Of a stretch of DNA of 64,000 nt, positions 1 to 64,000 are shown in pieces. The notes under the pieces were generated by a model, which saw only the letters and a list, made by a program, of their open reading frames with translations, had not been told where the DNA came from and did not search any database. Origin of the DNA: an uncultured Gammaproteobacteria bacterium (GTDB lineage: Bacteria > Pseudomonadota > Gammaproteobacteria > HK1); assembly GCA_958295465.1 (NCBI GenBank), contig OY282353.1, positions 1,302,001 to 1,366,000 of the forward strand. The letters run 5' to 3'. Position 1 is the stretch's first letter; each line of letters begins with the position of its first letter. The translations under genes and the position numbers were made by a program.

Positions 1-1219
1 GCAGGGTGATCGTCCCCCGGCTCTCCGCAACCAGCGGCCCGACCCGTATGGCCAGGCCGTGGACGGCCTCGACGGCGGCGGCCCGCCGGAAGGGGTTCGG
101 GAAGTGCAGGTTGGCGGTCTTCTCCAGAGCCGGCATGAAGTGGAGCTGGACGTCCGGCGCGATCAGATCGGGGCGGGTCTTCAGGAACGCGCCCGCCTCG
201 TAGGGGAACGTCGTCATGACCCCTTCGCCGAAGACCATGCCCCGCGCCACCGACAGCGCCAGCCGGTCGGCCCGAAGGTGGCGGTAGAGGGTGACGGGCT
301 TCCGGCATTCGAAGGAGAGCACGCAGTCGACGTGGTCCTGGAGGTTCCGTCCGACGCCGGGGAGGTCGTGCACCACCTCGATGCCGTGGCGCGCAAGCTC
401 CTCGGGCGGGCCGATCCCCGACAGCATGAGGATCTGGGGGGAATTCACCGTACCGCCGCACAGGATGACCTCCCGCGCTGCATGTACCCGCAGCAAACGG
501 CCGTCCCGGGCGATCTCGACCCCGGTGGCACGGCCGTTCTCCACGAGCACCCGCCGGGTGAGCGTATCGGTCGCCACACTCAGGTTCCGGCGGCGCCGGA
601 CGGGGCGCAGGAAGGCGAAGGAGGTGGACCAGCGCTTGCCTCGCCGGATGGTGAAGTCGTAGCGCCCGCAGCCCTCCTGTTCGGCGCCGTTGAAGTCGTC
701 GTTGACCGGATGGCCCGCCTGGCGGCCGGCTTCGATGAAGAGGTCGTAGAGCGGATTCGTGCCGCGCGCGCGGCATACGGTCAGCTCGCCGGTCCCGTTG
801 TGGTAGGCATCGGCGCGCTGGACGTGGGCCTCGGAGCGGAGGAACGCCGGCAGGACCTCGTCGTAGGACCAACCGGAGAGGCCCATCTGCGCCCAGCGGT
901 CGTAGTCATGGCGGTTGCCGCGCACGTAGACCATGCCGTTGATGGTGGAGCTGCCGCCCAGCACCTTGCCGCGGGGCCAGTAGAGCGAGCGGCCGTCGAG
1001 AGCGGGAACCGGCTCGGTGTGGTAGCGCCAGTTGTAGATGCCGGAATGGAACAGCCTGCCCATCAGCATCGGCAGGCGGAACAGGGGGTTGCGATCCCGC
1101 CCGCCGGCTTCGATCAGGAGCACGGAGCAGTCGGGATCGGCCGAGAGCCGGTTGGCGATGACACAGCCCGCCGAGCCGGCCCCGACGATGACGTAGTCCC
1201 AGGATTTTTCGCTCGTCAT
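1..1219 (-). CDS. GMC-family FAD-dependent oxidoreductase (3' end outside window)
   Basis: Flavoprotein alcohol/choline-dehydrogenase-like enzyme that would oxidise an alcohol using FAD. The visible 405 codons start at ATG 1219 and contain the N-terminal dinucleotide fold VIVGAGSAGCVIANRL, GMC signature 1 GKVLGGSSTINGMVYVRG and signature 2 GGTVNSPQILMLSGIGP. Family members are usually 530-560 residues, so roughly 130 C-terminal residues, including the catalytic His-Asn region, lie beyond the window edge. It follows the oxygenase/importer operon on the same strand after a 332-bp gap, so it may or may not be co-transcribed. No good ribosome binding site is visible before the start. The substrate cannot be told from sequence. 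Confidence 0.9.
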   Translation of the reverse strand, partial: MTSEKSWDYVIVGAGSAGCVIANRLSADPDCSVLLIEAGGRDRNPLFRLPMLMGRLFHSGIYNWRYHTEPVPALDGRSLYWPRGKVLGGSSTINGMVYVRGNRHDYDRWAQMGLSGWSYDEVLPAFLRSEAHVQRADAYHNGTGELTVCRARGTNPLYDLFIEAGRQAGHPVNDDFNGAEQEGCGRYDFTIRRGKRWSTSFAFLRPVRRRRNLSVATDTLTRRVLVENGRATGVEIARDGRLLRVHAAREVILCGGTVNSPQILMLSGIGPPEELARHGIEVVHDLPGVGRNLQDHVDCVLSFECRKPVTLYRHLRADRLALSVARGMVFGEGVMTTFPYEAGAFLKTRPDLIAPDVQLHFMPALEKTANLHFPNPFRRAAAVEAVHGLAIRVGPLVAESRGTITL

Positions 1220-1551
1220 GCTAAGGAGGCTTCGCCTTGGACCGACGAGGCGTGTGCAGGACCACGATGGCTCTCCTGGGAACGCGGGCGTATCGCCCGC
1301 AGACATGTCGGGCCTGTGGCCCCCCGCGAGCTGGACACCCGCGCCCCCGGGGGCGCCTCGCGCAAATCCGGACACGAAACGGAGTGACGTGCGAAACAAC
1401 ACTGGGAAGGCGCATTCCGGTCACCGCACTCGACATCCGCGAATCTACAGTGCTTCCTTCACCTTGTGAAGCAGGTGCATGAATTCTTCGCCATTTTGCC
1501 GAAGATCTCATGGGTAAGGCTTCGCTTCGCGCCCCCGGTGAAGAATGCGGG
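1220..1551. other. Intergenic stretch without a supported gene
   Basis: This 332-bp stretch separates the ferredoxin gene from the GMC oxidoreductase gene. Frames that are open here have no recognisable protein features. It contains a GC-rich palindromic patch around 1275-1300 and a motif around 1482-1520 that resembles a segment at 27187-27228, possibly a dispersed intergenic repeat. I see no convincing promoter. Confidence 0.4.
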
Positions 1552-1863
1552 CTAGAGATCCAGCACCAGCCGTTTCCCTTTGCAACGGGATACACAAGGC
1601 ATGAGCACCTTGCCGGAAGCTTTTTCACTCTCGTTGAGGTAGCAATCCCGGTGATCCGGTTCACCTTCGACGACTTCGGTCAGGCAAGTGCCGCAGATCC
1701 CCTGCTCGCAGGACGTGAGAGGTTCGAATCCGGCTTCGACCATCGCCTCGATAATCGTCTGATCTTCTCGCACCACGAAGCGGATTCCTGATTGCCGCAA
1801 TACCACCTCGAAGGAATCGTCTTCCAATTCGGGCGGAACAAGGTCGCCGGAAGAGTGTTTCAT
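1552..1863 (-). CDS. Stand-alone plant-type [2Fe-2S] ferredoxin, like the C-terminal domain of NdmD
   Basis: A 103-residue electron carrier expected to feed electrons to the Rieske proteins of the operon. Cluster ligands are C52, C57 and C60 in SCEQGICGTC and C90 in MPCVSRCKGK. The segment from C52 to the C-terminal LVLDL closely resembles, as I remember it, the C-terminal ferredoxin domain of NdmD, the reductase of bacterial caffeine N-demethylases. In NdmD and VanB-type reductases this domain is fused to an FMN/NADH module; here the protein begins just before the ferredoxin fold and no flavin domain precedes it. It lies 64 bp after the NdmA-like gene on the same strand, as the last gene of the overlapping operon. 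Confidence 0.9.
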   Translation of the reverse strand: MKHSSGDLVPPELEDDSFEVVLRQSGIRFVVREDQTIIEAMVEAGFEPLTSCEQGICGTCLTEVVEGEPDHRDCYLNESEKASGKVLMPCVSRCKGKRLVLDL

Positions 1864-1927
1864 GGAAATGGTTCCCGGCTCCCTCGCAATCGGCCCCTGT
1901 TACGCCGTATCGAGTGTCCATGACGGC

Positions 1928-2983
1928 CTACCTGCTCTCGATGACGTCCGTGTAAAGCGCCTTTTTGAACGCCTCCTTCCCGACTCGCGCGGCGGCGTCG
2001 AGCTCCCGCAACCACTTGCGGTACTGGTTGGAAACCTTGTCCGTGGGCAAGGACACCTCCCCGAGTGAAAGTCCGCCGGGCTGCGTCTCGACCACCGGCT
2101 GGTCTTCCGCAAGCACGATGCTCTGGAAATCGAGCGGTTGCTCATCCGGCAAATCCGGATCGGTGTGGGCGATGATCATGAAGTTTCGGCAACTTTCCCC
2201 GGACGCCGGGCTCGACGTCGTCCACAGCAGGAAAGGTTTGCCGTCGCGATAGAGCCGGATGTCCAGGTTGATGCTGAACGGCACAGCCGCTCGATAGTCC
2301 CAGGTCCCGAGCGGACTATCGGGTGGGAGCGAGTCCAGCATTTCCTTGCCGGGCTCCATGAAGAACCGCATTTCACCGTTCACCCTGTCGATCGGAACGA
2401 TCATGGGTTCGGAATAGGCCGGATGATAAAGCGTTCCCGGGTGCACGTAGGCGAAATGGGAAAAATCGGTGAAGTTTTCCCAGCGTCGCTCCGCGGAGCT
2501 CTCCCAGTCATAGGGTTCGGCGACAATGACGCGCTTGTATTCCGGGTTGTCCCATGCACCGCAATAGGGGATCGAGGTACAGTCCCAGGAGCTGTCGAGC
2601 CTTACCCATACGAGACCATATTCGACTTGGCACTCATAGGAAAGGGTCGACGCCTTCCTCGGGATCGGTGCGTTCGGACAAGCTGGAATTCGAACGCATT
2701 GACCGTCCGGTCCGTATTCCCATCCATGGTAGGGGCACCGGAGCACCCGGTGATCGATTACCTTGCCCGAGGAGAGTCTCGTATGGCGGTGCGCACAACG
2801 GTCCCGCATCGCCACGACCACGCCGTCGAGCCTGGCAATGACGATGCTTTCGTCAAGTAGCGTTCGGCCGATCGGCCCGTTCCCCTCGCCGTCGGACCCT
2901 TCGAGCTCTGCCAGCGTACAGGCCGGATGCCAGAAATGCCTCAGATAGCCTTGGTCAGCCACCAGCGGCCGATCGATTTCCAT
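1928..2983 (-). CDS. Rieske non-haem iron N-demethylase, NdmA/NdmB type
   Basis: A 351-residue oxygenase alpha subunit. The Rieske [2Fe-2S] ligands are C63 and H65 (RCAHRHTRLS) and C83 and H86 (CPYHGWEY). The mononuclear iron site follows in ENFTDFSHFAYVHPG with H176 and H181 and a later Asp in LAEDQPV. The opening YLRHFWHPACTL, the block ERRWENFTDFSHF and the C-terminal DKVSNQYRKWLREL closely match what I know of NdmA and NdmB, which remove N-methyl groups from caffeine and theobromine as formaldehyde. A strong site, GAGGAGAA, precedes ATG 2983. Context with a BMP importer and NdmC/D/E-like genes supports a methylated purine or similar N-methyl heterocycle as substrate, which is inference. 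Confidence 0.9.
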   Translation of the reverse strand: MEIDRPLVADQGYLRHFWHPACTLAELEGSDGEGNGPIGRTLLDESIVIARLDGVVVAMRDRCAHRHTRLSSGKVIDHRVLRCPYHGWEYGPDGQCVRIPACPNAPIPRKASTLSYECQVEYGLVWVRLDSSWDCTSIPYCGAWDNPEYKRVIVAEPYDWESSAERRWENFTDFSHFAYVHPGTLYHPAYSEPMIVPIDRVNGEMRFFMEPGKEMLDSLPPDSPLGTWDYRAAVPFSINLDIRLYRDGKPFLLWTTSSPASGESCRNFMIIAHTDPDLPDEQPLDFQSIVLAEDQPVVETQPGGLSLGEVSLPTDKVSNQYRKWLRELDAAARVGKEAFKKALYTDVIESR

Positions 2984-3191
2984 CTTTCTTCTCCTCGAAT
3001 TCGCACCCGGCTGCTCGATTTACCCGAAGTCAGGCGGTCGCTTCCCTCGCGGTTCACATTCGACCCCCGGCCGCGCAGGCCCGACGTGACGATGACGTCC
3101 AATCGCCACGCCGCTGCCTCCGCGGTCCCGGATGTCTTGATCCGCAGTGATGACGGTCGAGTGCATCGCCTCCTCTCGATCCCGGCTCCGT

Positions 3192-4271
3192 TCAGTTCGG
3201 CAGCGTCGTGTCGATACCTCCGACCAGAAAGTTCATTCCCTTGATCGCACCATCGTCGAGGGAAGTTCCGGCAGCGACGACTACCTTGCCCTCCCGATCG
3301 GTAATGGGGCCCTGGAACGGGTGGAACGCCCCGCTGCGAATTTCCTCCTGCTTCGCAAGAATGGCCTCGCGTTGCTCGTCGGCCAGATCCGGGCTGAGAC
3401 CGGCGACGCCGACCGCGTCGTCCTTGATGCCGGCGAAAGTGTCGTTCCCCGTGAACTTCCCATCCATGACTTCCTGCACTTTCGCAATGTAGATCGGGCG
3501 GAAGTCCACCTGGATCGCCGCGAGATGCCTGGTCGGGGCGAATCTGGTGTTGTCGGAGAGCGTGACCGTGACGTAGACACCCATCTCTTCGGCCGCCGCA
3601 ACGGCGGATGGTGTTCCGGGGAACAACGAGAAGATGACGTCGGCCCCCTGCGACACCAGAGATTCGGCTGAAGCCTTGTTTTTTGCCGGATCGAACCAGG
3701 AATTCATCCAGACGACTTTCACGTCACCCAGATTCGGATTCACGCTCTGCGCTCCCAGGACGTAGGAATTCATGATCCCGACGACCTCGGGCAGCGGAAA
3801 GGCTGCAATGATTCCGATCGTTCCGGACTCGGTGGCGTAACCGGCCGCCATTCCGGCCAGATAGGCGCCTTCGTAGTGACGTACCGCATAGGTCGCGAAG
3901 TTGTCATGCTGGAGGTAGCCGCCAGCGTGAATGACTGCGATATCGGGATGCCGCCTGGCCAGCTTCAGGCCGTCATTCATGTGGCCGAAGGAGCCGAGGA
4001 AGATGACGTCCGCACCCTGGGCGGCCATCTTGTTCATGACTCGGGTCGAGTCCGGCCCTTCACCGACACTGTCGACCGCCTGGATCTCGGCCTTGTCGCC
4101 GAAATGTTCGGCAACCGCCTGCCGTCCTCTGTCCAGCTCGTGATCCCATCCGACCTCGCCGATCGGATTCGGCACGATGAAGCCAATCTTGAGTTTCTCG
4201 GCCGCAAGAGCGGAGGATGACAATACGATCGACAACGCCATTCCGGTCAGTGTTTTGGCAAGTACGTTCAT
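3192..4271 (-). CDS. BMP-family ABC transporter substrate-binding protein
   Basis: Periplasmic ligand-binding protein of 359 residues. It begins with a signal peptide (MNVLAKTLTG then a hydrophobic run to SSSALA) followed by the BMP/Med-family opening KLKIGFIVPNPIGEVGWD. Other family blocks are GADVIFLGSFGHMND and a C-terminal GPITDREGK. The start at 4271 has GGGAGG about 9 bp upstream. Members of this family (PnrA, NupA, TmpC) bind purine nucleosides, and relatives occur in nucleobase uptake clusters. There is no lipobox cysteine. It lies directly after the two permease genes, completing an ATPase-permease-permease-binding protein importer in the demethylase operon. Confidence 0.93.
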   Translation of the reverse strand: MNVLAKTLTGMALSIVLSSSALAAEKLKIGFIVPNPIGEVGWDHELDRGRQAVAEHFGDKAEIQAVDSVGEGPDSTRVMNKMAAQGADVIFLGSFGHMNDGLKLARRHPDIAVIHAGGYLQHDNFATYAVRHYEGAYLAGMAAGYATESGTIGIIAAFPLPEVVGIMNSYVLGAQSVNPNLGDVKVVWMNSWFDPAKNKASAESLVSQGADVIFSLFPGTPSAVAAAEEMGVYVTVTLSDNTRFAPTRHLAAIQVDFRPIYIAKVQEVMDGKFTGNDTFAGIKDDAVGVAGLSPDLADEQREAILAKQEEIRSGAFHPFQGPITDREGKVVVAAGTSLDDGAIKGMNFLVGGIDTTLPN

Positions 4272-4306
4272 TTGATACTTCCTCCCGTGGTTGACTTCTT
4301 TCCCCT

Positions 4307-5227
4307 TCATCCGATGGGCCTGTAGTTTTCGCCCAACGAAACCGGTGCATTCAGCTTGATGCGAACCGCGTCGCGAGACACGACCGCCAGTACGATGATC
4401 GTCAACACATAAGGCATGCAGGTCATGAGCTGGGAAGAGATGGCGATGCCTCCGGACTGCACGGCCAGCTCGCCCAGCAGGGCGGCACCGAAAAAATAGG
4501 CGCCCATCATGACGCGCAACGGCCGCCAGGTTCCGAAGACCACCAGGGCCACCGCGATCCATCCTCGTCCGACGATCATGCCTTGCGACCAGACCGGAGT
4601 CAGGACCGTCGAGGCATAGGCCCCGGCCAGACCGGCCATGAAGCCTCCGAAGAGGATGGCACGGAATCGGATCTTCATGACCGAGAACCCCAGACTGTGC
4701 GCGATGTGCGGATTTTCGCCGACGACGCGCAGAATGAGGCCGGCGCGCGTTCGGTAGAAAAAAGCGATCAGGCCGACTCCGATGCCGATCGTCAGATAGA
4801 CCACGAGGTCCTGGTGAAACAGGATCGGGCCAAGGATCGGGATGTCGGACAGCAGCGGGACGTCCAGCTTGGAAAGCGGCGCCAGGGTGAAAGCCTCATA
4901 GGACCGTGCCAGCAGGGCGGAGAGACCAAGCCCGAGAATACCCGTGGCAAGGCCCGCCGCCACTTGATTCGCCATGAAGAACAGGACCAGCGTGGCAAAG
5001 ACGACGGAAAGAATCATCGCCGAAACGGCCCCGGCCGCGAATCCGAGCAGATGCGAACCCGTGTTGTAGGTCGCCATGAAGGCGATTGCGGCCGCAAGTG
5101 CCATCATGCCTTCCACACTCAAATTGAGGACGCCGGACTTCTCGACCGTCAACTCCCCGAGAGCGGCAAGGAGCAGAGGGGTTGCCGTCATGAATGCGCC
5201 GCCGAAGACGAAAACGAACGCATCCAT
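4307..5227 (-). CDS. BMP-type ABC importer permease, second subunit
   Basis: Inner-membrane permease of 306 residues with about eight to nine hydrophobic segments. It opens MDAFVFVFGGAFMTATPLLL and carries the family block EKSGVLNLSVEGMMAL and later LRVVGENPHIAHSLG, the cytoplasmic coupling region of nucleoside-type permeases (NupP/NupQ, YufQ class). The start codon at 5227 shares one base with the stop of the upstream permease (TGATG), implying translational coupling. An open frame continues upstream, but it overlaps the other permease and has no membrane character, so the shorter start is preferred. Confidence 0.92.
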   Translation of the reverse strand: MDAFVFVFGGAFMTATPLLLAALGELTVEKSGVLNLSVEGMMALAAAIAFMATYNTGSHLLGFAAGAVSAMILSVVFATLVLFFMANQVAAGLATGILGLGLSALLARSYEAFTLAPLSKLDVPLLSDIPILGPILFHQDLVVYLTIGIGVGLIAFFYRTRAGLILRVVGENPHIAHSLGFSVMKIRFRAILFGGFMAGLAGAYASTVLTPVWSQGMIVGRGWIAVALVVFGTWRPLRVMMGAYFFGAALLGELAVQSGGIAISSQLMTCMPYVLTIIVLAVVSRDAVRIKLNAPVSLGENYRPIG

Positions 5228-6330
5228 CACGTCCGCCTCCCCGGTGCGAGCGACGACCCGCGGCGAAATTCGTATCGAACGAAAACGTGGGCGGCGAGAT
5301 AGAAAACCAGGATGAAGCCCTGGAACACGACGGGCGCGGAGGTCGGAATATCGGCCGCCAGCATCGCACTGTCGCTGCCGATATAGATCACGGCCATGAA
5401 GAGCCCGGCCATGACGATACCGAGCGGATGCAGGCCGCCGAGAAACGCGACGATGATTGCCGCGAAGCCGTAGCCCGGCGACAGTATGCGTTGCAGCTTC
5501 CCGATCGGTCCGGCGATTTCGCCGACGCCGGCGAGCCCGGCCGCCGCGCCGCCGACGAGCAGGGAGATCCATATGGCGCGGCTGCCGGAAAAGCCCGCAT
5601 AACGTGCGGCATTGGGCGCAATACCCCCCACCAGAAGGCGAAAGCTGGAGAAGCTCTTCGAGACGAGGATCCAGGCGGCGAGGGAAACGAGAATCGTGAT
5701 CAGCACCGACAGGTTGGCCCGGACACCGGCGCCGCTGAACAGCGGCGGATAAAGCGCGGCGTCCGGGAAGGGCGCAGACTGCGGGAAGTTGAACCCCATC
5801 GGGTCGCGCAACGGCCCGGTGACCAGATAATACAGGAGCTGGAACGCAATCTGGTTGAGCATCAGGGTGACGATGATTTCATTCGCGTTGTACCGAGTTC
5901 TGAAGAACGCCGCGATACCCGCCCAAGCCAGACCCGCGGTGGCGCCGAGCAGGATCATGGCCGGAAGGATCAGGGCGGATTCGCTCCGCGACCAGGTGAT
6001 CGGGATCAGGCTCGCCGCAATCGCCCCGATCGTAAGCTGGCCCTCCGCGCCGATGTTCCAGATCCTGGCGCGAAATCCGATCGCCAAGCCCTGGGCGATC
6101 AGAATCAACGGGCTCGCCTTGATCAGCAGCTCGCCGATGTTGTAGGCGGACGTGAAGGGATCGACGAAGAAGTTGTAGAGAACGACCGAAGGCGAGCTGC
6201 CCAACGCCGTGAAGAGGATGACGCTGCAGAGAATCGTCAGCCCGATCGTGACCAGCGGAACCGCCGCCAATGCTTTGACGGCCGGCTGTTCCCGCGGAAC
6301 CATCCGCCAAGCGGGCATCGGGGTCATCAT
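5227..6330 (-). CDS. BMP-type ABC importer permease, first subunit
   Basis: Inner-membrane permease of 367 residues. After a short cytoplasmic N-terminus it has repeated hydrophobic helices, the family block FRARIWNIGAEGQL, TRYNANEIIVTLMLNQIA, and the coupling segment GIAPNAARYAGFSG. This matches the YufP/NupP class that pairs with the smaller permease encoded next. Its ATG overlaps the stop of the ATPase gene (ATGA) and its own stop overlaps the next start, so three importer genes are chained by overlaps. Expected role is uptake of a purine-like compound across the inner membrane. Confidence 0.92.
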   Translation of the reverse strand: MMTPMPAWRMVPREQPAVKALAAVPLVTIGLTILCSVILFTALGSSPSVVLYNFFVDPFTSAYNIGELLIKASPLILIAQGLAIGFRARIWNIGAEGQLTIGAIAASLIPITWSRSESALILPAMILLGATAGLAWAGIAAFFRTRYNANEIIVTLMLNQIAFQLLYYLVTGPLRDPMGFNFPQSAPFPDAALYPPLFSGAGVRANLSVLITILVSLAAWILVSKSFSSFRLLVGGIAPNAARYAGFSGSRAIWISLLVGGAAAGLAGVGEIAGPIGKLQRILSPGYGFAAIIVAFLGGLHPLGIVMAGLFMAVIYIGSDSAMLAADIPTSAPVVFQGFILVFYLAAHVFVRYEFRRGSSLAPGRRT

Positions 6331-7907
6331 GCGGTCTGCCGGGGGGCCGCCGCGTCGAAATGGCCGATCATCATCTGGCCCACCTGTTCGGGCCGGACGC
6401 TTGTCGTCGCGACCGGGACCGACATTCGGCCTTCATACATTACGGCCATGCGGTCGGAGATTTCGAACAGTTCCTCCAACTCTTCGGAGATCACTACGAT
6501 GGCGTTGCCGGCGTCGCGCAGATCGACCAGGCGCTGGCGCACCAGTGCAGCGGCGCCGACGTCGATCCCCCAGGTCGGCTGCGAAACAACGAACGTCGTC
6601 GGCTCGAGCAACAACTCGCGCCCGACGATGAATTTCTGCAAATTGCCCCCCGAAAGGCTGGTGGCCGGCGCACGGTGGCCGGCGCAGCGTACATCCATTT
6701 CATCAATGCATCGCTCGGCAAACCGGTCACGCTGCCGGCGGCGAATGAATCCTCTCCTGACCATGCCTTTGCGGTGGCCGGTGAGCAGTACGTTCTGGCT
6801 GAGCGAGAGATCCGGCACCGCGCCCCGTCCGATACGTTCCTCGGGCACGAAGGCGAGCCCGCGTGCTCTTCGATCTTCGGCGCCCATGCTCCCGATCGGC
6901 TTGTCGAAAAGCACGATCCTGCCGCTCTCTTCGGCCGGGAGGGTCTCTTCTCCCGACAGCAGCCTCGCGAGCGCGAACTGGCCGTTGCCCGATACGCCGG
7001 CGATGCCGAAGACCTCGCCGGCCCGGACCTCGAACGAGATCTGTTTCAGATCGACGGAATGGGGATCGGGGTCGTTGTAGGAGAGATCCGCCACTCGCAA
7101 GTGAACCCTGCCGGACCGCGATGCCCGCTTGTGCCGGGCATGAGGGATTTCGCGGCCGATCATCATTCTGGCGAGCTCGGAGGCGGACGTCCGGGCAGGG
7201 TCCACAGTACCCCTCACACGCCCCTGCCGCAGGATCGTCGCCCGATGGCAGATCTCCCGTATCTCTTCCAGCTTGTGACTGATGTACAGGATTGCAATAC
7301 CTCGTTCCGCCAATCTCCTGAGCGTCGCGAAAAGCTGCCTGACGTACGGCAGTGGCAGGACGGAGGTGGGTTCATCCAGAATGAGAAGCTCCGGCTCCTG
7401 CAACAGGCAGCGGATGATCTCCACCCGCTGTCGTTCGCCGACCGAGAGATTGTGGACGAGTGCATCGGGATTGATCGGCAGCCCGAACTCTTCGCTCATC
7501 CGCCGAATCCGCCCGGAAAGATCCTGCAACGTCCCCGGAACCGTCAATGAAATGTTCTCGGTGATCGATACCGTTTCGAACAGCGAGAAATGCTGGAACA
7601 CCATTCCGATCCCCAACGAGCGCGCCGTGGCCGGGTTCTCCATGGACACCGGCTGCCCTTTCCAGCGGATCTCGCCGCCGTCCGGCGTGGCTACGCCGAA
7701 GATGAGCTTCATCAGAGTCGACTTGCCAGCTCCGTTTTCCCCCAGGATCGCATGAATTTCCCCAGGCCGAACCTGCAAGTCGATACCGTCATTCGCTACT
7801 ACCGCCGGATAGCACTTGGTGATGCCGATCATTTCCAGCAGGGCCGGCGAGCAGGTTCGTTCCGCATCCCCCACGGCGTCGTTGCGGGGCTTCGCGGGAT
7901 CGATCAT
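6327..7907 (-). CDS. BMP-type ABC importer ATPase with two nucleotide-binding domains
   Basis: A 526-residue tandem ATPase of the RbsA/NupO architecture. Domain 1 has Walker A GENGAGKST, signature LSVGERQRVEI and Walker B LLILDEPTSVL. Domain 2 has a degenerate Walker A (GVSGNGQFALAR), signature LSGGNLQKFIVGREL and an altered Walker B (TFVVSQPTWGIDVG), typical for the second half of this class. ATG 7907 overlaps the stop of the GST-like gene (ATGA). A longer frame runs further upstream but crosses the GST-like gene and shows no homologous character. It powers import by the two downstream permeases. Confidence 0.93.
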   Translation of the reverse strand: MIDPAKPRNDAVGDAERTCSPALLEMIGITKCYPAVVANDGIDLQVRPGEIHAILGENGAGKSTLMKLIFGVATPDGGEIRWKGQPVSMENPATARSLGIGMVFQHFSLFETVSITENISLTVPGTLQDLSGRIRRMSEEFGLPINPDALVHNLSVGERQRVEIIRCLLQEPELLILDEPTSVLPLPYVRQLFATLRRLAERGIAILYISHKLEEIREICHRATILRQGRVRGTVDPARTSASELARMMIGREIPHARHKRASRSGRVHLRVADLSYNDPDPHSVDLKQISFEVRAGEVFGIAGVSGNGQFALARLLSGEETLPAEESGRIVLFDKPIGSMGAEDRRARGLAFVPEERIGRGAVPDLSLSQNVLLTGHRKGMVRRGFIRRRQRDRFAERCIDEMDVRCAGHRAPATSLSGGNLQKFIVGRELLLEPTTFVVSQPTWGIDVGAAALVRQRLVDLRDAGNAIVVISEELEELFEISDRMAVMYEGRMSVPVATTSVRPEQVGQMMIGHFDAAAPRQTA

Positions 7908-8533
7908 CGTCTGATGTGGTCGATTCCCGGCATGGTGAAGAATCCGGGAAGGTTCGTGAACCGCCGGAGCCATCTCCGGATTGCGGGCCAGGGTGAAAGG
8001 TCGATCCCACCGTCGTGGGCCAGCGCCGTGTAGGGAAAGCACGCAATATCCGCGATTGTCGGCGCAGGTCCGGCGATCCATTCATGGCCGCCGAACTCCC
8101 GATCCGTCAGGTGGTCCTCCAACACCCGAAAGACACTTCTCGCTCCGGCGCGAGCCGCCCCGACGTCCAGATCGTAGCCCAGCACGTCGTGCATCCGCGC
8201 CGCGGACGACGTGGCGGTTATCCGGTCCGCGAACACCAGCCACATCGTCACCTCGCCGACGAGTCGTGGATCGCCGGAGGGCCACCAGCGCCCGTGTCCG
8301 TCATACTTGTTCGCCAGATAAAGCAGGATGGCTTGTGCGTCACGAATGACCAGGCCATCGTCCTCCAATACGGGTATCTGACCAAGCGGATTGATTCCAA
8401 GGAAGGCGGCGCTCTTGTGCTCCCGGCCCGGATAAAAATCGACCGCGACGATCTCGCATTCGATCTCGAGGAACCTCACCAGCAACCGGATCTTGTAGCA
8501 GTTGCCGGAAAGAACGTAGTCGTAAAGCTTCAT
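7904..8533 (-). CDS. Glutathione S-transferase-like protein (NdmE-like)
   Basis: A 209-residue GST-fold protein opening MKLYDYVLSGNCYKIRLL, with the thioredoxin-like domain containing NPLGQIPVLEDDG and DAQAILLYLANKY, and a C-terminal helical domain with GPAPTIADIACFPY. An earlier GTG at 8557 would add eight residues and overlap the upstream gene, but family proteins start at MKLYD. In Pseudomonas putida CBB5, NdmE is a GST homologue that is required structurally in the NdmC-NdmD-NdmE complex. Here it sits directly after the NdmC-like gene, which makes the same scaffold role likely, though catalytic GST activity cannot be excluded. Confidence 0.85.
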   Translation of the reverse strand: MKLYDYVLSGNCYKIRLLVRFLEIECEIVAVDFYPGREHKSAAFLGINPLGQIPVLEDDGLVIRDAQAILLYLANKYDGHGRWWPSGDPRLVGEVTMWLVFADRITATSSAARMHDVLGYDLDVGAARAGARSVFRVLEDHLTDREFGGHEWIAGPAPTIADIACFPYTALAHDGGIDLSPWPAIRRWLRRFTNLPGFFTMPGIDHIRR

Positions 8534-8546
8534 GGGCGATTCCGGC

Positions 8547-9404
8547 TCATGCGGCACGGATTGCCGGGAGCGCGCCGTAGGTCAGACCCTTCTTCCTGAG
8601 CCATCGGCGATAAGCGATGGATGACGCATCGGCGCGGGTCGGAGTTTCGGATCCAGGGACAAGGGGAAGCAGCCGCGGAACCTGGTTTTCCAGGATGAAC
8701 CTGTCCTGAAGAAATATGGTCTGCTGGAAATGCAGAAGATCGGTATCGGAGTTGTCTTCGTCGAATACCAGCACGAAGGAATGAACGTCGCTCAGGTCTT
8801 CCTCCACCGGTTGAATGAACAAACCGATCAGATCCCAGGCGTCATCCCTGATCGGGCAGGTCTTGTACAGAATGGTCGAGAACGGATGAGGCACCCGGTA
8901 CTTGTAATGGGTCACCTGCCCACTCTCGGCGGTGGCAGCGGCCCGAGGCTGATAGAATTTGCAGCTTGTCGCCCAAAGCTCGTCCTCGTTCCGATCCGGC
9001 TCGACCTCGTATTGTTCGACGGTCGCCTGCTCCTCGACACCGAGAATACCGGCGTGGACAAAGGGGAAATGCGCCAGATCGAGAAAGTTCTCTACTGCGC
9101 GCAAGCCGGAACAACGTACCGATACGCATCCGGCAGTCACCAGCCGCCTGCCTTTCTCCTCGAACTCCGGTATGTCATACAGCGGCCGGGGATCGTCATG
9201 AAGCGTGGTCCATACGTGACCATAGCGTTCTTGCGCTTTCAGCGGTGCCCCATCGGCCTTCAGTCTGATCGACAGCGCTTCGGCTCTGCGCTCGGCGACG
9301 ACGTCGTGCCCGAGCAGGCGCGTGCTCCGGCTGCCGCCATCCGGCACGTCCTCCAGCCGGCCTATCGCATACCAATGTGAGCGCGTAAATTCATCCAGGG
9401 CCAT
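8547..9404 (-). CDS. Rieske oxygenase catalytic subunit lacking the Rieske domain (NdmC-like)
   Basis: A 285-residue protein with the mononuclear iron half of a Rieske oxygenase. ENFLDLAHFPFVHAG supplies H112 and H117, and FLQDRFILENQ supplies the late acidic ligand. After the normal N-terminus (SHWYAIGRLEDVP, RLLGHDVVAERR) the two Cys-X-His Rieske motifs are absent: residues run from about 50 (ADGAPLKAQERYGHVW) straight into the region that normally follows the cluster. This deletion is the hallmark of NdmC, the 7-methylxanthine N7-demethylase subunit, which borrows its Rieske cluster from NdmD. The start at 9404 overlaps the end of the Rieske-only gene by 14 bp, coupling the two halves. Confidence 0.88.
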   Translation of the reverse strand: MALDEFTRSHWYAIGRLEDVPDGGSRSTRLLGHDVVAERRAEALSIRLKADGAPLKAQERYGHVWTTLHDDPRPLYDIPEFEEKGRRLVTAGCVSVRCSGLRAVENFLDLAHFPFVHAGILGVEEQATVEQYEVEPDRNEDELWATSCKFYQPRAAATAESGQVTHYKYRVPHPFSTILYKTCPIRDDAWDLIGLFIQPVEEDLSDVHSFVLVFDEDNSDTDLLHFQQTIFLQDRFILENQVPRLLPLVPGSETPTRADASSIAYRRWLRKKGLTYGALPAIRAA

Positions 9405-10188
9405 GATCTCGTTCCAGGATGTGCGGCAGGCGGGCGCGTGGCACGCCAAGCGTGCGGATGCCGGCCCTCCGGTTCTCGACAAGGGTGCGGACTTCCTTCA
9501 ACCAGTCACTGACATGCCTCAGCGCTTCTCCGTGCTTGCCGGCGGCGCCTCTCGGCCGAACCGATACATGCAGCATGGTCTGTGTGCCGGAGACCGGTTG
9601 TCCGGCGCAAAGCACTGCCTCGAACAAATGGGAGTCGTGTAATTCGATTCGATGGACTCCATCTCCGTTCAGGCTTGGAGCGCAGGCAATGCGGTTGATT
9701 TCACCGTGTTGATCAGGGTGGGAGAGAATGAATCTGCCCGAAGCGAAATGGGAATCGACCTCTTCACGTGGCCGGTCGATGGCGATCGAGCGGCAGCCGA
9801 TCCAGTCGCCGGGGAAACTCGGCGCTTCCATGCCGATGCTCCCGGACGCCGCCCAGATGATCCCGGCATGTTCCGCACGGGCATACTGTCCGATCCTGAC
9901 GGCCTTGGGCGGCGCGAGGTCCGGACGCGCGGGTATCAGGGTGCAGGCCCCTTCCCCATCGTAAGTCCAGCCGTGATAACAACAAGTCAGCCGATCGCCA
10001 CGGACGAAGCCATATGAAAGGCGCATGCCACGATGGGGACACCGGTTTTCCCAGACACGCACCTGCCGATCCCGTCCGCGCCAGATGACCAGGTCATGGT
10101 CGCCGACCAAGGCCCTGCAGGCTGTTCCGGGCGACACGGCCGCGGATAGTCCGACGGCCGTCCAACTCGACAGAGACGCCTCTTCCAC
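9391..10188 (-). CDS. Rieske-domain-only protein, like the N-terminal part of NdmD
   Basis: A 265-residue protein with Rieske ligands C50 and H52 (ENRCPHRGMRLSYG) and C70 and H72 (CCYHGWTYDGEG). The remaining 150 residues are a degenerate oxygenase-like half without the iron-binding His-His pair. As I recall it, this is the layout of NdmD residues 1 to about 265, before its FMN/NADH module; here the protein ends where the reductase would begin. GTG 10188 is preferred because GGGAGG lies 9 bp upstream; a GTG at 10218 is also open. It is first in the operon and probably supplies the cluster missing from the overlapping downstream protein. Confidence 0.85.
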   Translation of the reverse strand: MEEASLSSWTAVGLSAAVSPGTACRALVGDHDLVIWRGRDRQVRVWENRCPHRGMRLSYGFVRGDRLTCCYHGWTYDGEGACTLIPARPDLAPPKAVRIGQYARAEHAGIIWAASGSIGMEAPSFPGDWIGCRSIAIDRPREEVDSHFASGRFILSHPDQHGEINRIACAPSLNGDGVHRIELHDSHLFEAVLCAGQPVSGTQTMLHVSVRPRGAAGKHGEALRHVSDWLKEVRTLVENRRAGIRTLGVPRARLPHILERDHGPG

Positions 10189-10378
10189 CTGACGCAACCT
10201 CCCGCACCTGCCGCACACGGCAGGGTAGCCAGACCCCTGCTTCCAGAATAGACTTCCAGCATGGACTCATCGTTCAAGAATTTGGACGTTCCGCTTCGAG
10301 CCGCCCCCGAGGGCGCCTGGTTCGGATCGGCTCGATTCGCCGGATACCGGAAACTGCCGCAGCCGAGGACGAGATTGC
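10189..10378. promoter_or_regulatory. Divergent promoter region between the demethylase operon and its LysR gene
   Basis: This 190-bp gap lies between a LysR-type regulator gene and the first gene of the divergent operon, the usual place for the regulator's binding site and both promoters. I could not pick out a convincing T-N11-A operator or -35/-10 pair by eye, so the call rests on gene arrangement. Confidence 0.5.
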
Positions 10379-11314
10379 ATGCTGACCGACTATGAGCTGA
10401 ACGACATCAGGCGTTTCATACAAATTGCGCGCTCCGGAAGTCTGACCCGGGCCGCGGCCGAGAACAATATTCCCAAAGCCACGCTGAGCCACAATCTCCG
10501 GCGCCTCGAAGACGCGCTCAACGTGGAACTGTTCATTCGCAAGGCGAGGGGGCTCGTGCTGACCGATGCCGGCAGAGTCTATCTGGAACACTGCACGCGG
10601 ATCCTCGCCACCTGCGAGATGGCCGCGAGCGCCGCCCAGTGCGCGCACTCATCCATCAGCGGCAAAGTCCGGATGGTGGCGAGCGCCGAGTTCGGCACCA
10701 GCATACTCGGTGCCGCGGTCCTCCATATTGCGAATACTCATCCCGGAATCGATTTTGAAGCGCACATGTACCCGGGCGATGCGCTGCTCCTCCGGCAGAT
10801 CGATTTCGACTGCATGATCTACGTCGGCACCCCACCCGACTCCGACCTCGTCTGCCGCAAGATGGGAACCGTTTCCTACATGCTGTACGCCAGTCCGGGT
10901 TTTTGCGAAAGATTCGGAATGCCGGAAACCGTAGACCAGATTCGGGATCTGCCAGGGGTGCTCTATTCGAGAGACAACATGCCCGAACAATGGAAGCTGT
11001 CGGACGGCTCGAAGGAAATCGTTATCCAATACCAACCCCGGTTCAGCGTTCACGACTATTGGATGGCAAAATATTTCACGGTTGCCGGATCGGCGATCGC
11101 CTATATGCCGGATTTCTTCACACTCTACGAGGTCGAGGTCGGTGCTCTCCTGAATGTGCTTCCCGGTTACCGGTCGGAGGACATCGACGTTTATGCGCTT
11201 TACCCCTCCTACCGGCACCACAATCCCAGAATCATGATGGTCGTGGAAGCGCTTTGTGAACATTTCGATGATTTCATCCGCTACCCTGGTTATTCCCTGA
11301 TCTCGAACGTCTGA
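10379..11314 (+). CDS. LysR-family transcriptional regulator
   Basis: A 311-residue regulator. The N-terminal winged helix-turn-helix reads LNDIRRFIQIARSGSLTRAA followed by PKATLSHNLRRLEDALNVEL, then FIRKARGLVLTDAGRVYL, the normal LysR order. The remaining residues (about 90-300) form the periplasmic-binding-like effector domain. A GAGGA-type ribosome site lies about ten bases before ATG 10379. It is transcribed away from the N-demethylase/importer operon, and LysR proteins in this position usually activate the divergent genes in response to the pathway substrate or an intermediate. The effector itself is unknown. Confidence 0.93.
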   Translation: MLTDYELNDIRRFIQIARSGSLTRAAAENNIPKATLSHNLRRLEDALNVELFIRKARGLVLTDAGRVYLEHCTRILATCEMAASAAQCAHSSISGKVRMVASAEFGTSILGAAVLHIANTHPGIDFEAHMYPGDALLLRQIDFDCMIYVGTPPDSDLVCRKMGTVSYMLYASPGFCERFGMPETVDQIRDLPGVLYSRDNMPEQWKLSDGSKEIVIQYQPRFSVHDYWMAKYFTVAGSAIAYMPDFFTLYEVEVGALLNVLPGYRSEDIDVYALYPSYRHHNPRIMMVVEALCEHFDDFIRYPGYSLISNV

Positions 11315-11419
11315 GACGGCTGCCGTGAAGCGCAGGACATATCGACTCTCATTGCGATCGTCGTCCCTGCTGCGGTGGTGATCCGTCCGGATCGGGAGCA
11401 AACGTTCGGGGAATGGCCA

Positions 11420-11515
11420 ATGTCCGGCATCGACTACGGCGAACGTATCCCCAACAACGTGGATCCGGCCTCCGACCGGCGCCTGCAACGCATACTGGAG
11501 AAATGGCAGCCGGAT
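11420..11515 (+). pseudogene. 5' stub of a BoxB-like benzoyl-CoA epoxidase subunit gene
   Basis: From ATG 11420 the frame encodes MSGIDYGERIPNNV and then SDRRLQRILEKWQP, which matches the start of BoxB, the di-iron subunit of benzoyl-CoA 2,3-epoxidase. After about 32 codons the similarity ends abruptly and the frame continues into unrelated sequence. No other Box genes are nearby. It is one of several short gene starts left in intergenic DNA of this window. Confidence 0.6.
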
Positions 11516-11587
11516 CATGCCCTGATCCGGTGCAGCCGGGGGGTCTGGTTTTTGGAGACGGGATACCCGTCGGACTGCCGGCCGGAG

Positions 11588-13471
11588 TCAGACCGGCTCC
11601 GACGCCCCGCCGAGCGCGTAGACCGCGACGCGCCCGCTCTGGCCGCGCACGTCGACTTCGCCCTTCGGCTCGAGATCGAAGCCTTCCACCCGCGCCGCGG
11701 TCGCCCCGGAGACGAGGATGCGGGTGCCGAGCTCCTTGTTGAGGGCTTCGAGCCGCGCCGCCAGGTTGACCGCGTCGCCGTGCACGGTGTAGCTGAGCCG
11801 GCCCTTCGCGCCCACCGCGCCCGCGACCAGCCGGCCGGTGTTGATCCCGATGCGGCTGCCGATCCGGCGCCCGGCGAACTCCCGGCTCCGCACCGCGTGC
11901 TGCATTTCGAGCGCCGCGCGCAGGGCGCTGGCGGCGTGGTCGGGGTCCGGCACCGGCACGTTGAACGTCGCGAGGATCGCGTCGCCCTGGAACTGGGTGA
12001 CCACCCCGCGGTGGCGTTCGAGGATCTCGACCATCACCTCGAAGTACTCGTTGAGCAGCTCGACGATGCCGTCCGCACCGAGGGTCTCGGTCAGCGCGGT
12101 GAAGCCTTCGAGATCGGAGAAGAGCACGGTGGCCTCGGACTGCACGGGCGCGAGCTCGCCGCCCTCGGTGAGCAGCGCCTTCGCCACGTCGGTGGGAACG
12201 AACCGGCCCAGGGTCTCGCGGATCAGCTCGCGCTCCATCAACCCCGCCGTCATCCGGTTGAACGAGCGGTTCGCGTCGTCGAACTCGACGACCCGGCTCG
12301 GCGGCAGCGCACGCACGCGGTCGAAGCGCTCCGTCTCGATGGAGCGCGCCGCCGCCGCGAGCGCCCTGACCGGCCGGCTGACGCGCACACCGAGCCACGC
12401 CGCAAGGGCGACGGAGAAGACGAGCACGGCGAGCCCCGCGAAGGCCGCGGCGATCAAGCGCTCGAACTCGTCGCCGTCGCCGGCCCCCTCGTCTGCGTAG
12501 TCCCCGCTCAAGGCGGCCCGGACAATCCCGGCGAGCCATTCGACGACGTCGCTCGTCCCGGTGTTCACGTAGGCCCCGATGGTCCACGGCGCCGGACCGT
12601 AGCGGTGGATGTCCCGGTGCAGGAACACGTAGTAGTCGTCACCCACCGTCACCCCCGATGCGTTCACCTCGGTCATGCCGCCGAGGAGGAACAACTCCGG
12701 ATCGTCGGGGGTCCAGATACGCTCCAGCACCGCGTCCCCGATCGCATCGAGGGCAGAGAGTGGCTGGTCCTGGCCGGAGGCGTCGGGCGTCCAGTCGATC
12801 AGCAGCGGGTGCGCGAGGACGTGATCGCGATCGTGGAGGATGAACGGGATGATCCCGGTCCGGATGCGGGTCGATGCGAGTTGCCGCGACAGGTCGGAGA
12901 CGGTCACCACCTGCGTGAACATGCCGGTGAACTCACCGTTGACCCGGAACGGCGTGTCGTGGAGCACGACCGTCGTGCCGAGGGTATGCGTCCAGAACGG
13001 GGCCCGCCATGCCGGGCCCGGCTGCATGGCCCCGCGTCCGACCCACCCCATGATCCGGGGACGATTGGACCAGTCCTCCACCATCGGCTGCGAAAATTCG
13101 CGTCCCCATCTCCGCACCCGCCCCTGGCGATCGATGATGCCTATGCCCGCGACCTGCGGCGTCGCGCCCAGCAGGCCGAAGATGAACGTGTCCAGCGCCT
13201 GCTTGTCGTCGAAGTCGATGCTGCCGCCCCCGATCTTCTCCACTGCCCACCGCGCCTGCTGCACCACCGGCTGAAGCTGCGATTCGATCCTGCGTTCGAG
13301 CGCGTTCACGAGTGTTTCGGACCGCAACGCCATGAGCCGGCGGGTGTTCTCCGTCGCGCTCGACAGCCCGAGGTACAGGGAGACGCCCACCGCGAGCGCG
13401 ATCAATGCACCGGAGCCGACCACCGCGATGGTGGTGATCGGGAACCGGTAGCGGGTCGCGCGCTCAGTCAC
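11588..13471 (-). CDS. Membrane-bound class III adenylate/guanylate cyclase
   Basis: About 627 residues. A first membrane helix ([20 protein letters not shown]) is followed by a roughly 300-residue periplasmic sensor region resembling Cache domains, a second helix near residues 345-365, a HAMP segment ([20 protein letters not shown]) and a C-terminal class III cyclase domain. The catalytic metal-binding aspartates are in [12 protein letters not shown] and [31 protein letters not shown] and [15 protein letters not shown] are also typical. The GTG at 13471 is preferred because GGAGAG lies upstream; an ATG at 13558 would add 29 residues that look non-coding. It should make cAMP or cGMP in response to an external signal. 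Confidence 0.9.
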
Positions 13472-13679
13472 CGATGGCTCTCCGCAGCCCGGTAACACCG
13501 AAACCAGGCTCTCCGGATCCCCGGTGCCCGCTCGCGCAGGCACAACCGTCGCAAGCATGGCGGTGTGTGCCGGACATCGACCCGGACCGGGCCTGGCGCA
13601 AGCAAACCGTAAGCGAATTCATCTCTCCACTTCCATCCGCGCGGCGGGCGCTCAGGGCGCTGTAGTCCAGGCTGGACTG

Positions 13680-13844
13680 TCCAATGTAGCCCAGCACCGC
13701 GAAGGCGTCGATGATGGGGGGCCGCTCGCCGCCGCGCCCGTAGCAGGCGGGACCCGGGTTCGACCCCGCGCTCTCCGGACCCACCTTGAGCATGCCCGGA
13801 CCGTCCGCCCAGGCGATGGGCCCACCGCCCGCGCCGATGGAGGT
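13680..13844 (-). pseudogene. Internal fragment of a hydantoinase A/oxoprolinase gene
   Basis: Read on the minus strand, one frame gives [18 protein letters not shown] followed by [20 protein letters not shown], the conserved central block of HyuA-type ATP-dependent hydantoinases. Only about 55 codons are recognisable and both ends run into unrelated frames. It is a remnant and is distinct from the intact hyuA at 36-38 kb. Confidence 0.7.
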
Positions 13845-13972
13845 CCCGGCGTGGAGTAGAAGATGCGCATCCCGGTGAGGTCCCCGACGTCACCACGCTC
13901 GATGCGCTTGCGAGCCTCTCTCAGCACAACGGACGGAAAGTTCAGGATCGGACTTTCGGATCGGGAGATACT

Positions 13973-14110
13973 TCAAAAGTCCTTTCGCAATTGAGCAGAG
14001 ATTCCATGGCTCCGGCTTTTGTCTTCGTATTCCAGGCCAAGGGCGAGTTGTGTGCCCCTTTGAACGGGCAGGGCATAGCCCAGGGAATAGTGCGTCGCGT
14101 GCGGGAGGGA
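13973..14110 (-). pseudogene. C-terminal remnant of an outer-membrane beta-barrel protein
   Basis: The last 45 codons of a frame ending at 13973 encode alternating hydrophobic strands (THYSLGYALPVQ, TQLALGLEYEDKSR) and finish ISAQLRKDF. A terminal phenylalanine preceded by alternating residues is the assembly signal of outer-membrane barrels. Nothing recognisable precedes it, so it is the 3' end of a lost porin or autotransporter-like gene. Confidence 0.5.
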
Positions 14111-14223
14111 GGACGAGTCTCGACATCGACGATGCCGGGGCTCGGCCGGCCATGGCCCGAGGTCCGCTCCGAGGGTATCCGTTCCCCGGAGCCGCGGCCT
14201 CGGCTTCCGTATCGCCCGGACGC

Positions 14224-15252
14224 TTACGCCCTCGCGCCTTCGAGGGCCGGTCGCGGGCCGCCCGGTCCGGAGGCAGGGCCGCCGACCTTGATTTGCGATT
14301 CGAACGCCTTCAGGCGCTTGTAGATCGAGATCAGCTCCACGATGATCGACCAGGAGTTCACGAGGAACTGGAACGAGGTCTCCACCCGATCGAACGCGCG
14401 CAGGATCTGCTGCAGCACGCCGAGGGTGATGATCCCCGCCACGATGGTCGGACCCATCATGACGTAGGGCACGATGACCCCGAACTGGAGGTACGACCAC
14501 TTCGCGATGTCGAAGTAGAGGTAGTGCTTGTAGAGCCGGAAGTAGTTCTTGCGCACGTTCGCGAACAGCTCCGCCACCGTCTCGGGCTCCGCCCGCTCCT
14601 CGTGGTCCTCGCCGTAGACCAGCTCCTTGCGGTACGCGGCCTCCACCTTCTGGTTGTTGAACTCCAGGCCCGGGAGCTTGATGCCCACGACGGCGAGCAG
14701 CACCGTGCCGGCTGCGGCGGAGACGATGGCGAGATAGACGAGCGAGTGATCGACCTTTCCGATCCAGGGAAGCTCGGTGACGTGCTCGCTCAGGCCCCAC
14801 AGCAACGGAAGGAAGGCGAAAAGGGTCATCACCGATCGCATGAACGCGACACCGAGACCCTCGACGATGCGGGCGAAGCGCATCGTATCCTCCTGCACGC
14901 GCTGGGCGGCGCCTTCGATGTGGCGCACCTGGTGCCAGTAGGACATGTAGTAGTCGTTCATCGCGGTCCGCCAGCGGAAGACGTAGTGGCGGACGAAGAA
15001 CTCGAGCAGCACCGCGACGGTGATGTAGATCCCGGCGATCTCCGCGAAGGTGAGGCACTTGGCGAGAAAATCTTCGAACACGACCGCCCCGGGCTCGGCC
15101 AGCGCCTTCTGCAGCGTGTCGTAGAAGTCGCCGAACCACTCGTTGATCCGGACGTCGAGCTGCACCTTGTACCAGGTGACGACCAGGATCACGGCGCTGC
15201 CGAGCGCCGACCAGTGCAGCCAGCGCCGGTTGGCAAAGAACGACTTGAACAT
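14224..15252 (-). CDS. SbmA/BacA-family inner-membrane peptide transporter
   Basis: A 342-residue membrane protein of the SbmA/BacA family, which takes up peptides such as microcins and bleomycin across the inner membrane using the proton gradient. Recognisable parts are the opening MFKSFFANRRWLHWSALGS, NEWFGDFYDTLQKAL, the block RWRTAMNDYYMSYW followed by EGAAQRVQEDTMRFARI, and the terminal SIYKRLKAFES. It lacks ATPase motifs, as expected for SbmA rather than the longer Rv1819c-like proteins. ATG 15252 has AAGGAG 8 bp upstream, so the longer open frame starting at 15453 is rejected. It stands alone. Confidence 0.9.
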   Translation of the reverse strand: MFKSFFANRRWLHWSALGSAVILVVTWYKVQLDVRINEWFGDFYDTLQKALAEPGAVVFEDFLAKCLTFAEIAGIYITVAVLLEFFVRHYVFRWRTAMNDYYMSYWHQVRHIEGAAQRVQEDTMRFARIVEGLGVAFMRSVMTLFAFLPLLWGLSEHVTELPWIGKVDHSLVYLAIVSAAAGTVLLAVVGIKLPGLEFNNQKVEAAYRKELVYGEDHEERAEPETVAELFANVRKNYFRLYKHYLYFDIAKWSYLQFGVIVPYVMMGPTIVAGIITLGVLQQILRAFDRVETSFQFLVNSWSIIVELISIYKRLKAFESQIKVGGPASGPGGPRPALEGARA

Positions 15253-15433
15253 GCTCTGTCTCCTTACGAGTGCGGCGCCCGGAGACACCGTAGCGGCGGG
15301 CCCCGCATCAGGCTCGGGATCCGCAAAGCGTTTTCCCGGCGCACGCGGCAAGGGGCGCATGGTACGACAGGCCCCGGTCTCCATCCGATACAATGACGCC
15401 GGCGGGCCGACCAACAGGACGAGGAGGCTTGTG

Positions 15434-16435
15434 ATGAGCAGCGACAACGGCAATGACGCCGGCGTGCCGGACGAGCGCAGGCGGGCATGGGGCGAGCGGT
15501 ACCGGCCGCGCTATTCGGGGGTCGCGACCTTCATGCGCTGCCGGCTCCATGAAGAGCCGGAGGCGTGGAGCGGCATCGACGTCGGCATCGTCGGGGTGCC
15601 GTTCGACGGCGGGGTGACGAATCGCCCGGGCGCCCGCCACGGCCCGCGGCACCTGCGCGAGCAGTCGACGCTGATGGGCATGGTGAACCACCAGACCGGG
15701 GTGCGCCCCTACGATCTCGCGAAGGTCGCCGACCTCGGAGACGCCCCCATCGAAGGCGTGTACCGGCTCGACGAGGCGATCGCCGACGTCGAACGCCATT
15801 ACGACCGGATCGCGGCGGCCGGCGTCGTGCCGCTCACCGCCGGAGGCGACCATTCCATCACCCTGCCCATCATGCGTGCGCTCGGCAAGGCCCACGGCCG
15901 GCCTCTCGGACTCATCCACTTCGATGCCCACTGCGACACCGGGCCGGAGCTGTTCGGGCACAAGCACCATCACGGGGGGCCGTTCAAGGTGGCGGTGGAG
16001 GACGGTGCGCTCGACCCGAAGCGCACCATCCAGATCGGCATCCGCGGCCCGGCCGAACCGTTGTGGGGATTCAGCTACGAATCGGGCATGACCGTCATCC
16101 ACATCGAAGAGCTGTACGCGATGGGGATCCCGGCGGTGGTCGAGAAGGCCCGCGAGGTCGCGGGTGACGGGCCGACCTACGTGAGCTTCGACGTCGACGG
16201 CCTCGACCCGGTCTACGCGCCCGGCACCGGGACACCCGAGGTCGGTGGCTTCACCACCTACGAGGCCCAGCAGATGCTGCGGGGCCTGCGCGGCCTCGAC
16301 GTCATCGCCGGCGACGTGGTCGAGGTGTCGCCGCCCTTCGACCCCTCGGGCACCACCGGACTGACCGGCGCCCAGATGATGTTCGAGATCCTGTGCCTGC
16401 TCGCGGAGGCGGTGGGGCGGAAGAAGGACGCCTGA
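15434..16435 (+). CDS. Ureohydrolase (agmatinase/guanidinobutyrase family)
   Basis: A 333-residue manganese-dependent hydrolase that releases urea from a guanidino compound. The metal-binding motifs are complete: GGDHSITLP, HFDAHCDTG and SFDVDGLDPVYAPG. The N-terminal block VPFDGGVTNRPGARHGPR is typical of SpeB/GbuA-type enzymes. GAGGAGG at 15421 lies six bases before ATG 15434, which decides the start. Exact substrate (agmatine, guanidinobutyrate, guanidinopropionate or another) cannot be told. A second, divergent member of the family lies at 54.4 kb. Confidence 0.92.
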   Translation: MSSDNGNDAGVPDERRRAWGERYRPRYSGVATFMRCRLHEEPEAWSGIDVGIVGVPFDGGVTNRPGARHGPRHLREQSTLMGMVNHQTGVRPYDLAKVADLGDAPIEGVYRLDEAIADVERHYDRIAAAGVVPLTAGGDHSITLPIMRALGKAHGRPLGLIHFDAHCDTGPELFGHKHHHGGPFKVAVEDGALDPKRTIQIGIRGPAEPLWGFSYESGMTVIHIEELYAMGIPAVVEKAREVAGDGPTYVSFDVDGLDPVYAPGTGTPEVGGFTTYEAQQMLRGLRGLDVIAGDVVEVSPPFDPSGTTGLTGAQMMFEILCLLAEAVGRKKDA

Positions 16436-16496
16436 CCTTACCGGGCCGGAGCGCCGCTTCGAACGCCTGCGCCGGGTGCGCGGCCCGGCCTCCGAA

Positions 16497-17702
16497 TCAG
16501 CCGGACAGCGACGCGCAGGCGCGCTGGATTCTCATGCAGGCTTCCTCGAGCCGATCCGTCGCCAGCGCGTAGGAGATGCGGAAGTACGGCGAGAGGCCGA
16601 ACGCCTCGCCGTGCACCACCGCGACCTCTTCGCTCTCGAGGAGGTACTTCGCGAAGTCGCCGTCGTTCTCGATCGTGCCGCCGTCCGGGGTCCGCCTCCC
16701 GATCGTCTCCCCGCAGTCGACGTAGAGGTAGAACGCCCCGCCCGGCGAGTTGCAGGAGAGTCCGTTCGCCTGGTTGAGGATCGAGACTCCGAGGTCCCGC
16801 CGCTGCTCGAACACCGTCACGTTGTCCTCGATGAACGCTTGATCGCCGTCGAGCGCTTCGACCCCGGCCCACTGGCCGATGCTCGACACCCCGCTCGTGG
16901 TCTGCGACTGGATCTTCGACATCGCCGCGATGAGCTCCTTCGGCCCCGCCCCGTAACCGATGCGCCAACCGGTCATGCAGTAGGCTTTCGAGAGTCCGTT
17001 CATCGTGAGGGTACGTTCGTGCAGATCGGGCGCGACCTGCGCCATCGTCGAGAACGGCTCGCCGCCGTAGATGATGTGCTCGTAGATGTCGTCAGTGAGC
17101 ACCCACACATGCGGATGCCGGCGCAGCACCTCGGCGAGCCCTGCCAGATCCTTCGCCGAGCAGACCGCGCCGGACGGGTTGCACGGGTTGTTGAGGATCA
17201 GCCATTTCGTGTTCGCGGTGATCGCTTCTTCGAGCCGTTGCGGGGTCAGCCGGAAGTCGTTCGCGGCTTCGGTCTCGACCACCACCGGCGTGCCGCCCGC
17301 GAGCAGGACCATGTCCGGGTAGCTCACCCAGAACGGCGCGGGGATGACGACCTCGTCGTCCGGGTCGAGGGTCGCGGTGAGGGCGTTGTAGATGACCTGC
17401 TTGCCGCCGTTGCACACCAGCACCTCGTCGGGGGCGTAGTTCAATCCGTTCTCGCGTTCGAGCTTGCGACAGATCGCCTCGCGCAGTTCCGGGACGCCGG
17501 TGATCGGCGGGTACTTCGTCCTGCCCTCGATCACGGCGCGCATCGCCGCGATCTTGACGTTGTCCGGGGTGTCGAAATCCGGCTCGCCGGCGGAGAGGGC
17601 GATGACGTCGCGTCCGGCCCGCGCCATCTCCATCGCCTTCGCGGAGATGGCGATGGACGGAGACGCCTTGATGCGGCTCATGCGTTGTGCGGTGATGGAC
17701 AT
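16497..17702 (-). CDS. Class I pyridoxal-phosphate aminotransferase (aspartate aminotransferase-like)
   Basis: A 401-residue PLP enzyme of the aspartate aminotransferase I-gamma group. It opens MSITAQRMSRIKASPSIAIS, has the substrate-binding ALSAGEPDFDTP, NPCNPSGAV, the aspartate of TDDIYEHIIY and the PLP lysine in NGLSKAYCMTGWRIGYGAG. Length and motif order are normal. AGGAG lies about 8 bp before ATG 17702. It probably interconverts aspartate or another amino acid with its oxo-acid; it is convergent with the ureohydrolase gene. Confidence 0.93.
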   Translation of the reverse strand: MSITAQRMSRIKASPSIAISAKAMEMARAGRDVIALSAGEPDFDTPDNVKIAAMRAVIEGRTKYPPITGVPELREAICRKLERENGLNYAPDEVLVCNGGKQVIYNALTATLDPDDEVVIPAPFWVSYPDMVLLAGGTPVVVETEAANDFRLTPQRLEEAITANTKWLILNNPCNPSGAVCSAKDLAGLAEVLRRHPHVWVLTDDIYEHIIYGGEPFSTMAQVAPDLHERTLTMNGLSKAYCMTGWRIGYGAGPKELIAAMSKIQSQTTSGVSSIGQWAGVEALDGDQAFIEDNVTVFEQRRDLGVSILNQANGLSCNSPGGAFYLYVDCGETIGRRTPDGGTIENDGDFAKYLLESEEVAVVHGEAFGLSPYFRISYALATDRLEEACMRIQRACASLSG

Positions 17703-17850
17703 TGCAAGCTCCTGAAAACGTTTCAGGGGGAGAGCGGAGGACTGCGACCGGCCGCGCGGAAGGTAGCACGTCCCCGCGGCGATCATCGCGCCGGACCGCG
17801 CGGTCCCCGGTCACCACCCTGACGGCGGGGTATGGCCGCCCGGCGGCGGC

Positions 17851-19344
17851 TCAGGTCGTGCAGCGGGCGTGGCGCTCGATGTGGTAGTCCTCCCGCGACC
17901 ACTCCACCCCGTAGCGCCCCACCGCGCCTGCGAGCCGTTCCACCGTCGCCCTCGTTTCGGCGTTGACCGCGGCGAGCCGCTCGGCCGCCGCGGCCGCATC
18001 CCGGGCGAGCTTCGCCTCGTCCACGGTCACCATGCGCCGGCCTTCGAGCACCATGCGGCCCCCGATCATCACCGACTCGACGCCCGTGCCGTCTTCGCCG
18101 TGCACGATCTGGTTGACGGGATCGTTGAGGGGGACGTAGTTCACGTGGGCGAGATCGAGGAACACGACATCCGCCTTGCGTCCGGGCTCGATCGCCCCGA
18201 TCTCGTCGTCGAATCCGAGCACTCCGGCGCTGCCCCGGGTGGCCATGTCGAGGACCTCGCCGGTCGTGAGCCAGCGCTCGTAGTCGAGCTCCTGGACCCG
18301 CGAGACCATGGACGCGACCCGCATCGCCTCGAACATGTTGAGGTTGTCGGAGCAGGTGCAGGCGTCGGTGCCGATCCCGATCCGGATCCCTGCATCGAGG
18401 AGGGCGCGCGCCGCCGCGAGGCCGTTCCCGAGCCTCGCGTTGGAGCCGGGGTTGTGGGCGACCGCCGCTCCCGCATCGGCGAGGCGGCGCATGTCGTCGC
18501 GGTCGAGCCACACCGCGTGCGCAGCGGTGAAGCGCGGATCGAGCACGCCGAGCGAATCGAGCCAGGCGGTCTGGGTCCTGCCATGCAGCCGCATCCCCGC
18601 GAGGGCCTGGACCTTCGACTCCGCGAGGTGGGTGTGGAAGCCCGTCCCGTGCTCGGTGGCCGCCTCGTGCGCCGCGTGCAGGAACGCCTCGCTGCAATGG
18701 TGGGGAATGGTCGGGGCGAGCGCGAGCCGCACCCTGTCGCGGGTGAAGGGCCACGCCGCCCGCGCCCGCTCCCAGGCGGCCATGCTGGTCTCGAAGGGTT
18801 CGAGCGAGATCGCTTCCGCCTCGCGCCGCAAGGTCGCCGGGAGCGCGTCCAGGAGACCCGGAATCGCTCGATGGAAGGTGCGGTCGGCCATCATCGGCGC
18901 CACCACCGCGCGCATGCCCGCGTCGGCGTAGGCCTGGCCGATCGCCTCCAGTCCTTCCGGGGTCGGGGCAGGGAGTTCGAAGCTGAGGTCGTAGGCGGCG
19001 GTGCACCCCTTGCGCACCATCTCCACCGCACCGATCAGGGTGGACAGGTACTTGTCCTCCAGGGTCCGGCCGCCGGTGATCCACGGCGCCGCGTTCAGCA
19101 GCAGCTCCAGGGTCCAGCGGTCGCCGATGCTCTTGGCAAGGTTGTTGTGGCCGTGGGTGTGCGCATTGACGAGGCCCGGCATGAGCAACCGGCCGGATGC
19201 GTCGAGGGTGGCCGCATCACCGGGCGCGGCCATCCCCGGCGGCCCGATCTCGCGCACGGTATCCCCGTCGACCAGGATGTCGGCCGGCTCCGCCGCGTGC
19301 CGCCCGACGTCGAGCAGCCGCCCGCCCCGGATGATCGTGTTCAT
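17851..19344 (-). CDS. Amidohydrolase/deaminase (TRZ/ATZ, guanine-deaminase-like superfamily)
   Basis: A 497-residue metal-dependent amidohydrolase. Metal ligands are visible as the HxH of VNAHTHGHNNLAKS, the histidine of FHTHLAESKVQ, the histidine of TAAHAVWLDRDD and the aspartate of IGTDACTCSDNLNMF. The C-terminal block GRKADVVFLDLAHVNYVP belongs to the cytosine/guanine deaminase and chlorohydrolase group. ATG 19344 begins the usual MNTIIRGGRLLDVG opening; a longer frame adds unlikely residues. The natural substrate is probably an N-heterocycle or guanidino/amino compound, but the sequence does not settle this. Confidence 0.88.
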   Translation of the reverse strand: MNTIIRGGRLLDVGRHAAEPADILVDGDTVREIGPPGMAAPGDAATLDASGRLLMPGLVNAHTHGHNNLAKSIGDRWTLELLLNAAPWITGGRTLEDKYLSTLIGAVEMVRKGCTAAYDLSFELPAPTPEGLEAIGQAYADAGMRAVVAPMMADRTFHRAIPGLLDALPATLRREAEAISLEPFETSMAAWERARAAWPFTRDRVRLALAPTIPHHCSEAFLHAAHEAATEHGTGFHTHLAESKVQALAGMRLHGRTQTAWLDSLGVLDPRFTAAHAVWLDRDDMRRLADAGAAVAHNPGSNARLGNGLAAARALLDAGIRIGIGTDACTCSDNLNMFEAMRVASMVSRVQELDYERWLTTGEVLDMATRGSAGVLGFDDEIGAIEPGRKADVVFLDLAHVNYVPLNDPVNQIVHGEDGTGVESVMIGGRMVLEGRRMVTVDEAKLARDAAAAAERLAAVNAETRATVERLAGAVGRYGVEWSREDYHIERHARCTT

Positions 19345-19555
19345 GGTTGCACCTTGCCCTCCGAATCGTGTGCCGGGCCGCGGGACGGGCAATCGAAGCC
19401 CGCCGGCGCCGGCGGTTCGCGGACGACGCCTCCGACACGATACCCGCGGTCGCCCCCCGGCGCTTCATCTGAAACCCGGTCGAACGCCTCGGCGCAGCTT
19501 CGCCATGTGGCTGCGATCCCCGCTCGAGCCGGGTATGATCTTCCGCCCTGCACTC

Positions 19556-19628
19556 GGGCCGTTAGCTCAGTCGGTAGAGCATCTGACTTTTAATCAGGTG
19601 GTCGCAGGTTCGATTCCTGCACGGCCCA
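19556..19628 (+). tRNA. tRNA-Lys (anticodon TTT)
   Basis: A 73-nt cloverleaf. The acceptor arms GGGCCGT (19556-19562) and ACGGCCC (19621-19627) pair fully, the D arm begins TAGCTCAGTCGG, the anticodon arm CTGAC-TTTTAAT-CAG presents TTT, and the T arm GCAGGTTCGATTCCTGC is canonical. The discriminator is A and CCA is not encoded (next bases are CTA). Confidence 0.97.
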
Positions 19629-19852
19629 CTAATCATTTCAGTGAGCTACGCACCGATTGGCTGAAGTTGACCCGATTTCGTGGACACCTGACCCTTTGGG
19701 GAGGAGGTATCCACTACGCCGAAATCGAGACCGCCCCCATGCCGGTTGAAGCCATGGTGCCCTCACCCCGCGCACGTTGCCAAGTCGCACACAACACCGC
19801 CCATGCCGATCTGTACCATCACGTTCCGGAGCATTCCACGTAAGGAACCATC
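19629..19852. other. tRNA-flanking spacer with a possible mobile-element scar
   Basis: The 224 bp after tRNA-Lys hold no supported gene. The string GTTGACCCGAT occurs at about 19667 and again at about 20776, on either side of the YdcF-like gene, and its surroundings look like insertion-sequence ends, but no transposase piece is recognisable. This could mark an old insertion next to the tRNA. Confidence 0.3.
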
Positions 19853-20635
19853 ATGCCGATACTGCTGGACAAGATCCTCACCCTGCTCGTCATGCCGCTC
19901 GGGGTGGCCGTCGGCGCAGGATTGCTCGCCCTGGCGGCGTTCGCGCTCGGCCGGCGCCGCAGCGCGGCCGGGCTGACCGCTTTCGCGGTCGTCTGGCTCT
20001 GGGGCTGGTCGACACCGCTCGCCACCTGGGCCGTCGTCGGTCCGCTGACGGACCCGTACCCGGTCCGGCGGGCGGAAGCGTTGGCAGATGCGGATGCGAT
20101 CGTGCTGCTCAGCGGCAGCATCAAGCCGATTCGGGGCAATATGGTCTACCCTGATCTGAGCGACTCCGCGGATCGGATCTGGCACGCCGCCCGCCTTTAT
20201 CATGCCGGCAAGGCGCCACTGATCATCGTCTCCGGCGGCAACGTGTGGGGCAGCCGGAAATGGCCATCGAAGGCGAGCGCCATGCGGATGCTGCTCGATG
20301 CGCTCGGTGTGCCGGACGACGCCATCGTGGTCGAGGGCAGCAGCCGCAACACCCGGCAGAATGCCTTGTCCACCAAAAAGCTCGCCGCCGGCCGGGGAAT
20401 CGAACGGGTGTTGCTGGTTACTTCGGGTTGGCACCTGCGACGCGCAGAGGCTGCTTTCAGGCATATGGGACTGGACGTCATTCCGGCCGCGACCGACTAC
20501 GGCCATACAAAACATTCGCTTGACAAGCCCTATATCTTCGAGTTCCTCCCGAGTGTCTCGGCCCTGTCGTTCAATTCCAAATTGTTCAGGGAACACCTCG
20601 GTTACCTGGTCTACCGTCTCCGCGGCTGGGCCTGA
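19853..20635 (+). CDS. YdcF/ElyC-family (DUF218) membrane protein
   Basis: A 260-residue protein with two N-terminal membrane helices (about residues 10-30 and 38-58) followed by the DUF218 domain: ADAIVLLSGSIKP, APLIIVSGGN, VEGSSRNTRQNAL and VLLVTSGWHLRRAEAAFRH. ElyC, SanA and YdcF belong to this family and affect envelope integrity or lipid-carrier metabolism. The conserved Ser-Gly-Gly, Asn-Thr and Ser-x-x-His motifs are all present. It stands alone 224 bp after tRNA-Lys. Confidence 0.9.
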   Translation: MPILLDKILTLLVMPLGVAVGAGLLALAAFALGRRRSAAGLTAFAVVWLWGWSTPLATWAVVGPLTDPYPVRRAEALADADAIVLLSGSIKPIRGNMVYPDLSDSADRIWHAARLYHAGKAPLIIVSGGNVWGSRKWPSKASAMRMLLDALGVPDDAIVVEGSSRNTRQNALSTKKLAAGRGIERVLLVTSGWHLRRAEAAFRHMGLDVIPAATDYGHTKHSLDKPYIFEFLPSVSALSFNSKLFREHLGYLVYRLRGWA

Positions 20636-20933
20636 ATGTCCCCACCGGCTCGGGGTTGTCTGCAGAGCCGTGCGGCCCGGGCCTGCCAGGAACCTGTGTC
20701 GCAGAGCGCTTCCGGAACAAGTTGGTGGGAACCGACATCGGGAAATGACGAAAAAATCGGGCCAATATGGAAATGGAGTTGACCCGATACGGGAAAAGCC
20801 TCATAACGACAACCGGTTCCGAGGCACGCGGACCGGAGCCTTCGGATTCCGGCCCACGCTTTCCCGGATGCGCGCCACGCCGCCGAACCGACCCGGCCTC
20901 CCGCGGAAGATCCGCGAAACCGGAAGGCAAGTC

Positions 20934-21857
20934 ATGACCGGGCCGCCCGCGCCGGCGGCCGGTAGCGGATCATCGGCCTTGAGCAGAGAGCACCGTGCCA
21001 CCATCCTCGTCGAGGAATGCGAGATCCTGGTGCACGAGGCGCATCCGGCCGGCCAGTGGCGGCTGCGCATCCACGCGCCACGGATCGCCACGCGGGCCGC
21101 TCCGGGCTCTTTCGTGCACGTGAGCTGCGACCCCCTCCTGGAAATGCGCCGTCCCATGTCGCTGATGCGGGCCGACCCCGCCGCCGGCTGGGCCGACGTC
21201 CTGTACAAGGAGGTGGGCCGCGGCACGAGGCTCCTCGCGGAGAAACGCCCCGGCGACCGGTTGAGCGTCATCGGCCCCATCGGCCGGCCCTTCGAGGCGG
21301 TCCCCGGCCGCCTGCGGGCGCTGCTGCTCGGCGGCGGGGTGGGGATCCCGCCCATCGTCTTCCTCGCCGACCGGCTGCGGCACGACCGATCGGTGTCGCT
21401 GTTCGTGGCGGTCGGCTCGGAGGTTCCGTTCCCGTTCGAGACCCGACGCTCGGGCATCCCGATTCCCGGACTTGCCGGGAAGGCGGATGCGACGATGTCG
21501 CTTCTGGAGGAATGGAAGGTCCCGGCCCGTCTCGCGAGCGGGGCCGGATTCGCCGGTTGCCACCGCGGCCACGTCACCGATCTCGCGAGGATCTGGCTCG
21601 ATGCGCTCGATGGGGACGCGCGCGGGGAGGTGGCCGTCTACGGATGCGGGCCGGTTCCGATGCTCGAAGCCTGCGTCGATCTCGCCCGCCGATACGCGCT
21701 GCCCTGCCGGGTCTCGCTCGAGGAATACATGGCCTGTGCGGTCGGGGGCTGCGCCGGATGCGCGGTACGGGTGCGCACCGCCGGCGGCCCGGCGATGAAG
21801 CGGGTATGCGTGGACGGCCCGGTGTTCGACGGCCACTCGATCGTCTTCGGCGACTGA
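20934..21857 (+). CDS. PyrK-like FAD/[2Fe-2S] electron-transfer protein
   Basis: A 307-residue ferredoxin-reductase-type flavoprotein. FAD-binding RRPMSLMRAD, NAD-binding LLLGGGVGIPPIVFLADRL and YGCGPVPMLEA, and a C-terminal cysteine cluster YMACAVGGCAGCAVRV with a later CVDGP match PyrK, the electron-transfer subunit of type 1B dihydroorotate dehydrogenase. No pyrD gene is adjacent. GGAAGG precedes ATG 20934; a frame open since 20298 is rejected because it overlaps the previous gene. It may work with a distant PyrD or serve as a general reductase. Confidence 0.85.
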   Translation: MTGPPAPAAGSGSSALSREHRATILVEECEILVHEAHPAGQWRLRIHAPRIATRAAPGSFVHVSCDPLLEMRRPMSLMRADPAAGWADVLYKEVGRGTRLLAEKRPGDRLSVIGPIGRPFEAVPGRLRALLLGGGVGIPPIVFLADRLRHDRSVSLFVAVGSEVPFPFETRRSGIPIPGLAGKADATMSLLEEWKVPARLASGAGFAGCHRGHVTDLARIWLDALDGDARGEVAVYGCGPVPMLEACVDLARRYALPCRVSLEEYMACAVGGCAGCAVRVRTAGGPAMKRVCVDGPVFDGHSIVFGD

Positions 21858-22053
21858 TCCCCGAGTCTCACGATGAGCACCATGCCGCACTGCGCCCCCG
21901 CGGGTGTCCGCGGATCGAGGCGGAACCGCACCGGCGACCCGGCGCCCGGGCCCGGCTTCCGGCTCGGTCGAACCCGATGAATCGAGGCGGGACCGCCCCG
22001 GCGGCCCGGCGGGCACTCCCGTCGTTTCCGGCACCTGACTCCCGGACACCACG

Positions 22054-23289
22054 ATGACCGCCACGCCGCAAGCGCCGGGCCCCCTCGCGGGGGTGCGCGT
22101 GCTGGAGATGGGGCAACTCATCGCGGGACCGTTCGCCGGCTGCGTGCTCGCGTACTTCGGGGCCGAGGTCGTCAAGATCGAGCCGCCGCGCACCGGGGAT
22201 CCGCTACGCAACTGGCGCGTGCTCAAGGACGGCACGTCGCTGTGGTGGCGCGCGATGGCGCGGAACAAGAAGTGCGTCACCCTCGATCTTCGCAAGCCCG
22301 GGGGGCGGGCGCTGGCGCGCGCCCTCGCCCTGCGTTCGGACGTACTCATCGAGAACTTCCGCCCCGGCACGATGGAGAAGTGGGGCCTCGGCCCGGACGA
22401 TCTCCGGGACGGCCACCCGGGGCTCGTCTACACCCGGGTCTCGGGCTACGGCCAGACCGGTCCCCTCGCGCGGAAGCCCGGCTTCGCATCGGTCTGCGAA
22501 GGCTTCGGCGGATTCCGCTACGTCAACGGCTTTCCCGGCCAGCCGCCGGTGCGCCCGAACCTGAGCCTCGGCGATACCCTCGCGGCGCTGCACGCGGTGA
22601 TCGGCGTGCTGCTCGCGCTGGTGCACCGCGGCCGCATCGGTGCGGATGCCATCAGCGGGTCGGGCGACGGCGCGGGCCAGGTCGTGGACGTGGCGATCTA
22701 CGAATCGGTATACAACGTGCTCGAATCGATCGTGCCCGAGTACGACGGCGCGGGCATCGTGCGCGAGCCCTCGGGCTCCACCCTGACCGGCATCGTCCCT
22801 ACCAACACCTATCCGTGCGCGGACGGGCGCTACGTGATCATCGGCGGGAACGGAGACTCGATCTTCAAGCGGCTGATGCACGCCGCGGGACGGGACGATC
22901 TGGCCGACGACCCCCGGCTCGCCGACAACGCGGGAAGGGTCGCGCACCAGAGCGAGGTGGACGACGCGATCGCGCGGTGGACGCGCACCCTCGAAGCGGA
23001 TCGCGTGCTCGCGGTCCTGGACGACGCCGGCGTCCCCGCCGGCCCCATCTACAACGTCGCCGACATGGTCGACGACCCCCAGTACAACGCCCGCGGACTG
23101 TTCGAGACCGTCGAGGCCGGCGGCGAACCGCTGAAGATCCCGGCCATCGTCCCGAAACTCGACCGCACCCCCGGCGCGACACTATGGCCCGGACCCGAGC
23201 TCGGGGCGCACAACCGGGAGGTCTACGTCGGCGCCCTCGGCCTCGACGAGGCGGAGCTCCGCTCGCTCGAAGAAGACGGAATCGTATGA
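22054..23289 (+). CDS. Class III CoA-transferase (CaiB/BaiF family)
   Basis: A 411-residue enzyme that moves coenzyme A between acids. The N-terminus GVRVLEMGQLIAGPFAG and FGAEVVKIEPP is typical; MARNKKCVTLDLRKPGGR, LIENFRPGTMEKWGLG and the catalytic aspartate in NLSLGDTLAALHA follow; VDDPQYNARGLFE is near the C-terminus. The substrate cannot be read from sequence; family members act on carnitine, oxalate, succinyl or bile acid CoA esters. It lies 196 bp after the PyrK-like gene on the same strand. Confidence 0.92.
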   Translation: MTATPQAPGPLAGVRVLEMGQLIAGPFAGCVLAYFGAEVVKIEPPRTGDPLRNWRVLKDGTSLWWRAMARNKKCVTLDLRKPGGRALARALALRSDVLIENFRPGTMEKWGLGPDDLRDGHPGLVYTRVSGYGQTGPLARKPGFASVCEGFGGFRYVNGFPGQPPVRPNLSLGDTLAALHAVIGVLLALVHRGRIGADAISGSGDGAGQVVDVAIYESVYNVLESIVPEYDGAGIVREPSGSTLTGIVPTNTYPCADGRYVIIGGNGDSIFKRLMHAAGRDDLADDPRLADNAGRVAHQSEVDDAIARWTRTLEADRVLAVLDDAGVPAGPIYNVADMVDDPQYNARGLFETVEAGGEPLKIPAIVPKLDRTPGATLWPGPELGAHNREVYVGALGLDEAELRSLEEDGIV

Positions 23290-23503
23290 CCCGCGGCGGG
23301 AACGCGCGATCCGCCCGGCACTCCACGCCGCCCGGGCTTCGACGGCCGCTCCGCGCACCTGTGCAGCGGTCCGTGCCCACAAGAACCGCGGCCCGCGCTG
23401 ATACGCTTCGGGCGCTATTCCTATCGTGGATACACGAACGCGCCATCATCATGGCCATCGGAACGAGTCACCGATACACTCCCTCCCGAGTGACACCGCA
23501 GCC

Positions 23504-23899
23504 ATGACCCAACCCGTGATCGATACGTTGCGACTAGCGGACCGCCTCAAGGAGTCGGGTTTCCAGGATACGCAAGCCGAAGGGCTCGCCCGTGCGCTCG
23601 GCGGCGAATTCACCGGCCACGTCGTCACGAAAACCGACCTCGACTCGGCGATTCAGCTCATTCGAGCCGACTACCGCGCCCTTGACGAAAAGTTCGAAGC
23701 CAAGTTCAGTGCGTTCGAAGCCAAGCTCGGGGCGCTCGAAGCCAAGCTCGGTGCGTTCGAAGCCAAGTTCAGCGCCCTCGACGGGAAGGTCGAAACCAAG
23801 ATTGATTCGCTGAGCATGCAGATCAAATTCATGTTCGCGGCGCTGGCCGCGTTGCTGGCTCTGGGTCTCATCGACACTGTCCAGCGGCTGCTCGGCTGA
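23504..23899 (+). CDS. Coiled-coil, tail-anchored membrane protein (DUF1640-like)
   Basis: A 131-residue protein with an N-terminal region ESGFQDTQAEGLARAL, a central coiled coil of seven-residue repeats (FEAKFSA, FEAKLGA, LEAKLGA, FEAKFSA) and one C-terminal membrane helix (MFAALAALLALGLI). This is the layout of DUF1640/CCDC90-type proteins. ATG 23504 follows a run of non-coding-like codons in the longer open frame. Function is unknown. The repeats are also nearly exact at DNA level. Confidence 0.75.
   Translation: MTQPVIDTLRLADRLKESGFQDTQAEGLARALGGEFTGHVVTKTDLDSAIQLIRADYRALDEKFEAKFSAFEAKLGALEAKLGAFEAKFSALDGKVETKIDSLSMQIKFMFAALAALLALGLIDTVQRLLG
23692..23775 (+). repeat. Four tandem 21-bp repeats inside the coiled-coil gene
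   Basis: Units start at 23692, 23713, 23734 and 23755. Each begins GTTCGAAGCCAAG or GCTCGAAGCCAAG and encodes one heptad, so expansion or loss of a unit keeps both the frame and the coiled-coil register. Confidence 0.9.
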
Positions 23900-23908
23900 G
23901 GCCGAACC

Positions 23909-25726
23909 TCACCACGCATCGCTCCGGGCCGGCAGCGGACTTCCCCGCGCCCGGTACTCCAGCGCAAACTTGCGCCGCAGCAGGCCTCCGGGATCGTCGG
24001 GGATGCGGCGAAGCCACTGCTCGTAGGCGAGTCGCTGCTCCTCGCTCAGTGGATGCTCGGCGGCGAGGCCGCCCCGCGTGCGGTCGGCGCTGGCCGCGCT
24101 GCCTCCCCGAGCATCCACCTCGCGCTCCTCGCCGTCGCGCGTTGCGCGCGATCCTTCGGAAGCCTGCGCGGACCGTGCCCGCTCCCCGCCGTGCGTTCCG
24201 CCCTGCGCCCGCGGCGCGCCCTCACCGGATTCGTTGCGTTGCCCGGTCTGAGGCGCCTCTTCCGGGCGCGGCACGGCTCGACCCGCCGCGCCGTCGTCGC
24301 CCGCGCTCTGCGGGCTCGCACGACCGCCGCCGTCGCGCTCGCGGCCACCGCCTGGCGGCTCCGGCTGCGTCTCGATCAGCGACTCGACGATCTTCCGGTT
24401 GTGCTCGGCATCCTCGTGCCCAGGGTCGCGGGCCAGGGCCTCGCGGTAGGCGTCGAGGGCGCCGCGCAGATCGCCCGCGCGCGCGAGCGCGTTCCCACGA
24501 TTGTAGTGATCCTCGGCGGCATCGCCCCCGGTGAACGCCTCGGCCGATTCGTCGTAGCGGCCTCCGCGGTAGAGCGCGGCGCCGCGCCACCGATGGTCGG
24601 GGGCGGCCGCGACCGCACGGTCGGTATCGCCCTGCTCGATCGCCTGCGCCGCCTGCTGATCGCGCCGGGCCCACAAGTCCGCAAACTCGAACGCACCGGC
24701 ATCGGGGGCGGGTAAGGAGAGCACGAGGGGCCACACCAGGAGCCAGCCGCGGCGAAACGCGAGAGCCGCCATCGGCAGCAACGCCAGCACCAGCCAGGGT
24801 CCTTCGTCGCGCCACTCGTCGGTGGTTCGATCGACCTCCTCCAACGTCCGGCGCCACGGATCGCCGGTCCGCGCGCCGAGCAGCCAGTCGATGTCGGCAT
24901 CGTCCGCGGTGACCGTGGAGAACCGCCCCTTGCCGGCCCCGGCCACCGCCCGCAGTGCCGCCATGTCGACCCGGGGCACCACGATCTCGCCGCTCAGGCT
25001 CTTGAGGAAGCCGCCCTCGGACAGCGGCACCGGCGCGCCCTCCTCGGTACCCACCGCGAGCACCGACACGCGGACCCCGCGAGCGGCCAGGGTCTCGGCC
25101 GTGTCGCGGGTCCGCGGACCCTTCACCCCGTCGGTGACGAGGATGATCTCGCCGATGGTGGCGCGGCCCTTGTCGAGCAGTTCGCGCGCGACCACCAAGC
25201 CGAGGTCCGGGCGGCTCCCCTGCACCGGGATGACGCTGGCGTCGATGGCCGAGAGCAGATGGACCAGGGTGTCGGCGTCGCGGGTGAGTGGGGCCACGAC
25301 GAACGCATCCCCCGCGAAGACCACCAGTCCGGTGCGGCCGTCGCGGCTGCGCCGGAGAAGATCGGAGACCTTGTGGCGTGCACGCACCATGCGCGACGGG
25401 ACCAGATCGCGCGCATCCATGGAGCGCGAGACGTCGAGCACGATCACCCGGGCCGCGAGGGAACGGAACACCGGCTGCTCCAGTCGCTCGAACGCGGGAC
25501 CGGCAAGGGCGAATCCCGCGACGATCACCGCGGCGGCCATCACCGCCCACGGCCACTCGCGTCGCGAGGCGCCGGTTCCGGCCACGAGGTGCGGGAGCAG
25601 CGCGGGATCCACGATCGGCTCCCAGGAGCCGCTCCGCGCCCAGTGGCGGCGCAGCCACCACACCAGGGCAAGCCCGGCAGGGATCGCCGCGAGCCACCAG
25701 GGACGGACGAGGACGAAATCAGTCAC
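23909..25726 (-). CDS. BatB-BatC fusion: VWA domain plus TPR membrane protein
   Basis: A 605-residue protein. N-terminal membrane helices flank a von Willebrand A domain with a complete MIDAS start (VIVLDVSRSMDARD) and ILVTDGVKG. After further helices (WLVLALLPMAALAFRRGWLL) come tetratricopeptide-like repeats (residues about 365-460, including AEDHYNRGNALARAGDL and ALDAYREALARDPGHEDA), then a charged low-complexity linker and a short C-terminal block LSEEQRLAYEQWLRRIPDDP. BatB and BatC are separate genes in Bacteroides and Leptospira, while a fused form is common in Proteobacteria. With BatA upstream it probably belongs to a MoxR-type envelope system. Confidence 0.9.
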   Translation of the reverse strand: MTDFVLVRPWWLAAIPAGLALVWWLRRHWARSGSWEPIVDPALLPHLVAGTGASRREWPWAVMAAAVIVAGFALAGPAFERLEQPVFRSLAARVIVLDVSRSMDARDLVPSRMVRARHKVSDLLRRSRDGRTGLVVFAGDAFVVAPLTRDADTLVHLLSAIDASVIPVQGSRPDLGLVVARELLDKGRATIGEIILVTDGVKGPRTRDTAETLAARGVRVSVLAVGTEEGAPVPLSEGGFLKSLSGEIVVPRVDMAALRAVAGAGKGRFSTVTADDADIDWLLGARTGDPWRRTLEEVDRTTDEWRDEGPWLVLALLPMAALAFRRGWLLVWPLVLSLPAPDAGAFEFADLWARRDQQAAQAIEQGDTDRAVAAAPDHRWRGAALYRGGRYDESAEAFTGGDAAEDHYNRGNALARAGDLRGALDAYREALARDPGHEDAEHNRKIVESLIETQPEPPGGGRERDGGGRASPQSAGDDGAAGRAVPRPEEAPQTGQRNESGEGAPRAQGGTHGGERARSAQASEGSRATRDGEEREVDARGGSAASADRTRGGLAAEHPLSEEQRLAYEQWLRRIPDDPGGLLRRKFALEYRARGSPLPARSDAW

Positions 25727-25847
25727 CGGTCTCCTCCACCGTCCGGCGCCCGATAGCCGGACGTCTGCAGCCCGGGTAGCGAAACCACCTCACCAGCGCA
25801 GACCCGGGCGGGACCAGCCACCACCGAACCGGCGCCCGTGAACCCGG

Positions 25848-26873
25848 TCACCGGCCGCCCCCGCCACCGATCCTTCGGTCGACGAACATCGCGCGGGACG
25901 AGGAGACCCCGATCAGGGCGGTGAGGGTGAAGAGGAACACCGAGAGCCCGAGCGGCCAGTGGAACAGCTCCCGGGCGGGACGGAACACCTCGTCGTCGCC
26001 ACCGATCGGCTCCAGCACGTCGATGAGCCGATAGATCTCCTCGAGCCCCGCAGTGTCCCGCGCGCGGAAGTACCGGCCGCCGGTCATGCTCGCGATCGTC
26101 TGCAAGGTGGATTCGTCGAGCACCGAGCGGGTGCGCATCCGCCGGGTGCCGAACCAGCGCGCCGCCACCTCCTCGTCCGCCCCGACCCCCACCGCGTAGA
26201 CCGTGATGCCCTCCGCCGCCGCGAACCGCGCCGCGGCCAGGGGATCGACCTCGCTCGCGGTGTCCGCGCCATCGGTGAGCAGCACCAGCACCCGCCTTTC
26301 CATCGGACGCTCGCGCAGGCGCTTCACCGCGAGACCGATCGCGTCACCGATCGCGGTCTGCTCGCCGGCGAGACCCAGGACCGTCTCGGAGATCATCTCC
26401 GAGACGGTGTCGAGATCCAGGGTGAACGGCGCCTGGAGATACGCACGGGTACCGAACAGTATGAGGCCGATCCGATCGCCGGCCCGGCGCGCCACGAAGT
26501 CGCCCGCCACCCGCTTCACGACGTCGATCCGCGCCTCGAAGCCGGCACCACCCTTCATGTCCTGCTCCCGCATGCTTCCGGAGAGATCGAGGGCGAGCAT
26601 CAGGTCGCGCCCGCGTACCGGAAGCGGCACCGGATCGCCCACCCATTGCGGGCGCGCGGCGGCGAGAACCAGCGCACACCATGCGAGCAACGCGATGGCC
26701 TGCCGGATGCGCGGCCTCCACCCCGCCGGGCGGCTCGACCAGGCAAGCGCCTCCTCGAAGTACGGGACCCGCACCGGCGCACCCGGCGCGTGGGGCGCGC
26801 ACGGCGCCACCCGCGCCACCGCGAGCGGCGCCACGACGGCGGCGAGCATCCAGGGCCAGACGAGCTGGAGCAT
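25848..26873 (-). CDS. BatA: membrane-anchored VWA-domain protein
   Basis: A 341-residue protein with an N-terminal hydrophobic anchor, a membrane segment near residues 60-75, a VWA domain with MIDAS motif LALDLSGSMREQDM and VLLTDGADTASE, and a C-terminal membrane helix (LGLSVFLFTLTALIGV). The motif RIGLILFGTRAYLQAPFT is characteristic of BatA. It precedes the BatB-BatC gene on the same strand with a 121-bp gap. The usual MoxR ATPase and DUF58 genes are not seen upstream within the window. Confidence 0.9.
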   Translation of the reverse strand: MLQLVWPWMLAAVVAPLAVARVAPCAPHAPGAPVRVPYFEEALAWSSRPAGWRPRIRQAIALLAWCALVLAAARPQWVGDPVPLPVRGRDLMLALDLSGSMREQDMKGGAGFEARIDVVKRVAGDFVARRAGDRIGLILFGTRAYLQAPFTLDLDTVSEMISETVLGLAGEQTAIGDAIGLAVKRLRERPMERRVLVLLTDGADTASEVDPLAAARFAAAEGITVYAVGVGADEEVAARWFGTRRMRTRSVLDESTLQTIASMTGGRYFRARDTAGLEEIYRLIDVLEPIGGDDEVFRPARELFHWPLGLSVFLFTLTALIGVSSSRAMFVDRRIGGGGGR

Positions 26874-27258
26874 GGCGATACGTTACAGTAATGGTCCTGC
26901 CCCGCGACGGCCGCGGACGGGCGTACCGGGACGCGGCTTTATACCAGCCCGGCAGGGAGGCAGGCGCAGGTCCCGATCCCGCCGCGCCGGTGAGAGGCTG
27001 TTCATCGATGACGCCGGTCACATGATCCCCATCGACGAGCACGAGGCACGAGACCGGTGAGCTGCACGAAACACCTGATCCGGCGGAGCCGGAACCAGGC
27101 GCCTGTCGTGAGCCCGGGAGCGGCGCTCCCGGGAGACACCATTTCCGGCGGCTTCGGCGTCGCCGGAGCCGGGAGCCGACCGGCGAATGATTCTTCGCCA
27201 CTTTGCCCGGGATTTCACGGGCAAGGGACTGCAACCGGGCCGGAACGGGAGAATCGTC
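26874..27258. other. Intergenic stretch between divergent genes
   Basis: This 385-bp stretch separates batA (minus) from the haem-protein gene (plus) and should carry both promoters. No frame in it looks like a protein. A segment at 27187-27228 resembles one at about 1482-1520. I see no clear operator. Confidence 0.4.
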
Positions 27259-27831
27259 ATGCAGCGAAGACCCTTCAAGCTCACCGGGTTTGCGCTCGGC
27301 GCAGCGATGGCAATCGCGGCGGTCGACGCCGTGGGGGCCGATGGAATCACGTACCGCCAGGTGGCCGACATGCTGTATCTGGTCATGTCCTCGGATCGGG
27401 CGGTCTATACCCGCATGGTGGTGCAGCGTCTCACCCGGGATGAGAAGATTCTCACCGCCTCGGAGCATTTCGAGGACGATTCGGCGTTGCCGCTGCCGGC
27501 GCAGATGTTCCGCTTCGGCGCGGAGATGGTGGCGGACGAGACCGAGGACTTTTCCTATTCGCTGCTTTCCCTGCATCCGATCAACAGGAAGAACGGTCCC
27601 GGAACGGATCTGGAACGGGAGGGTCTGGAATACGTTGCCGCCAATCCGGGAGAGAATTTCTACGGGGAGGAGGCGCTTGGCGGCCAGCGCTACTTCGCCG
27701 CCGTGTATCCCGACCATGCGGTGGCCGAAGCCTGCGTGAGCTGCCACAACAACCACAAGGATTCCCCGCGCACCGACGCCGAGGTCGGCGACGTGATGGG
27801 CGGCGTGGTCATCCGCATCCCGATGGACTGA
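27259..27831 (+). CDS. Secreted Tll0287-like (DUF3365) c-type haem protein
   Basis: A 190-residue periplasmic protein. The signal peptide runs MQRRPFKLTGFALGAAMAIA to about residue 30. The mature part has the Tll0287-like sensor fold with FRFGAEMVADE and LHPINRKNGPGTDLEREG, and a single haem-binding CVSCHNNHKDSP near the C-terminus followed by GDVMGGVVIRIP. This domain binds haem c and is used in signalling or redox roles. ATG 27259 is chosen because it begins the signal peptide; an ATG at 27187 would place 24 polar residues before it. Confidence 0.88.
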   Translation: MQRRPFKLTGFALGAAMAIAAVDAVGADGITYRQVADMLYLVMSSDRAVYTRMVVQRLTRDEKILTASEHFEDDSALPLPAQMFRFGAEMVADETEDFSYSLLSLHPINRKNGPGTDLEREGLEYVAANPGENFYGEEALGGQRYFAAVYPDHAVAEACVSCHNNHKDSPRTDAEVGDVMGGVVIRIPMD

Positions 27832-28072
27832 CGAGGGTCGCGGTCGCGCGCCTCCGGCGCCGCGGGATTCGAGTCCCGGATCCCTGGCTCCATGAGCCCG
27901 GTGCAAGGCAGGAAGAGGGCTTGAGCGCGAGCTTCGAGATGACACGAATCCACGAGAATTCCATCCCGATCCAAAAACACGGGAATACTGTCCGAACGGA
28001 CGGAATGCGTGTGGATGCGCATGTCCCCGGCAAGAACGCCAATCTCGAGGACTCCAAGGCGGGAACGAAGGC

Positions 28073-29842
28073 ATGAAACCCATGAACGAACGCAGCGGCC
28101 CCGCCGATTCCGCCACCGTCGATCCCGTCACCCTCGAGATCATCTCCAACGCGCTGCGCTCGATCACCGACGAGACCTTCGTCGCGCTGATGCGCTCGGC
28201 GTACTCCACCAACATCAAGGAGCGGCGGGATCATTCCACCGCGATCATGGACGCCGGCGGGCGGCTCGTGGTGCAGGCGGCCCAGGCGCTGCCAATCCAC
28301 ATCGCCTCGATGAGCGGGCTCATCGCCTGCCTGCTCGACAAGTACGGCGGCGACGTCCGCGAGGGCGACCTCTTCATCGCCAACGACCCGCATACCGCGG
28401 GCGGCACCCATCTCCCCGACATCAACTACGCGATGCCGGTGTTCGTGGAAGGCACGCTGTTCGGCTTCACCGCGAACCTCGCCCATCACGCGGACGTCGG
28501 GGGCATGGCTCCCGGCTCCATGGCCGGCGGGATGAGCGAGATCTTCCAGGAGGGCTTGCGCATCCCGGTGGTCAGGCTCTTCCGCGAAGGCGAGCTCCAA
28601 CGCGACGTCATGGACCTGCTGCTGCTCAACGTGCGGGTGCCCGAGGAGCGGCGCGGGGACCACTACGCGCAGATCGCGGCCTGCCGCCTCGGCGCCCGGC
28701 GCCTGCGGGAAGTGGTCGCGCACTACTCTGCGGGGGTCATCCGCACCGCATTCGACGAGATCATCACGCGCACCGAGCGGCGGCTGCGCGACGCCATCGC
28801 CGGGGTCCCGGACGGCGAGTACACGTTCGAGGACGTGATGGACGGCGACGGGGTGGAGACCACCGACGTACCCATCCGGCTCGAGGTCACCATCGCGGGC
28901 GACCGGGCGCACTTCGACTTTGCCGGCACGAGCCCGCAGGTCGAGGGCAACGTGAACGTCACCATGAACGCGACCCAGGCGGCGGTGTGCTACGCGCTGA
29001 AGGCGATGCTCGACCCGGAGGTGCCGAACAACCAGGGGGTGCTCGCGGTGGCGGACATCGACGCGGCGCCGGGCACGCTGCTGAACGCCCGGTTCCCGGC
29101 TCCCGTGGCGTCGCGCGCCCATACCTGCCAGCGCATCATCGACGTGGTGCTCGGCGCGTTCAGCAAGGCGCTGCCCGGCAAGGTCATCGGCGCCGCCAAC
29201 GGCGCCAACACCACCGCGGTGTTCTCGGGTGTGGATCCGCGTAGCGGCAAGGGCTACCTCTACCTCGAAACGCTGGGCGGCGGCATGGGCGCCCGCGCGG
29301 CGAAGGACGGCAAGGACGGCGTGCAGGTCCACATCACCAACACCTCGAACCTGCCGGTGGAGGCGATCGAGCAGGAGTACCCCCTGCGCGTCGAGGAGTA
29401 CAGCCTGATCGAAGATTCCGGCGGGGCCGGCCGCCATCGCGGCGGCCTGGGGCTGCGCCGCGTGGTGCGCCCGGTCGGTCACGACTGCACCTTCAACGGC
29501 GTCGGTGAACGCTTCCGCCACCGGCCGTGGGGGGTGTTCGGCGGCGAGCCCGGCGCACCGGGCCGCTTCCTGCTGCGCGACGCCGGCGGCGCCGAGACGA
29601 AGCTGCCCGACAAGTGCGGGGAGCACCGGCTCGCGCGCACCGAGGCGGTGGTGATCGAGACCCCCGGCGCCGGCGGATACGGCCCGCCGGGCGAGCGCGA
29701 CCCCGCCCTCGTCGCCGCGGACCGCGACGGCATGAAGTTCACCGAAGCGTTCATCGCCAGGTATTACGGCGAAGTGGACTTGTCACTGAGAGGAGGCGAC
29801 GATGAACGCGAGGAACGGGATGCAGCCGGTGCATCCGGGTGA
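28073..29842 (+). CDS. Hydantoinase B/oxoprolinase subunit (HyuB), copy 1
   Basis: A 589-residue HyuB-type subunit of an ATP-dependent cyclic amide hydrolase (5-oxoprolinase, N-methylhydantoinase or acetone-carboxylase-like family). Recognisable blocks are PVTLEIISNALRSITDETF, RRDHSTAIMDAGGRLVVQA, DLFIANDPHTAGGTHLPD and the C-terminal GAGGYGPPGERDP. It normally needs an ATP-binding HyuA partner, but no hyuA is adjacent; the nearest intact one is at 36-38 kb beside its own hyuB. The MttB-like gene follows directly, so the two may be co-transcribed. Confidence 0.92.
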   Translation: MKPMNERSGPADSATVDPVTLEIISNALRSITDETFVALMRSAYSTNIKERRDHSTAIMDAGGRLVVQAAQALPIHIASMSGLIACLLDKYGGDVREGDLFIANDPHTAGGTHLPDINYAMPVFVEGTLFGFTANLAHHADVGGMAPGSMAGGMSEIFQEGLRIPVVRLFREGELQRDVMDLLLLNVRVPEERRGDHYAQIAACRLGARRLREVVAHYSAGVIRTAFDEIITRTERRLRDAIAGVPDGEYTFEDVMDGDGVETTDVPIRLEVTIAGDRAHFDFAGTSPQVEGNVNVTMNATQAAVCYALKAMLDPEVPNNQGVLAVADIDAAPGTLLNARFPAPVASRAHTCQRIIDVVLGAFSKALPGKVIGAANGANTTAVFSGVDPRSGKGYLYLETLGGGMGARAAKDGKDGVQVHITNTSNLPVEAIEQEYPLRVEEYSLIEDSGGAGRHRGGLGLRRVVRPVGHDCTFNGVGERFRHRPWGVFGGEPGAPGRFLLRDAGGAETKLPDKCGEHRLARTEAVVIETPGAGGYGPPGERDPALVAADRDGMKFTEAFIARYYGEVDLSLRGGDDEREERDAAGASG

Positions 29843-29876
29843 GATCCTGCCCGAGCCCCCGAGGAGAGCCCATCCC

Positions 29877-31406
29877 GTGACCACCCGACGCACCCGGAAC
29901 AGCGGACGCGCGGCCCGCCACCGCGCGCGGGTCGGCGCGCCGGCCCCGATGCTGCCACCGCTGGAGCTCGCGTTGCCCTTCTACGAGGTGCTCGACGAGG
30001 AAGGCGTCGAGCGCATCCACGACGCCTCGATGTGGATCCTCGAACAGGTCGGCATCGACTTCCGCGACGACGAGGCGATCGATTACTGGAAGGCCGCGCG
30101 CGCCGACGTCGACGGCTACCGCGTGCGCATCGATCGCGCCCTGCTCATGGAGCTGGTCGCGAAGGCCCCGGAGACCTTCACCCTCGCGGCGCGCAACCCC
30201 GAGCGCAGCGTCCCCATCGGCGGGCGCCACATGGTGTTCGTGCCCACCTACGGCTCGCCCTTCGTGCTCGACTTCGACGACCGGCGCCGCTACGGCACCC
30301 TCGACGACCTGCACGCCTTCCACAAGCTCGCGTACCTCTCCCCGTCCATGCACCTCACCGGCGGCATCGTCTGCGAGCCGGTGGACGTCGCGGTGCCGAA
30401 ACGCCATCTGCACGTCGTCTACAGCCTGCTCAAGCACTCGGACAAGCCCTTCATGGGCGCGACCACCGCGCGCGAGCGGGCCGAGGACACCGTGGCGATG
30501 GCGCGTATCGCGTTCGGCGAGGACTTCATCGCGAACCACACCGTCCTCACCGGGGTGCTGAACTGCAACTCCCCCCTGGTCTGGGACGCGACGATGCTCG
30601 ACGCGCTCAAGGTCTACGCCGCGAGCAACCAGGCGGTCATCGCCTCGCCCTTCGTGATGGCGGGGGCGAGCACCCCGGCGAGCTCCGCCGCCGCCGTGGC
30701 CCAGCTCAACGCGGAGGCGCTCGCGGGCGTCGCGTTCGCGCAGCTCGTGCGCCCCGGGGCGCCGATGATCTACGGGCAGTTCCTCGCCACCGTGGACATG
30801 CAGAGCGGCGCCCCGATGGCCGGCACCCCCGAGATCAGCCTGATGAACTTCATGGTCGGACAGCTTGCGCGCCGCTACCGCCTGCCGTGGCGGTCGAGCG
30901 GCATGACCGCGGGCTCGAAGCTCATGGACGCGCAGGCCGCCTACGAATCGAACATGACCATGCAGTCGGTGCTGCTCGCGGGGGCGAACTACGTCTTCCA
31001 CGCCGCGGGCTGGCTCGAAGGGGGATTGACCGCGAGCTTCGCGAAGTTCGTGCTCGACGCGGAGCAGATGGAGATGTACCACCGGCTCGGCTCCGGGGTG
31101 GACCTGAGTGATCTGGAAGACGCCCTGGAGGCGGTGCGCGAGGTGGGGCCGGGCGGGCACTTCCTCGGGACCGCGCACACCCTGGAGAAGTTCGAGACCG
31201 CGTTCTTCGCCCCGAAGCTGCTGGACAACAGGAGCTTCGAGCAGTGGACGGCGGAAGGCGCGCCGGATGCGAACCGCCGGGCGCTGCGCCGCGCCGGGGA
31301 GATGCTGCGCGCCTGCGAGCCGCCGCCGATGGACGAGGCGGTGGACGAGGCGTTGCGCGAATACATCGCCAAGCGTGAGGCGGAGCTGCCGGAGGGGGTG
31401 GAGTAG
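29877..31406 (+). CDS. MttB-family methyltransferase (non-pyrrolysine), copy 1
   Basis: A 509-residue member of the trimethylamine methyltransferase superfamily, without an in-frame amber codon. Family blocks include YEVLDEEGVERIHDASMWIL, FTLAARNPERSVPIGG, SDKPFMGATTARERAEDTV, CNSPLVWDATMLDALK and PWRSSGMTAGSKLMDAQAA. Non-pyrrolysine members demethylate quaternary amines (glycine betaine, proline betaine, carnitine) onto a corrinoid protein; none is encoded here. GTG 29877 with GAGGAG upstream is preferred. An ATG at 29802 would add MNARNGMQPVHPGEILPE, which looks like a HigA antitoxin start and overlaps hyuB by 41 bp. Confidence 0.9.
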   Translation: MTTRRTRNSGRAARHRARVGAPAPMLPPLELALPFYEVLDEEGVERIHDASMWILEQVGIDFRDDEAIDYWKAARADVDGYRVRIDRALLMELVAKAPETFTLAARNPERSVPIGGRHMVFVPTYGSPFVLDFDDRRRYGTLDDLHAFHKLAYLSPSMHLTGGIVCEPVDVAVPKRHLHVVYSLLKHSDKPFMGATTARERAEDTVAMARIAFGEDFIANHTVLTGVLNCNSPLVWDATMLDALKVYAASNQAVIASPFVMAGASTPASSAAAVAQLNAEALAGVAFAQLVRPGAPMIYGQFLATVDMQSGAPMAGTPEISLMNFMVGQLARRYRLPWRSSGMTAGSKLMDAQAAYESNMTMQSVLLAGANYVFHAAGWLEGGLTASFAKFVLDAEQMEMYHRLGSGVDLSDLEDALEAVREVGPGGHFLGTAHTLEKFETAFFAPKLLDNRSFEQWTAEGAPDANRRALRRAGEMLRACEPPPMDEAVDEALREYIAKREAELPEGVE

Positions 31407-31513
31407 GGCGCCACCGTCCGGCTCCGGTGCAGCCGCGCCAGCGCCGCCATGCGGTTGTCCTCCGGCCCATCGTCCGCCGCCTCCGGCCGGGCGGCAAGAC
31501 GTCGGCCCACTTC

Positions 31514-32875
31514 TCAGGCCGCCAGCGCCCGCGCCTGCATCCGGAAGCGCCGGATGAGCAGCACGCAGGCTCCGATCATCGCGGCGGCGAGGCCCGCCCA
31601 GATGCCTTCGCCGCCGAGATCCAGCCCGATCCCGAAGAACGCGGCGGCGGGAAGGCCCACGCCCCAGCTCGTGGCGAGCGTGAAGAGCATGGGGACGCGG
31701 GTGTCCTTCAGGCCCTGGAGCACCCCCCTGGCGACGATTTGAAGGGCATCGGCCAACTGGAAGAAGGCGGCGACGGCGAGCAGCGCCACCGCGAGGCCGA
31801 ACGCGGCTTCGTTCTCCGGCCGCGACCGGTCGAGGATCAGGCCGGTGAGACTCGCCCCCGAGAGCCAGAAGGCCGCGGCGGGCAGCAGGGCGAAGCCGCC
31901 GCCGAGCGCGAGCGCGGTCCAGCCGGAGCGGGCCGCGCCCGCGGGGTTCCCGGCTCCGGCCGCGCGCCCGACACGCACCGCGCCGGCCTGGGCGATCCCG
32001 ATCGGGATCATCATCGCGACGCCGCAGCACTGCGCCGCCACCGCATGGGCGGCCAGCGCCGTGGTGCCGATGAGCCCCATCAGCAGGGAGGTCGCGAGGA
32101 ACATGCCCATCTCGGCAAGCTCGGTGATCGCGATGGGAAGGCCGATCCGCACGATCTCGCGCAGCCGGGGCCACTCGACCCGCCACAGGAGGCCGAGCAG
32201 CCGGTAGCGGCGCAGGCGGCGGTCTCCCAGCACGAACGCGAACAGGGCGAGGAACATGAAGGTGTTGACCAGGGCGCTGGCGATGCCGGCGCCGTCCAGC
32301 CCCAGCCTCGGGAAGCCGAAGTTGCCGAACATGAGCGCATAGTCCGCGAGCGCGTTGAGGCCGATGCCCAGGAGGGTCACGACCAGGGTGGCCCGTGGCC
32401 GTGCATGGGCGGCCAGGAATTCGGACAGCACCACCTGCCACAGGCCGGGCAGCAGGCCCCAGACCACGTAGCGCAGGTAGGACTGCCCGTCGGCGGAGAC
32501 CCGCGGGTCCTGGCCCAGCGCGACCAGGATGGTCTCGGCGTGCCACACCATGACGCCGCAGGGCAGGGCCAGGATCACCGCGAGCCACGCGCCGTGGCGC
32601 AGGGTCGGCCGGATCATGCGGAAGCGGCGTGCGCCCAGATGCTGGGAGAAGACCGGGGTGGCGCCGGTCAGCAGGCCCATCGCGAAGAGGATGAAGAGCC
32701 AGTAGAAGTGGCTGGCGAGGGTGCCGGCGGCGAGGGCCTCGGGTCCGATCCAGCCCATCATCACCACGTCGGTGGTGATGATGGCCATGTAGGCGAGCTG
32801 GACGAGCGCGAGCGGCGCCGCGAGATGCGCGATGGCGCGCGACTCACGGAACCAACTTGTGAAAGATGCCGTCAT
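31514..32875 (-). CDS. MATE-family multidrug/sodium exporter (NorM-like)
   Basis: A 453-residue inner-membrane exporter with twelve hydrophobic segments. Typical MATE elements are HLAAPLALVQLAYMAIITTD, GWIGPEALAAGTLASHFYW, ATPVFSQHLGARR and, in the second half, IGLPIAITELAEMGMF and GVLQGLKDTRVPM. It couples export of cationic or other compounds to proton or sodium entry. ATG 32875 starts just before the first helix; an earlier frame start adds 48 arginine-rich residues without family similarity. It converges on the MttB gene. Confidence 0.9.
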   Translation of the reverse strand: MTASFTSWFRESRAIAHLAAPLALVQLAYMAIITTDVVMMGWIGPEALAAGTLASHFYWLFILFAMGLLTGATPVFSQHLGARRFRMIRPTLRHGAWLAVILALPCGVMVWHAETILVALGQDPRVSADGQSYLRYVVWGLLPGLWQVVLSEFLAAHARPRATLVVTLLGIGLNALADYALMFGNFGFPRLGLDGAGIASALVNTFMFLALFAFVLGDRRLRRYRLLGLLWRVEWPRLREIVRIGLPIAITELAEMGMFLATSLLMGLIGTTALAAHAVAAQCCGVAMMIPIGIAQAGAVRVGRAAGAGNPAGAARSGWTALALGGGFALLPAAAFWLSGASLTGLILDRSRPENEAAFGLAVALLAVAAFFQLADALQIVARGVLQGLKDTRVPMLFTLATSWGVGLPAAAFFGIGLDLGGEGIWAGLAAAMIGACVLLIRRFRMQARALAA

Positions 32876-33088
32876 GCTCGTCGGTGAAGCGGCCGGGGAT
32901 GCATTCACGAGACCCTGGAGCCTGCGTCGGCGATGAAGCCGCGGGCGTCGGTTCAGTCGGTCTTGATTGACGCCGTCGCCGCCTGTACGGTCCCGCGAGA
33001 CAGGAGGGGCTCTCCGCATGGGTCATCGTAGCTCCGAATCTCTCAGGCCGTCGCACTTCGGCGTTTCCGGCCCGGAGGCCCTGCCGGC

Positions 33089-34252
33089 GTGAGTCCGCGA
33101 CCCGTTGATTCGAACGCCGGCTCCGGCGGCAGTCTTCGCAGCACACCGTTCGCGTCGGCGCTCGAGCTCGGCCGAGACTGGCGCACCGTCGCCGGCTCGC
33201 TCGGGACCCGGCTCGCCGGCGCCTCGGGACGGCTCGGCATCCTCTACACGGCCGAGCCGTTCGCTCCGCACCTCGACGAGATGACCGCGGCCTTGCGCCA
33301 GCGCACCGGTGTGCCCGACTGGGTGTCGGCGGCCGGATACGGCGTGATCGCATCGGGAGGGGAGCACTACGGCGAGCCCGGAGCGGCCGCTCTGGTGATC
33401 GATCTCCCCCGAGACGGGTACCGTCTCTTCGCGGGCGGACGCGACGCCGGTACGAATCTGGCGGCGCAGGAATCGGACTGGCTCGCGGAGGCCGGAATGC
33501 CGCTCGCGCTCGCCCACGTCGACCCGCGCCACCCGGACGCCATGGACGCGGTGAAGACCCTTGCGGCCGATACCGGCGGCTTCCTGGTGGGAGGCTTGAC
33601 GGCGGCGGCCGGCGAGGCGCCGCATCGGGCGGGCGACGCCACGGGATGCCTGAGCGGGGTTGCGCTGTCGCCCGCCGCGGTGGAGGTCGCGACCGCCCTC
33701 AGCCAGGGCTGCACGCCGCTCGGAAAGGCACGGACCGTCACCCGGGGAGAGGAGAACGTCCTGATCGAGCTCGACGGCCGGCCCGCCCTCGATGCCTTCG
33801 TCGAAGATATCGGCGAGGACCTCGCGTCGGACTTGCGCCGGGTCGGAGGCGTCATCTTCGCCGCCCTCCCGGTCGCCGGATCGGATACCGCGGACTATAC
33901 GGTGCGCAACCTGGTCGGCATCGACCCGGCGAGCAAGGTGATCGCGATCGCCGAGGCGGTGCCCGCGGGCGGGCAGGTGCTGTTCTGCCGGCGCGACCGT
34001 GACAGCGCGGTGCAGGACATGCGCAGGATGGTGGGGGAGCTGAAGCGCCGGATCGGCAACCGCCCGATCCGCGGGGGGCTCTACGTCTCCTGTGCGGCGC
34101 GCGGACCGAACCAGTTCACGCCTCCCGAGCGCGAGACGGAGATCATCCGGGGGGCCCTCGGCGAGTTTCCCATGGTGGGGTTCTTCGCCAACGGAGAGCT
34201 GAACCGGGACCGGATCTACGGCTATACCGGGGTGCTGACGCTGTTTCTTTGA
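33089..34252 (+). CDS. FIST-domain sensory protein
   Basis: A 387-residue protein made of FIST_N (about 30-220, with WVSAAGYGVIASGGEHYGEP and GFLVGGLTAAAGEAPHRAG) and FIST_C (about 225-375, with IGIDPASKVIAIAEAVP and NRPIRGGLYVSCAARGPN). FIST domains are predicted to bind small ligands, perhaps amino acids, and are often joined to signalling domains; here no output domain is attached. GTG 33089 is preceded by a CCGGAGG site. It lies divergently from the MATE gene. Confidence 0.9.
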   Translation: MSPRPVDSNAGSGGSLRSTPFASALELGRDWRTVAGSLGTRLAGASGRLGILYTAEPFAPHLDEMTAALRQRTGVPDWVSAAGYGVIASGGEHYGEPGAAALVIDLPRDGYRLFAGGRDAGTNLAAQESDWLAEAGMPLALAHVDPRHPDAMDAVKTLAADTGGFLVGGLTAAAGEAPHRAGDATGCLSGVALSPAAVEVATALSQGCTPLGKARTVTRGEENVLIELDGRPALDAFVEDIGEDLASDLRRVGGVIFAALPVAGSDTADYTVRNLVGIDPASKVIAIAEAVPAGGQVLFCRRDRDSAVQDMRRMVGELKRRIGNRPIRGGLYVSCAARGPNQFTPPERETEIIRGALGEFPMVGFFANGELNRDRIYGYTGVLTLFL

Positions 34253-34435
34253 GCCTCCGCCACGGCGTCCTTGCAGTCCTTTCTCGCAGCGGCGGCCGGG
34301 ATGCAGGCCGGCGGTCCGCGCCGCCCGCCCGCGCATCCTCCCGGCCAATGGCCAGGGCCGGCAGGGCCAGGCAACTTCCAACCCGGTACGGACGTGCGAA
34401 TGGTCGGGTCGATACCCGGACGGTGGTCGATGCGG

Positions 34436-36211
34436 TCAGCCAGGCGTCCCGGTTCCGCGCAGCATCCCTCGCCGTCGTGCCGTCGCATCCGCATTGACCC
34501 GCCTGCCGCCGGGCGCAATGACCACGCCGTAGTGATCGCGTGCGGCTTCGGTGGAAACGACGCCGTCGCGTACGTCGCGCAGCACCCGTTCCGGGTCGCG
34601 GGCGAGGGGATCGCCGAATCCGCCGCCTCCGGGCGAGGAGACCACCAGCCGCGCCGGTCCGAGCTCGCGCAGCCCGAACTTGGGCGCCTCGAATGCAGGG
34701 GCATCGGCCGGATGCACCTGCATCTCGCCGCCTTCCCCGTCCAGCCCCGATGCGGCGCCGTAGCCGCTGCGGTAGCGCAGCCCCTCGCCGCGGAACGACC
34801 ACGTGCCCTCGGTGTGGACGTCGATCTCGTACTCGACGCCGGTGCCGCCTCGCCAGGCCCCGGGGCCGCCGCCGTCGCGGCGGAACTCGCAGCGCCGGTA
34901 GCGCACCGGATAGAGCTGCTCGTAGACCTCCAGGCTCGGCATCACCAGGCCGCCCAGGGTGCAGAGGTGGCCGATCTGGTTGAATCCGTCGCGCCCGTCC
35001 ACTGCGCCGGCCCCGGCCGCGGCGAGGCCGTGGTAGAGCACGTAGCGCCGGCCGTCGCCGTGCCGCCCGGTGGTGATGCCGAAGACGTTCTTCGCCCAGC
35101 CCGCGCAGGCGCGTTCCGGGCTGGCCGCGCCCAGCGCCTTCCAGCAGGCGTGGATGATCTCGTGGGCGATGAACACGGTGCACATGGTGGTGGCCGCACC
35201 TTCGGTGGCGTTGACGATGCTGCCTTCGGGGGCGATCAGCTCCAGAGCCCGGAAGGTGCCCTCGTTGCGCGGAATGTCGGGATCGAAGAACGACGCGAAG
35301 GCGGTATAGACGCTGGAGCAGGTATTCGCCCAGGTGCTGTTCTTGAAGCCGCGGATCTGGGGGCTCGATCCGCTCAGGTCCACCCGGGCACCGTCGCCCT
35401 CGATGGTGATGCGCGCCCGCACCGCGACGTCGCAGGGCTCGAAGCAGTCGTTGTCGGAGTGGTCGGCGCCCTCGTAGATCCCGTCCGGCAGGGCCGCGAG
35501 CGCCGCCCGCATCCGGCGCTCGGCGTGGTCGAGGATGCCGTCGAAGAGGGCCAGCGCCCGATCGGCGGACACCTCTTCCGCGAATTCGGCCACGCGCTCG
35601 GCGCCGATCCGGGTCGCGCCGAGCATCGCGCGCAGGTCGCCGTCCTGGAGCTCCGGGGTGCGGGAGTTGGCGAGCAGCAACCGCCACAGATCGCGTCGGA
35701 TCTCGCCGCGGGAGACGAGCTTCATGGCGGGGAGCCGCACCCCCTCCTGCCAGGTGTCGCGCGCGAGCGGGTTGTAGGTGCCGGGGGCGCCGCCGCCGAT
35801 GTCGGACTGGTGCGCCCGGTTGCAGGCGAAGGCGACCCGCCGGCCATCGACGAAGACGGGGCGGGCGATCACCCAGTCCGGCAGGTGGTTGCCGCCGGCC
35901 TGCCACGGATCGTTGAGCACGAAGACGTCGCCGGGCTCGACATCGCCTTCGAAGTCGCGCAGCACCGCGCGCACCGCGAAGCCGCCGCCGCCGGAGTGGA
36001 TGGGAATCCCGTCCGCCTGCGAGACCAGCCAGCCGTCCGGTCCGCATACGAAGCAGGTGAAGTCGTGGGCCTGGCTGAAGATGGGGCTGCGCGCGGTGCG
36101 CACCATCACGTCGCCCATCTGCCGGGTGACGTAGTCCAGGCGGTTCTGGGTGAGCGCGAGCTGGACCGGGTCGAGGACCAAGCCGTCTGCATCTTTCCGT
36201 TGCGCCGACAT
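34436..36211 (-). CDS. Hydantoinase B/oxoprolinase subunit (HyuB), copy 2
   Basis: A 591-residue HyuB subunit, with PVQLALTQNRLDYVTRQMGD, SQAHDFTCFVCGPDGW, DVFVLNDPWQAGGNHLPDW and the C-terminal SSPGGGGFGDPLARDPERV. It is only distantly similar to copy 1, which has the HSTAIMDAGG form. It starts 22 bp after hyuA on the same strand, so the two form an operon and presumably a complex that opens a cyclic amide using ATP. A frame that stays open far upstream of 36211 is only antisense to hyuA and is disregarded. Confidence 0.92.
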   Translation of the reverse strand: MSAQRKDADGLVLDPVQLALTQNRLDYVTRQMGDVMVRTARSPIFSQAHDFTCFVCGPDGWLVSQADGIPIHSGGGGFAVRAVLRDFEGDVEPGDVFVLNDPWQAGGNHLPDWVIARPVFVDGRRVAFACNRAHQSDIGGGAPGTYNPLARDTWQEGVRLPAMKLVSRGEIRRDLWRLLLANSRTPELQDGDLRAMLGATRIGAERVAEFAEEVSADRALALFDGILDHAERRMRAALAALPDGIYEGADHSDNDCFEPCDVAVRARITIEGDGARVDLSGSSPQIRGFKNSTWANTCSSVYTAFASFFDPDIPRNEGTFRALELIAPEGSIVNATEGAATTMCTVFIAHEIIHACWKALGAASPERACAGWAKNVFGITTGRHGDGRRYVLYHGLAAAGAGAVDGRDGFNQIGHLCTLGGLVMPSLEVYEQLYPVRYRRCEFRRDGGGPGAWRGGTGVEYEIDVHTEGTWSFRGEGLRYRSGYGAASGLDGEGGEMQVHPADAPAFEAPKFGLRELGPARLVVSSPGGGGFGDPLARDPERVLRDVRDGVVSTEAARDHYGVVIAPGGRRVNADATARRRGMLRGTGTPG

Positions 36212-36233
36212 CAGCTCGTCTCCCGGTCGTTTC

Positions 36234-38570
36234 TCAGCCGGCCTCGAAGCGTATGAGCAGGTCGCCCGAGGGAAGCACCTCGATCCGGTCCCCCGGTCCG
36301 GCCACCACCGTCGTCGTCCGCTCCTCGACGAGCAACGGACCTTCGAGCCGGTGGCCGGGACGGAGATCGGAGCCGCGGTACACGGGGGTGGGCACGAAGC
36401 CCAGAGGCTCGCCGCGCGGGCCGAAGGCGTACACGTCGCGCATCGACGCCGGTTCGGGGTCGGTGTCGCAGGGTGCGGCCCGGAGCGGATCCAACGGCGG
36501 CAGCGCCCCGATCCCGACCACGCGCAGCTTCGTGATCTCGACCGCGCTGTCGGGTTGGACGTGGCCGAACAGCCGCTCGTACTCGCGTTCGAACGCGGCG
36601 CGGAGCGCCCCCGCGAGCGCCTTCGCCCCCGCCGGCGTCCCCACCTTAGCGAGCGCCTTCGCCCCCGCCGGCGTCCCCACCTTAGCGGGTGTCTCCGCTC
36701 CCACCGGCGTCTCCGCCGTCGCGGGTGTCCCTGCTCCCATCGGTGTCTCCGCCTCCGCGGGTGTCCCTGCTCCCATCGGTGTCTCCGCCTCCGCGGGTAC
36801 CTCGGCCTCCGCGGGTATCTCCGAGACCACGGATACCCCCGAGACCGCGGATACCCCCGATATCCGGACGTCCCACTGCTGGCCCGCGTAGCGCAGGTCG
36901 GCTTCGCGCTCGAAGCGCATCGCCTCGGGGCCGAACCCGCCGTCCCGCAGCCACGTCCGGGCCTCGTCCTCCAGCGCGGCGTACACCTCTTGCGCCTCAC
37001 CCGCCGCATCCGCGTCGAGCGGCGCGATGAACACCCGGGCGAAGTCCTGGCCGACGTCCGCGTTGAGCATCCCGAGCGCGCAGAACACCCCCGCGAGCCT
37101 CGGCACCAGCACCCCCCGCACCCGGAGCCGGCGTCCCACCGCCGCCCCGTGCATCGGCCCCGCGCCGCCGCCGGCCACGAGCACGAAGCGGGCCGGGTCG
37201 CGCCCGCGCTCGGTGCTGATCCGTTCCACCGCCTGCAACAGGTTCTGCTCGACGAGACGAATCACCCCGATCGTCGCCTCCTCCACGCCGAGCCCGAGCG
37301 GGTCACCCACCCGTGCGCGCAACGCGGTCCGCGCGCGTTCGAGGTCGAGCGAGACCGCGCCGCCCGCATACGGTCCCGGCGCCAGCCGCCCGAGCACGAG
37401 CTGCGCATCGGTCATCGTCGGCTCCTCGCCGCCGCGCCCGTAGGCGGCGGGTCCGGGGACCGCGCCCGCCCCGCGCGGCCCCGCGAACAGCAGTCCCGCC
37501 GCGTCCGCGCCGGCGATGGTGCCGCCGCCGGCTCCGACGGTGTTGATGTCCACCGACGCCGACACGAGGTCGTAGCCGCCGACCTCCAGCCGATCGGTGA
37601 TCGCGACCCGCCCGCCCGCGCGCAGCATCACGTCGCACGACGTGCCGCCGATCTCCATCGTGACCAGATCGTCGATCCCGGTGGCGGAGGCGAGGTAGTC
37701 GAGGGCGCCCACCCCGCCCGCCGGCCCCGACAGCACCAGGTTCACCGGACGCACCGCCACCTGGCGAACCGAGATCGCCCGCCCGTTCGATTGCAGCACC
37801 AGCAGCTCCGGCCCGAGGCCCAGCGCGCGCAGCCGCTCGTCGAGGGCGTGCAGGTAGCGCACCACCTTGGGGCCGATGTACGCGTTGACCACGGTGGTGG
37901 AGCCGCGCTCGTACTCGCCGATGACCGGCACCACCTCGTGGGAGAGCGACACCCACTCGAAGCCTGTCCCCGAGTGACGGAATCGGGGACTGCCCCGCCC
38001 GCGCAGCACCTCGGCGCAGCGGCGCTCGTGGGCGCCGTTCTCGAAGCTGTGCAGCAGGCAGACCGCGACCGACTCCACCCCCTCGGCGCGGAACGTCTCG
38101 ATCGCGGCGTCGAGGTCGGCCTCGTCGAGCGGCTCGACCTCGGCGCCGCGGGCGTCGAGGCGCCCGCCGACCGGCAGGCGCAGGTAGCGCGGCACCAGCA
38201 CCGGCGGGTACGGGGGGCGGTGGTCGAAGGGGTCCGTCCGGAAGCCGCGCCGCGCCTCGAGGAAGTCGCGGAAGCCGCGGGTGACGAGCATGCCCACCCG
38301 CGCCCCGCTGCCCTCCAGCACGGTGTTGGTGGCGATGGTGGAGCCGTGCAGGAACAGCACGCAGTCCGCGAGCAGATGCTCGACGCTCGTCGCGAGCGAG
38401 CGTGCGGCCTGCTCCACCACGTCGAGCACGCCGCGGCTCGGATCGGCGGGCACCGACGGCACCTTGAAGACGTGGAAGCGCCCGGCGCCGTCCACCAGCA
38501 CCATGTCGGTGAAGGTGCCGCCGACGTCGACGGCGATGCGGTATCCGGTTCGTGATGCTTTCATATCCAT
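36234..38570 (-). CDS. Hydantoinase A/oxoprolinase ATP-binding subunit (HyuA) with repeat insertion
   Basis: About 778 residues. The N-terminal nucleotide-binding part reads YRIAVDVGGTFTDMVLVDG and LHGSTIATNTVLEGSGAR; the centre has LSGPAGGVGALDYLASATG, VTMEIGGTSCDVMLRAGG and GPAAYGRGGEEPTMTDAQLV; the end has GPLLVEERTTTVVAGPGD. Residues about 570-652, between QQWDVRI and LRAAFEREYERLFGH, are a Pro-Ala-Glu-Thr-rich tandem repeat that other family members lack. ATG 38570 and ATG 38564 are both possible; no strong ribosome site is visible. The partner hyuB follows after 22 bp. An IS5-family element lies 237 bp upstream and may have affected the promoter. Confidence 0.9.
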   Translation of the reverse strand: MDMKASRTGYRIAVDVGGTFTDMVLVDGAGRFHVFKVPSVPADPSRGVLDVVEQAARSLATSVEHLLADCVLFLHGSTIATNTVLEGSGARVGMLVTRGFRDFLEARRGFRTDPFDHRPPYPPVLVPRYLRLPVGGRLDARGAEVEPLDEADLDAAIETFRAEGVESVAVCLLHSFENGAHERRCAEVLRGRGSPRFRHSGTGFEWVSLSHEVVPVIGEYERGSTTVVNAYIGPKVVRYLHALDERLRALGLGPELLVLQSNGRAISVRQVAVRPVNLVLSGPAGGVGALDYLASATGIDDLVTMEIGGTSCDVMLRAGGRVAITDRLEVGGYDLVSASVDINTVGAGGGTIAGADAAGLLFAGPRGAGAVPGPAAYGRGGEEPTMTDAQLVLGRLAPGPYAGGAVSLDLERARTALRARVGDPLGLGVEEATIGVIRLVEQNLLQAVERISTERGRDPARFVLVAGGGAGPMHGAAVGRRLRVRGVLVPRLAGVFCALGMLNADVGQDFARVFIAPLDADAAGEAQEVYAALEDEARTWLRDGGFGPEAMRFEREADLRYAGQQWDVRISGVSAVSGVSVVSEIPAEAEVPAEAETPMGAGTPAEAETPMGAGTPATAETPVGAETPAKVGTPAGAKALAKVGTPAGAKALAGALRAAFEREYERLFGHVQPDSAVEITKLRVVGIGALPPLDPLRAAPCDTDPEPASMRDVYAFGPRGEPLGFVPTPVYRGSDLRPGHRLEGPLLVEERTTTVVAGPGDRIEVLPSGDLLIRFEAG
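36613..36861 (-). repeat. 36-bp tandem repeat array inside hyuA
   Basis: Five contiguous 36-bp units start at 36613, 36649, 36685, 36721 and 36757. The first two are identical to each other, the last two are identical to each other, and the middle one is intermediate. Half-length degenerate units continue to about 36861. Each unit encodes twelve residues in frame, for example TPAEAETPMGAG. Confidence 0.93.
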
Positions 38571-38807
38571 ATGTTTTTCAATAAAAAATGAACATATGAC
38601 GTAACCTTCCAAATTACTTCTCAGATCGACAGTAACTCGACAGAATCAAGCACATTCGGCTTTTTATTCAGATAGTAGAGAATGAGATCCTATACCGAAC
38701 GAGTCAAAAAAAAGAAGAATCGTCATCGCAGGATGGGGCAAGATGCGGGCAGGACGGATGAAAGATGTTTGTCAAAAAGAAAGAAATTGCCGTCTTGCCT
38801 TTGCTAG
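38571..38807. other. AT-rich upstream region of hyuA
   Basis: This 237-bp segment is clearly more AT-rich than its surroundings and contains runs of A and T (for example around 38704-38712). It separates hyuA from the IS5-family element and should hold the hyuA promoter. No gene is visible. Confidence 0.5.
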
Positions 38808-39672
38808 GCTGTGTTGACGAATTCATGGAATTCTGGACAATTGTTCTCTGTCGATGTTCTTCGGAGAACGTTCATGGCCTTACGCTTGCTCATCAGCGAT
38901 GCTCTGTGGTCGAAAATCGAACCCGTGCTCCGGGAACTCAAGCACGCCGCCGGCAGCCCGCCGAGGCTCAGCGACCGGATGTTCATCGAAGCTGTCCTGT
39001 ACCAAGCCCGCACCGGGACCCCTTGGCGGGACCTGCCCGACGAGTTCGGCCACTGGAATGCCGTCTATCACCGCTTTCGCCGTTGGGAAAAGGGCGGCCT
39101 ATGGGAGCGGCTCTGGCAGCGGTTCCAGACCCTCGACGATGAACAACTCCACGAACTCTTCATCGATTCGACCATTGTGCGGGCACATCAGCACGCCGCC
39201 GGAGCGTCAAAAAAAACGGTGGACAACAAGCCCAGGCTCTGGGTCGCTCTCGGGGTGGACTGTCCACCAAACTGCACGCGGCCTGCACGGACGAGCGCAC
39301 CGGGGTGTCGTTCGTGTTGACTGGTGGACAGCGCAATGATGCGGTGGGATTCGAGTCGGTGTGGGAGGGGGCGCCAGCGTTGCCTGGGCTGGGGGCGGTG
39401 GTGATGGACAAGGCATATGACAGCAATGCCATTCGTCAATTCCTGGCAATGCAGGGGATTGAAGCCGTCATCCCGCCGAAGGCGAACCGGACCGAGGCGA
39501 TTCATCACGATGCGCAGAAGTACAAGCTGCGCGAGAAGGTTGAGCGGTTCTTCAACAAGCTCAAGCAATTCCGCCGTATTGCCACTCGCTATGAGAAGCT
39601 CAGTCGGACGTTTCTGGCGTTTATTCATATCGTGTCGGCCTGGATCATGCTTCGATAATTCGTCAACACGAC
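38808..39672 (+). mobile_element. IS5-family insertion sequence
   Basis: An 865-bp element. Its ends are imperfect inverted repeats: GCTGTGTTGACGAATT at 38808-38823 and GTCGTGTTGACGAATT read inward from 39672. CTAG flanks both ends (38804-38807 and 39673-39676), fitting the YTAR target preference of IS5 elements and a four-base duplication. It carries one transposase read in two frames. It interrupts or abuts an older IS1595-type remnant on its right. Confidence 0.88.
38874..39658 (+). CDS. IS5-family transposase expressed by a -1 frameshift
   Basis: DDE transposase encoded in two overlapping frames. The first part (from ATG 38874, MALRLLISDALWSKIEPVL) has the IS5 helix-turn-helix and the first catalytic Asp in ELFIDSTIVRAHQHAAGASK. 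A run of eight A at about 39189-39196 allows slippage by -1; the frame then reads GGQQAQALGRSRGGLSTKLH and continues through VLTGGQRNDAVGFE, the second Asp in VMDKAYDSNAIR, and the Glu region KYKLREKVERFFNKLKQFRR to the stop at 39658. Without the shift, translation stops at about 39320. Both catalytic halves are intact, so the element may be active. Confidence 0.85.
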
Positions 39673-39676
39673 CTAG

Positions 39677-39818
39677 AACGTGTGACAATTCACAGAGTAC
39701 CCGGCTGCCTTCGCACAAGTGTTGGCGAGGCATCGAAGCATTGGTCCTCGGTTCCGTAGAGTGCGAGGAATTCGCTCAGGCTGATACTTTTCTGGAACTG
39801 TACCGGATTGCGCGCCAT
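39677..39818 (-). pseudogene. N-terminal remnant of an IS1595-family transposase
   Basis: From ATG 39818 the frame reads MARNPVQFQKSISLSEFLAL then YGTEDQC, which matches the start of IS1595-type transposases. Similarity fades after about 30 codons, with a likely frame change before the zinc-binding cysteines, and the segment ends at the CTAG that borders the IS5 element. The rest of the gene is missing. Confidence 0.6.
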
Positions 39819-40153
39819 GTCAAATCTCCCTTTCTCGTCAGAGAGTTACATGGCGGATTATACAAATAAACGCGGCTTGGACACAATGGTAATCAGGTGA
39901 GTTCATGCAACAATCGGGTATGCTTGTCTCCGCCGATGCGCCAGAATCACGGCAGGCGCAGGCACACATGGGAACGCGGATGTCCTGGGAGCGCGGACGG
40001 CCCACCTGCAAGCGGACCGGAGGCCCGCCGAAAGGCAAAGCGGGCGAGGCGCTCGCGTCCACAGGCGCGCCGTCTGCAAGACGCGCCACCCCCCAGGATC
40101 GGAACCGTCCCTCTGGCTCCGGCTCCGCCGGGTCGGGAGCATGAGGTTTGCGA
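39819..40153. other. Intergenic stretch upstream of the second MttB-family gene
   Basis: These 335 bp begin AT-rich next to the IS1595 remnant and become GC-rich after about 39950. No frame looks like a protein. The region presumably holds the promoter of the MttB-like gene, but no motif stands out. Confidence 0.4.
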
Positions 40154-41710
40154 ATGAACAGCGAGCGGCGTGAACGGGGACGGACCCGTGGCGGCGGGCG
40201 GGCGGCGCGCCGGGCGGCGCGCGCCGAGGCCGAAGCCCGGCCGGCCGTCGTGCCCTACGTCACGCGCCGGGTGCCGGTCTACGACGTCATGTCCGCCGAG
40301 GGCCTGGAGCTCGTCGAGCACAACGCGGAGACGATCCTCGAAGAGGTCGGCGTCGAGTTCAGGGACGACCCGGAGGCGCTCGCGCTGTGGCGCGGGGCCG
40401 GAGCGGACGTCGGCGGAGAGCGCGTCAGGATCCCCCGCGGCCTCGCCCGCAAGCTCGTGACCGACTCCGCGCCGGCGGAGTTCGTGCAGCACGCGCGCAA
40501 CCCCGAACGCAGCACGCGCATCGGCGGCCCGCACATGGTGTTCGCGCCGGCCTACGGTCCCCCGTTCATCCGCAGCCTCGACGAAGGGCGGCGCTACGCG
40601 ACGATCGAGGACTTCCGCAATTTCGTGAAGCTCACCTACCTGTCGCCCGGCCTGCACCACGCCGGGGGCACGCTGTGCGAGCCGGTGGACCTGCCGGTCA
40701 ACAAGCGCCACCTCGACATGGTCTACAGCCACCTGCGCTACTCCGACAAACCCTTCATGGGCTCCGTCACCGCCCCCGAGCGGGCCGAGGACACCGTCTC
40801 GATGGCGAAGATCGTCTTCGGCGAAGGGTTCGTGGACTCGAACCCGGTCGTCACCAGCCTCATCAACGCGAACTCCCCTCTGGTCTGGGACGCGACTATG
40901 CTCGGGGCGCTGAAGGTCTACGCCCGGCACAACCAGGCCACCGTGGTCTCGCCGTTCTGCATCGCGGGCGCGATGTCGCCGGTGACCATCGCCGCGACCT
41001 GCGCGCAGCTCTTCGCGGAGGCGCTGTCGGGGATGGCCTTCGCGCAGCTCGTGCGCCCCGGCGCGCCGGTCATCTTCGGCACCTTCTCCAGCTCCATGTC
41101 GATGCAGTCCGGCGCGCCGACGTTCGGCACCCCGGAGCCGCAACTCGTGCTCAACGTCATCGGCTCGCTGGCGCGGCGCCTCGGGGTCCCGTTCCGCAGC
41201 GGCGGCGGTCTCTGCGCATCGAAGCTGCCCGACGCGCAGGCCGCGTTCGAGGCCGCGAACACCTTGCAGCACGCCATGCTCGCGGGCGTGAACTTCATGC
41301 TGCACGTCGCGGGCTGGCTCGAAGGCGGGCTGGCGATGGGATACGAGAAGTTCGTGATGGACGCCGACCAGGCGCAGATGATGCAGGTGTTCCTCGCGGG
41401 CATCGACCTCTCGGAGAACGCCCAGGGGCTCGACGCGATCCGTGAGGTCGGCCCCGGAAGCCATTTCCTGGGCTCCGCGCATACCCGCGCGAACTTCGAG
41501 ACCGCCTTCTACCGCTCGTCCGTCGCCGACAACAACAGCTTCGAGCAGTGGGAGTCGGAAGGCGCGCTCGACGCCGCCGGGCGGGCCAACCGCCTGTGGA
41601 AGGACATGCTCGCGCGCTACGAGCCGCCGCCGCTGGACGAGGGGATCGACGAGGCCCTGCGCGCCTTCATCGACGAACGGAAAGCCGCCCAGCCGGACAT
41701 GAGCTACTGA
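40154..41710 (+). CDS. MttB-family methyltransferase (non-pyrrolysine), copy 2
   Basis: A 518-residue superfamily member clearly related to copy 1 at 29.9 kb: YDVMSAEGLELVEHNAETIL, FVQHARNPERSTRIGG, SDKPFMGSVTAPERAEDTV, NSPLVWDATMLGALK and VPFRSGGGLCASKLPDAQAA. No amber codon is present at the pyrrolysine position. A basic, Arg-rich N-terminal tail precedes the barrel. Differences in the barrel (for instance SMSMQSGAPTFGTPEP against TVDMQSGAPMAGTPEI) suggest a different quaternary-amine substrate. ATG 40154 is preferred over a TTG six bases upstream. No corrinoid protein or reactivase gene is adjacent. Confidence 0.92.
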   Translation: MNSERRERGRTRGGGRAARRAARAEAEARPAVVPYVTRRVPVYDVMSAEGLELVEHNAETILEEVGVEFRDDPEALALWRGAGADVGGERVRIPRGLARKLVTDSAPAEFVQHARNPERSTRIGGPHMVFAPAYGPPFIRSLDEGRRYATIEDFRNFVKLTYLSPGLHHAGGTLCEPVDLPVNKRHLDMVYSHLRYSDKPFMGSVTAPERAEDTVSMAKIVFGEGFVDSNPVVTSLINANSPLVWDATMLGALKVYARHNQATVVSPFCIAGAMSPVTIAATCAQLFAEALSGMAFAQLVRPGAPVIFGTFSSSMSMQSGAPTFGTPEPQLVLNVIGSLARRLGVPFRSGGGLCASKLPDAQAAFEAANTLQHAMLAGVNFMLHVAGWLEGGLAMGYEKFVMDADQAQMMQVFLAGIDLSENAQGLDAIREVGPGSHFLGSAHTRANFETAFYRSSVADNNSFEQWESEGALDAAGRANRLWKDMLARYEPPPLDEGIDEALRAFIDERKAAQPDMSY

Positions 41711-42099
41711 CGCCGTTTGGGGCGCCGGGGGCCGCGGCGCCCGATTCCGGCCGGCAAACCGACCTGATCCCCATTCCAGTATTCGGACCCACACTGCCTG
41801 TCGAGCTCCATCACAAGATTTTCCGCCCGATCCCGGCGGTCGAACGCTACTCCCCGCTCACAGAATCGTGGGGAAGACTCGTCGCCGAGAAGAGCTTCGG
41901 TGAAATTCACGGCCTCCTCATGCGCGAGAGTCCCTGGGCGCGAAGGCCGGGTCGCTTGAACGTAGAACTCCCGGAGGACTTGCACGGACAAGGCGAGATT
42001 CCTTGTGCCGAGCAAGTCGAGGGCACGGCGCTGCTTGCCCGCATCTTCCACCGCGGCGCTGACTGCATAGATCAGGACGTTCGTATCAACGAAGCGCAT
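41704..42099 (-). CDS. VapC-like PIN-domain toxin with eroded C-terminal half
   Basis: A 131-residue protein opening MRFVDTNVLIYAVSAA with the first catalytic Asp, then LGTRNLALSVQVLREFYVQA with the second acidic residue, as in VapC RNases. Up to TLAHEEAVNFTEALL it matches the family well. Beyond that the expected LSYWDALI-like segment is replaced by SEYWNGDQVG, so the third acidic residue appears to be lost, and the C-terminus runs seven bases into the convergent MttB gene. Its start overlaps the end of the antitoxin gene, as usual for vapBC. It is probably inactive or weakened. Confidence 0.7.
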   Translation of the reverse strand: MRFVDTNVLIYAVSAAVEDAGKQRRALDLLGTRNLALSVQVLREFYVQATRPSRPGTLAHEEAVNFTEALLGDESSPRFCERGVAFDRRDRAENLVMELDRQCGSEYWNGDQVGLPAGIGRRGPRRPKRRQ

Positions 42100-42349
42100 C
42101 ACGGTCGTGCAACGCGCGGCGTGGGAGATTGTCGGCCGCTCGTACTCCGCCGCCGCGAGCGTGGATGGCCTCCAAGGTCTCGTCTTGCAGTCTGCGCAGG
42201 CGGTCGAATTCCGTCTCGGGAGCATGATCCTGAATCAGATTGACGAGGTAGGCGCGGACCAGCGCCGAAACCGAGGTTCCGGATTCCGCTGCCTTGATGC
42301 GGGAGAGTCGGTAGGTGTTGTCGTCGACGGATACGGTAATGTTTTTCAT
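42086..42349 (-). CDS. VapB-like ribbon-helix-helix antitoxin
   Basis: An 87-residue protein opening MKNITVSVDDNTYRLSRIKA, then ESGTSVSALVRAYLVNLI, the strand-helix-helix pattern of RHH DNA-binding antitoxins. The charged C-terminal tail (TEFDRLRRLQDETLEAIHAR) would contact the toxin. It overlaps the VapC-like gene by 14 bp and is expected to repress its own promoter. A start at 42379 is possible but lacks family similarity. Confidence 0.8.
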   Translation of the reverse strand: MKNITVSVDDNTYRLSRIKAAESGTSVSALVRAYLVNLIQDHAPETEFDRLRRLQDETLEAIHARGGGVRAADNLPRRALHDRDALR

Positions 42350-42375
42350 GGACACAGCTTCACGGTTTCCGTGAA

Positions 42376-42621
42376 TCACAGTCTATGAGCGTGCCATGTA
42401 TCGTCGCAAGTGTACAGCAGCACCTTGACCATCATCCGCGGCTCATACGGCTCATTGCGCCGACCGTCGCCTTCATACGGCGCGTAAAACGCCGTCAAGT
42501 CCAGCCCGTCCACCAAGTCGCTCACGTGATGCGCAAAGCGCTCTTCAGGCAGCCACTCGCGCACATCCGGCGCCAGCAGCAGCATCTGGTCCGGCTCATA
42601 GGGGCGAAATGTCGTCGCCAT
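42376..42621 (-). pseudogene. N-terminal remnant of an IS1182-family transposase
   Basis: From ATG 42621 the frame encodes MATTFRPYEPDQMLLLAPD then VREWLPEERFAHHVSDLVD and PYEPRMMVKVLLYT, which is the conserved start of IS1182 transposases. After about 70 codons the reading becomes unrelated and stops at 42376. No catalytic residues remain. It sits between the antitoxin gene and the CHAT-like protease gene. Confidence 0.8.
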
Positions 42622-42709
42622 CCGGCTCTCTCCCTCGAATCCTGTCAGCCTGTTGTCGCATCGCCTTCGGTCGAGCTCTTCGTCGATCAGGTCCCACTCG
42701 TCGGCCTTT

Positions 42710-43309
42710 CTAGATGGTCCTGAAGGCCAGAACTTTGTCATAGCTCTTCGCGCCGCTCTTCGCGCCTAAGTATTTATTCACACGATCGACTATTTTCTCA
42801 CGATCGATTTTTTTCTTATGTAGCTTATCGAGAGTCTTTTCGTGATAGAACATGGACCACACCGTCATAGCCGTCGCGAATCTGATGTTGTCTTTGTGGA
42901 AGAAGTAAGTTGCGGTAAAGTAGCCTTTCAGTTTGGAAGACATCTTATCAGCGGCGTGCTTGGAATGGCAACAGGAGATACACAGCACACGCCGTTGCTT
43001 GCCTTTCAATCTCCGCACCAATTTTGTGATTTGCTCAGCGGTACATTCCCAATCAACACTCCCGCCAATCAGCTCCAGCCCTGTCTTAGAGCCATGACCC
43101 GCCAAGTGAACATACTTCACCGACTGGGTCGAACGCCTCTCGCGGGTGAATGCCGTTTTAGTAGTCGCCCTAACCATTTTGATCTTCTTGCCCTGCCCCT
43201 TGTTGCTGACAATTGCTCGAATTACGTCACACTCGGTAACCACGTTCTCCTCGACTTCATGATCTGATGGTAGATCAAATAGCAGGTATTCAACCGTCAT
43301 TGTAGTCAT
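42710..43309 (-). CDS. CHAT/caspase-like cysteine protease-fold protein
   Basis: A 199-residue single-domain protein. VKYVHLAGHGSKTGLEL supplies the catalytic-type histidine (H72, in a Gly-His-Gly motif) after a hydrophobic strand, and RRVLCISCCHSKHAADKM supplies the nucleophile cysteine (C113 or C114) after a second strand, about 40 residues later. This is the His-Cys dyad order of CHAT and caspase-like peptidases. The C-terminal third is lysine-rich and helical. Base composition is visibly less GC-rich than neighbouring genes, and IS and toxin-antitoxin remains flank it, suggesting transfer. Starts at 43309 and 43300 are both possible. Substrate and role are unknown; relatives act in bacterial defence or cell death. 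Confidence 0.65.
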   Translation of the reverse strand: MTTMTVEYLLFDLPSDHEVEENVVTECDVIRAIVSNKGQGKKIKMVRATTKTAFTRERRSTQSVKYVHLAGHGSKTGLELIGGSVDWECTAEQITKLVRRLKGKQRRVLCISCCHSKHAADKMSSKLKGYFTATYFFHKDNIRFATAMTVWSMFYHEKTLDKLHKKKIDREKIVDRVNKYLGAKSGAKSYDKVLAFRTI

Positions 43310-43418
43310 CCTCGTCGGTGTTGCAGACGTTGCGCCCGGATCCACGGCCCAGCCTGCGGCCTGCGGGATCGCGTTCGGTTCACGTTCGGCCGCCTTATCG
43401 GCAAGCGGCCCGCTGTTT

Positions 43419-45818
43419 CTAATCGCGCCCCGCGCCCGTCGCACGCGGCCCGGCCGGGGCCGGAACCGGCGAAGGGCAGATCGCGTCCCGCGCCGGCGCG
43501 CACGCGGTCCAGAGGCGCTCGGGAGTGGCGGGCATGTCCACGTGCCCGACCCCGAGCGGGGCGAGCGCATCCACGATCGCGTTCATCACCGCCGGACAGG
43601 CCGCGGTGCATCCGGATTCGCCCACGCCCTTGACCCCCAGGGGGTTGGTGCGGGCGGGCACGCAGTTGGGCTTGAAGTCGATCATCGGAACGTCATCCGC
43701 GCGGGGAATGGCGTAGTCCATGAAGCTGCCCGACACGAGCTGGCCCGTCTCCGGGTCGTAGACGGTGCGCTCCATGAGCGCCTGTCCCAGACCCTGCGCG
43801 ATGCCGCCGTGGACCTGGCCTTCGAGCAGCATCGGGTTGATGACCACCCCGTGATCGTTGACCGCGGTGTAGCGCACCAGGAGGAGCGCGCCGGTCTCCG
43901 GGTCGATCTCGACCTCGCAGACATGGCATCCGCAGGGGTAGTTGTACTGCTTGGCGCGATAGTGGCTCGTGGCCTGCAAACCGATTTCGTTCGACTCGGG
44001 AAACGACGCGGGCTCGAACGACGCCGCCACGACCTCGCGCAGCGAGACGCCGCGGTCGGTGCCGGCGATGGTGAACGTGCCGCCGGCGAAGGCGACGTCC
44101 TCCGCGCTCGCCTCCATCAGCTCCGCCGCGATGCGCCTGCCGCGTTCGACGATCGCCTCGGCTGCGAGCGTCACCCCCATGCTGGCGACGGTGGCGGTGC
44201 GCGAGCCGCCCGATCCACTGCCGGGGCCGACGACGTCGCTGTCGCCTTGAAGCACCTGCACGGAATCGAACGGTACGCCGAGCCGGTCGGAGGCGACCTG
44301 CGCGAACGTCGTCTCGTGGCCGTGGCCCCCGGTCTGCCCGGTGAGCGTCACCGTGAGCTCTCCCGAAGGCCGGAACACGAGCGTCACGCGATTGTCGAGG
44401 TAGCCGTCCGGCTCCTGGAACAGCGCGAAGCCGAAGCCGCGGAGCTTCCCCCGCGTCCGCGCCTCCGTGCGCCGCGCCTCGAACCCCGTCCGGTCCGCCA
44501 GCGCCAGCGCGTCGTCCATGTTGGCCGCGAACTCGCCGCTGTCGAGCTCGATCCCGGTGCCGGTCGGGTAGGGCATGGCCTCGGGCGGCACCACGTTCAG
44601 GCGGCGAAGCTCGGCCGGATCGCGGCCGGTCTCGCGCGCCGCGGCATCGACGAGGCGTTCGATCACGTGGTTGTACTCCGGCTTGCCCGCCCCTCGATAA
44701 GCGTGCACCGGCACCGTGTTGGTGAACACCACTCGGGACCGCGCGTGCCACGCCGGGATGCGGTAGACACCGGTGATGCAGCGGCTGCCGCCCACGGTGG
44801 GGATGGTCGGCGCGGCCGCCGTCGAGTACGCGCCCATGTTCGATACGGTGCTCGTGCGGATCGCGAGGAACCGTCCCTCCGCGTCGAGCGCGAGCTCCGC
44901 CTCGGTCACGTGGTCGCGCCCCTGGCCGTCGCTCACGAAGCCCTCGGTGCGTTCCGCGATCCACTTCACCGGCCGTCCGAGCCGGCGCGCGGCCCAGGCG
45001 ACGAGCACGTGCTCCGGGTACGGCGGGATCTTGATGCCGAACGCACCGCCGACGTCGTTGGTGATCACCCGGATCCGGGATTCCGCGACGCCGAGCGACC
45101 GGGCCAGCGGCGCAAGCAGGGAGCCGACACCCTGCGACGGTGTCCGGATGGTGTACCGGCCGTCGCTCGGCTCGTACTCGGCGACGACCCCGCGGGTCTC
45201 CATCGGGGCGACGACCACCCGGTGGTTGACGATGTCGAGCCGGGTGACGTGGGCGGCGCGGGCGAACGCGGCCCGGGCCGCATCCGCGTCGCCGCCTTCC
45301 CAGTCGAGGGCGACGTTGCCGGGGGCGGACGGCCAGAGCTGCGGCGCGTCCGCATCGATGGCCGCGCGGCCATCGACGACCACGTCGAACTCCCCGTAGT
45401 CGACGATGACCCGCTCGGCCGCTTCTTGCGCGGCCCGGCGTGTGCCCGCGACGACCATCGCCACCGGGTCGCCGACGTGCATCACCCGGTCGCGCGCAAG
45501 CAGCGAATGGTCCACGTTGATGGTGGTCTCGCCGTTGCGCCCCGTCACCCGGTTCGGCTCGCTCAGCGGCGCGACGCCGTCCGCCTCCGGATCGCGATGG
45601 GTGAATACCGCGATGACCCCCGGCGTCGCCGCCGCGTCCCTGGTGTCGATGGAGACGATCCGCGCGTGCGCATGAGGAGAGCGCACGATCCACGCATGCG
45701 CCTGATGGGCGCGGTCGACGTCGTCGATGAACCGGCCCCGCCCGGTGAGCAGGGCGGCGTCCTCGCGCCGCGGGACGCGCGCGCCGATGACGGTGACGGG
45801 GGGAGGACCGGCCGTCAT
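43419..45818 (-). CDS. Molybdopterin-dependent hydroxylase large subunit (CoxL/xanthine dehydrogenase family)
   Basis: A 799-residue large subunit. The N-terminal a/b hammerhead region has RVPRREDAALLTGRGRFIDD, and the molybdopterin-binding part has NDVGGAFGIKIPPYPEHV, VHAYRGAGKPEYNHVIERLV and GPGSGSGGSRT. The catalytic glutamate is in LGVKGVGESGCTAA. The AYRGAG form, rather than the AYxCSFR motif of true CO dehydrogenase, points to an aldehyde or N-heterocycle hydroxylase. The usual FAD and [2Fe-2S] subunit genes are not adjacent. ATG 45818 fits the family start; an upstream extension is unsupported. Confidence 0.9.
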   Translation of the reverse strand: MTAGPPPVTVIGARVPRREDAALLTGRGRFIDDVDRAHQAHAWIVRSPHAHARIVSIDTRDAAATPGVIAVFTHRDPEADGVAPLSEPNRVTGRNGETTINVDHSLLARDRVMHVGDPVAMVVAGTRRAAQEAAERVIVDYGEFDVVVDGRAAIDADAPQLWPSAPGNVALDWEGGDADAARAAFARAAHVTRLDIVNHRVVVAPMETRGVVAEYEPSDGRYTIRTPSQGVGSLLAPLARSLGVAESRIRVITNDVGGAFGIKIPPYPEHVLVAWAARRLGRPVKWIAERTEGFVSDGQGRDHVTEAELALDAEGRFLAIRTSTVSNMGAYSTAAAPTIPTVGGSRCITGVYRIPAWHARSRVVFTNTVPVHAYRGAGKPEYNHVIERLVDAAARETGRDPAELRRLNVVPPEAMPYPTGTGIELDSGEFAANMDDALALADRTGFEARRTEARTRGKLRGFGFALFQEPDGYLDNRVTLVFRPSGELTVTLTGQTGGHGHETTFAQVASDRLGVPFDSVQVLQGDSDVVGPGSGSGGSRTATVASMGVTLAAEAIVERGRRIAAELMEASAEDVAFAGGTFTIAGTDRGVSLREVVAASFEPASFPESNEIGLQATSHYRAKQYNYPCGCHVCEVEIDPETGALLLVRYTAVNDHGVVINPMLLEGQVHGGIAQGLGQALMERTVYDPETGQLVSGSFMDYAIPRADDVPMIDFKPNCVPARTNPLGVKGVGESGCTAACPAVMNAIVDALAPLGVGHVDMPATPERLWTACAPARDAICPSPVPAPAGPRATGAGRD

Positions 45819-46272
45819 GGCGCGGGCCTCGCCGGGGTGTTCGTCCGGGTGCTCGACGGCATTGGCGGCCGAGCACGACGTCCGGAGTCGGAAGTGTCGA
45901 TCATCGTGCAGTCCTCGCCGGGGAGGGGCGCCACGGGCCATTGATCCGCGAAGCGTGGCGCAAGGCAAGCCTCGGCCTCGCCCGTTACCGTGCCCGTCGA
46001 GCCATCGATCGAGCCACCGCCGATTCGACGAGCGCCCCCCAGGTCTCGTCAGTCACGAAACGCTCCGGCGGGGCGTAGACGAGCCCTGTGTAACAGGCTT
46101 GCGGGACCGTACGCCGACGGGAGTGGGAGCCCCCGCCGCCCAGGCTCCGTCGCGGCAATCCCGTCACGGCCCGCACGGTGCCGGGAACGGAGTGGTTCCG
46201 GCGCGCCGCGACCTTGTACCCGCATGGTGCATGGGTTTCAAGGACGGGGGCCGGCGCCGGGACGGCTCCGAT
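45819..46272. other. Intergenic stretch without a supported gene
   Basis: This 454-bp region lies upstream of the molybdopterin hydroxylase gene and downstream of the SelW-like gene, both on the minus strand. Short open frames occur on both strands but none has recognisable features. It may contain the hydroxylase promoter. Confidence 0.4.
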
Positions 46273-46575
46273 TCACTCCGCCTCCCGCGCGGGCCGGCAG
46301 CAGGCAATCCGGCAGCGTTCGGACTCGGGAACTTCAAGACCGCTACCGGCCACGATCTCGCCGTTGGCCAGGCCCCGCAGCTCGCCCGGTTCGGGAAACC
46401 GCCCGAGCGCCTTCTTGGAAAATACGAGGCGATTGTCCACCGTGACCTCGAACACGCCGCCGCTCGACTTCACGAGCGCCACGTCGGCGCCGAACTCCGC
46501 CGTCAACTCGTCTCTCGCGCCCACGGCGCGAGGCTCGTAGCCTCAAGCTCCGCAGTATTCGATTCGTATCCGCAT
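46273..46575 (-). CDS. SelW-like (Rdx family) selenoprotein with in-frame UGA
   Basis: Read from ATG 46575 with the TGA at 46543-46545 as selenocysteine, the 100-residue product starts MRIRIEYCGAUGYEPRAV and continues ELTAEFGADVALVKSSGGVF, EVTVDNRLVFSKKALGRFPE. The Cys-Gly-Ala-Sec motif, the following GY and the FEVTV...FSKK..G.FPE block are exactly those of selenoprotein W. Similarity continues in the same frame on both sides of the TGA, which is hard to explain for a true stop. A strong hairpin follows the TGA at the spacing seen for bacterial SECIS elements. Reading only the part after the TGA gives a truncated protein without the redox motif. Likely role is thiol redox control. Confidence 0.85.
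46514..46532 (-). promoter_or_regulatory. Bacterial SECIS-like hairpin
   Basis: On the minus strand CTCGCGCC-GTG-GGCGCGAG forms a perfect eight-base-pair stem with a G-containing loop. It begins 10 nt after the UGA of the SelW-like gene, close to the 11-nt spacing of the apical SECIS hairpin in E. coli fdhF. This is where the elongation factor SelB would bind. Confidence 0.7.
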
Positions 46576-46816
46576 TGCGACCGTTTCCGTTGGTTGCCTG
46601 TCTTGCACCATATCCCGAGCCCCGGCTTCAGCGAAAGCCATCGAGGCGGAACCTGGAGCAAGCGCCCCGCCCGCCGTCGTCCCGCTTGCGGGCTCCGGCG
46701 GCGCTGTTGCACCATTCCTCGGCGCAGGCGCTATCCGCACGGGCAGGAAACGGCCTCCATCCAGCTATTCTCGACCTCCCCGACACGGGGCGTATCCACA
46801 CTGACGGGAAACGGCC

Positions 46817-47581
46817 ATGAAGTTGTTCGATCTCACCGGAAAGGTCGCGGTCGTGACCGGGGGCAACGGCGGCATCGGGCTGGGAATGGCCCGCGGGCTC
46901 GCACGCGCCGGGGCGAGCGTCGCCGTGGTCGGGCGCGACGCAGAAAAGTCGGCGCGCGCGGTCTCCGAGCTCGAAGCGCTCGGCGCCGAGGTGATCGCGA
47001 TCGAGGCGGACGTCACCGAATCCGACGCGCACCGGCGCATGGCCGAGGCCGCGGCGGAACGGTTCGGCGGGATCGACGTCCTCGTCAACAACGCCGGCAT
47101 CAACATCCGCAAGCGCCCGGAGGCGCTGGGCGAAGACGAGTGGCGCACCGTGATGGACACGAACGTCACGAGCGCGTTCCTCGCCTCCAGGGCCTGCCAC
47201 CCGTTCATGAAGCGTGCGGGCCGCGGCAAGATCCTCAACAACGGTTCGATGATGTCGATCTTCGGGGCGCCGTGGGCGCCGGCCTATGCCGCATCCAAGG
47301 GCGCCATGGTGCAGCTCACCAAGTCCCTCGCGACCGCGTGGGCCGGAGACGGCATCCAGGTGAACTGCTTCCTGCCCGGATGGATCGACACCCCGCTCAC
47401 GATTCGGGGGCGGCAAGAGGTCGAGGGGCTGCACGAGCGGGTCCTCGCCCGCACGCCGGCCGGACGCTGGGGGGAAAGCGAGGACTTCGAAGGCATTGCG
47501 GTATTCCTGGCGAGCCGTGCATCCGACTTCGTCACCGGTGCGGTGATCCCGGTCGACGGTGGATTCTCGGTGATGGGGTGA
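46817..47581 (+). CDS. Short-chain dehydrogenase/reductase
   Basis: A 254-residue NAD(P)-dependent oxidoreductase of the classical SDR type: cofactor motif VVTGGNGGIGLGMARGLA, VLVNNAGINIRKRPEAL, catalytic Ser in NNGSMMSIFG and Tyr/Lys in AYAASKGAMVQLTKSLA, ending VTGAVIPVDGGFSVMG. The sequence resembles gluconate 5-dehydrogenase and 3-oxoacyl reductase-like proteins. A GGGAAACGG ribosome site precedes ATG 46817. The tartrate dehydrogenase gene follows 112 bp later on the same strand, suggesting a sugar-acid or hydroxy-acid pathway. Confidence 0.93.
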   Translation: MKLFDLTGKVAVVTGGNGGIGLGMARGLARAGASVAVVGRDAEKSARAVSELEALGAEVIAIEADVTESDAHRRMAEAAAERFGGIDVLVNNAGINIRKRPEALGEDEWRTVMDTNVTSAFLASRACHPFMKRAGRGKILNNGSMMSIFGAPWAPAYAASKGAMVQLTKSLATAWAGDGIQVNCFLPGWIDTPLTIRGRQEVEGLHERVLARTPAGRWGESEDFEGIAVFLASRASDFVTGAVIPVDGGFSVMG

Positions 47582-47693
47582 GCCTGGTTTCGAGGGTCCC
47601 TCGGCGGCCTTGGGCGACCGCCGCCCGCACCGGCTCCGGTCGGATCCGGGACACCTCGATGGACTTCTCGACGGATTTCGGCGGAGCGCATCA

Positions 47694-48755
47694 ATGACGA
47701 GCTACCGGATCGCGGTGATCCCCGGCGACGGGATCGGCAAGGAAGTGGTGCCGGAAGGGCTCCGGGTCCTCGAAGCGGCGGGCGCGAAGTACGACGTGGC
47801 CTTCGAGCTCGACGAGCTTCCCTGGAGCTGCGAGGTCTACGCGAAGACCGGCCGGATGATGCCCGAGGACGGCCTCGACGTCGTCCGGGGGCACGACGCG
47901 ATCTTCCTCGGCGCGGTCGGATTCCCCGGCGTCCCGGACCACGTCTCCCTCTGGGGCCTGCTGATCCCGATCCGCCGCGAGTTCCGGCAATACGTCAATC
48001 TCCGGCCGGTGCGGCTTCTGCAAGGCGTTCAGTCCCCGTTGCGCGACCGCACCGCCGCGGACATCGACTTCCTGGTGGTGCGCGAGAACAACGAGGGCGA
48101 GTACTCCGACATCGGCGGGCGGATCTACGCCGGCACCGAGCACGAGACGGTGACGCAGGAGAGCGTGTTCACCCGGCGCGGGACCGACCGCATCATCCGT
48201 CATGCGTTCGAGCTGGCGATGAAGCGCGAGGCCCGGCACGTGACCTCGGCCACGAAGTCGAACGGCATCAAGCACACCATGCCCTACTGGGACGAGCGCT
48301 TCGCGGCGGTCGCGGCCGAGTTCCCCGGGGTCCGCACCGACCAGTACCACATCGACATCCTCACCGCGCACTTCGTGCTGCATCCGGACTGGTTCGACGT
48401 GGTGGTCGGCAGCAACCTCTTCGGCGACATCCTCTCCGACCTGGGGCCGGCGGTGGCGGGCACCATCGGGATCGCGCCCTCGGCGAACATCAATCCGGAG
48501 CGGGAGTTCCCGTCGATGTTCGAGCCGGTGCACGGCTCCGCCCCGGACATCGCGGGGCGCGGCATCGCGAACCCCATCGGCCAGATCTGGTCCGGCGCGA
48601 TGATGCTGGAGCACCTCGGCCACGCGGATGCGACCCGGGCCATCGAACGCGCGATCGAGACGGTGCTGGCGGACCCGGCCGCGCTCACCCCCGACATGGG
48701 CGGCAGCGCCACGACGCAGGCCCTGGGGGCCGCGATCGCCGCCGCGGTGGAATGA
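47694..48755 (+). CDS. Tartrate/D-malate dehydrogenase (isopropylmalate dehydrogenase family)
   Basis: A 353-residue NAD-dependent beta-decarboxylating dehydrogenase. IAVIPGDGIGKEVVPEGLRV opens the fold; LRPVRLLQGVQSPL and VRENNEGEYSDIGGRIYAG bind substrate, the latter form being typical of tartrate dehydrogenase/decarboxylase and DmlA; the catalytic Lys is in TSATKSNGIKHTMPYWDE; metal aspartates are in GSNLFGDILSDLGP; and EPVHGSAPDIAGRGIANPIG completes the NAD site. ATG 47694 fits the family start. Expected reactions are oxidation of tartrate or D-malate. Confidence 0.93.
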   Translation: MTSYRIAVIPGDGIGKEVVPEGLRVLEAAGAKYDVAFELDELPWSCEVYAKTGRMMPEDGLDVVRGHDAIFLGAVGFPGVPDHVSLWGLLIPIRREFRQYVNLRPVRLLQGVQSPLRDRTAADIDFLVVRENNEGEYSDIGGRIYAGTEHETVTQESVFTRRGTDRIIRHAFELAMKREARHVTSATKSNGIKHTMPYWDERFAAVAAEFPGVRTDQYHIDILTAHFVLHPDWFDVVVGSNLFGDILSDLGPAVAGTIGIAPSANINPEREFPSMFEPVHGSAPDIAGRGIANPIGQIWSGAMMLEHLGHADATRAIERAIETVLADPAALTPDMGGSATTQALGAAIAAAVE

Positions 48756-48879
48756 CCGCTCCCGCCGGCGCGCAGCAGCTCGCCGCATACGGGCTGGTGG
48801 TGTGGGCACCCGCCCTTGCGCCGATGGCCACGGTCTCCGCGTTGCGCGAGACGAGCGGCCCCGAAGCCGAGGTTCCGGG

Positions 48880-50220
48880 CTACCTCGTGTCCATGAAGGT
48901 TTCCAGCGAGTCGTCCAGGGCCTCCCACCACTTCGTGTGGTGCACGGGGGCCTGCACGCCGGTGACCGGCGACACGTGCGAATGGTCGCGGTAGGTCGCG
49001 ATGTCCTCGTCCTTGTGGTGCTCCCAGTGCTTGAAGTTGTCGGACTGGACGTCCCAGTCGATGGCGTAGTCGGTCGCGGCGGAGAGGTCCTTGCAGTAGG
49101 CGGTCTGGAAGTCGATGTCGTCGATCGGATTCCGAAGGGCTTCTTCACGTGCCTGCCACTGCGCTGCGTCCTTCTCCATCTCCCCTCGCGCCGGAAGCTC
49201 GATCCTTCCCATGATGACGTCGCGGACGTACCACGCCTGGGCGTCGAACATGCTGAAGGTGTAGTACTGGTCCTGCATGCCGAGGTAGGCGAGCTTCGGG
49301 TTGTCCATCCAGACCACGCCCTTGTAGAGGCCGGGCGGCCACAGCCGGTTGCGGGTCCGCAGCCGTAGCTGGTCCTCCATGAACGGGAAGTGGTGCCGGT
49401 AGCCGGTGCAGAGGATGACCGCGTCGATTTCGCGGGTGCTGCCGTCCCGGAAATGGGCAGTGGCGCCTTCGAACTTCGTGACCAGCGGCAACTCCTCGAT
49501 CCCCTCCGGCCACTTGAACCCCATCGCGCCGGTTCGGTACGAGCAGGTGACCGACGCGGCGCCGTACTTCAGGTTCTGCAGCGCGATGTCCTCCGCGGAG
49601 TAGCTGCTGCCGACGATGAGCAGCCGCTTGCCCTTGAACTCCAGCGCGTCCCGGAAGTCGTGGGCGTGCAGCACCCGGCCGGGGAAGCGGTCGATCCCCT
49701 CGAAGCCCGGTACGTTCGGCACCGAGAAGTGGCCGGTCGCCACCACCACGTGGTCGAACTCCTCTTCGTGGTTCGTCTGCTCGTTCAGGTCCGCCGAACG
49801 CACCGTGAACCGGCCGGTCGCCCCGGAGTACCGGACGTCCCGTACCGCGGTGCCGAACCGCACGTATTTGCGCACGTCCGACTTCTCCGCCCGGCCGAGG
49901 ATGTAGTCGTTGAGGACCGCGTAGGGAGGGAAGGACGGGATGGGTTTGTCGAAATGTTCTTCGAACGAGTAGTCCCCGAACTCCAGGGATTCCTTCGGCC
50001 CGTTCGTCCACAGGTACCGGTACATGCTGCAATGCACGGGCTCGCCGTGCTCGTCGAGGCCCGTCCGCCAAGTGTAGTGCCACAGGCCGCCCCAGTCGGA
50101 CTGCCGCTCGAAGCACACCAGCTCCGGAATGTCCGCGCCTTCGCCCTGCGCCTGCCGGAAGGCGCGTAGCTGCGAAAGGCCACAGGGCCCTGCCCCGATG
50201 ATGGCTACACGTTCGTTCAT
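48880..50220 (-). CDS. tmm: Trimethylamine monooxygenase (bacterial flavin-containing monooxygenase)
   Basis: A 446-residue FAD/NADPH enzyme expected to oxidise trimethylamine to its N-oxide. FAD motif IIGAGPCGLSQLRAFRQAQ, FERQSDWGGLWHYTWRTGLD, SMYRYLWTNGPKESLEF, FMO signature FPGRVLHAHDFRD and NADPH motif LLIVGSSYSAEDIA are present; MQDQYYTFSMFDAQAWYVRD and the C-terminal HHTKWWEALDDSLETF follow. The overall run closely resembles characterised Tmm proteins of marine Roseobacter and Methylocella as I know them. It is the only clear trimethylamine enzyme in the window and fits the quaternary-amine theme of the two MttB-like genes. Confidence 0.92.
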   Translation of the reverse strand: MNERVAIIGAGPCGLSQLRAFRQAQGEGADIPELVCFERQSDWGGLWHYTWRTGLDEHGEPVHCSMYRYLWTNGPKESLEFGDYSFEEHFDKPIPSFPPYAVLNDYILGRAEKSDVRKYVRFGTAVRDVRYSGATGRFTVRSADLNEQTNHEEEFDHVVVATGHFSVPNVPGFEGIDRFPGRVLHAHDFRDALEFKGKRLLIVGSSYSAEDIALQNLKYGAASVTCSYRTGAMGFKWPEGIEELPLVTKFEGATAHFRDGSTREIDAVILCTGYRHHFPFMEDQLRLRTRNRLWPPGLYKGVVWMDNPKLAYLGMQDQYYTFSMFDAQAWYVRDVIMGRIELPARGEMEKDAAQWQAREEALRNPIDDIDFQTAYCKDLSAATDYAIDWDVQSDNFKHWEHHKDEDIATYRDHSHVSPVTGVQAPVHHTKWWEALDDSLETFMDTR

Positions 50221-50442
50221 CGCTTGCTCCCTGTCTCAATGTACGGATGGTGGGTCGATACCGCGTATTCTACATCCAACGCAGAGGCGCCCGCTTCCCA
50301 CCGAAGATTCCGCGACGCCCCGGAGCTCGGGCGGCGCACCCGGCCGCACGACTGGGGTCTCAGCGGAGGGCGGTGTTCTCCTCCAGGCCCCGGGGCATCG
50401 CATACTTGCCCGCCCGGCGTCCGCGCGCTAGGTTTCGCCCCC

Positions 50443-51303
50443 GTGAACCCGCCCGCGTCCCCACTGCCCTTGCACCCCAAGCCACTGGTGTGCCTCTCGG
50501 CCAGCGTCATCGAGGTCGAGAACCGGCGCTATCCCGTACACGCCACCGCCACGAAGAACATCGACGCGGTCGAACGGTTCGCCGGCTGTGTTCCCCTCAT
50601 GCTGCCGGCGCTGGGCGACCGGCTCGACGTCGAATCGTTCGTGGAGCGCATCGACGGACTGGTGCTCACCGGCGGACGCGCCAACGTCGAACCCCATCAC
50701 TACGACGGCCCGCCCTTCCCCGACGACGAGCCGATCGATCCCGAACGTGACGCGACCGTGCTGGCGATGGTGCGGGCCTGCGTCGCGGCCGAGGTGCCGG
50801 TGTTCGGGATTTGCCGCGGCATCCAGGAGATGAACGTCGCCCTCGGCGGCTCGCTGCACTACCGCCTGCACCTGCTCGAAGGCAAGGACGACCACCGGAT
50901 GCCGCGGCGCGACGACGTGACCATCGAAGAGGTCTTCAGGCTGCGCCACCCGGTGCGTCTCACCCGGGGCGGCCTGTTCGAACGGCTCGTGGACGCCTCC
51001 GAGGTCATGGTGAACTCCCTGCACGGCCAGGGGATCGACACGCTGGCCGGGGCGTTGGAGGTCGAGGCGATCACCCCTGACGGGGTCATCGAAGGCGTGC
51101 GGCTCAAGAACGACCGAACGTTCACCGTCGGGGTCCAGTGGCACGCGGAGTGGAAACCCGAGGAACATCCGCTCTCGCGCCGGCTCTTCGAGGAGTTCGG
51201 CCGCACGGCGCGCGCCCGCCTCCGGTCACGCCGCGACCCGAGGGCACTCGAGCGACCATCCCGCGGCAGCGGCAGCACCCTCGGCGCCTCGCGGGCAGGC
51301 TGA
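50443..51303 (+). CDS. Class I glutamine-amidotransferase-like hydrolase (peptidase C26, PuuD-like)
   Basis: A 286-residue member of the gamma-glutamyl-GABA hydrolase family. The Cys nucleophile is in VPVFGICRGIQEMNVALGG, and the His and Glu of the triad are in VGVQWHAEWKPEEHP; VLTGGRANVEPHHYDG is the family substrate loop. PuuD splits gamma-glutamyl-GABA in putrescine breakdown, which would fit a polyamine role together with the ureohydrolases, but no puuA/B/C genes are here. GTG 50443 is an approximate start; the open frame extends upstream without similarity. A basic tail of about 30 residues follows the conserved domain. Confidence 0.88.
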   Translation: MNPPASPLPLHPKPLVCLSASVIEVENRRYPVHATATKNIDAVERFAGCVPLMLPALGDRLDVESFVERIDGLVLTGGRANVEPHHYDGPPFPDDEPIDPERDATVLAMVRACVAAEVPVFGICRGIQEMNVALGGSLHYRLHLLEGKDDHRMPRRDDVTIEEVFRLRHPVRLTRGGLFERLVDASEVMVNSLHGQGIDTLAGALEVEAITPDGVIEGVRLKNDRTFTVGVQWHAEWKPEEHPLSRRLFEEFGRTARARLRSRRDPRALERPSRGSGSTLGASRAG

Positions 51304-51373
51304 GCGGCGGCGCGATGCGCTTTGACCTTGAAAGGCGCCCGTGATGCGGGTGTCCTGCCCACATCGAGGCCAG

Positions 51374-53446
51374 ATGACCTGCCCACCGCCCACCGACGCC
51401 TGGATCGCGCTCCCGGACGGACGCAGGCTCGCCGCCCGGCTGTGGCGGCCAGCAACGGAAACACCCGCCCCCGCCATCCTGGAATACCTGCCGTACCGCA
51501 AGCGCGACGGCACCGCGCCGCGCGACGCCACCACCCATCCGGTGTTCGCCGCGGCCGGCTACGTCTGCATCCGGGTCGACGTCGCCGGCACCGGGGATTC
51601 GGACGGACTCTTCGACGACGAGTATTCGGAGCAGGAGCTCACCGATGGCGAGGCGGTGGTCGCCTGGATCGCGCGCCAGCCGTGGTGCGACGGCAACGTC
51701 GGCATGATCGGGATCTCCTGGGGCGGGTTCAACGGGCTGCAGCTCGCCGCGCGTCGCCCGCCGGCGCTGAAGGCGATCGTCACCTGCTGCTCGACCGTGG
51801 ATCGTTATGCGGACGACATCCACTACATGGGCGGCTGCCTGTTGACGGACAACTTCAACTGGGGCGCCCAGATGCTGGCTTACCAGTCCCGCCCGCCCGA
51901 TCCGGCGCTCCGCGGCGACTGGCGCGAGCGCTGGATCGAGCGGATCGAGGCGCTGCCTTTCCTCGCCGCGCGCTGGCTCGACCACTCGGTCCGCGATGCG
52001 TACTGGCGGCACGGTTCGGTCTGCGAGGACTGGCAGGCCATCAACGCGGCGGTGCTGGCCGTCGGCGGCTGGGCGGACGCGTACGTCAACGCGCCCCTGG
52101 CCTTGGCCGCGAACCTGTCCGCGCCCGCCAAGGCGCTGATCGGCCCGTGGGAGCACAAGTATCCCCATATCGCCCGAATCAACCCCGCGGACTTCCACGG
52201 CGAGGTCATCGACTGGTTCGACCGCTGGCTCAAGGGTGAGCCCAACGGCGTCGAACGCCTGCCCGCCTGCCGAGCCTTCATCCAGGAGCATGATGCGTCG
52301 CCCTCGCCGCGCTATGGGCCGCGCTCCGGGCGCTGGATCGGCGAGGCGGCGTGGCCGTCGCCGAACGTCGTCCCGCGGGTACTGCATCTCGGGGCCGGGA
52401 GGCTGTCGGCGGCGCCGGACTCGAACTCGAGAGAAGGTGCAGGCGAGCGGGTCGTGACGACGCCCTGCCACGTGGACTCGGCGGTGCCGGACTCGAATGT
52501 GGGCGGGGGAGCAGGCGGGCGGACGGTGGTGGCGACACCTCACTACGTGGGCCTGGCCGCGGCCTGCTTCTGCCCGGGGATACGGATCGACAACGAACTG
52601 GCCGCGGACCAGGCCCCGGACGACGCAGCCTCGGTATGCTTCGACACCGATGCGCTGGAGGCCCCGCTGGAGCTTCTGGGCCGGCCGGTGGTGGAGATCG
52701 CCTTCTCCGCCGACCGGCCCGTGGCGCAACTTTGCTTCCGGTTGTGCGACGTGGCGCCGGGTGGAGAGTCGCAGCGGATCACCTACCGGGCCTTCAACCT
52801 CACCCATCACGCGGGATCCGGATCTCCCGCCGCGATCGAACCCGGGCGCATCTGCCATGCGCGCATCGCTTTGAACGAATGTGCACACCGGCTGCGGATT
52901 GGGCACCGGTTGCGGCTCGCGGTCTCGACGAGCTACTGGCCGGTGGTCTGGCCGGCGCCGGTCGCGGCGGCGGTGGCCCTGCACCTGTCGCAATGCCGGC
53001 TGGTCCTGCCGGAACGCCGGGTCTCCGGCGAGGTGATGGACCCGGCCGCACCGGGCGATCCGATCGATTTTCCCGTGCAGGCCGCCGAGATCCTGCGCGA
53101 GCCGGCGAACCGGACCGAGCGCGGAATCGCCCCCGACGGCGCCCACGTGCTGGAGACGTCCGACGACTTCGGCGCAAGCCGCGACCCCGCCCACGAGCTG
53201 GAGACCGGCAGCCACGTGGCGCAACGCTACTCGATCCACCCGGACGATCCGCTGTCGGCTCGCCACGAAGCCCGCTGGCGTTACGAGTTCCGGCGCGGGG
53301 ACTGGCGGGTACGGATCCACTCCGAGAGTGTGATGACCTCGGATGCGGACAGCTTCCATCTCGCCCGCGAGGTCACCGCCTGGGAGGGGGAGACGATCGC
53401 CATCGCCCGGAAATGGGAAGAGCACATCCCGCGCGGGCTGTCATGA
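51374..53446 (+). CDS. CocE/NonD-type serine hydrolase (X-Pro dipeptidyl-peptidase S15 family)
   Basis: About 690 residues. The N-terminal alpha/beta hydrolase domain has YVCIRVDVAGTGDSDGLF and the Ser nucleophile in VGMIGISWGGFNGLQLA; the acid is in AVGGWADAYVNAPL and the His in IGPWEHKYPHIA. The C-terminal jelly-roll domain starts near residue 400 with CFDTDALEAPLELLGRPVV. Between the domains lies a 24-residue duplicated insertion. Members hydrolyse esters (cocaine esterase) or acylated dipeptides. ATG 51374 is chosen; starts at 51341 and 51344 are also open. The NYN gene follows 13 bp later, so the two may be co-transcribed. Confidence 0.88.
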   Translation: MTCPPPTDAWIALPDGRRLAARLWRPATETPAPAILEYLPYRKRDGTAPRDATTHPVFAAAGYVCIRVDVAGTGDSDGLFDDEYSEQELTDGEAVVAWIARQPWCDGNVGMIGISWGGFNGLQLAARRPPALKAIVTCCSTVDRYADDIHYMGGCLLTDNFNWGAQMLAYQSRPPDPALRGDWRERWIERIEALPFLAARWLDHSVRDAYWRHGSVCEDWQAINAAVLAVGGWADAYVNAPLALAANLSAPAKALIGPWEHKYPHIARINPADFHGEVIDWFDRWLKGEPNGVERLPACRAFIQEHDASPSPRYGPRSGRWIGEAAWPSPNVVPRVLHLGAGRLSAAPDSNSREGAGERVVTTPCHVDSAVPDSNVGGGAGGRTVVATPHYVGLAAACFCPGIRIDNELAADQAPDDAASVCFDTDALEAPLELLGRPVVEIAFSADRPVAQLCFRLCDVAPGGESQRITYRAFNLTHHAGSGSPAAIEPGRICHARIALNECAHRLRIGHRLRLAVSTSYWPVVWPAPVAAAVALHLSQCRLVLPERRVSGEVMDPAAPGDPIDFPVQAAEILREPANRTERGIAPDGAHVLETSDDFGASRDPAHELETGSHVAQRYSIHPDDPLSARHEARWRYEFRRGDWRVRIHSESVMTSDADSFHLAREVTAWEGETIAIARKWEEHIPRGLS
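52406..52552 (+). repeat. Two imperfect 72-bp in-frame repeats inside the CocE-like gene
   Basis: The units start at 52406 and 52478. Both encode SA-x-PDSN...GAG-x-R...TP-x-x-V, for example SAAPDSNSREGAGERVVTTP and SAVPDSNVGGGAGGRTVVAT. The duplication lengthens the linker between the hydrolase and jelly-roll domains. Confidence 0.8.
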
Positions 53447-53459
53447 CAGGAGGGTACGA

Positions 53460-53990
53460 ATGGGTTTCAACCCGAACGACCGCATGGCGCTGTTCATCGA
53501 TGGTCCGAACTTTTATGGATCGATCCGCGACGTCGGGATCAAGGTGGACTATACCCGGTTGCTGGATTTCTTCCACGGCAAGGCACGCCTTCTCCGCGCC
53601 TATTACTATACGGCGCTCATGGAAGACCGGACGGAAGAGCGGACCGACTTTCTGCGCCGGATGACGGACTGGCTCAGCTTCAACGGCTATACCGTCATCA
53701 CCAAGCCGGCAAAAGTCTTTCAGGATGAATCCGGCGGACAGGTCATGAAAGGCAACATGGACATAGAGATTGCGATCGACATGCTTGACATGGCGCCGCA
53801 TATCGACCATGCGATCCTTTGCTCGGGAGACGGAGATTTCCGCCGGCTCGTGGAGGCGGTCCAGCGGCGCGGCGTCAGGGTATCGGTCGTCAGCACGGAA
53901 CGGATGCTGGCCTCCGAACTCAAGCGGCAGGCCGACGACTTCATCGACTTGCACGGTATCGAACAGGATATAAGACAGGTCGAACGATGA
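53460..53990 (+). CDS. NYN-domain (LabA/DUF88-like) protein
   Basis: A 176-residue PIN-like NYN domain. MALFIDGPNFYGSIRD carries the first conserved Asp, MKGNMDIEIAIDMLDM the middle acidic cluster, and AILCSGDGDFRRLVEAVQRR the last. LabA and TIGR00288-type proteins share these motifs and are predicted RNases or regulators. AGGAGGG precedes ATG 53460. It lies 13 bp after the CocE-like gene, but no functional link is obvious. Confidence 0.9.
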   Translation: MGFNPNDRMALFIDGPNFYGSIRDVGIKVDYTRLLDFFHGKARLLRAYYYTALMEDRTEERTDFLRRMTDWLSFNGYTVITKPAKVFQDESGGQVMKGNMDIEIAIDMLDMAPHIDHAILCSGDGDFRRLVEAVQRRGVRVSVVSTERMLASELKRQADDFIDLHGIEQDIRQVER

Positions 53991-54198
53991 ACCGGGCGGG
54001 GACCCCGGCCGCGCCGGTCGCCGGGCTCCGCGCACGCACCGTCCGGAGGCCGGGTGAGAGCCGCTCGTGCCCGGTCCGCCGGCGCCCGTGATCGACGGCC
54101 GGCACGGGAGGCCATGATTGCATACGCGGTCCGGACGTATCGCACCGCGGTTCTCGAGATGAGGTAGCACCCCACGAAGACACGAAGAGGAGGATGCA

Positions 54199-54282
54199 AT
54201 GCCGCTGCTCACCGAAGGCGGCCCCGCACCGTCCTTTTCGGCGCCCGACCAGGACGGCGCGACCACGACGCTCGGGCAGTAG
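54199..54282 (+). pseudogene. 5' stub of a peroxiredoxin (BCP-type) gene
   Basis: With AGGAGG just upstream, ATG 54199 starts MPLLTEGGPAPSFSAPDQDG, the opening of thioredoxin-fold peroxiredoxins, and the frame stops at a TAG after 27 codons, before the catalytic cysteine. Nothing similar follows. The rest of this 369-bp gap (53991-54359) holds no gene. Confidence 0.65.
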
Positions 54283-54359
54283 GGGACGATTGCGCTCGAG
54301 GGACGTTTCGGCAACGCTTCCCGGCATCCACCTTGTCCGGCTACGTGGGAGAGCCCACC

Positions 54360-55364
54360 ATGACATCGAGCAGCAGACGGTCCGGAATCAAGCTCAACCG
54401 TCCGTTCGTCGGCATTCCGTCTTTCCTGCGCGCGCCCATCGAGACGAATCTCGAAGTGCTCGATGCCGACATCGCGGTCTGCGGAGTCCCCTTCGACGAG
54501 GGCTCGCCCTTCCTTGCCGGCTCACGGATGGGACCGCGCTCGATCCGCGAGCACTCGCTGCGCTTCGCGGCGTCCGACGCCGGGCTCTACGACCCCGAGA
54601 CCCGGCGCACCTACCTCGCCCACGAGCTCGCCAACCGGACCATCGCCGACGTCGGCGACGTCGACGTGTGGCCCACCGACGTGAAGAGCACCTTCGACAA
54701 CGCCACCGATCTGACCCGCGCGGTCCTCGCCCAGGGGGCGCTGCCGGTGGTGCTCGGCGGCGACCACTCGGTCACCTACCCGATCGTGAAGGGGTTCGAG
54801 GACGAGGAACCGCTGCACGTCATCCACTTCGACGCCCACATCGACTATGCGCCCTTCATCCACGATCTCCGCTTCACCAACGGACACGCGTTCCGCCACA
54901 TCGCCCCGATGCAGCACGTGCTGAGCCTCACCCAGGTCGGCATCCGCAGCCTCAGAAGCTTCGAGGCGCATATCCAGGACTCGATCGACGACGGCAACCG
55001 GGTGATGACGATGGGTGAGTTTCACGACGTGGGACCGATGGGCGTGGCCGAGGTGGTCCCGCGCGGTGCACGGACCTACGTCAGCATCGACATCGACGTG
55101 CTCGACCTGCCGCTGATCCCCGGGTGCGTGTCGGCCGAGCCGAACGGAATGAGCTATGCGGAGTTGCGCGACACCCTCGCCGCCATCGCCGAGCACTGCA
55201 ACGTGGTCGGGCTCGACCTCGTCGAGGTGAACCCGACCCTGGACGTGGGGACCGGCATCACCTCCTATCTCGCCGCGCACACGGTGCTGGAGTTCCTCGG
55301 GAACATCTGCCGCCAGCCGCGCTGGGAGCGGCACCGCGAAGCACGCGCCGCGGCGCGTGGCTGA
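54360..55364 (+). CDS. Ureohydrolase (arginase/agmatinase superfamily), divergent member
   Basis: A 334-residue metal hydrolase. Motifs VPFDEGSPFLAGSRMGPR, VLGGDHSVTYPIV, HVIHFDAHIDYAPF and VSIDIDVLDLPLIPG keep all metal-binding residues. The third motif (DIDVLDLPLIPG) differs from the DVDGLDPVYAPG of the gene at 15.4 kb, and the two are only distantly related, so their guanidino substrates probably differ. ATG 54360 follows GGGAGAG; an upstream TTG is also open. It is downstream of a peroxiredoxin stub and upstream of a flavoprotein stub. Confidence 0.9.
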   Translation: MTSSSRRSGIKLNRPFVGIPSFLRAPIETNLEVLDADIAVCGVPFDEGSPFLAGSRMGPRSIREHSLRFAASDAGLYDPETRRTYLAHELANRTIADVGDVDVWPTDVKSTFDNATDLTRAVLAQGALPVVLGGDHSVTYPIVKGFEDEEPLHVIHFDAHIDYAPFIHDLRFTNGHAFRHIAPMQHVLSLTQVGIRSLRSFEAHIQDSIDDGNRVMTMGEFHDVGPMGVAEVVPRGARTYVSIDIDVLDLPLIPGCVSAEPNGMSYAELRDTLAAIAEHCNVVGLDLVEVNPTLDVGTGITSYLAAHTVLEFLGNICRQPRWERHREARAAARG

Positions 55365-55421
55365 TTGCGGCATGCGTTCCGGCCGGCAGCGCAGACGGCG
55401 GAACGTGCCATCAGCGGTCCG

Positions 55422-55478
55422 GTGAACGATCGTAGCGCCGTCGTCATCGGCGCGGGCATCGTCGGCGCGGTGTGCGCG
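55422..55478 (+). pseudogene. 5' stub of an FAD-dependent oxidoreductase gene
   Basis: GTG 55422 begins VNDRSAVVIGAGIVGAVCA, the Rossmann FAD-binding start of D-amino-acid-dehydrogenase-like enzymes, but similarity ends after about 19 codons. The remaining DNA up to the Lrp-type gene (to 55715) has no recognisable gene. Confidence 0.55.
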
Positions 55479-55715
55479 CACCGGCAACACGCTCGCCGAC
55501 GCACTTCGCCTTCCCGATCAACGCACGTACGGCATGTCGGCATGGTTGCGATGGCAGCGTCTCACCATCGCGTGGCAGCGGGCGAAGGTGGCCGGACCCG
55601 CCAGCGCGGCAACCTCGCCGCGCCGGATGTAGCGGAGGCTCCCGGCCATCTCGGCGCGCGCCTTCGAGCCCCTGGCGCATCGCGGTGAAAAGACGGCTCC
55701 GACCCGCCGGTCCAA

Positions 55716-55991
55716 TCACGTGCCGATCGCGAACATCTCCTCGAGGTCGTGCCGCGAGTAGGCGCGGAATGCAAGCATCGTCTCGGTGCGGGTGATACCG
55801 TCGATCGTCGTGAGGCGCTCCGTCACCAGCTTCGCGAGGTCGTCGTTGTGCGCCACGCGGACGATGGCGACGAGGTCGTATGAGCCGCTCACCGAGTACA
55901 CCTCGGAGATCTCGGCCTGGTCCGCGAGCCGCTCGGCGATGTCGTTGACGAGCGCCCGCTCGACGTTCATCAGAATGATCGAGGTCACCAT
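55716..55991 (-). CDS. Stand-alone Lrp/AsnC ligand-binding (RAM) domain protein
   Basis: A 91-residue protein consisting only of the RAM domain of Lrp/AsnC regulators: VTSIILMNVERALVNDIAE, ISEVYSVSGSYDLVAIVRV, and DGITRTETMLAFRAY. It has no DNA-binding helix-turn-helix. Such small ligand-binding proteins form dimers or octamers that sense amino acids and may modulate full Lrp proteins. ATG 55991 begins the domain exactly; a longer frame adds unlikely residues. Confidence 0.88.
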   Translation of the reverse strand: MVTSIILMNVERALVNDIAERLADQAEISEVYSVSGSYDLVAIVRVAHNDDLAKLVTERLTTIDGITRTETMLAFRAYSRHDLEEMFAIGT

Positions 55992-56540
55992 GTTCGCGAC
56001 GCCCTCCGGATGGAATGCGCACCGCGGGAAGCGGCGTGCCGGCAAACCCGAACCGGCTCGGAATACACCACAGGTCGGTGACGCCGACCATAGCACGAAC
56101 ATGGCGGGCGCCAACCCGGCCGCGGGTGGGAGCCGGGCGGCATCCGGAAGACCATCCGATCTTCTTCCAACGGCAGACGGTCGTGGAAGACGATCCTTCC
56201 AGCACCTCGACGGTCTTCACGTCGGCGGCCGCCGCCTTCATACCGGAGGATGAACACCACATTCAGGATTTTGCACTGTAAGCGGGTACACTGCATAGGT
56301 ACAGTCTGTCGGATTCGCTCTGGCAATTTCCGCCAAGTGTGAGAACATCGGAAGATGCACCACGATCGGGCGTTTCAGCCGCTGGAATCGGCGCGGCATC
56401 GCGACGGGACGCCGCGTGTCGTGGCGTTGGTGGAAACTGCCGGGTCTCGGAAACTGCCGGGTCCGCGTTGCCGGTGATGGTGCTGCCGCCTGCGGCCGGC
56501 GTGCGGGCCGTGTACGGCCGGGGTCTCTGACCGGCGGGAA
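55992..56540. other. Upstream region of the NHLM export operon
   Basis: A 549-bp gap between the divergent RAM-domain gene and the RiPP export operon. No frame has recognisable features. A short direct repeat, GGAAACTGCCGGGTC, occurs twice around 56433-56466. The region should hold the promoters, but I could not choose a -35/-10 pair with confidence. Confidence 0.4.
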
Positions 56541-57467
56541 GTGGGGGAGCGTTGCATCTTGTTTTTCTACAACAAGGTCTTCAGGGAGGAGGCGGTCGCG
56601 CGCCGGGCCCGTCCGGAGCCGCTCGACGATCGGCTCCAGGTCACCGCGCCCCACGAATGGATGGTGCTGGCCGGGCTCGGCCTGTCGCTGCTCGCGCTCC
56701 TCGCCTGGGCGGTGTTCGGGAGCGTGGAGCGCCATCTTTCGGTCAAGGCGGTGCTGGTCCAGCCGGGCGAGCGCCATGCCGTGGTCTCCCCCGTGTTCGG
56801 CAACGTCGTCGAGAGGCTGGCCGACGTCGGGGACACCCTCGAAGCGGGGCAGGCGATCGCCCGGGTCCGCCTGCCGGAGGCGGAGCGTCAGGCCCGGATC
56901 ACGCGGCGGATCGCGGGCGCCGTCGAGGACAGGATGCGGCGCGCCGAAGGCGCCGCCGCCACTGCACTCCAGGAGGCGCTGCTCGCCGCGGCGCGGAACG
57001 CGCTCGCAGAGGTCGAGATCCTTGCCGGGGAGTCGATCGTCGCTCCGCATGGAGGGAAGCTCGTGGCGCACCGTCTGGTTCCGGGCCAGCCGGTGCGCGC
57101 AGGAGAGACGGTCGCCCAGGTCCGGGGCAGGTCCGAAGGCGCTTGGCAGGCGCTGGCCTTCGTATCGTCGGACGACACCGGAAAGCTCACCGCGGGCATG
57201 GCCGCGGAGGTGCTGGTGGCGCTGCCCGGACAGCCGGCCTCGAGCACGCTGGACGCCCGGGTGCTGGAGGTTTCCCCACGACCCGCCGCCGCCCCCGAAT
57301 GGCTTGCCGACTTCGGTCTTTCGACGCCCGCCCCTTCGCACCTGCTTCGCTTGGCGCTGGACGATCCGTCGCACCTGCCGCTCGCCGACGGTGCGGGCGG
57401 GCTCGTGCGGGTCGTGTTGGGGAAGCAATCCCCCGCGGCTCTGCTGCTGGCGGGCGGGGGCGGCTGA
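56541..57467 (+). CDS. NHLM-type RiPP export membrane-fusion protein (HlyD-like)
   Basis: A 308-residue protein with one N-terminal membrane helix (EWMVLAGLGLSLLALLAWAV), then a barrel-sandwich hybrid (VVSPVFGNVVERLADVGDTL, EAGQAIARVRLPEAE) and a C-terminal beta domain containing SIVAPHGGKLVAHRLVPGQP. The opening FREEAVARRARPEPLDDRLQ matches the NHLM bacteriocin-system secretion protein family. A GTG at 56541 or a TTG at 56559 (with GGGGGAG upstream) could be the start. It bridges the ABC exporters downstream to the periplasm. Confidence 0.87.
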   Translation: MGERCILFFYNKVFREEAVARRARPEPLDDRLQVTAPHEWMVLAGLGLSLLALLAWAVFGSVERHLSVKAVLVQPGERHAVVSPVFGNVVERLADVGDTLEAGQAIARVRLPEAERQARITRRIAGAVEDRMRRAEGAAATALQEALLAAARNALAEVEILAGESIVAPHGGKLVAHRLVPGQPVRAGETVAQVRGRSEGAWQALAFVSSDDTGKLTAGMAAEVLVALPGQPASSTLDARVLEVSPRPAAAPEWLADFGLSTPAPSHLLRLALDDPSHLPLADGAGGLVRVVLGKQSPAALLLAGGGG

Positions 57468-57597
57468 CGCCCGCTGCCGTTTCCATCGGCGTGCGAAGAA
57501 CCACCCGCAGCTCCGTCCTCCCCTTGCCGCTCGGGACGGAACGGGTTTTCCCGGAACCGCGGCAGGGGACGGACCGGACCACCGGCGCGGCGAAGCC

Positions 57598-59838
57598 ATG
57601 ACTTCCCGACCCCAACTCCAACTGGACGAGGCGCTGAAACGGGTGCGCAAGGCCCGCGACGTTCCTTCGCGGCGCCGGGTGCGCACCCCCATGCTGCTGC
57701 AGCTCACCGAGACCGAGTGCGGGGCCGCGTGTCTCGGGATCGTGCTTGCGCACTTCGGGCGCTGGGTGTCCATCGAGGAGCTGCGCGAGACGTGCTCGGT
57801 CGGCCGGGATGGATGCAACGCGGCCGACGTCTACCGCGCCGCGCGCCGGTACGGTCTGGAGACGAACGGATGGCGCAAGCAGCCGAAAGAGCTCCGGAGC
57901 ATGCCCTTGCCGATGATCCTGTTCTGGGAGTTCAACCACTTCGTCGTTCTCGAAGGGTTCGACAAGGGGCGTTTCCTGATCAACGACCCGGCCAACGGCC
58001 ACCGGACGATCAGCGAGGAGGAGTTCGACCAGGCGTTCACCGGGGTGACGCTGACGTTCCAGCCGGGGCCCCACTTTCAGCCGGGCGGGATCCGGCCCGG
58101 CCTCCTGTACCGGGTCCTGCCGTGGCTGCGCGACGTGAAGGGGCCGCTCGCGTTCGCGATGGGCTGCGGGTTGCTTCTGGCCCTGCCGGCCCTGGCCCTG
58201 CCCTTCCTTCTGGGCCTGTTCGTGGACTTCGTGCTTTCCGGGCGCGAACCGGCCTGGGGCGGGGTGCTGACCGGCATCCTCCTCGCCGCGGCGGGCCTGC
58301 TCTACCTCCTCACCTGGCTCAAGGAACGCTGTCTCCGGCGGCTCTCCGTGCGCCTGTCCGTCGACCACGCCGAACGCTTCATGACCCGGCTGTTCCGGCT
58401 TCCCATGCGGTTCTTCTCGCACCGTCTCTCCGGCGATCTGACCTCCCGGATCCAGCTTCTCGATGCGGTCTCGAACGTCGCGACGCAGCACTTCGTCGGC
58501 ATCTTCATCGAGATCGTCACCAGCATGGCGTTTCTCGCGCTCATGCTGGCGTACAGCCCGTTGCTCTGCGCGGTGGTCGTCGGGCTGGGCGCGCTCAGCG
58601 CGGTGGCCATGCGGGTCCTGGCCCGGCTGCGGGTGGACGAGAACCGTAGGCTCAGGCGCGAGCAGGGCATGCTCTACGGGATCGGCATGTTCGGCCTCGG
58701 CAAGATCGACACCCTGCAGGCGACCGCCGCCGAGGACGACTTCTTCTCCCGCTGGACGGGGCACCAGGCGCGGGAGCTGCTGGCCCGGCAACGCTTCGCC
58801 GAGCTCGGCTACGTGAACGCGGCCCTGCCGGTGCTGTTCCTGGTCGCCGGCAACGCGGCGGTGATCGGTCTCGGCGGCTGGGGGGTGATGTCGGGCGACA
58901 TGACCATCGGCATGCTGACCGGGTTCTACATGGCGGCGGTGAACTTCCTGCAACCGATCGGACGCTTCATCCAGTTCGCCGACATGTTCCAGATCCTGGA
59001 GGCGGACCTGCAGCGCCTCGACGACGTGTTCGACGCCGCCGAGGACCTCGACTTCTTCGAGCCCGTTCCGGACGCCGCCCGGGACCGGGCCTCGACCTTT
59101 GCCGGCCGGCTGCGGCTGAAAGGCCGGATCGAGCTGCGCAACGTCACCTTCGGCTACCAGGACAACCGCGAACCCCTGCTCGAGGATTTCAGCCTGGCCA
59201 TCGAGCCCGGCCACCGGGTGGCGATCGTCGGCCCCAGCGGGTCGGGCAAGTCGACGATTGCGTCGCTGGTGGCCGGCATCCACCAGCCGTGGTCGGGGGA
59301 GGTGCTGATCGACGGGCATCCGCGCAGCGCGATTCCGCGGGAGCTGATGACCGACTCGGTGTCCCTCGTCGACCAGCACATCTTCCTGTTCGCGGACACG
59401 GTGCGCGAGAACCTGACCATGTGGATCCCGGAGGTGCCGGACCAGGCCCTGGTGGCGGCCGCCCGTGACGCGACCATCCACGAGGAGATCATCTCCCGGC
59501 CGCTCGGCTACGACGCGCCGGTCGAGGAGGGGGGACGCAACTTCAGCGGCGGCCAGAGGCAACGGCTTGAGATCGCGCGCGCGCTCGTCAACAACCCGTC
59601 GGTGCTGATCCTGGACGAGGCGACCTGTTCGCTCGACACGATCACCGAGGTCCGGATCGACGACGGCCTGCGGCGCCGGGGGTGCACCTGCCTCATCGTG
59701 GCCCATCGGCTGAGCACCATCCGCGACTGCGATCTGATCGTGGTCCTCGACCAGGGCCGCGAGGTGCAGCGGGGCACCCATGAGACGCTGATGGAGGACC
59801 CCGGCGGGCTGTACCACCAGCTCGTGAATCTGGGCTGA
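57598..59838 (+). CDS. NHLM-type peptidase-containing ABC exporter (C39)
   Basis: A 746-residue bacteriocin exporter. The N-terminal C39 protease has its Cys in LTETECGAACLGIVLAHFG and His and Asp in EFNHFVVLEGFDKGRFLIND; it cuts after the double glycine of the precursor. A six-helix membrane domain follows (about 170-460), then the ATPase with Walker A IVGPSGSGKSTIASL, signature NFSGGQRQRLEIARAL, Walker B VLILDEATCSLD and IVAHRLSTIRDCD. ATG 57598 gives the normal family start; the frame open upstream is antisense-like. It probably matures and exports the NHLP peptides encoded downstream. Confidence 0.93.
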   Translation: MTSRPQLQLDEALKRVRKARDVPSRRRVRTPMLLQLTETECGAACLGIVLAHFGRWVSIEELRETCSVGRDGCNAADVYRAARRYGLETNGWRKQPKELRSMPLPMILFWEFNHFVVLEGFDKGRFLINDPANGHRTISEEEFDQAFTGVTLTFQPGPHFQPGGIRPGLLYRVLPWLRDVKGPLAFAMGCGLLLALPALALPFLLGLFVDFVLSGREPAWGGVLTGILLAAAGLLYLLTWLKERCLRRLSVRLSVDHAERFMTRLFRLPMRFFSHRLSGDLTSRIQLLDAVSNVATQHFVGIFIEIVTSMAFLALMLAYSPLLCAVVVGLGALSAVAMRVLARLRVDENRRLRREQGMLYGIGMFGLGKIDTLQATAAEDDFFSRWTGHQARELLARQRFAELGYVNAALPVLFLVAGNAAVIGLGGWGVMSGDMTIGMLTGFYMAAVNFLQPIGRFIQFADMFQILEADLQRLDDVFDAAEDLDFFEPVPDAARDRASTFAGRLRLKGRIELRNVTFGYQDNREPLLEDFSLAIEPGHRVAIVGPSGSGKSTIASLVAGIHQPWSGEVLIDGHPRSAIPRELMTDSVSLVDQHIFLFADTVRENLTMWIPEVPDQALVAAARDATIHEEIISRPLGYDAPVEEGGRNFSGGQRQRLEIARALVNNPSVLILDEATCSLDTITEVRIDDGLRRRGCTCLIVAHRLSTIRDCDLIVVLDQGREVQRGTHETLMEDPGGLYHQLVNLG

Positions 59839-59865
59839 GCGGACGCACGGAGCGAGGCGAAGAAC

Positions 59866-62799
59866 ATGGAGCAGCAGGCGGTCGGCAGGCTCGGGGAGAT
59901 CGCGCTCTCGCGGGGCGAGGCGTTCACCGGCGGCGGCAACCGGCCCATCCGCCTCTCCGATCCCGAGATGCTGTGGTACGTCGTGAAGGGCGCGATCGAC
60001 GTGTTCGTCGCCCAGCATTTCGAAGGCGAGGCCGAGTCGGATTTCAGGCAGGTCCTGCGCGCCGGGCCCGGACGGCTGATCTTCAGTGTCGCCGGTGAGG
60101 AGGGCAGCGCCTCGGCGGTGTACATCGCCAAGGGACTCCCCGACACCGAGCTCCGCTGCATTCCCCGGTCCGCGTTCGCGGGCCCTGAGGTGGCCGGGTT
60201 GCTGGTCGGGCAGGTCGATGCCTGGATCACCGACTTCGCGGCCACGATCGCCCGCGAGGTGGAGCCACGCCCGCGCCCCGAGCGCTTCCTGGCCGCGGGG
60301 GAGGAGGCCGGGATCGTGGGCGAAGGCGTGCTGACGACCCGGCACGGGGTGGTCTGGGTGTCCGCCCCGGAGGGGGATGCGGCGTTCCTCGACACCGGCG
60401 AGCCGGCCGGTGACGGCCCCGGTTTCATCCCCGTCACCATCGATAGCTGGATCAGGCTGTTCCGTCCCTCCCCGCTGACCGTCACCTCGTCCGGGGCGCT
60501 CGACGCCGACGGCCTTCTGTTCGCCGCCCTGGCCGAGTTCCACCGTCTGGCGCTGTCCGCCGAGGAGCTCAACCGGCGCCTGATGCTCGTCGACATGTCC
60601 AACCTGCAACGCGCCCAGGCCCTGCACCGCCGCCGTAGCGAGGAATCTGCCCGCCACAACCTGTTCGGCGTCCTGGCCCCCCCACCGCCGTTCCATGCCG
60701 GGGATGACGGATCGGCCCTGCCGAACGCCCTCGGGATGATCGGCCGCCACGAGGGGATCCGGTTCCGCTTTCCACCCCGCCGCAGGGCAACGGAGGAAGG
60801 GGTCCCCGATCTGGCGGAGATCCAGCGCGTGTCGGGGGTTCGCGCGCGCAAGATCAGGCTCGCCGACGACGACCGGTGGTGGCTCGGCGACAGCGGGGCG
60901 CTGCTGGCGTTCCGCCGCGGGTCCGGGGAGGGCGGGTCCGAGGAGGACCCGGTGGCGCTGGTTCCGGGCGCATCGGGACGTTACCGCATGATCGACCCGG
61001 AGACGGGCCGCTCGGAGCGGGTCGATGCGCGCCTCGCCCGCACCCTCGCTTCCGAAGCGTACTTCTTCTACCGCCCGCTGCCGCAGGACGAAGCGATCCG
61101 CTCCGGCGCCCTGTTTCATTTCGCGTTCCGCGGGCTCGGGATCGATCTTGCGCGCTTCACCGTGGCCGGGCTGCTGGCCGGCCTCCTGATGCTGGCGCCT
61201 CCGATCCTGCTCGGTGTGCTCGTGAGCCACGTGATCCCGAGCGGGTCCGGCCGGCAATTGCTGGAGCTCTTCCTGTGCCTGGTCCTGCTGGCGGTTCTCG
61301 CCGCCACCTTGCAGATCCTCCAGGGAACGGCCCTGATGCGGCTGGAGGCCCTGGCCGCCGCCCGGGTCGGCGCGGCGCTCTGGGACCGGATGCTCGATCT
61401 GCCGCAACGCTTCTTCCGCCGCTTCTCCTCCGGCGATCTGACCATGCGCGCCATGGCCTTGCAGGGGCTGCGCGACCAGGTCTCGGGGGTGGTCGGCGGC
61501 GCGGTGCTGTCGGTGATCTTCCTCCTGCCGACGTTCGTGCTGCTGTTCCTCTACGACACCGGGATCGGCTGGCTCGGCCTGGCGCTGGGCCTGTTCTCCC
61601 TCGGGTTGACGACGGTCATCGGTCTCCTCCAGCTCCCCCACTACCGGCGCCTGTTCGCGATCTCGCGGCGTCTGGCGGGAAAGCTCCTGCAGTTGCTCAA
61701 CGGCGTCAGCAAGCTGCGGTCGACCGGGTCGGAAGGCATCGGGTTCGCCATGTGGGCGAAGGACTACCGGGAGCAGAAGCAGACCGAGATGCGGCTCGGC
61801 AGGCTGGACGAGCACCTGCTCGCCTTCCTCACCGCCGCCCCCCTGCTGGTGGCGGCCGCGGTGTTCACGATCGCGATGGACGACGGCGGCGCGACCCTTC
61901 CGACCGGGGACTTCCTCACCGTCTTCGCGGCCCTGATGGTGTTCCATGCGGCGATCGCCCGGCTCGGCGCCTCGTTCTCCGCCGTCGCCGCCATCGTGCC
62001 CGCCTGCGAACAGGTGGCTCCGATCCTGGAGGCCACGCCGGAAACCGGCTCCGAAGGCGAGCCGCCGCCGGAGCTCAGCGGCGACGTCCACATCGACCAC
62101 GCGAGCTTCCGCTACACCGAGGACGGTCCCCTCGTCCTGCGGGACGTCTCGATCCACGCCCGCGCGGGCGAGTTCGTGGCCGTCGTCGGGGAATCCGGGG
62201 CGGGCAAGAGCACCCTGTTCCGCCTCGCGCTCGGACTCGAGACCCCGTTGTCGGGCGCCGTCTACTATGACGGGCGCGACCTCGGCCGCCTCAACCGGCG
62301 GGCGGTGCGGAGCCGAATCGGCATGGTGGTGCAGGATGCGTCGATGCGCCCCGGGACCGTACTGGAGAACATCGTCGGACTGTCCGGGGACCTCACCGAG
62401 GAGGATGCCTGGCGGGCCGCCCGCCTCGCCGCCGTCGACGAAGACATCGCCGCCATGCCGATGGGAATGCATACGGCGGTCGGCGACAGCTCGTCGGTGT
62501 TCTCGGGCGGGCAGATCCAGCGGATCGTGCTGGCCGCGGCGCTGGTCCGGGACCCCGGCATCCTGTTCCTGGACGAGGCCACCAACTGGCTGGACAACCG
62601 GAGTCAGGCGCAGGTGATGGAGAGCGTGGCGGGGCTTGCCGTCACCCGGTTCGTGAGCGCGCACCGCCTGTCGACCATCCGGATGGCCGACAGCATCTAC
62701 GTGCTGCAGGACGGCCGGGTGGCCCAGACCGGCACCTTCGATTCGCTGGTGGAGACCGAGGGTCCCTTCCGGGACCTGGTGCGCCGGCAGATGGCCTGA
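59866..62799 (+). CDS. NHLM-type ABC transporter permease/ATPase, second subunit
   Basis: A 977-residue transporter. The first 400 residues form a cyclic-nucleotide-binding-like and linker region without a catalytic Cys (VKGAIDVFVAQHFEGEAESD, GRLIFSVAGEEGS); a membrane domain with RFFRRFSSGDLTMRAMALQG follows at about 420-700, then the ATPase with Walker A VVGESGAGKSTLFRLAL, signature VFSGGQIQRIVLAAAL and Walker B ILFLDEATNWLDN. This is the large partner that accompanies the C39 exporter in NHLM clusters. It starts 27 bp after the exporter stop, so the three export genes form one operon. Confidence 0.92.
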   Translation: MEQQAVGRLGEIALSRGEAFTGGGNRPIRLSDPEMLWYVVKGAIDVFVAQHFEGEAESDFRQVLRAGPGRLIFSVAGEEGSASAVYIAKGLPDTELRCIPRSAFAGPEVAGLLVGQVDAWITDFAATIAREVEPRPRPERFLAAGEEAGIVGEGVLTTRHGVVWVSAPEGDAAFLDTGEPAGDGPGFIPVTIDSWIRLFRPSPLTVTSSGALDADGLLFAALAEFHRLALSAEELNRRLMLVDMSNLQRAQALHRRRSEESARHNLFGVLAPPPPFHAGDDGSALPNALGMIGRHEGIRFRFPPRRRATEEGVPDLAEIQRVSGVRARKIRLADDDRWWLGDSGALLAFRRGSGEGGSEEDPVALVPGASGRYRMIDPETGRSERVDARLARTLASEAYFFYRPLPQDEAIRSGALFHFAFRGLGIDLARFTVAGLLAGLLMLAPPILLGVLVSHVIPSGSGRQLLELFLCLVLLAVLAATLQILQGTALMRLEALAAARVGAALWDRMLDLPQRFFRRFSSGDLTMRAMALQGLRDQVSGVVGGAVLSVIFLLPTFVLLFLYDTGIGWLGLALGLFSLGLTTVIGLLQLPHYRRLFAISRRLAGKLLQLLNGVSKLRSTGSEGIGFAMWAKDYREQKQTEMRLGRLDEHLLAFLTAAPLLVAAAVFTIAMDDGGATLPTGDFLTVFAALMVFHAAIARLGASFSAVAAIVPACEQVAPILEATPETGSEGEPPPELSGDVHIDHASFRYTEDGPLVLRDVSIHARAGEFVAVVGESGAGKSTLFRLALGLETPLSGAVYYDGRDLGRLNRRAVRSRIGMVVQDASMRPGTVLENIVGLSGDLTEEDAWRAARLAAVDEDIAAMPMGMHTAVGDSSSVFSGGQIQRIVLAAALVRDPGILFLDEATNWLDNRSQAQVMESVAGLAVTRFVSAHRLSTIRMADSIYVLQDGRVAQTGTFDSLVETEGPFRDLVRRQMA

Positions 62800-62826
62800 T
62801 CCGGCGGGCCGGAATTTCTCACGCTG

Positions 62827-62848
62827 GCGGCCGGCGATCGCCGGCCGC
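62827..62848. terminator. Perfect 22-bp palindrome, probable bidirectional terminator
   Basis: GCGGCCGGCGATCGCCGGCC with GC continuing is its own reverse complement over 22 bases. It lies in the 74-bp gap between the convergent ends of the export operon (62799) and the first precursor gene (62874). It can form a strong hairpin in either transcript, though no T-tract follows, so termination is likely but not certain. Confidence 0.6.
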
Positions 62849-62873
62849 AGGACTGCTGAGCGGCCCGGCGGGA

Positions 62874-63182
62874 TTAAATCCGGAGGCCAGATGCGCGTGC
62901 GTCTTCATCACTCATATCAAAAACATCCCAATCCGCACTCGCCCCAAGGCCGCCGGCCACCGCCTGCAGATCGTCTTCGCTCAGCTTGCTGGCGGGGGGA
63001 AGAACCAGATGCGCGGTCGTGCCGCGCTCTTCGTGAACCTCGATCGACATGGACGCCGGAATGGTGACGCCCAACTCCTGCCCGATCGCTCCCTTCGGAT
63101 CGCTGAGCAGCCGGGCGCGGAAATCCGCGTCCCCGGTCGCCTTGCCCACGATCTTCATCCGCATTTCCTTCAGTGTTTCCAT
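62874..63182 (-). CDS. NHLP-leader RiPP precursor peptide 1
   Basis: A 102-residue precursor. The nitrile-hydratase-like leader runs from METLKEMRMKIVGKATGDAD through FRARLLSDPKGAIGQELGVT and LVLPPASKLSEDDLQAVAGG. Cleavage after the double glycine would release a 24-residue core beginning LGASADWDVFD and ending ARASGLRI. The core has no Cys and few Ser/Thr, so lanthionine rings are unlikely; the Trp and Asp-rich stretch is notable. GAGAGGAG lies before ATG 63182. It converges on the export operon that probably secretes it. Confidence 0.9.
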   Translation of the reverse strand: METLKEMRMKIVGKATGDADFRARLLSDPKGAIGQELGVTIPASMSIEVHEERGTTAHLVLPPASKLSEDDLQAVAGGLGASADWDVFDMSDEDARASGLRI

Positions 63183-63482
63183 TGGTTCGCTCCTCTCGGG
63201 TGATGGTGTAGTCCATGTCATGCCGCCACGCTTCCAGCGGCGAACATCCTTGACGACGATGGGTCGGGAGAGTCAACCCTGATTTGCCGTGTGTCGTTCC
63301 GGGCACATCAAGATCAGGGATCAGCCAGCGGAGTTCTGCAAGCACCGTCCCTGACGCGCGGCGCGCATCAGGCGCCGATGCCGATGTACCACACTGCGAA
63401 CTCGGCTCGGTCGTCTCGACCGCGGAAAACGGGTTCGACGCCATGATGCGCGCCCGCAGGACCGCTGAGCGGCCCAGCGAGA

Positions 63483-63779
63483 TTACCAGTCGGCCGTGAT
63501 GATCCAATCCGTATCGATACGCACACCGTTCGCGTCGTAGGTGGCGCCGCCGGCGACCGCCTGCAGATCGCTTTCGCTCAGCCTGCTGTCGGGGGGAAGA
63601 ACCAGATGCGCGGTCGTGCCGCTCTCTTCGTGGACCTCGACCGACAGCGACGCCGGAATGGTGACGCCCAACTCCTGTTCGATCGCTCCCTTCGGATCAC
63701 CGAGCAGCCGGGCGCGGAAATCCGCGTCCCCGGTCGCCTTGCCCATGATCTTCATCCGCATTTCCTTCGGTGTTTCCAT
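63483..63779 (-). CDS. NHLP-leader RiPP precursor peptide 2
   Basis: A 98-residue precursor with a leader nearly identical to precursor 1 (METPKEMRMKIMGKATGDAD, FRARLLGDPKGAIEQELGVT, RLSESDLQAVAGG). The predicted 20-residue core, ATYDANGVRIDTDWIITADW, is quite different from that of precursor 1 but shares Asp-Trp dipeptides. The sequence around it, including the ribosome site GAGAGGAG and about 150 bp upstream, duplicates that of precursor 1. No modifying enzyme is encoded within the window. Confidence 0.9.
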   Translation of the reverse strand: METPKEMRMKIMGKATGDADFRARLLGDPKGAIEQELGVTIPASLSVEVHEESGTTAHLVLPPDSRLSESDLQAVAGGATYDANGVRIDTDWIITADW

Positions 63780-63993
63780 TGGGTCGCTCCTCTCGGGTGA
63801 TGGTGTAGTCCATGTCATGCCGCTACGCTTCCAGCGGCGAACATCCTTGACGACAATGGGTCGGGAGGCAACCCTGATTTGCCGTGTGTCGTTCCGGGCA
63901 CATCAAGATCAGGGGCAGCGGCATCAGCCAGCGGAGTTCTGCAAGCACCGTCCCTGATGCGCGCCCGCAGGACCGCTGAGCGGCCCGGCGGGA

Positions 63994-64000
63994 TTACCAA
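63994..64000 (-). CDS. NHLP-leader RiPP precursor 3, extreme 3' end only
   Basis: The last bases give a Trp codon followed by TAA on the minus strand, at the same position relative to the conserved downstream block (GCAGGACCGCTGAGCGGCCC at 63967-63986) as the Trp-TAA end of precursor 2. This implies a third tandem copy whose body lies beyond the window. Confidence 0.55.

Follow-up and report, generated by a model that had tools for sequence, protein, structure and literature searches.

A putative three-gene Rieske N-demethylase with its two metal sites on separate proteins

The window, meaning the whole 64-kb stretch of DNA analysed, holds a minus-strand cluster that encodes the candidate parts of a split Rieske oxygenase, an importer, a second and complete oxygenase and a small ferredoxin, together with a divergent regulator gene. 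The features are as follows.

10379..11314, plus strand: divergent LysR-type regulator (Pfam HTH_1 and LysR_substrate)
9391..10188, minus strand: stand-alone Rieske subunit P0003, GTG start at 10188, 265 aa
8547..9404, minus strand: catalytic-only subunit P0002, NdmC-like, ATG start, 285 aa
7904..8533, minus strand: GST-like subunit P0001, NdmE-like, with the ATG common to its homologues; a GTG alternative would extend it to 8557
6327..7907, minus strand: ABC importer ATPase (Pfam ABC_tran in two stretches), ATG at 7907; the longest ORF reaches 8081
5227..6330, minus strand: ABC importer permease 1 (Pfam BPD_transp_2)
4307..5230, minus strand: ABC importer permease 2 (Pfam BPD_transp_2), probable start; the longest ORF reaches 5572
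3192..4268, minus strand: BMP/PnrA-like substrate-binding protein (Pfam Bmp, 140 bits), approximate start; the longest ATG ORF reaches 4562
1928..2983, minus strand: complete NdmB-like Rieske oxygenase (best PDB match NdmB), which accompanies the split enzyme and is not part of it
1552..1863, minus strand: stand-alone plant-type [2Fe-2S] ferredoxin P0004 (Pfam Fer2), 103 aa

The P0003 and P0002 genes share 14 bp. A 4-bp overlap (ATGA at 7904-7907) joins the GST gene to the ABC-ATPase gene, and another of the same length joins the ABC-ATPase gene to that of permease 1. By its position, the LysR-type gene at 10379..11314 is probably the regulator of the cluster. The original prediction placed a purine-type importer next to the enzyme genes; the importer is of the BMP type by Pfam, and the same cluster holds the NdmB-like oxygenase and an NdmD-type ferredoxin. 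Phage and PADLOC searches returned nothing relevant.

The sole Pfam match of P0002 is VanA_C, and the Pfam search found no Rieske model in it. P0002 retains ENFLDLAHFPFVH and CxH...CxxH is absent, bearing out the expectation that the protein at 8547-9404 keeps the mononuclear-iron site and has lost the Rieske motifs. Residues D109, H112, H117 and D234 are invariant in 34 sequences. P0002 is 47.9% identical over 282 aa to NdmC of Pseudomonas putida plasmid pTmex-577K (L129), the reference used here, which carries an ndmABCDE-like set with formaldehyde genes, the ndm names being given by homology and layout. The AlphaFold2 model of P0002 (pLDDT 86.1) has TM 0.84 against GxtA/SxtT, and HHalign pairs the first 46 residues of P0002 with the beginning of the P0003 Rieske domain (probability 96%, E 2.4e-9). 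This superposition and the N-terminal match argue that P0002 is a whole oxygenase subunit minus its cluster-binding part.

The overlapping upstream gene encodes P0003, for which Pfam Rieske is the only family matched (76.6 bits); P0003 carries CPHRG...CCYHGW, and NxxDxxHxxxxH is absent. It had been described as a Rieske domain with no iron site. The Rieske site and the missing iron site both stand, but the predicted fold is that of a whole subunit without the iron site, not of a bare domain. In the AlphaFold2 model (pLDDT 87.5), a Rieske [2Fe-2S] domain is followed by a small helix-grip-like domain without iron ligands, where the protein ends. Residues 1-242 superpose on residues 2-289 of SxtT (Z 21.2, 238 residues, rmsd 3.4), so P0003 looks like an entire oxygenase subunit that lacks its iron-binding part. 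Sequence profiles show no link between the C-terminal domain of P0003 and the catalytic domain (HHalign probability 6%); it is the predicted structure that suggests their kinship. Residues 42-248 of P0003 align with residues 32-239 of an NdmD-like protein of S. meliloti (31%), and the reference-plasmid NdmD can be aligned with it through its N-terminal part too; by these alignments, P0003 is NdmD without its reductase. SxtT and GxtA (PDB 6wn3 and 6wnd) provide the best PDB sequence match of both P0002 and P0003 and are among the best fold matches. Both metal sites lie on one chain in SxtT and GxtA, whereas P0002 and P0003 keep one site each. On the models, the two proteins are reduced versions of a single oxygenase subunit, each retaining the half that the other has lost.

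The GST-like gene that was expected to come next is present: P0001 matches GST models only (Pfam GST_N and GST_C). It is 53% identical to NdmE of P. putida pTmex-577K, and its gene is adjacent. The NdmCDE complex is ~360 kDa with a reported 3:3:3 composition, in which NdmC is insoluble without its partners and NdmE is structural (PMC10380055). A structural role for P0001 would carry over from NdmE by homology. The assignment of the three proteins as NdmC/NdmD/NdmE-like holds up in sequence comparison, which places P0002 nearest the NdmC type, P0001 with NdmE and P0003 with the N-terminal part of NdmD.

The ndm cluster of P. putida CBB5 holds the same ndmABCDE parts and formaldehyde genes; its NdmCDE, a methylxanthine N7-demethylase, was called the first reported Rieske domain split from its oxygenase and fused to a reductase, and 18 organisms were reported to hold homologous clusters whose function was unknown (PMC4408171). 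The CBB5 protein NdmD joins the Rieske part to an FMN/NADH/ferredoxin reductase (PMC4408171; PMC10380055). The NdmCDE complex has yet to be solved structurally (PMC13237722). Like NdmCDE, the window set pairs a Rieske-less catalytic subunit with a Rieske domain on another protein and a GST-like partner. Unlike in NdmCDE, the Rieske protein is unfused, the ferredoxin has a separate gene and no full reductase lies nearby. The window has the NdmC-like catalytic protein and the NdmE-like GST, but not the NdmD-type Rieske-reductase fusion. Variovorax paradoxus VAI-C (L132) resembles the window in having a stand-alone Rieske protein, a catalytic subunit, a GST and a BMP protein gene, but its catalytic subunit is fused to a reductase while the Rieske protein is separate (L132:11989-13803), the reverse of the NdmD fusion. 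The two fusions, Rieske-reductase in NdmD and catalytic-reductase in Variovorax, argue that the parts form one complex. The literature searched, which comprised papers available without subscription, records the Rieske-reductase fusion only, and no paper describing the stand-alone Rieske layout was found there.

A stand-alone Rieske subunit had been thought unusual, yet it proves to be common. A scan of named genomes gave at least 566 relatives; the analysis used the best 80 loci among them. The Rieske gene is separate in 79 of these 80, a fraction that describes the top-scoring matches and does not hold for the whole family, in which fused versions occur further out; the remaining locus ends at a contig edge. 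Several further genomes also hold the Rieske/catalytic pair as separate genes, and the split layout is common in Alphaproteobacteria. Of the 79 pairs, 67 sit side by side on one strand; another 5 diverge within 500 bp, and in the last 7 further genes, mostly an importer, lie in between. An overlap of exactly 4 bp joins 60 of the 67 adjacent same-strand pairs, and a GST gene is present in 78 of the 80 best loci. NxxDxxHxxxxH is kept in 101 of 102 catalytic proteins, and a complete CxH...CxxH in 97 of 100 Rieske proteins. Like the pair in the window, every surveyed relative in the family has its Rieske and mononuclear iron sites on separate chains. The genome of the window contains a second copy of the set in the order catalytic, Rieske, GST, starting at C1:911966, with the same order in family relatives.

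This conservation bears on the notion that the pair stems from one normal oxygenase through decay or misassembly, for which it could be said that P0002 and P0003 are both truncated forms of one fold. Across many families, the genes are separate in 79 of the 80 best loci; ligands and start-stop coupling are preserved, and each protein has its own N-terminal strands, leaving this explanation a negligible chance. A frameshifted single oxygenase was considered and rejected: P0002 and P0003 total 550 aa against ~350 for a complete oxygenase, and each begins with N-terminal strands of its own. A sequencing error that splits one oxygenase was rejected on the separateness of the pair in those loci and the retained ligands and coupling; the two genes are indeed two.

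Gene arrangement varies among the relatives. In a Bosea/Rhizobium branch (L068, L091, L107, L112, L124, L104, L113), the Rieske and GST genes diverge from the catalytic gene, and at some of these loci an importer sits between. This divergent arrangement suggests that Rieske and GST are the tighter pair in that branch. The Rieske subunit of the second copy (L139:1371-2426) is 351 aa long, its two domains being set apart by a long insert of low complexity in which Gly, Ala, Glu and Asn abound; the Rieske subunit of G005 has the same low-complexity insert.

Separate Rieske proteins in an electron path are also familiar from the carbazole CarAc and toluene T4moC systems. In the carbazole type, the Rieske ferredoxin passes electrons to an oxygenase with a Rieske domain of its own. 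P0003 might likewise be a Rieske ferredoxin serving mainly the oxygenase at 1928-2983, with P0002 separate or inactive; such stand-alone ferredoxins are known from three-component systems, and a full oxygenase is present in the same cluster. Size and fold tell against it: CarAc and T4moC are ~110 aa, while P0003 has 265 aa, a second domain and a predicted oxygenase-like fold over residues 1-242, making it too large for a single-domain Rieske ferredoxin. In most of the best 80 loci, no full NdmA/B-like oxygenase accompanies the Rieske-catalytic pair, and the iron ligands are kept in nearly all catalytic proteins (101/102), both of which make a ferredoxin role of this kind very unlikely. The preferred reading remains that P0003 and P0002 are partners in one enzyme.

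In trees, the catalytic and Rieske proteins of the window are each sister to the same Komagataeibacter/Paracoccus/Pseudooceanicola group (99/97 and 95/95). Three fused NdmD sequences fall inside one clade shared with stand-alone forms, among further stand-alone forms, and the Rieske tree needs two changes of state between fused and stand-alone, their direction being unproven. Some long branches meet in the trees, making the place of the Variovorax catalytic protein unsure. One scenario is a widespread class of Rieske oxygenases in which Rieske-only and iron-only subunits arose by duplication and reciprocal loss and are joined by a GST-like holder, with the stand-alone form older and the NdmD fusion derived; the odds for this history look about even.

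In Rieske oxygenases, electrons leave the Rieske cluster of one subunit for the iron in the subunit next to it. In normal Rieske oxygenases, the cluster lies ~12 A from the iron of the next subunit (PMC12445004). For the supply of electrons to P0003, the candidate in the cluster is P0004, which finds its closest PDB match in the ferredoxin domain of NdmD (6icm_D, E 1.4e-24) and is 65% identical to residues 211-315, the C-terminal end, of the Komagataeibacter reductase. Judged by these matches, P0004 is the counterpart of the C-terminal domain of NdmD. The genes of the cluster include no full reductase. A genome search with the Komagataeibacter reductase gave ferredoxin-domain matches only and no full NdmD-type reductase, and a search of the genome with PF00175 (FNR NAD-binding) found one protein, away from the cluster; in the flank beyond the window start, the analysis covered the open reading frames. 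The same genome has 26 Rieske-family matches against the single PF00175 match, and a further short ferredoxin-like frame adjoins an oxygenase at C1:5008632.

The complete oxygenase at 1928-2983 matches NdmB best in the PDB (415 bits) and NdmA at 380-385 bits. It is about half identical to homologues of both NdmB and NdmA (PDB 6icl and 6ick; N3- and N1-demethylases) and is a one-chain companion that lies outside the split enzyme. It is 71.5% identical to a Komagataeibacter plasmid homologue. It carries Gln and Leu at both sites altered in the NdmA QL mutant, with the motif DFQSIVLAED aligning with AFQKRVLDED of NdmB and AFNDLVFAED of NdmA; the two mutations are said to switch specificity from N1 to N3 (PMC8055839).

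The gene context points to purines as the substrate, and the amidohydrolase of the rhizobial operons described below adds to this. BMP importers accompany both of the genome's own copies of the split set, and an adenosine-deaminase gene lies beside the second copy. From the genes present, one may reasonably guess at a theobromine or 7-methylxanthine route. The same architecture could instead serve other chemistry or another substrate, hydroxylating or dealkylating a purine or N-heterocycle that is not a methylxanthine, such as a methylguanine, a C8 position or a modified nucleobase. Close rhizobial relatives have an amidohydrolase in their operons, nearest 8-oxoguanine deaminase though below its cut-off, and lack an NdmA/NdmB-like partner, suggesting that the family may act on several substrates; HpxD, which is distantly related, bears the annotation of a xanthine hydroxylase subunit. 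The window copy, however, groups with a clade whose clusters hold NdmA- and NdmB-like oxygenases, and its own cluster contains an NdmB-like partner with the NdmB residue pair. A different substrate is accordingly a real possibility for this copy, though one with the odds against it. A methylated purine is the favoured substrate, and the three-gene enzyme probably strips methyl groups from caffeine-like purines.

Taken as a whole, the locus would encode an NdmCDE-type oxygenase with its NdmD equivalent dismantled, in which P0002 is the catalytic subunit, P0003 the Rieske subunit and P0001 the holder, and the substrate is most likely a methylated purine; we place the probability of this reading at roughly 0.75. 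What the analysis shows are the domains, homology, conservation, gene coupling and predicted folds, from which we infer the complex, the electron path and the substrate. The BMP-type importer would supply an N-methylpurine, which P0002 would bind while activating O2 at its mononuclear iron. Electrons would reach P0003, probably via P0004 and an NADH reductase encoded elsewhere, and its Rieske cluster would pass them across the subunit border to the P0002 iron, with P0001 holding the two together. The NdmB-like oxygenase might act in the same pathway, and the products would be formaldehyde and a demethylated purine.

With the two metal sites on different proteins, donor and acceptor can be mutated, swapped and titrated one at a time, and the short stand-alone subunits may lend themselves better to crystallisation or imaging. 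The layout also suggests that, in rhizobia and relatives, many proteins with no annotation beyond 'Rieske 2Fe-2S protein' and 'aromatic ring-hydroxylating dioxygenase subunit alpha' belong together as the halves of a single enzyme.

A literature search for caffeine N-demethylases of Komagataeibacter, or for this operon in rhizobia, found no paper. The conjugative plasmid pKNA08 of Komagataeibacter nataicola, from kombucha, encodes an NdmB-like (Gln/Leu) and an NdmA-like (Asn/Phe) oxygenase (L126:6932-18997), and further carries a reductase and two catalytic/Rieske/GST sets of the split kind; together these may give a bacterium that ferments tea a full pathway for caffeine. A near-identical cluster is found in Komagataeibacter, Paracoccus versutus and Pseudooceanicola (L126, L046, L047), and the very short tree branches among the three suggest recent horizontal transfer. 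Each of these clusters has a second Rieske-like protein without the full cluster motif (L126:8811-9344, L046:5770-6342, L047:5772-6344), in which GVYHGW replaces CxYHGW in the case of L126; these proteins may hold no Rieske cluster, and the partner catalytic protein keeps its iron ligands. On a plasmid of P. putida 1290, an NdmD-like gene is annotated as three pieces (L130:14865-16620) and looks broken or frameshifted.

Follow-up and report, generated by a model that had tools for sequence, protein, structure and literature searches.

The window, by which we mean the whole 64,000-nucleotide stretch of DNA analysed here, very probably carries a functional gene for a SelW-like selenoprotein of the Rdx family, in which comparative evidence leads us to predict with high confidence that a single in-frame UGA is decoded as selenocysteine. 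The minus-strand frame from 46575 to 46273 runs from an ATG to a TGA and is interrupted once, by the TGA at 46545-46543; reading that codon as U gives a product of 100 amino acids beginning MRIRIE. The features of the locus are as follows.

46273..46575, minus strand: SelW-like gene, 100 codons plus a TGA stop, with a CxxU motif and an Rdx domain at residues 2-67 (translation and profile matches).
46543..46545, minus strand: in-frame UGA, predicted selenocysteine codon (residue 11), with a TGA at the same column in the family copies and the best 80 homologues.
46514..46532, minus strand: predicted bacterial SECIS hairpin, CUCGCGCC-GUG-GGCGCGAG, 8 bp, with its loop 17-18 nt after the UGA.
46273..46524, minus strand: 83-aa open reading frame starting with GTG, the expected product of a standard gene caller (mechanical open reading frame list).
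46273..46368, minus strand: C-terminal tail beyond the Rdx domain, ending in SERCRIACCRPAREAE, Cys-containing and poorly conserved.

A sequence-only reading of this DNA had proposed that translation through the TGA yields the selenoprotein W signature YCGAUGYEPRA and that the frame then continues with the blocks FEVTV, FSKK and GRFPE; the latter are present exactly as claimed, and the signature, with CGAU at residues 8-11 of the read-through protein, is borne out both by translation and by profile matches to Rdx and SelT/W/H models. In profile searches the whole read-through protein reached 72.4 bits against PF10262 (Rdx; cut-off 22.6), 90.2 bits against NF041051 (cut-off 88) and 58.3 bits, again over the cut-off, against TIGR02174, the last two being NCBIfam SelT/W/H models, and the family profile matches mouse selenoprotein W (PDB 2npb) with an E value of 6e-8. 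The part after the UGA alone scores 42.7 bits against the Pfam Rdx model, and it is the ten upstream codons that contribute the redox motif. The homology of the read-through product is thus beyond chance, and a thioredoxin-like fold would be expected by analogy with homologues of known structure, among them 2npb and 2fa8. As the same reading anticipated, standard calling would return a truncated product: for this frame the mechanical list shows nothing but the 83-aa piece at 46524-46273 and a piece ending at the UGA. Support for the start codon comes from two relatives (L024, L025), where an in-frame TGA lies three codons upstream of the homologous ATG.

A coding role of the UGA is supported by its retention among relatives. 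Of 55 genomes compared, which share the genus, family or class of the window's genome, nine have SelW copies with a TGA, all nine belonging to the same family. The TGA stands at the same column in 10 of 10 copies, namely the window gene, the second copy of its genome (L002) and a single copy from each of the eight relatives; decayed or frameshifted copies, which the sequence-only reading had named as a refutation, were absent among these relatives, whose copies are intact. A selB over the curated cut-off accompanies all nine genomes with a Sec-type SelW and 1 of the 46 others, counts that ignore shared ancestry, and homologues in selB-less genomes carry Cys at the column (CxQC, CxDC), one of them without the first Cys. 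That other genome (G042, selB at C1:247316-249190), the only one searched beyond the family in which selB exceeds the cut-off, has no SelW match. A wider scan, of one genome per species, yielded 246 relatives, and a TGA occupied the Sec position in all of the best 80, a uniformity due in part to only the best matches having been taken; these 80 include Pseudomonadota, Thermodesulfobacteriota, Gemmatimonadota, Acidobacteriota, Verrucomicrobiota, Bacillota and others. A tree built from this short alignment, with many forks open, places the window gene and the second copy both within the Pseudomonadota set (95/97 support), apart from the Cys forms.

The window belongs to a single-contig genome of 5.68 Mb in which the complete selenocysteine machinery is present, so that the absence of selB and selC, which the sequence-only reading had named as fatal to its own proposal, is refuted. 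The relevant genes of this genome are listed below.

C1:184722-186062: selA, adjoining selB; selA, selB and selC lie in a row.
C1:186098-188221: selB, between selA and selC.
C1:188267: selC, the tRNA-Sec with anticodon UCA, 46 bases beyond the end of the selB match.
C1:1640262: selD, apart from selA-selB-selC.
C1:5052830-5053036: second SelW copy (L002), with a TGA in the CxxU position.
C1:4966768-4967136, plus strand: peroxiredoxin of BCP/Prx type (L126), with an in-frame TGA in TPGUT (locus position 1618).
C1:2609137-2609577, plus strand: Prx-like protein (L128), with an in-frame TGA in FRGHWUPYC (locus position 1615).

These observations bear directly on two other explanations of the interrupted frame. 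The first, that an Rdx gene was broken by a nonsense mutation and no selenocysteine is inserted, is formally allowed by any in-frame stop, and the hairpin taken alone is compatible with chance; we nevertheless consider such a pseudogene very improbable, given that the same UGA recurs in all the copies from the nine genomes and in the best 80 homologues from many phyla, that the frame is intact on both sides of it, and that the genome holds every component needed for its decoding. Still less probable is an altered genetic code, with tryptophan or unspecific read-through at UGA, for which nothing speaks except the open frame: the column is Cys where selB is lacking, the genome has SelB and a tRNA-Sec with a UCA anticodon, and TGA terminates other genes of this genome and its relatives. 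The account we favour is decoding as selenocysteine, in which SelB and tRNA-Sec would read the UGA at 46545-46543 co-translationally, directed by the hairpin just downstream of it and inside the reading frame, and the resulting 100-aa protein would carry its N-terminal CGAU (CxxU) within a thioredoxin-like Rdx domain. Such a protein is most likely a thiol/selenol oxidoreductase with a mixed Cys-Sec redox centre; SelW-like proteins are viewed as a redox family, and a link to glutathione has been suggested (PMC1088965). Selenocysteine insertion, redox activity and a physiological partner are what we infer for the window protein.

Besides the two SelW copies, the peroxiredoxin and the Prx-like protein are likely the third and fourth selenoproteins of the genome, as predicted from their in-frame TGAs. 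In the Prx-like gene the loop of an 8-pair hairpin lies 19 nt downstream of the TGA, and a simple scan of the peroxiredoxin gene returned very short stems only and no clear SECIS hairpin. Formate dehydrogenase was considered as the main user of selenocysteine and rejected, the genome's Fdh-alpha copies having no in-frame stop, and no internal stop was found in its CMD/AhpD copies. Around the window gene lie genes for a molybdopterin-binding dehydrogenase, an SDR, an Iso_dh-family protein and an FMO-like protein; none is a conserved operon partner, as these neighbours do not stand beside SelW in the relatives (1.5-3 kb on each side). No sigma-70 promoter was found by a simple scan. A TATNCT-like hexamer recurs in several relatives some 30-45 nt before the SelW ATG (L001, L023-L030) and could be a -10 box.

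The window hairpin begins exactly 10 nt past the UGA and, taken alone, has a free energy of -15.1 kcal/mol. The closest relatives have a 5-nt loop (CGUGA or CGUGC) on a stem of 7-8 bp, which makes the innermost C-G pair peculiar to the window, and the stem and loop bases are the same in the four closest relatives except for the last loop base. Published limits for bacterial SECIS elements are a loop of 3-9 nt, a stem of 4-16 bp, a G in the first two loop positions, a spacing of 16-37 nt and a minimum free energy of at most -7.5 kcal/mol (PMC13188914), and the hairpin falls within all of them, with a loop of 3 or 5 nt starting GU or CGU, 18 or 17 nt from the UGA, on a stem of 8 or 7 bp. The geometry originally described, eight base pairs starting 10 nt after the UGA (46532-46514), therefore stands, but the weight placed on it as stand-alone evidence does not: 11-14% of synonymous recodings drawn from local codon usage match it (p 0.11-0.14), which rules out the single-sequence hairpin as evidence in itself. 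Equally strong hairpins occur at 8 of the 1329 TGAs within the window, and by itself the structure is unremarkable in such GC-rich DNA. We take the RNA evidence from the family.

Across the family, 54 of 83 sequences have a five-base N-GU-NN loop on at least 4 bp that starts at +21 nt from the UGA; the loop starts at +17 in the window gene and its four closest relatives, and at +18 in four Acetobacteraceae. In a set of 45 distinct +21 sequences, which excludes the window's own hairpin, 89.6% of cells form the six-pair stem and covariation reaches 0.556, against 0.170 (sd 0.023) in shuffled alignments and at most 0.145 when the stem is slid. The loop GU is invariant in 51 of 51 sequences, a count in which loop position is partly built in because the sequences were chosen for the +21 register, though the codon containing it is AGT, GGT or CGT (Ser, Gly or Arg), and this invariance is therefore hard to explain by protein selection. 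A family-wide SECIS is thus strongly supported by the aligned sequences. In the window's group covariation is not assessable because the stem hardly varies there. Among its amino-acid-conserved codons, all five genomes share the identical codon at 12 of 15 sites around the UGA versus 7 of 30 elsewhere in the gene (Fisher p 0.0004); in the group of the second copy no significant difference emerged from this test (p 0.36). No part of the gene is more constrained in the window's group than codons 5-22, and residues 1-17 are conserved like the rest of the protein, both of which make it extremely improbable that the protein begins after the UGA, at the GTG at 46524, and so lacks the redox motif, as the mechanical caller's output would have it.

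One genome has two SelW genes whose SECIS loops start at +17 (the window gene) and +21 (the second copy). We tentatively suggest that two SelW lineages with different loop positions may be served here by one SelB, that +17 could be a lineage-specific repositioning, and that the Cys-containing tail might provide an extra resolving thiol. Cys pairs (ACC, PCC, ECC) occur in the tails of some window-type SelW proteins (the window protein, L023 and L025), these tails being poorly alignable, and in L023 the tail is located behind a second in-frame TGA. A second selenocysteine at this tail TGA (genome G015) was rejected; we read the codon as a stop because visual inspection showed no GU-loop hairpin and the close relative L024 has a TGA at the equivalent place.

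The arrangement of the window gene resembles several known systems. In E. coli fdhF the SECIS hairpin likewise lies directly after the UGA, with a loop GU and a similar distance from UGA to loop; the encoded protein, however, is unrelated, and the stem sequence differs. Mammalian selenoprotein W (2npb) shares the Rdx family and the CxxU motif with the window protein, whereas its SECIS is of the eukaryotic kind, in the 3' UTR, rather than in the coding region beside the UGA. The NF041051 model, SelTWH_Campy, points by name to Campylobacter-type (seleno)proteins, yet the window protein, over its cut-off, is gammaproteobacterial and tailed. A further comparison is with the bacterial SelW-like selenoproteins (PF10262, CxxU), one of the most abundant selenoprotein families in marine bacteria, examples being 48 sequences from the Sargasso Sea and 427 from GOS (PMC1088965, PMC2398784). 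The window gene has in common with these an N-terminal CxxU, an Rdx domain, a UGA and a bacterial SECIS within the coding region, and differs from them in its lineage, in a SECIS loop 4 nt nearer the UGA than in most homologues sampled and in its Cys-containing C-terminal tail. Within the library searched, no paper linking Immundisolibacter with selenocysteine was found.

Because SelW-like proteins are among the commonest marine bacterial selenoproteins, we regard the window gene as an ordinary further member of a well-known bacterial family, and knowledge of SelW-like proteins is unchanged by it. It is slightly new in its lineage, in its SECIS register and in the presence of two SelW lineages in one genome. 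The analysis contributes a gene whose product standard annotation would cut short, and it records predicted selenocysteine use for one family of uncultured gammaproteobacteria; if the two-register reading is true, the SelW pair would offer a modest natural experiment on how far SelB tolerates differences in the spacing between UGA and loop.
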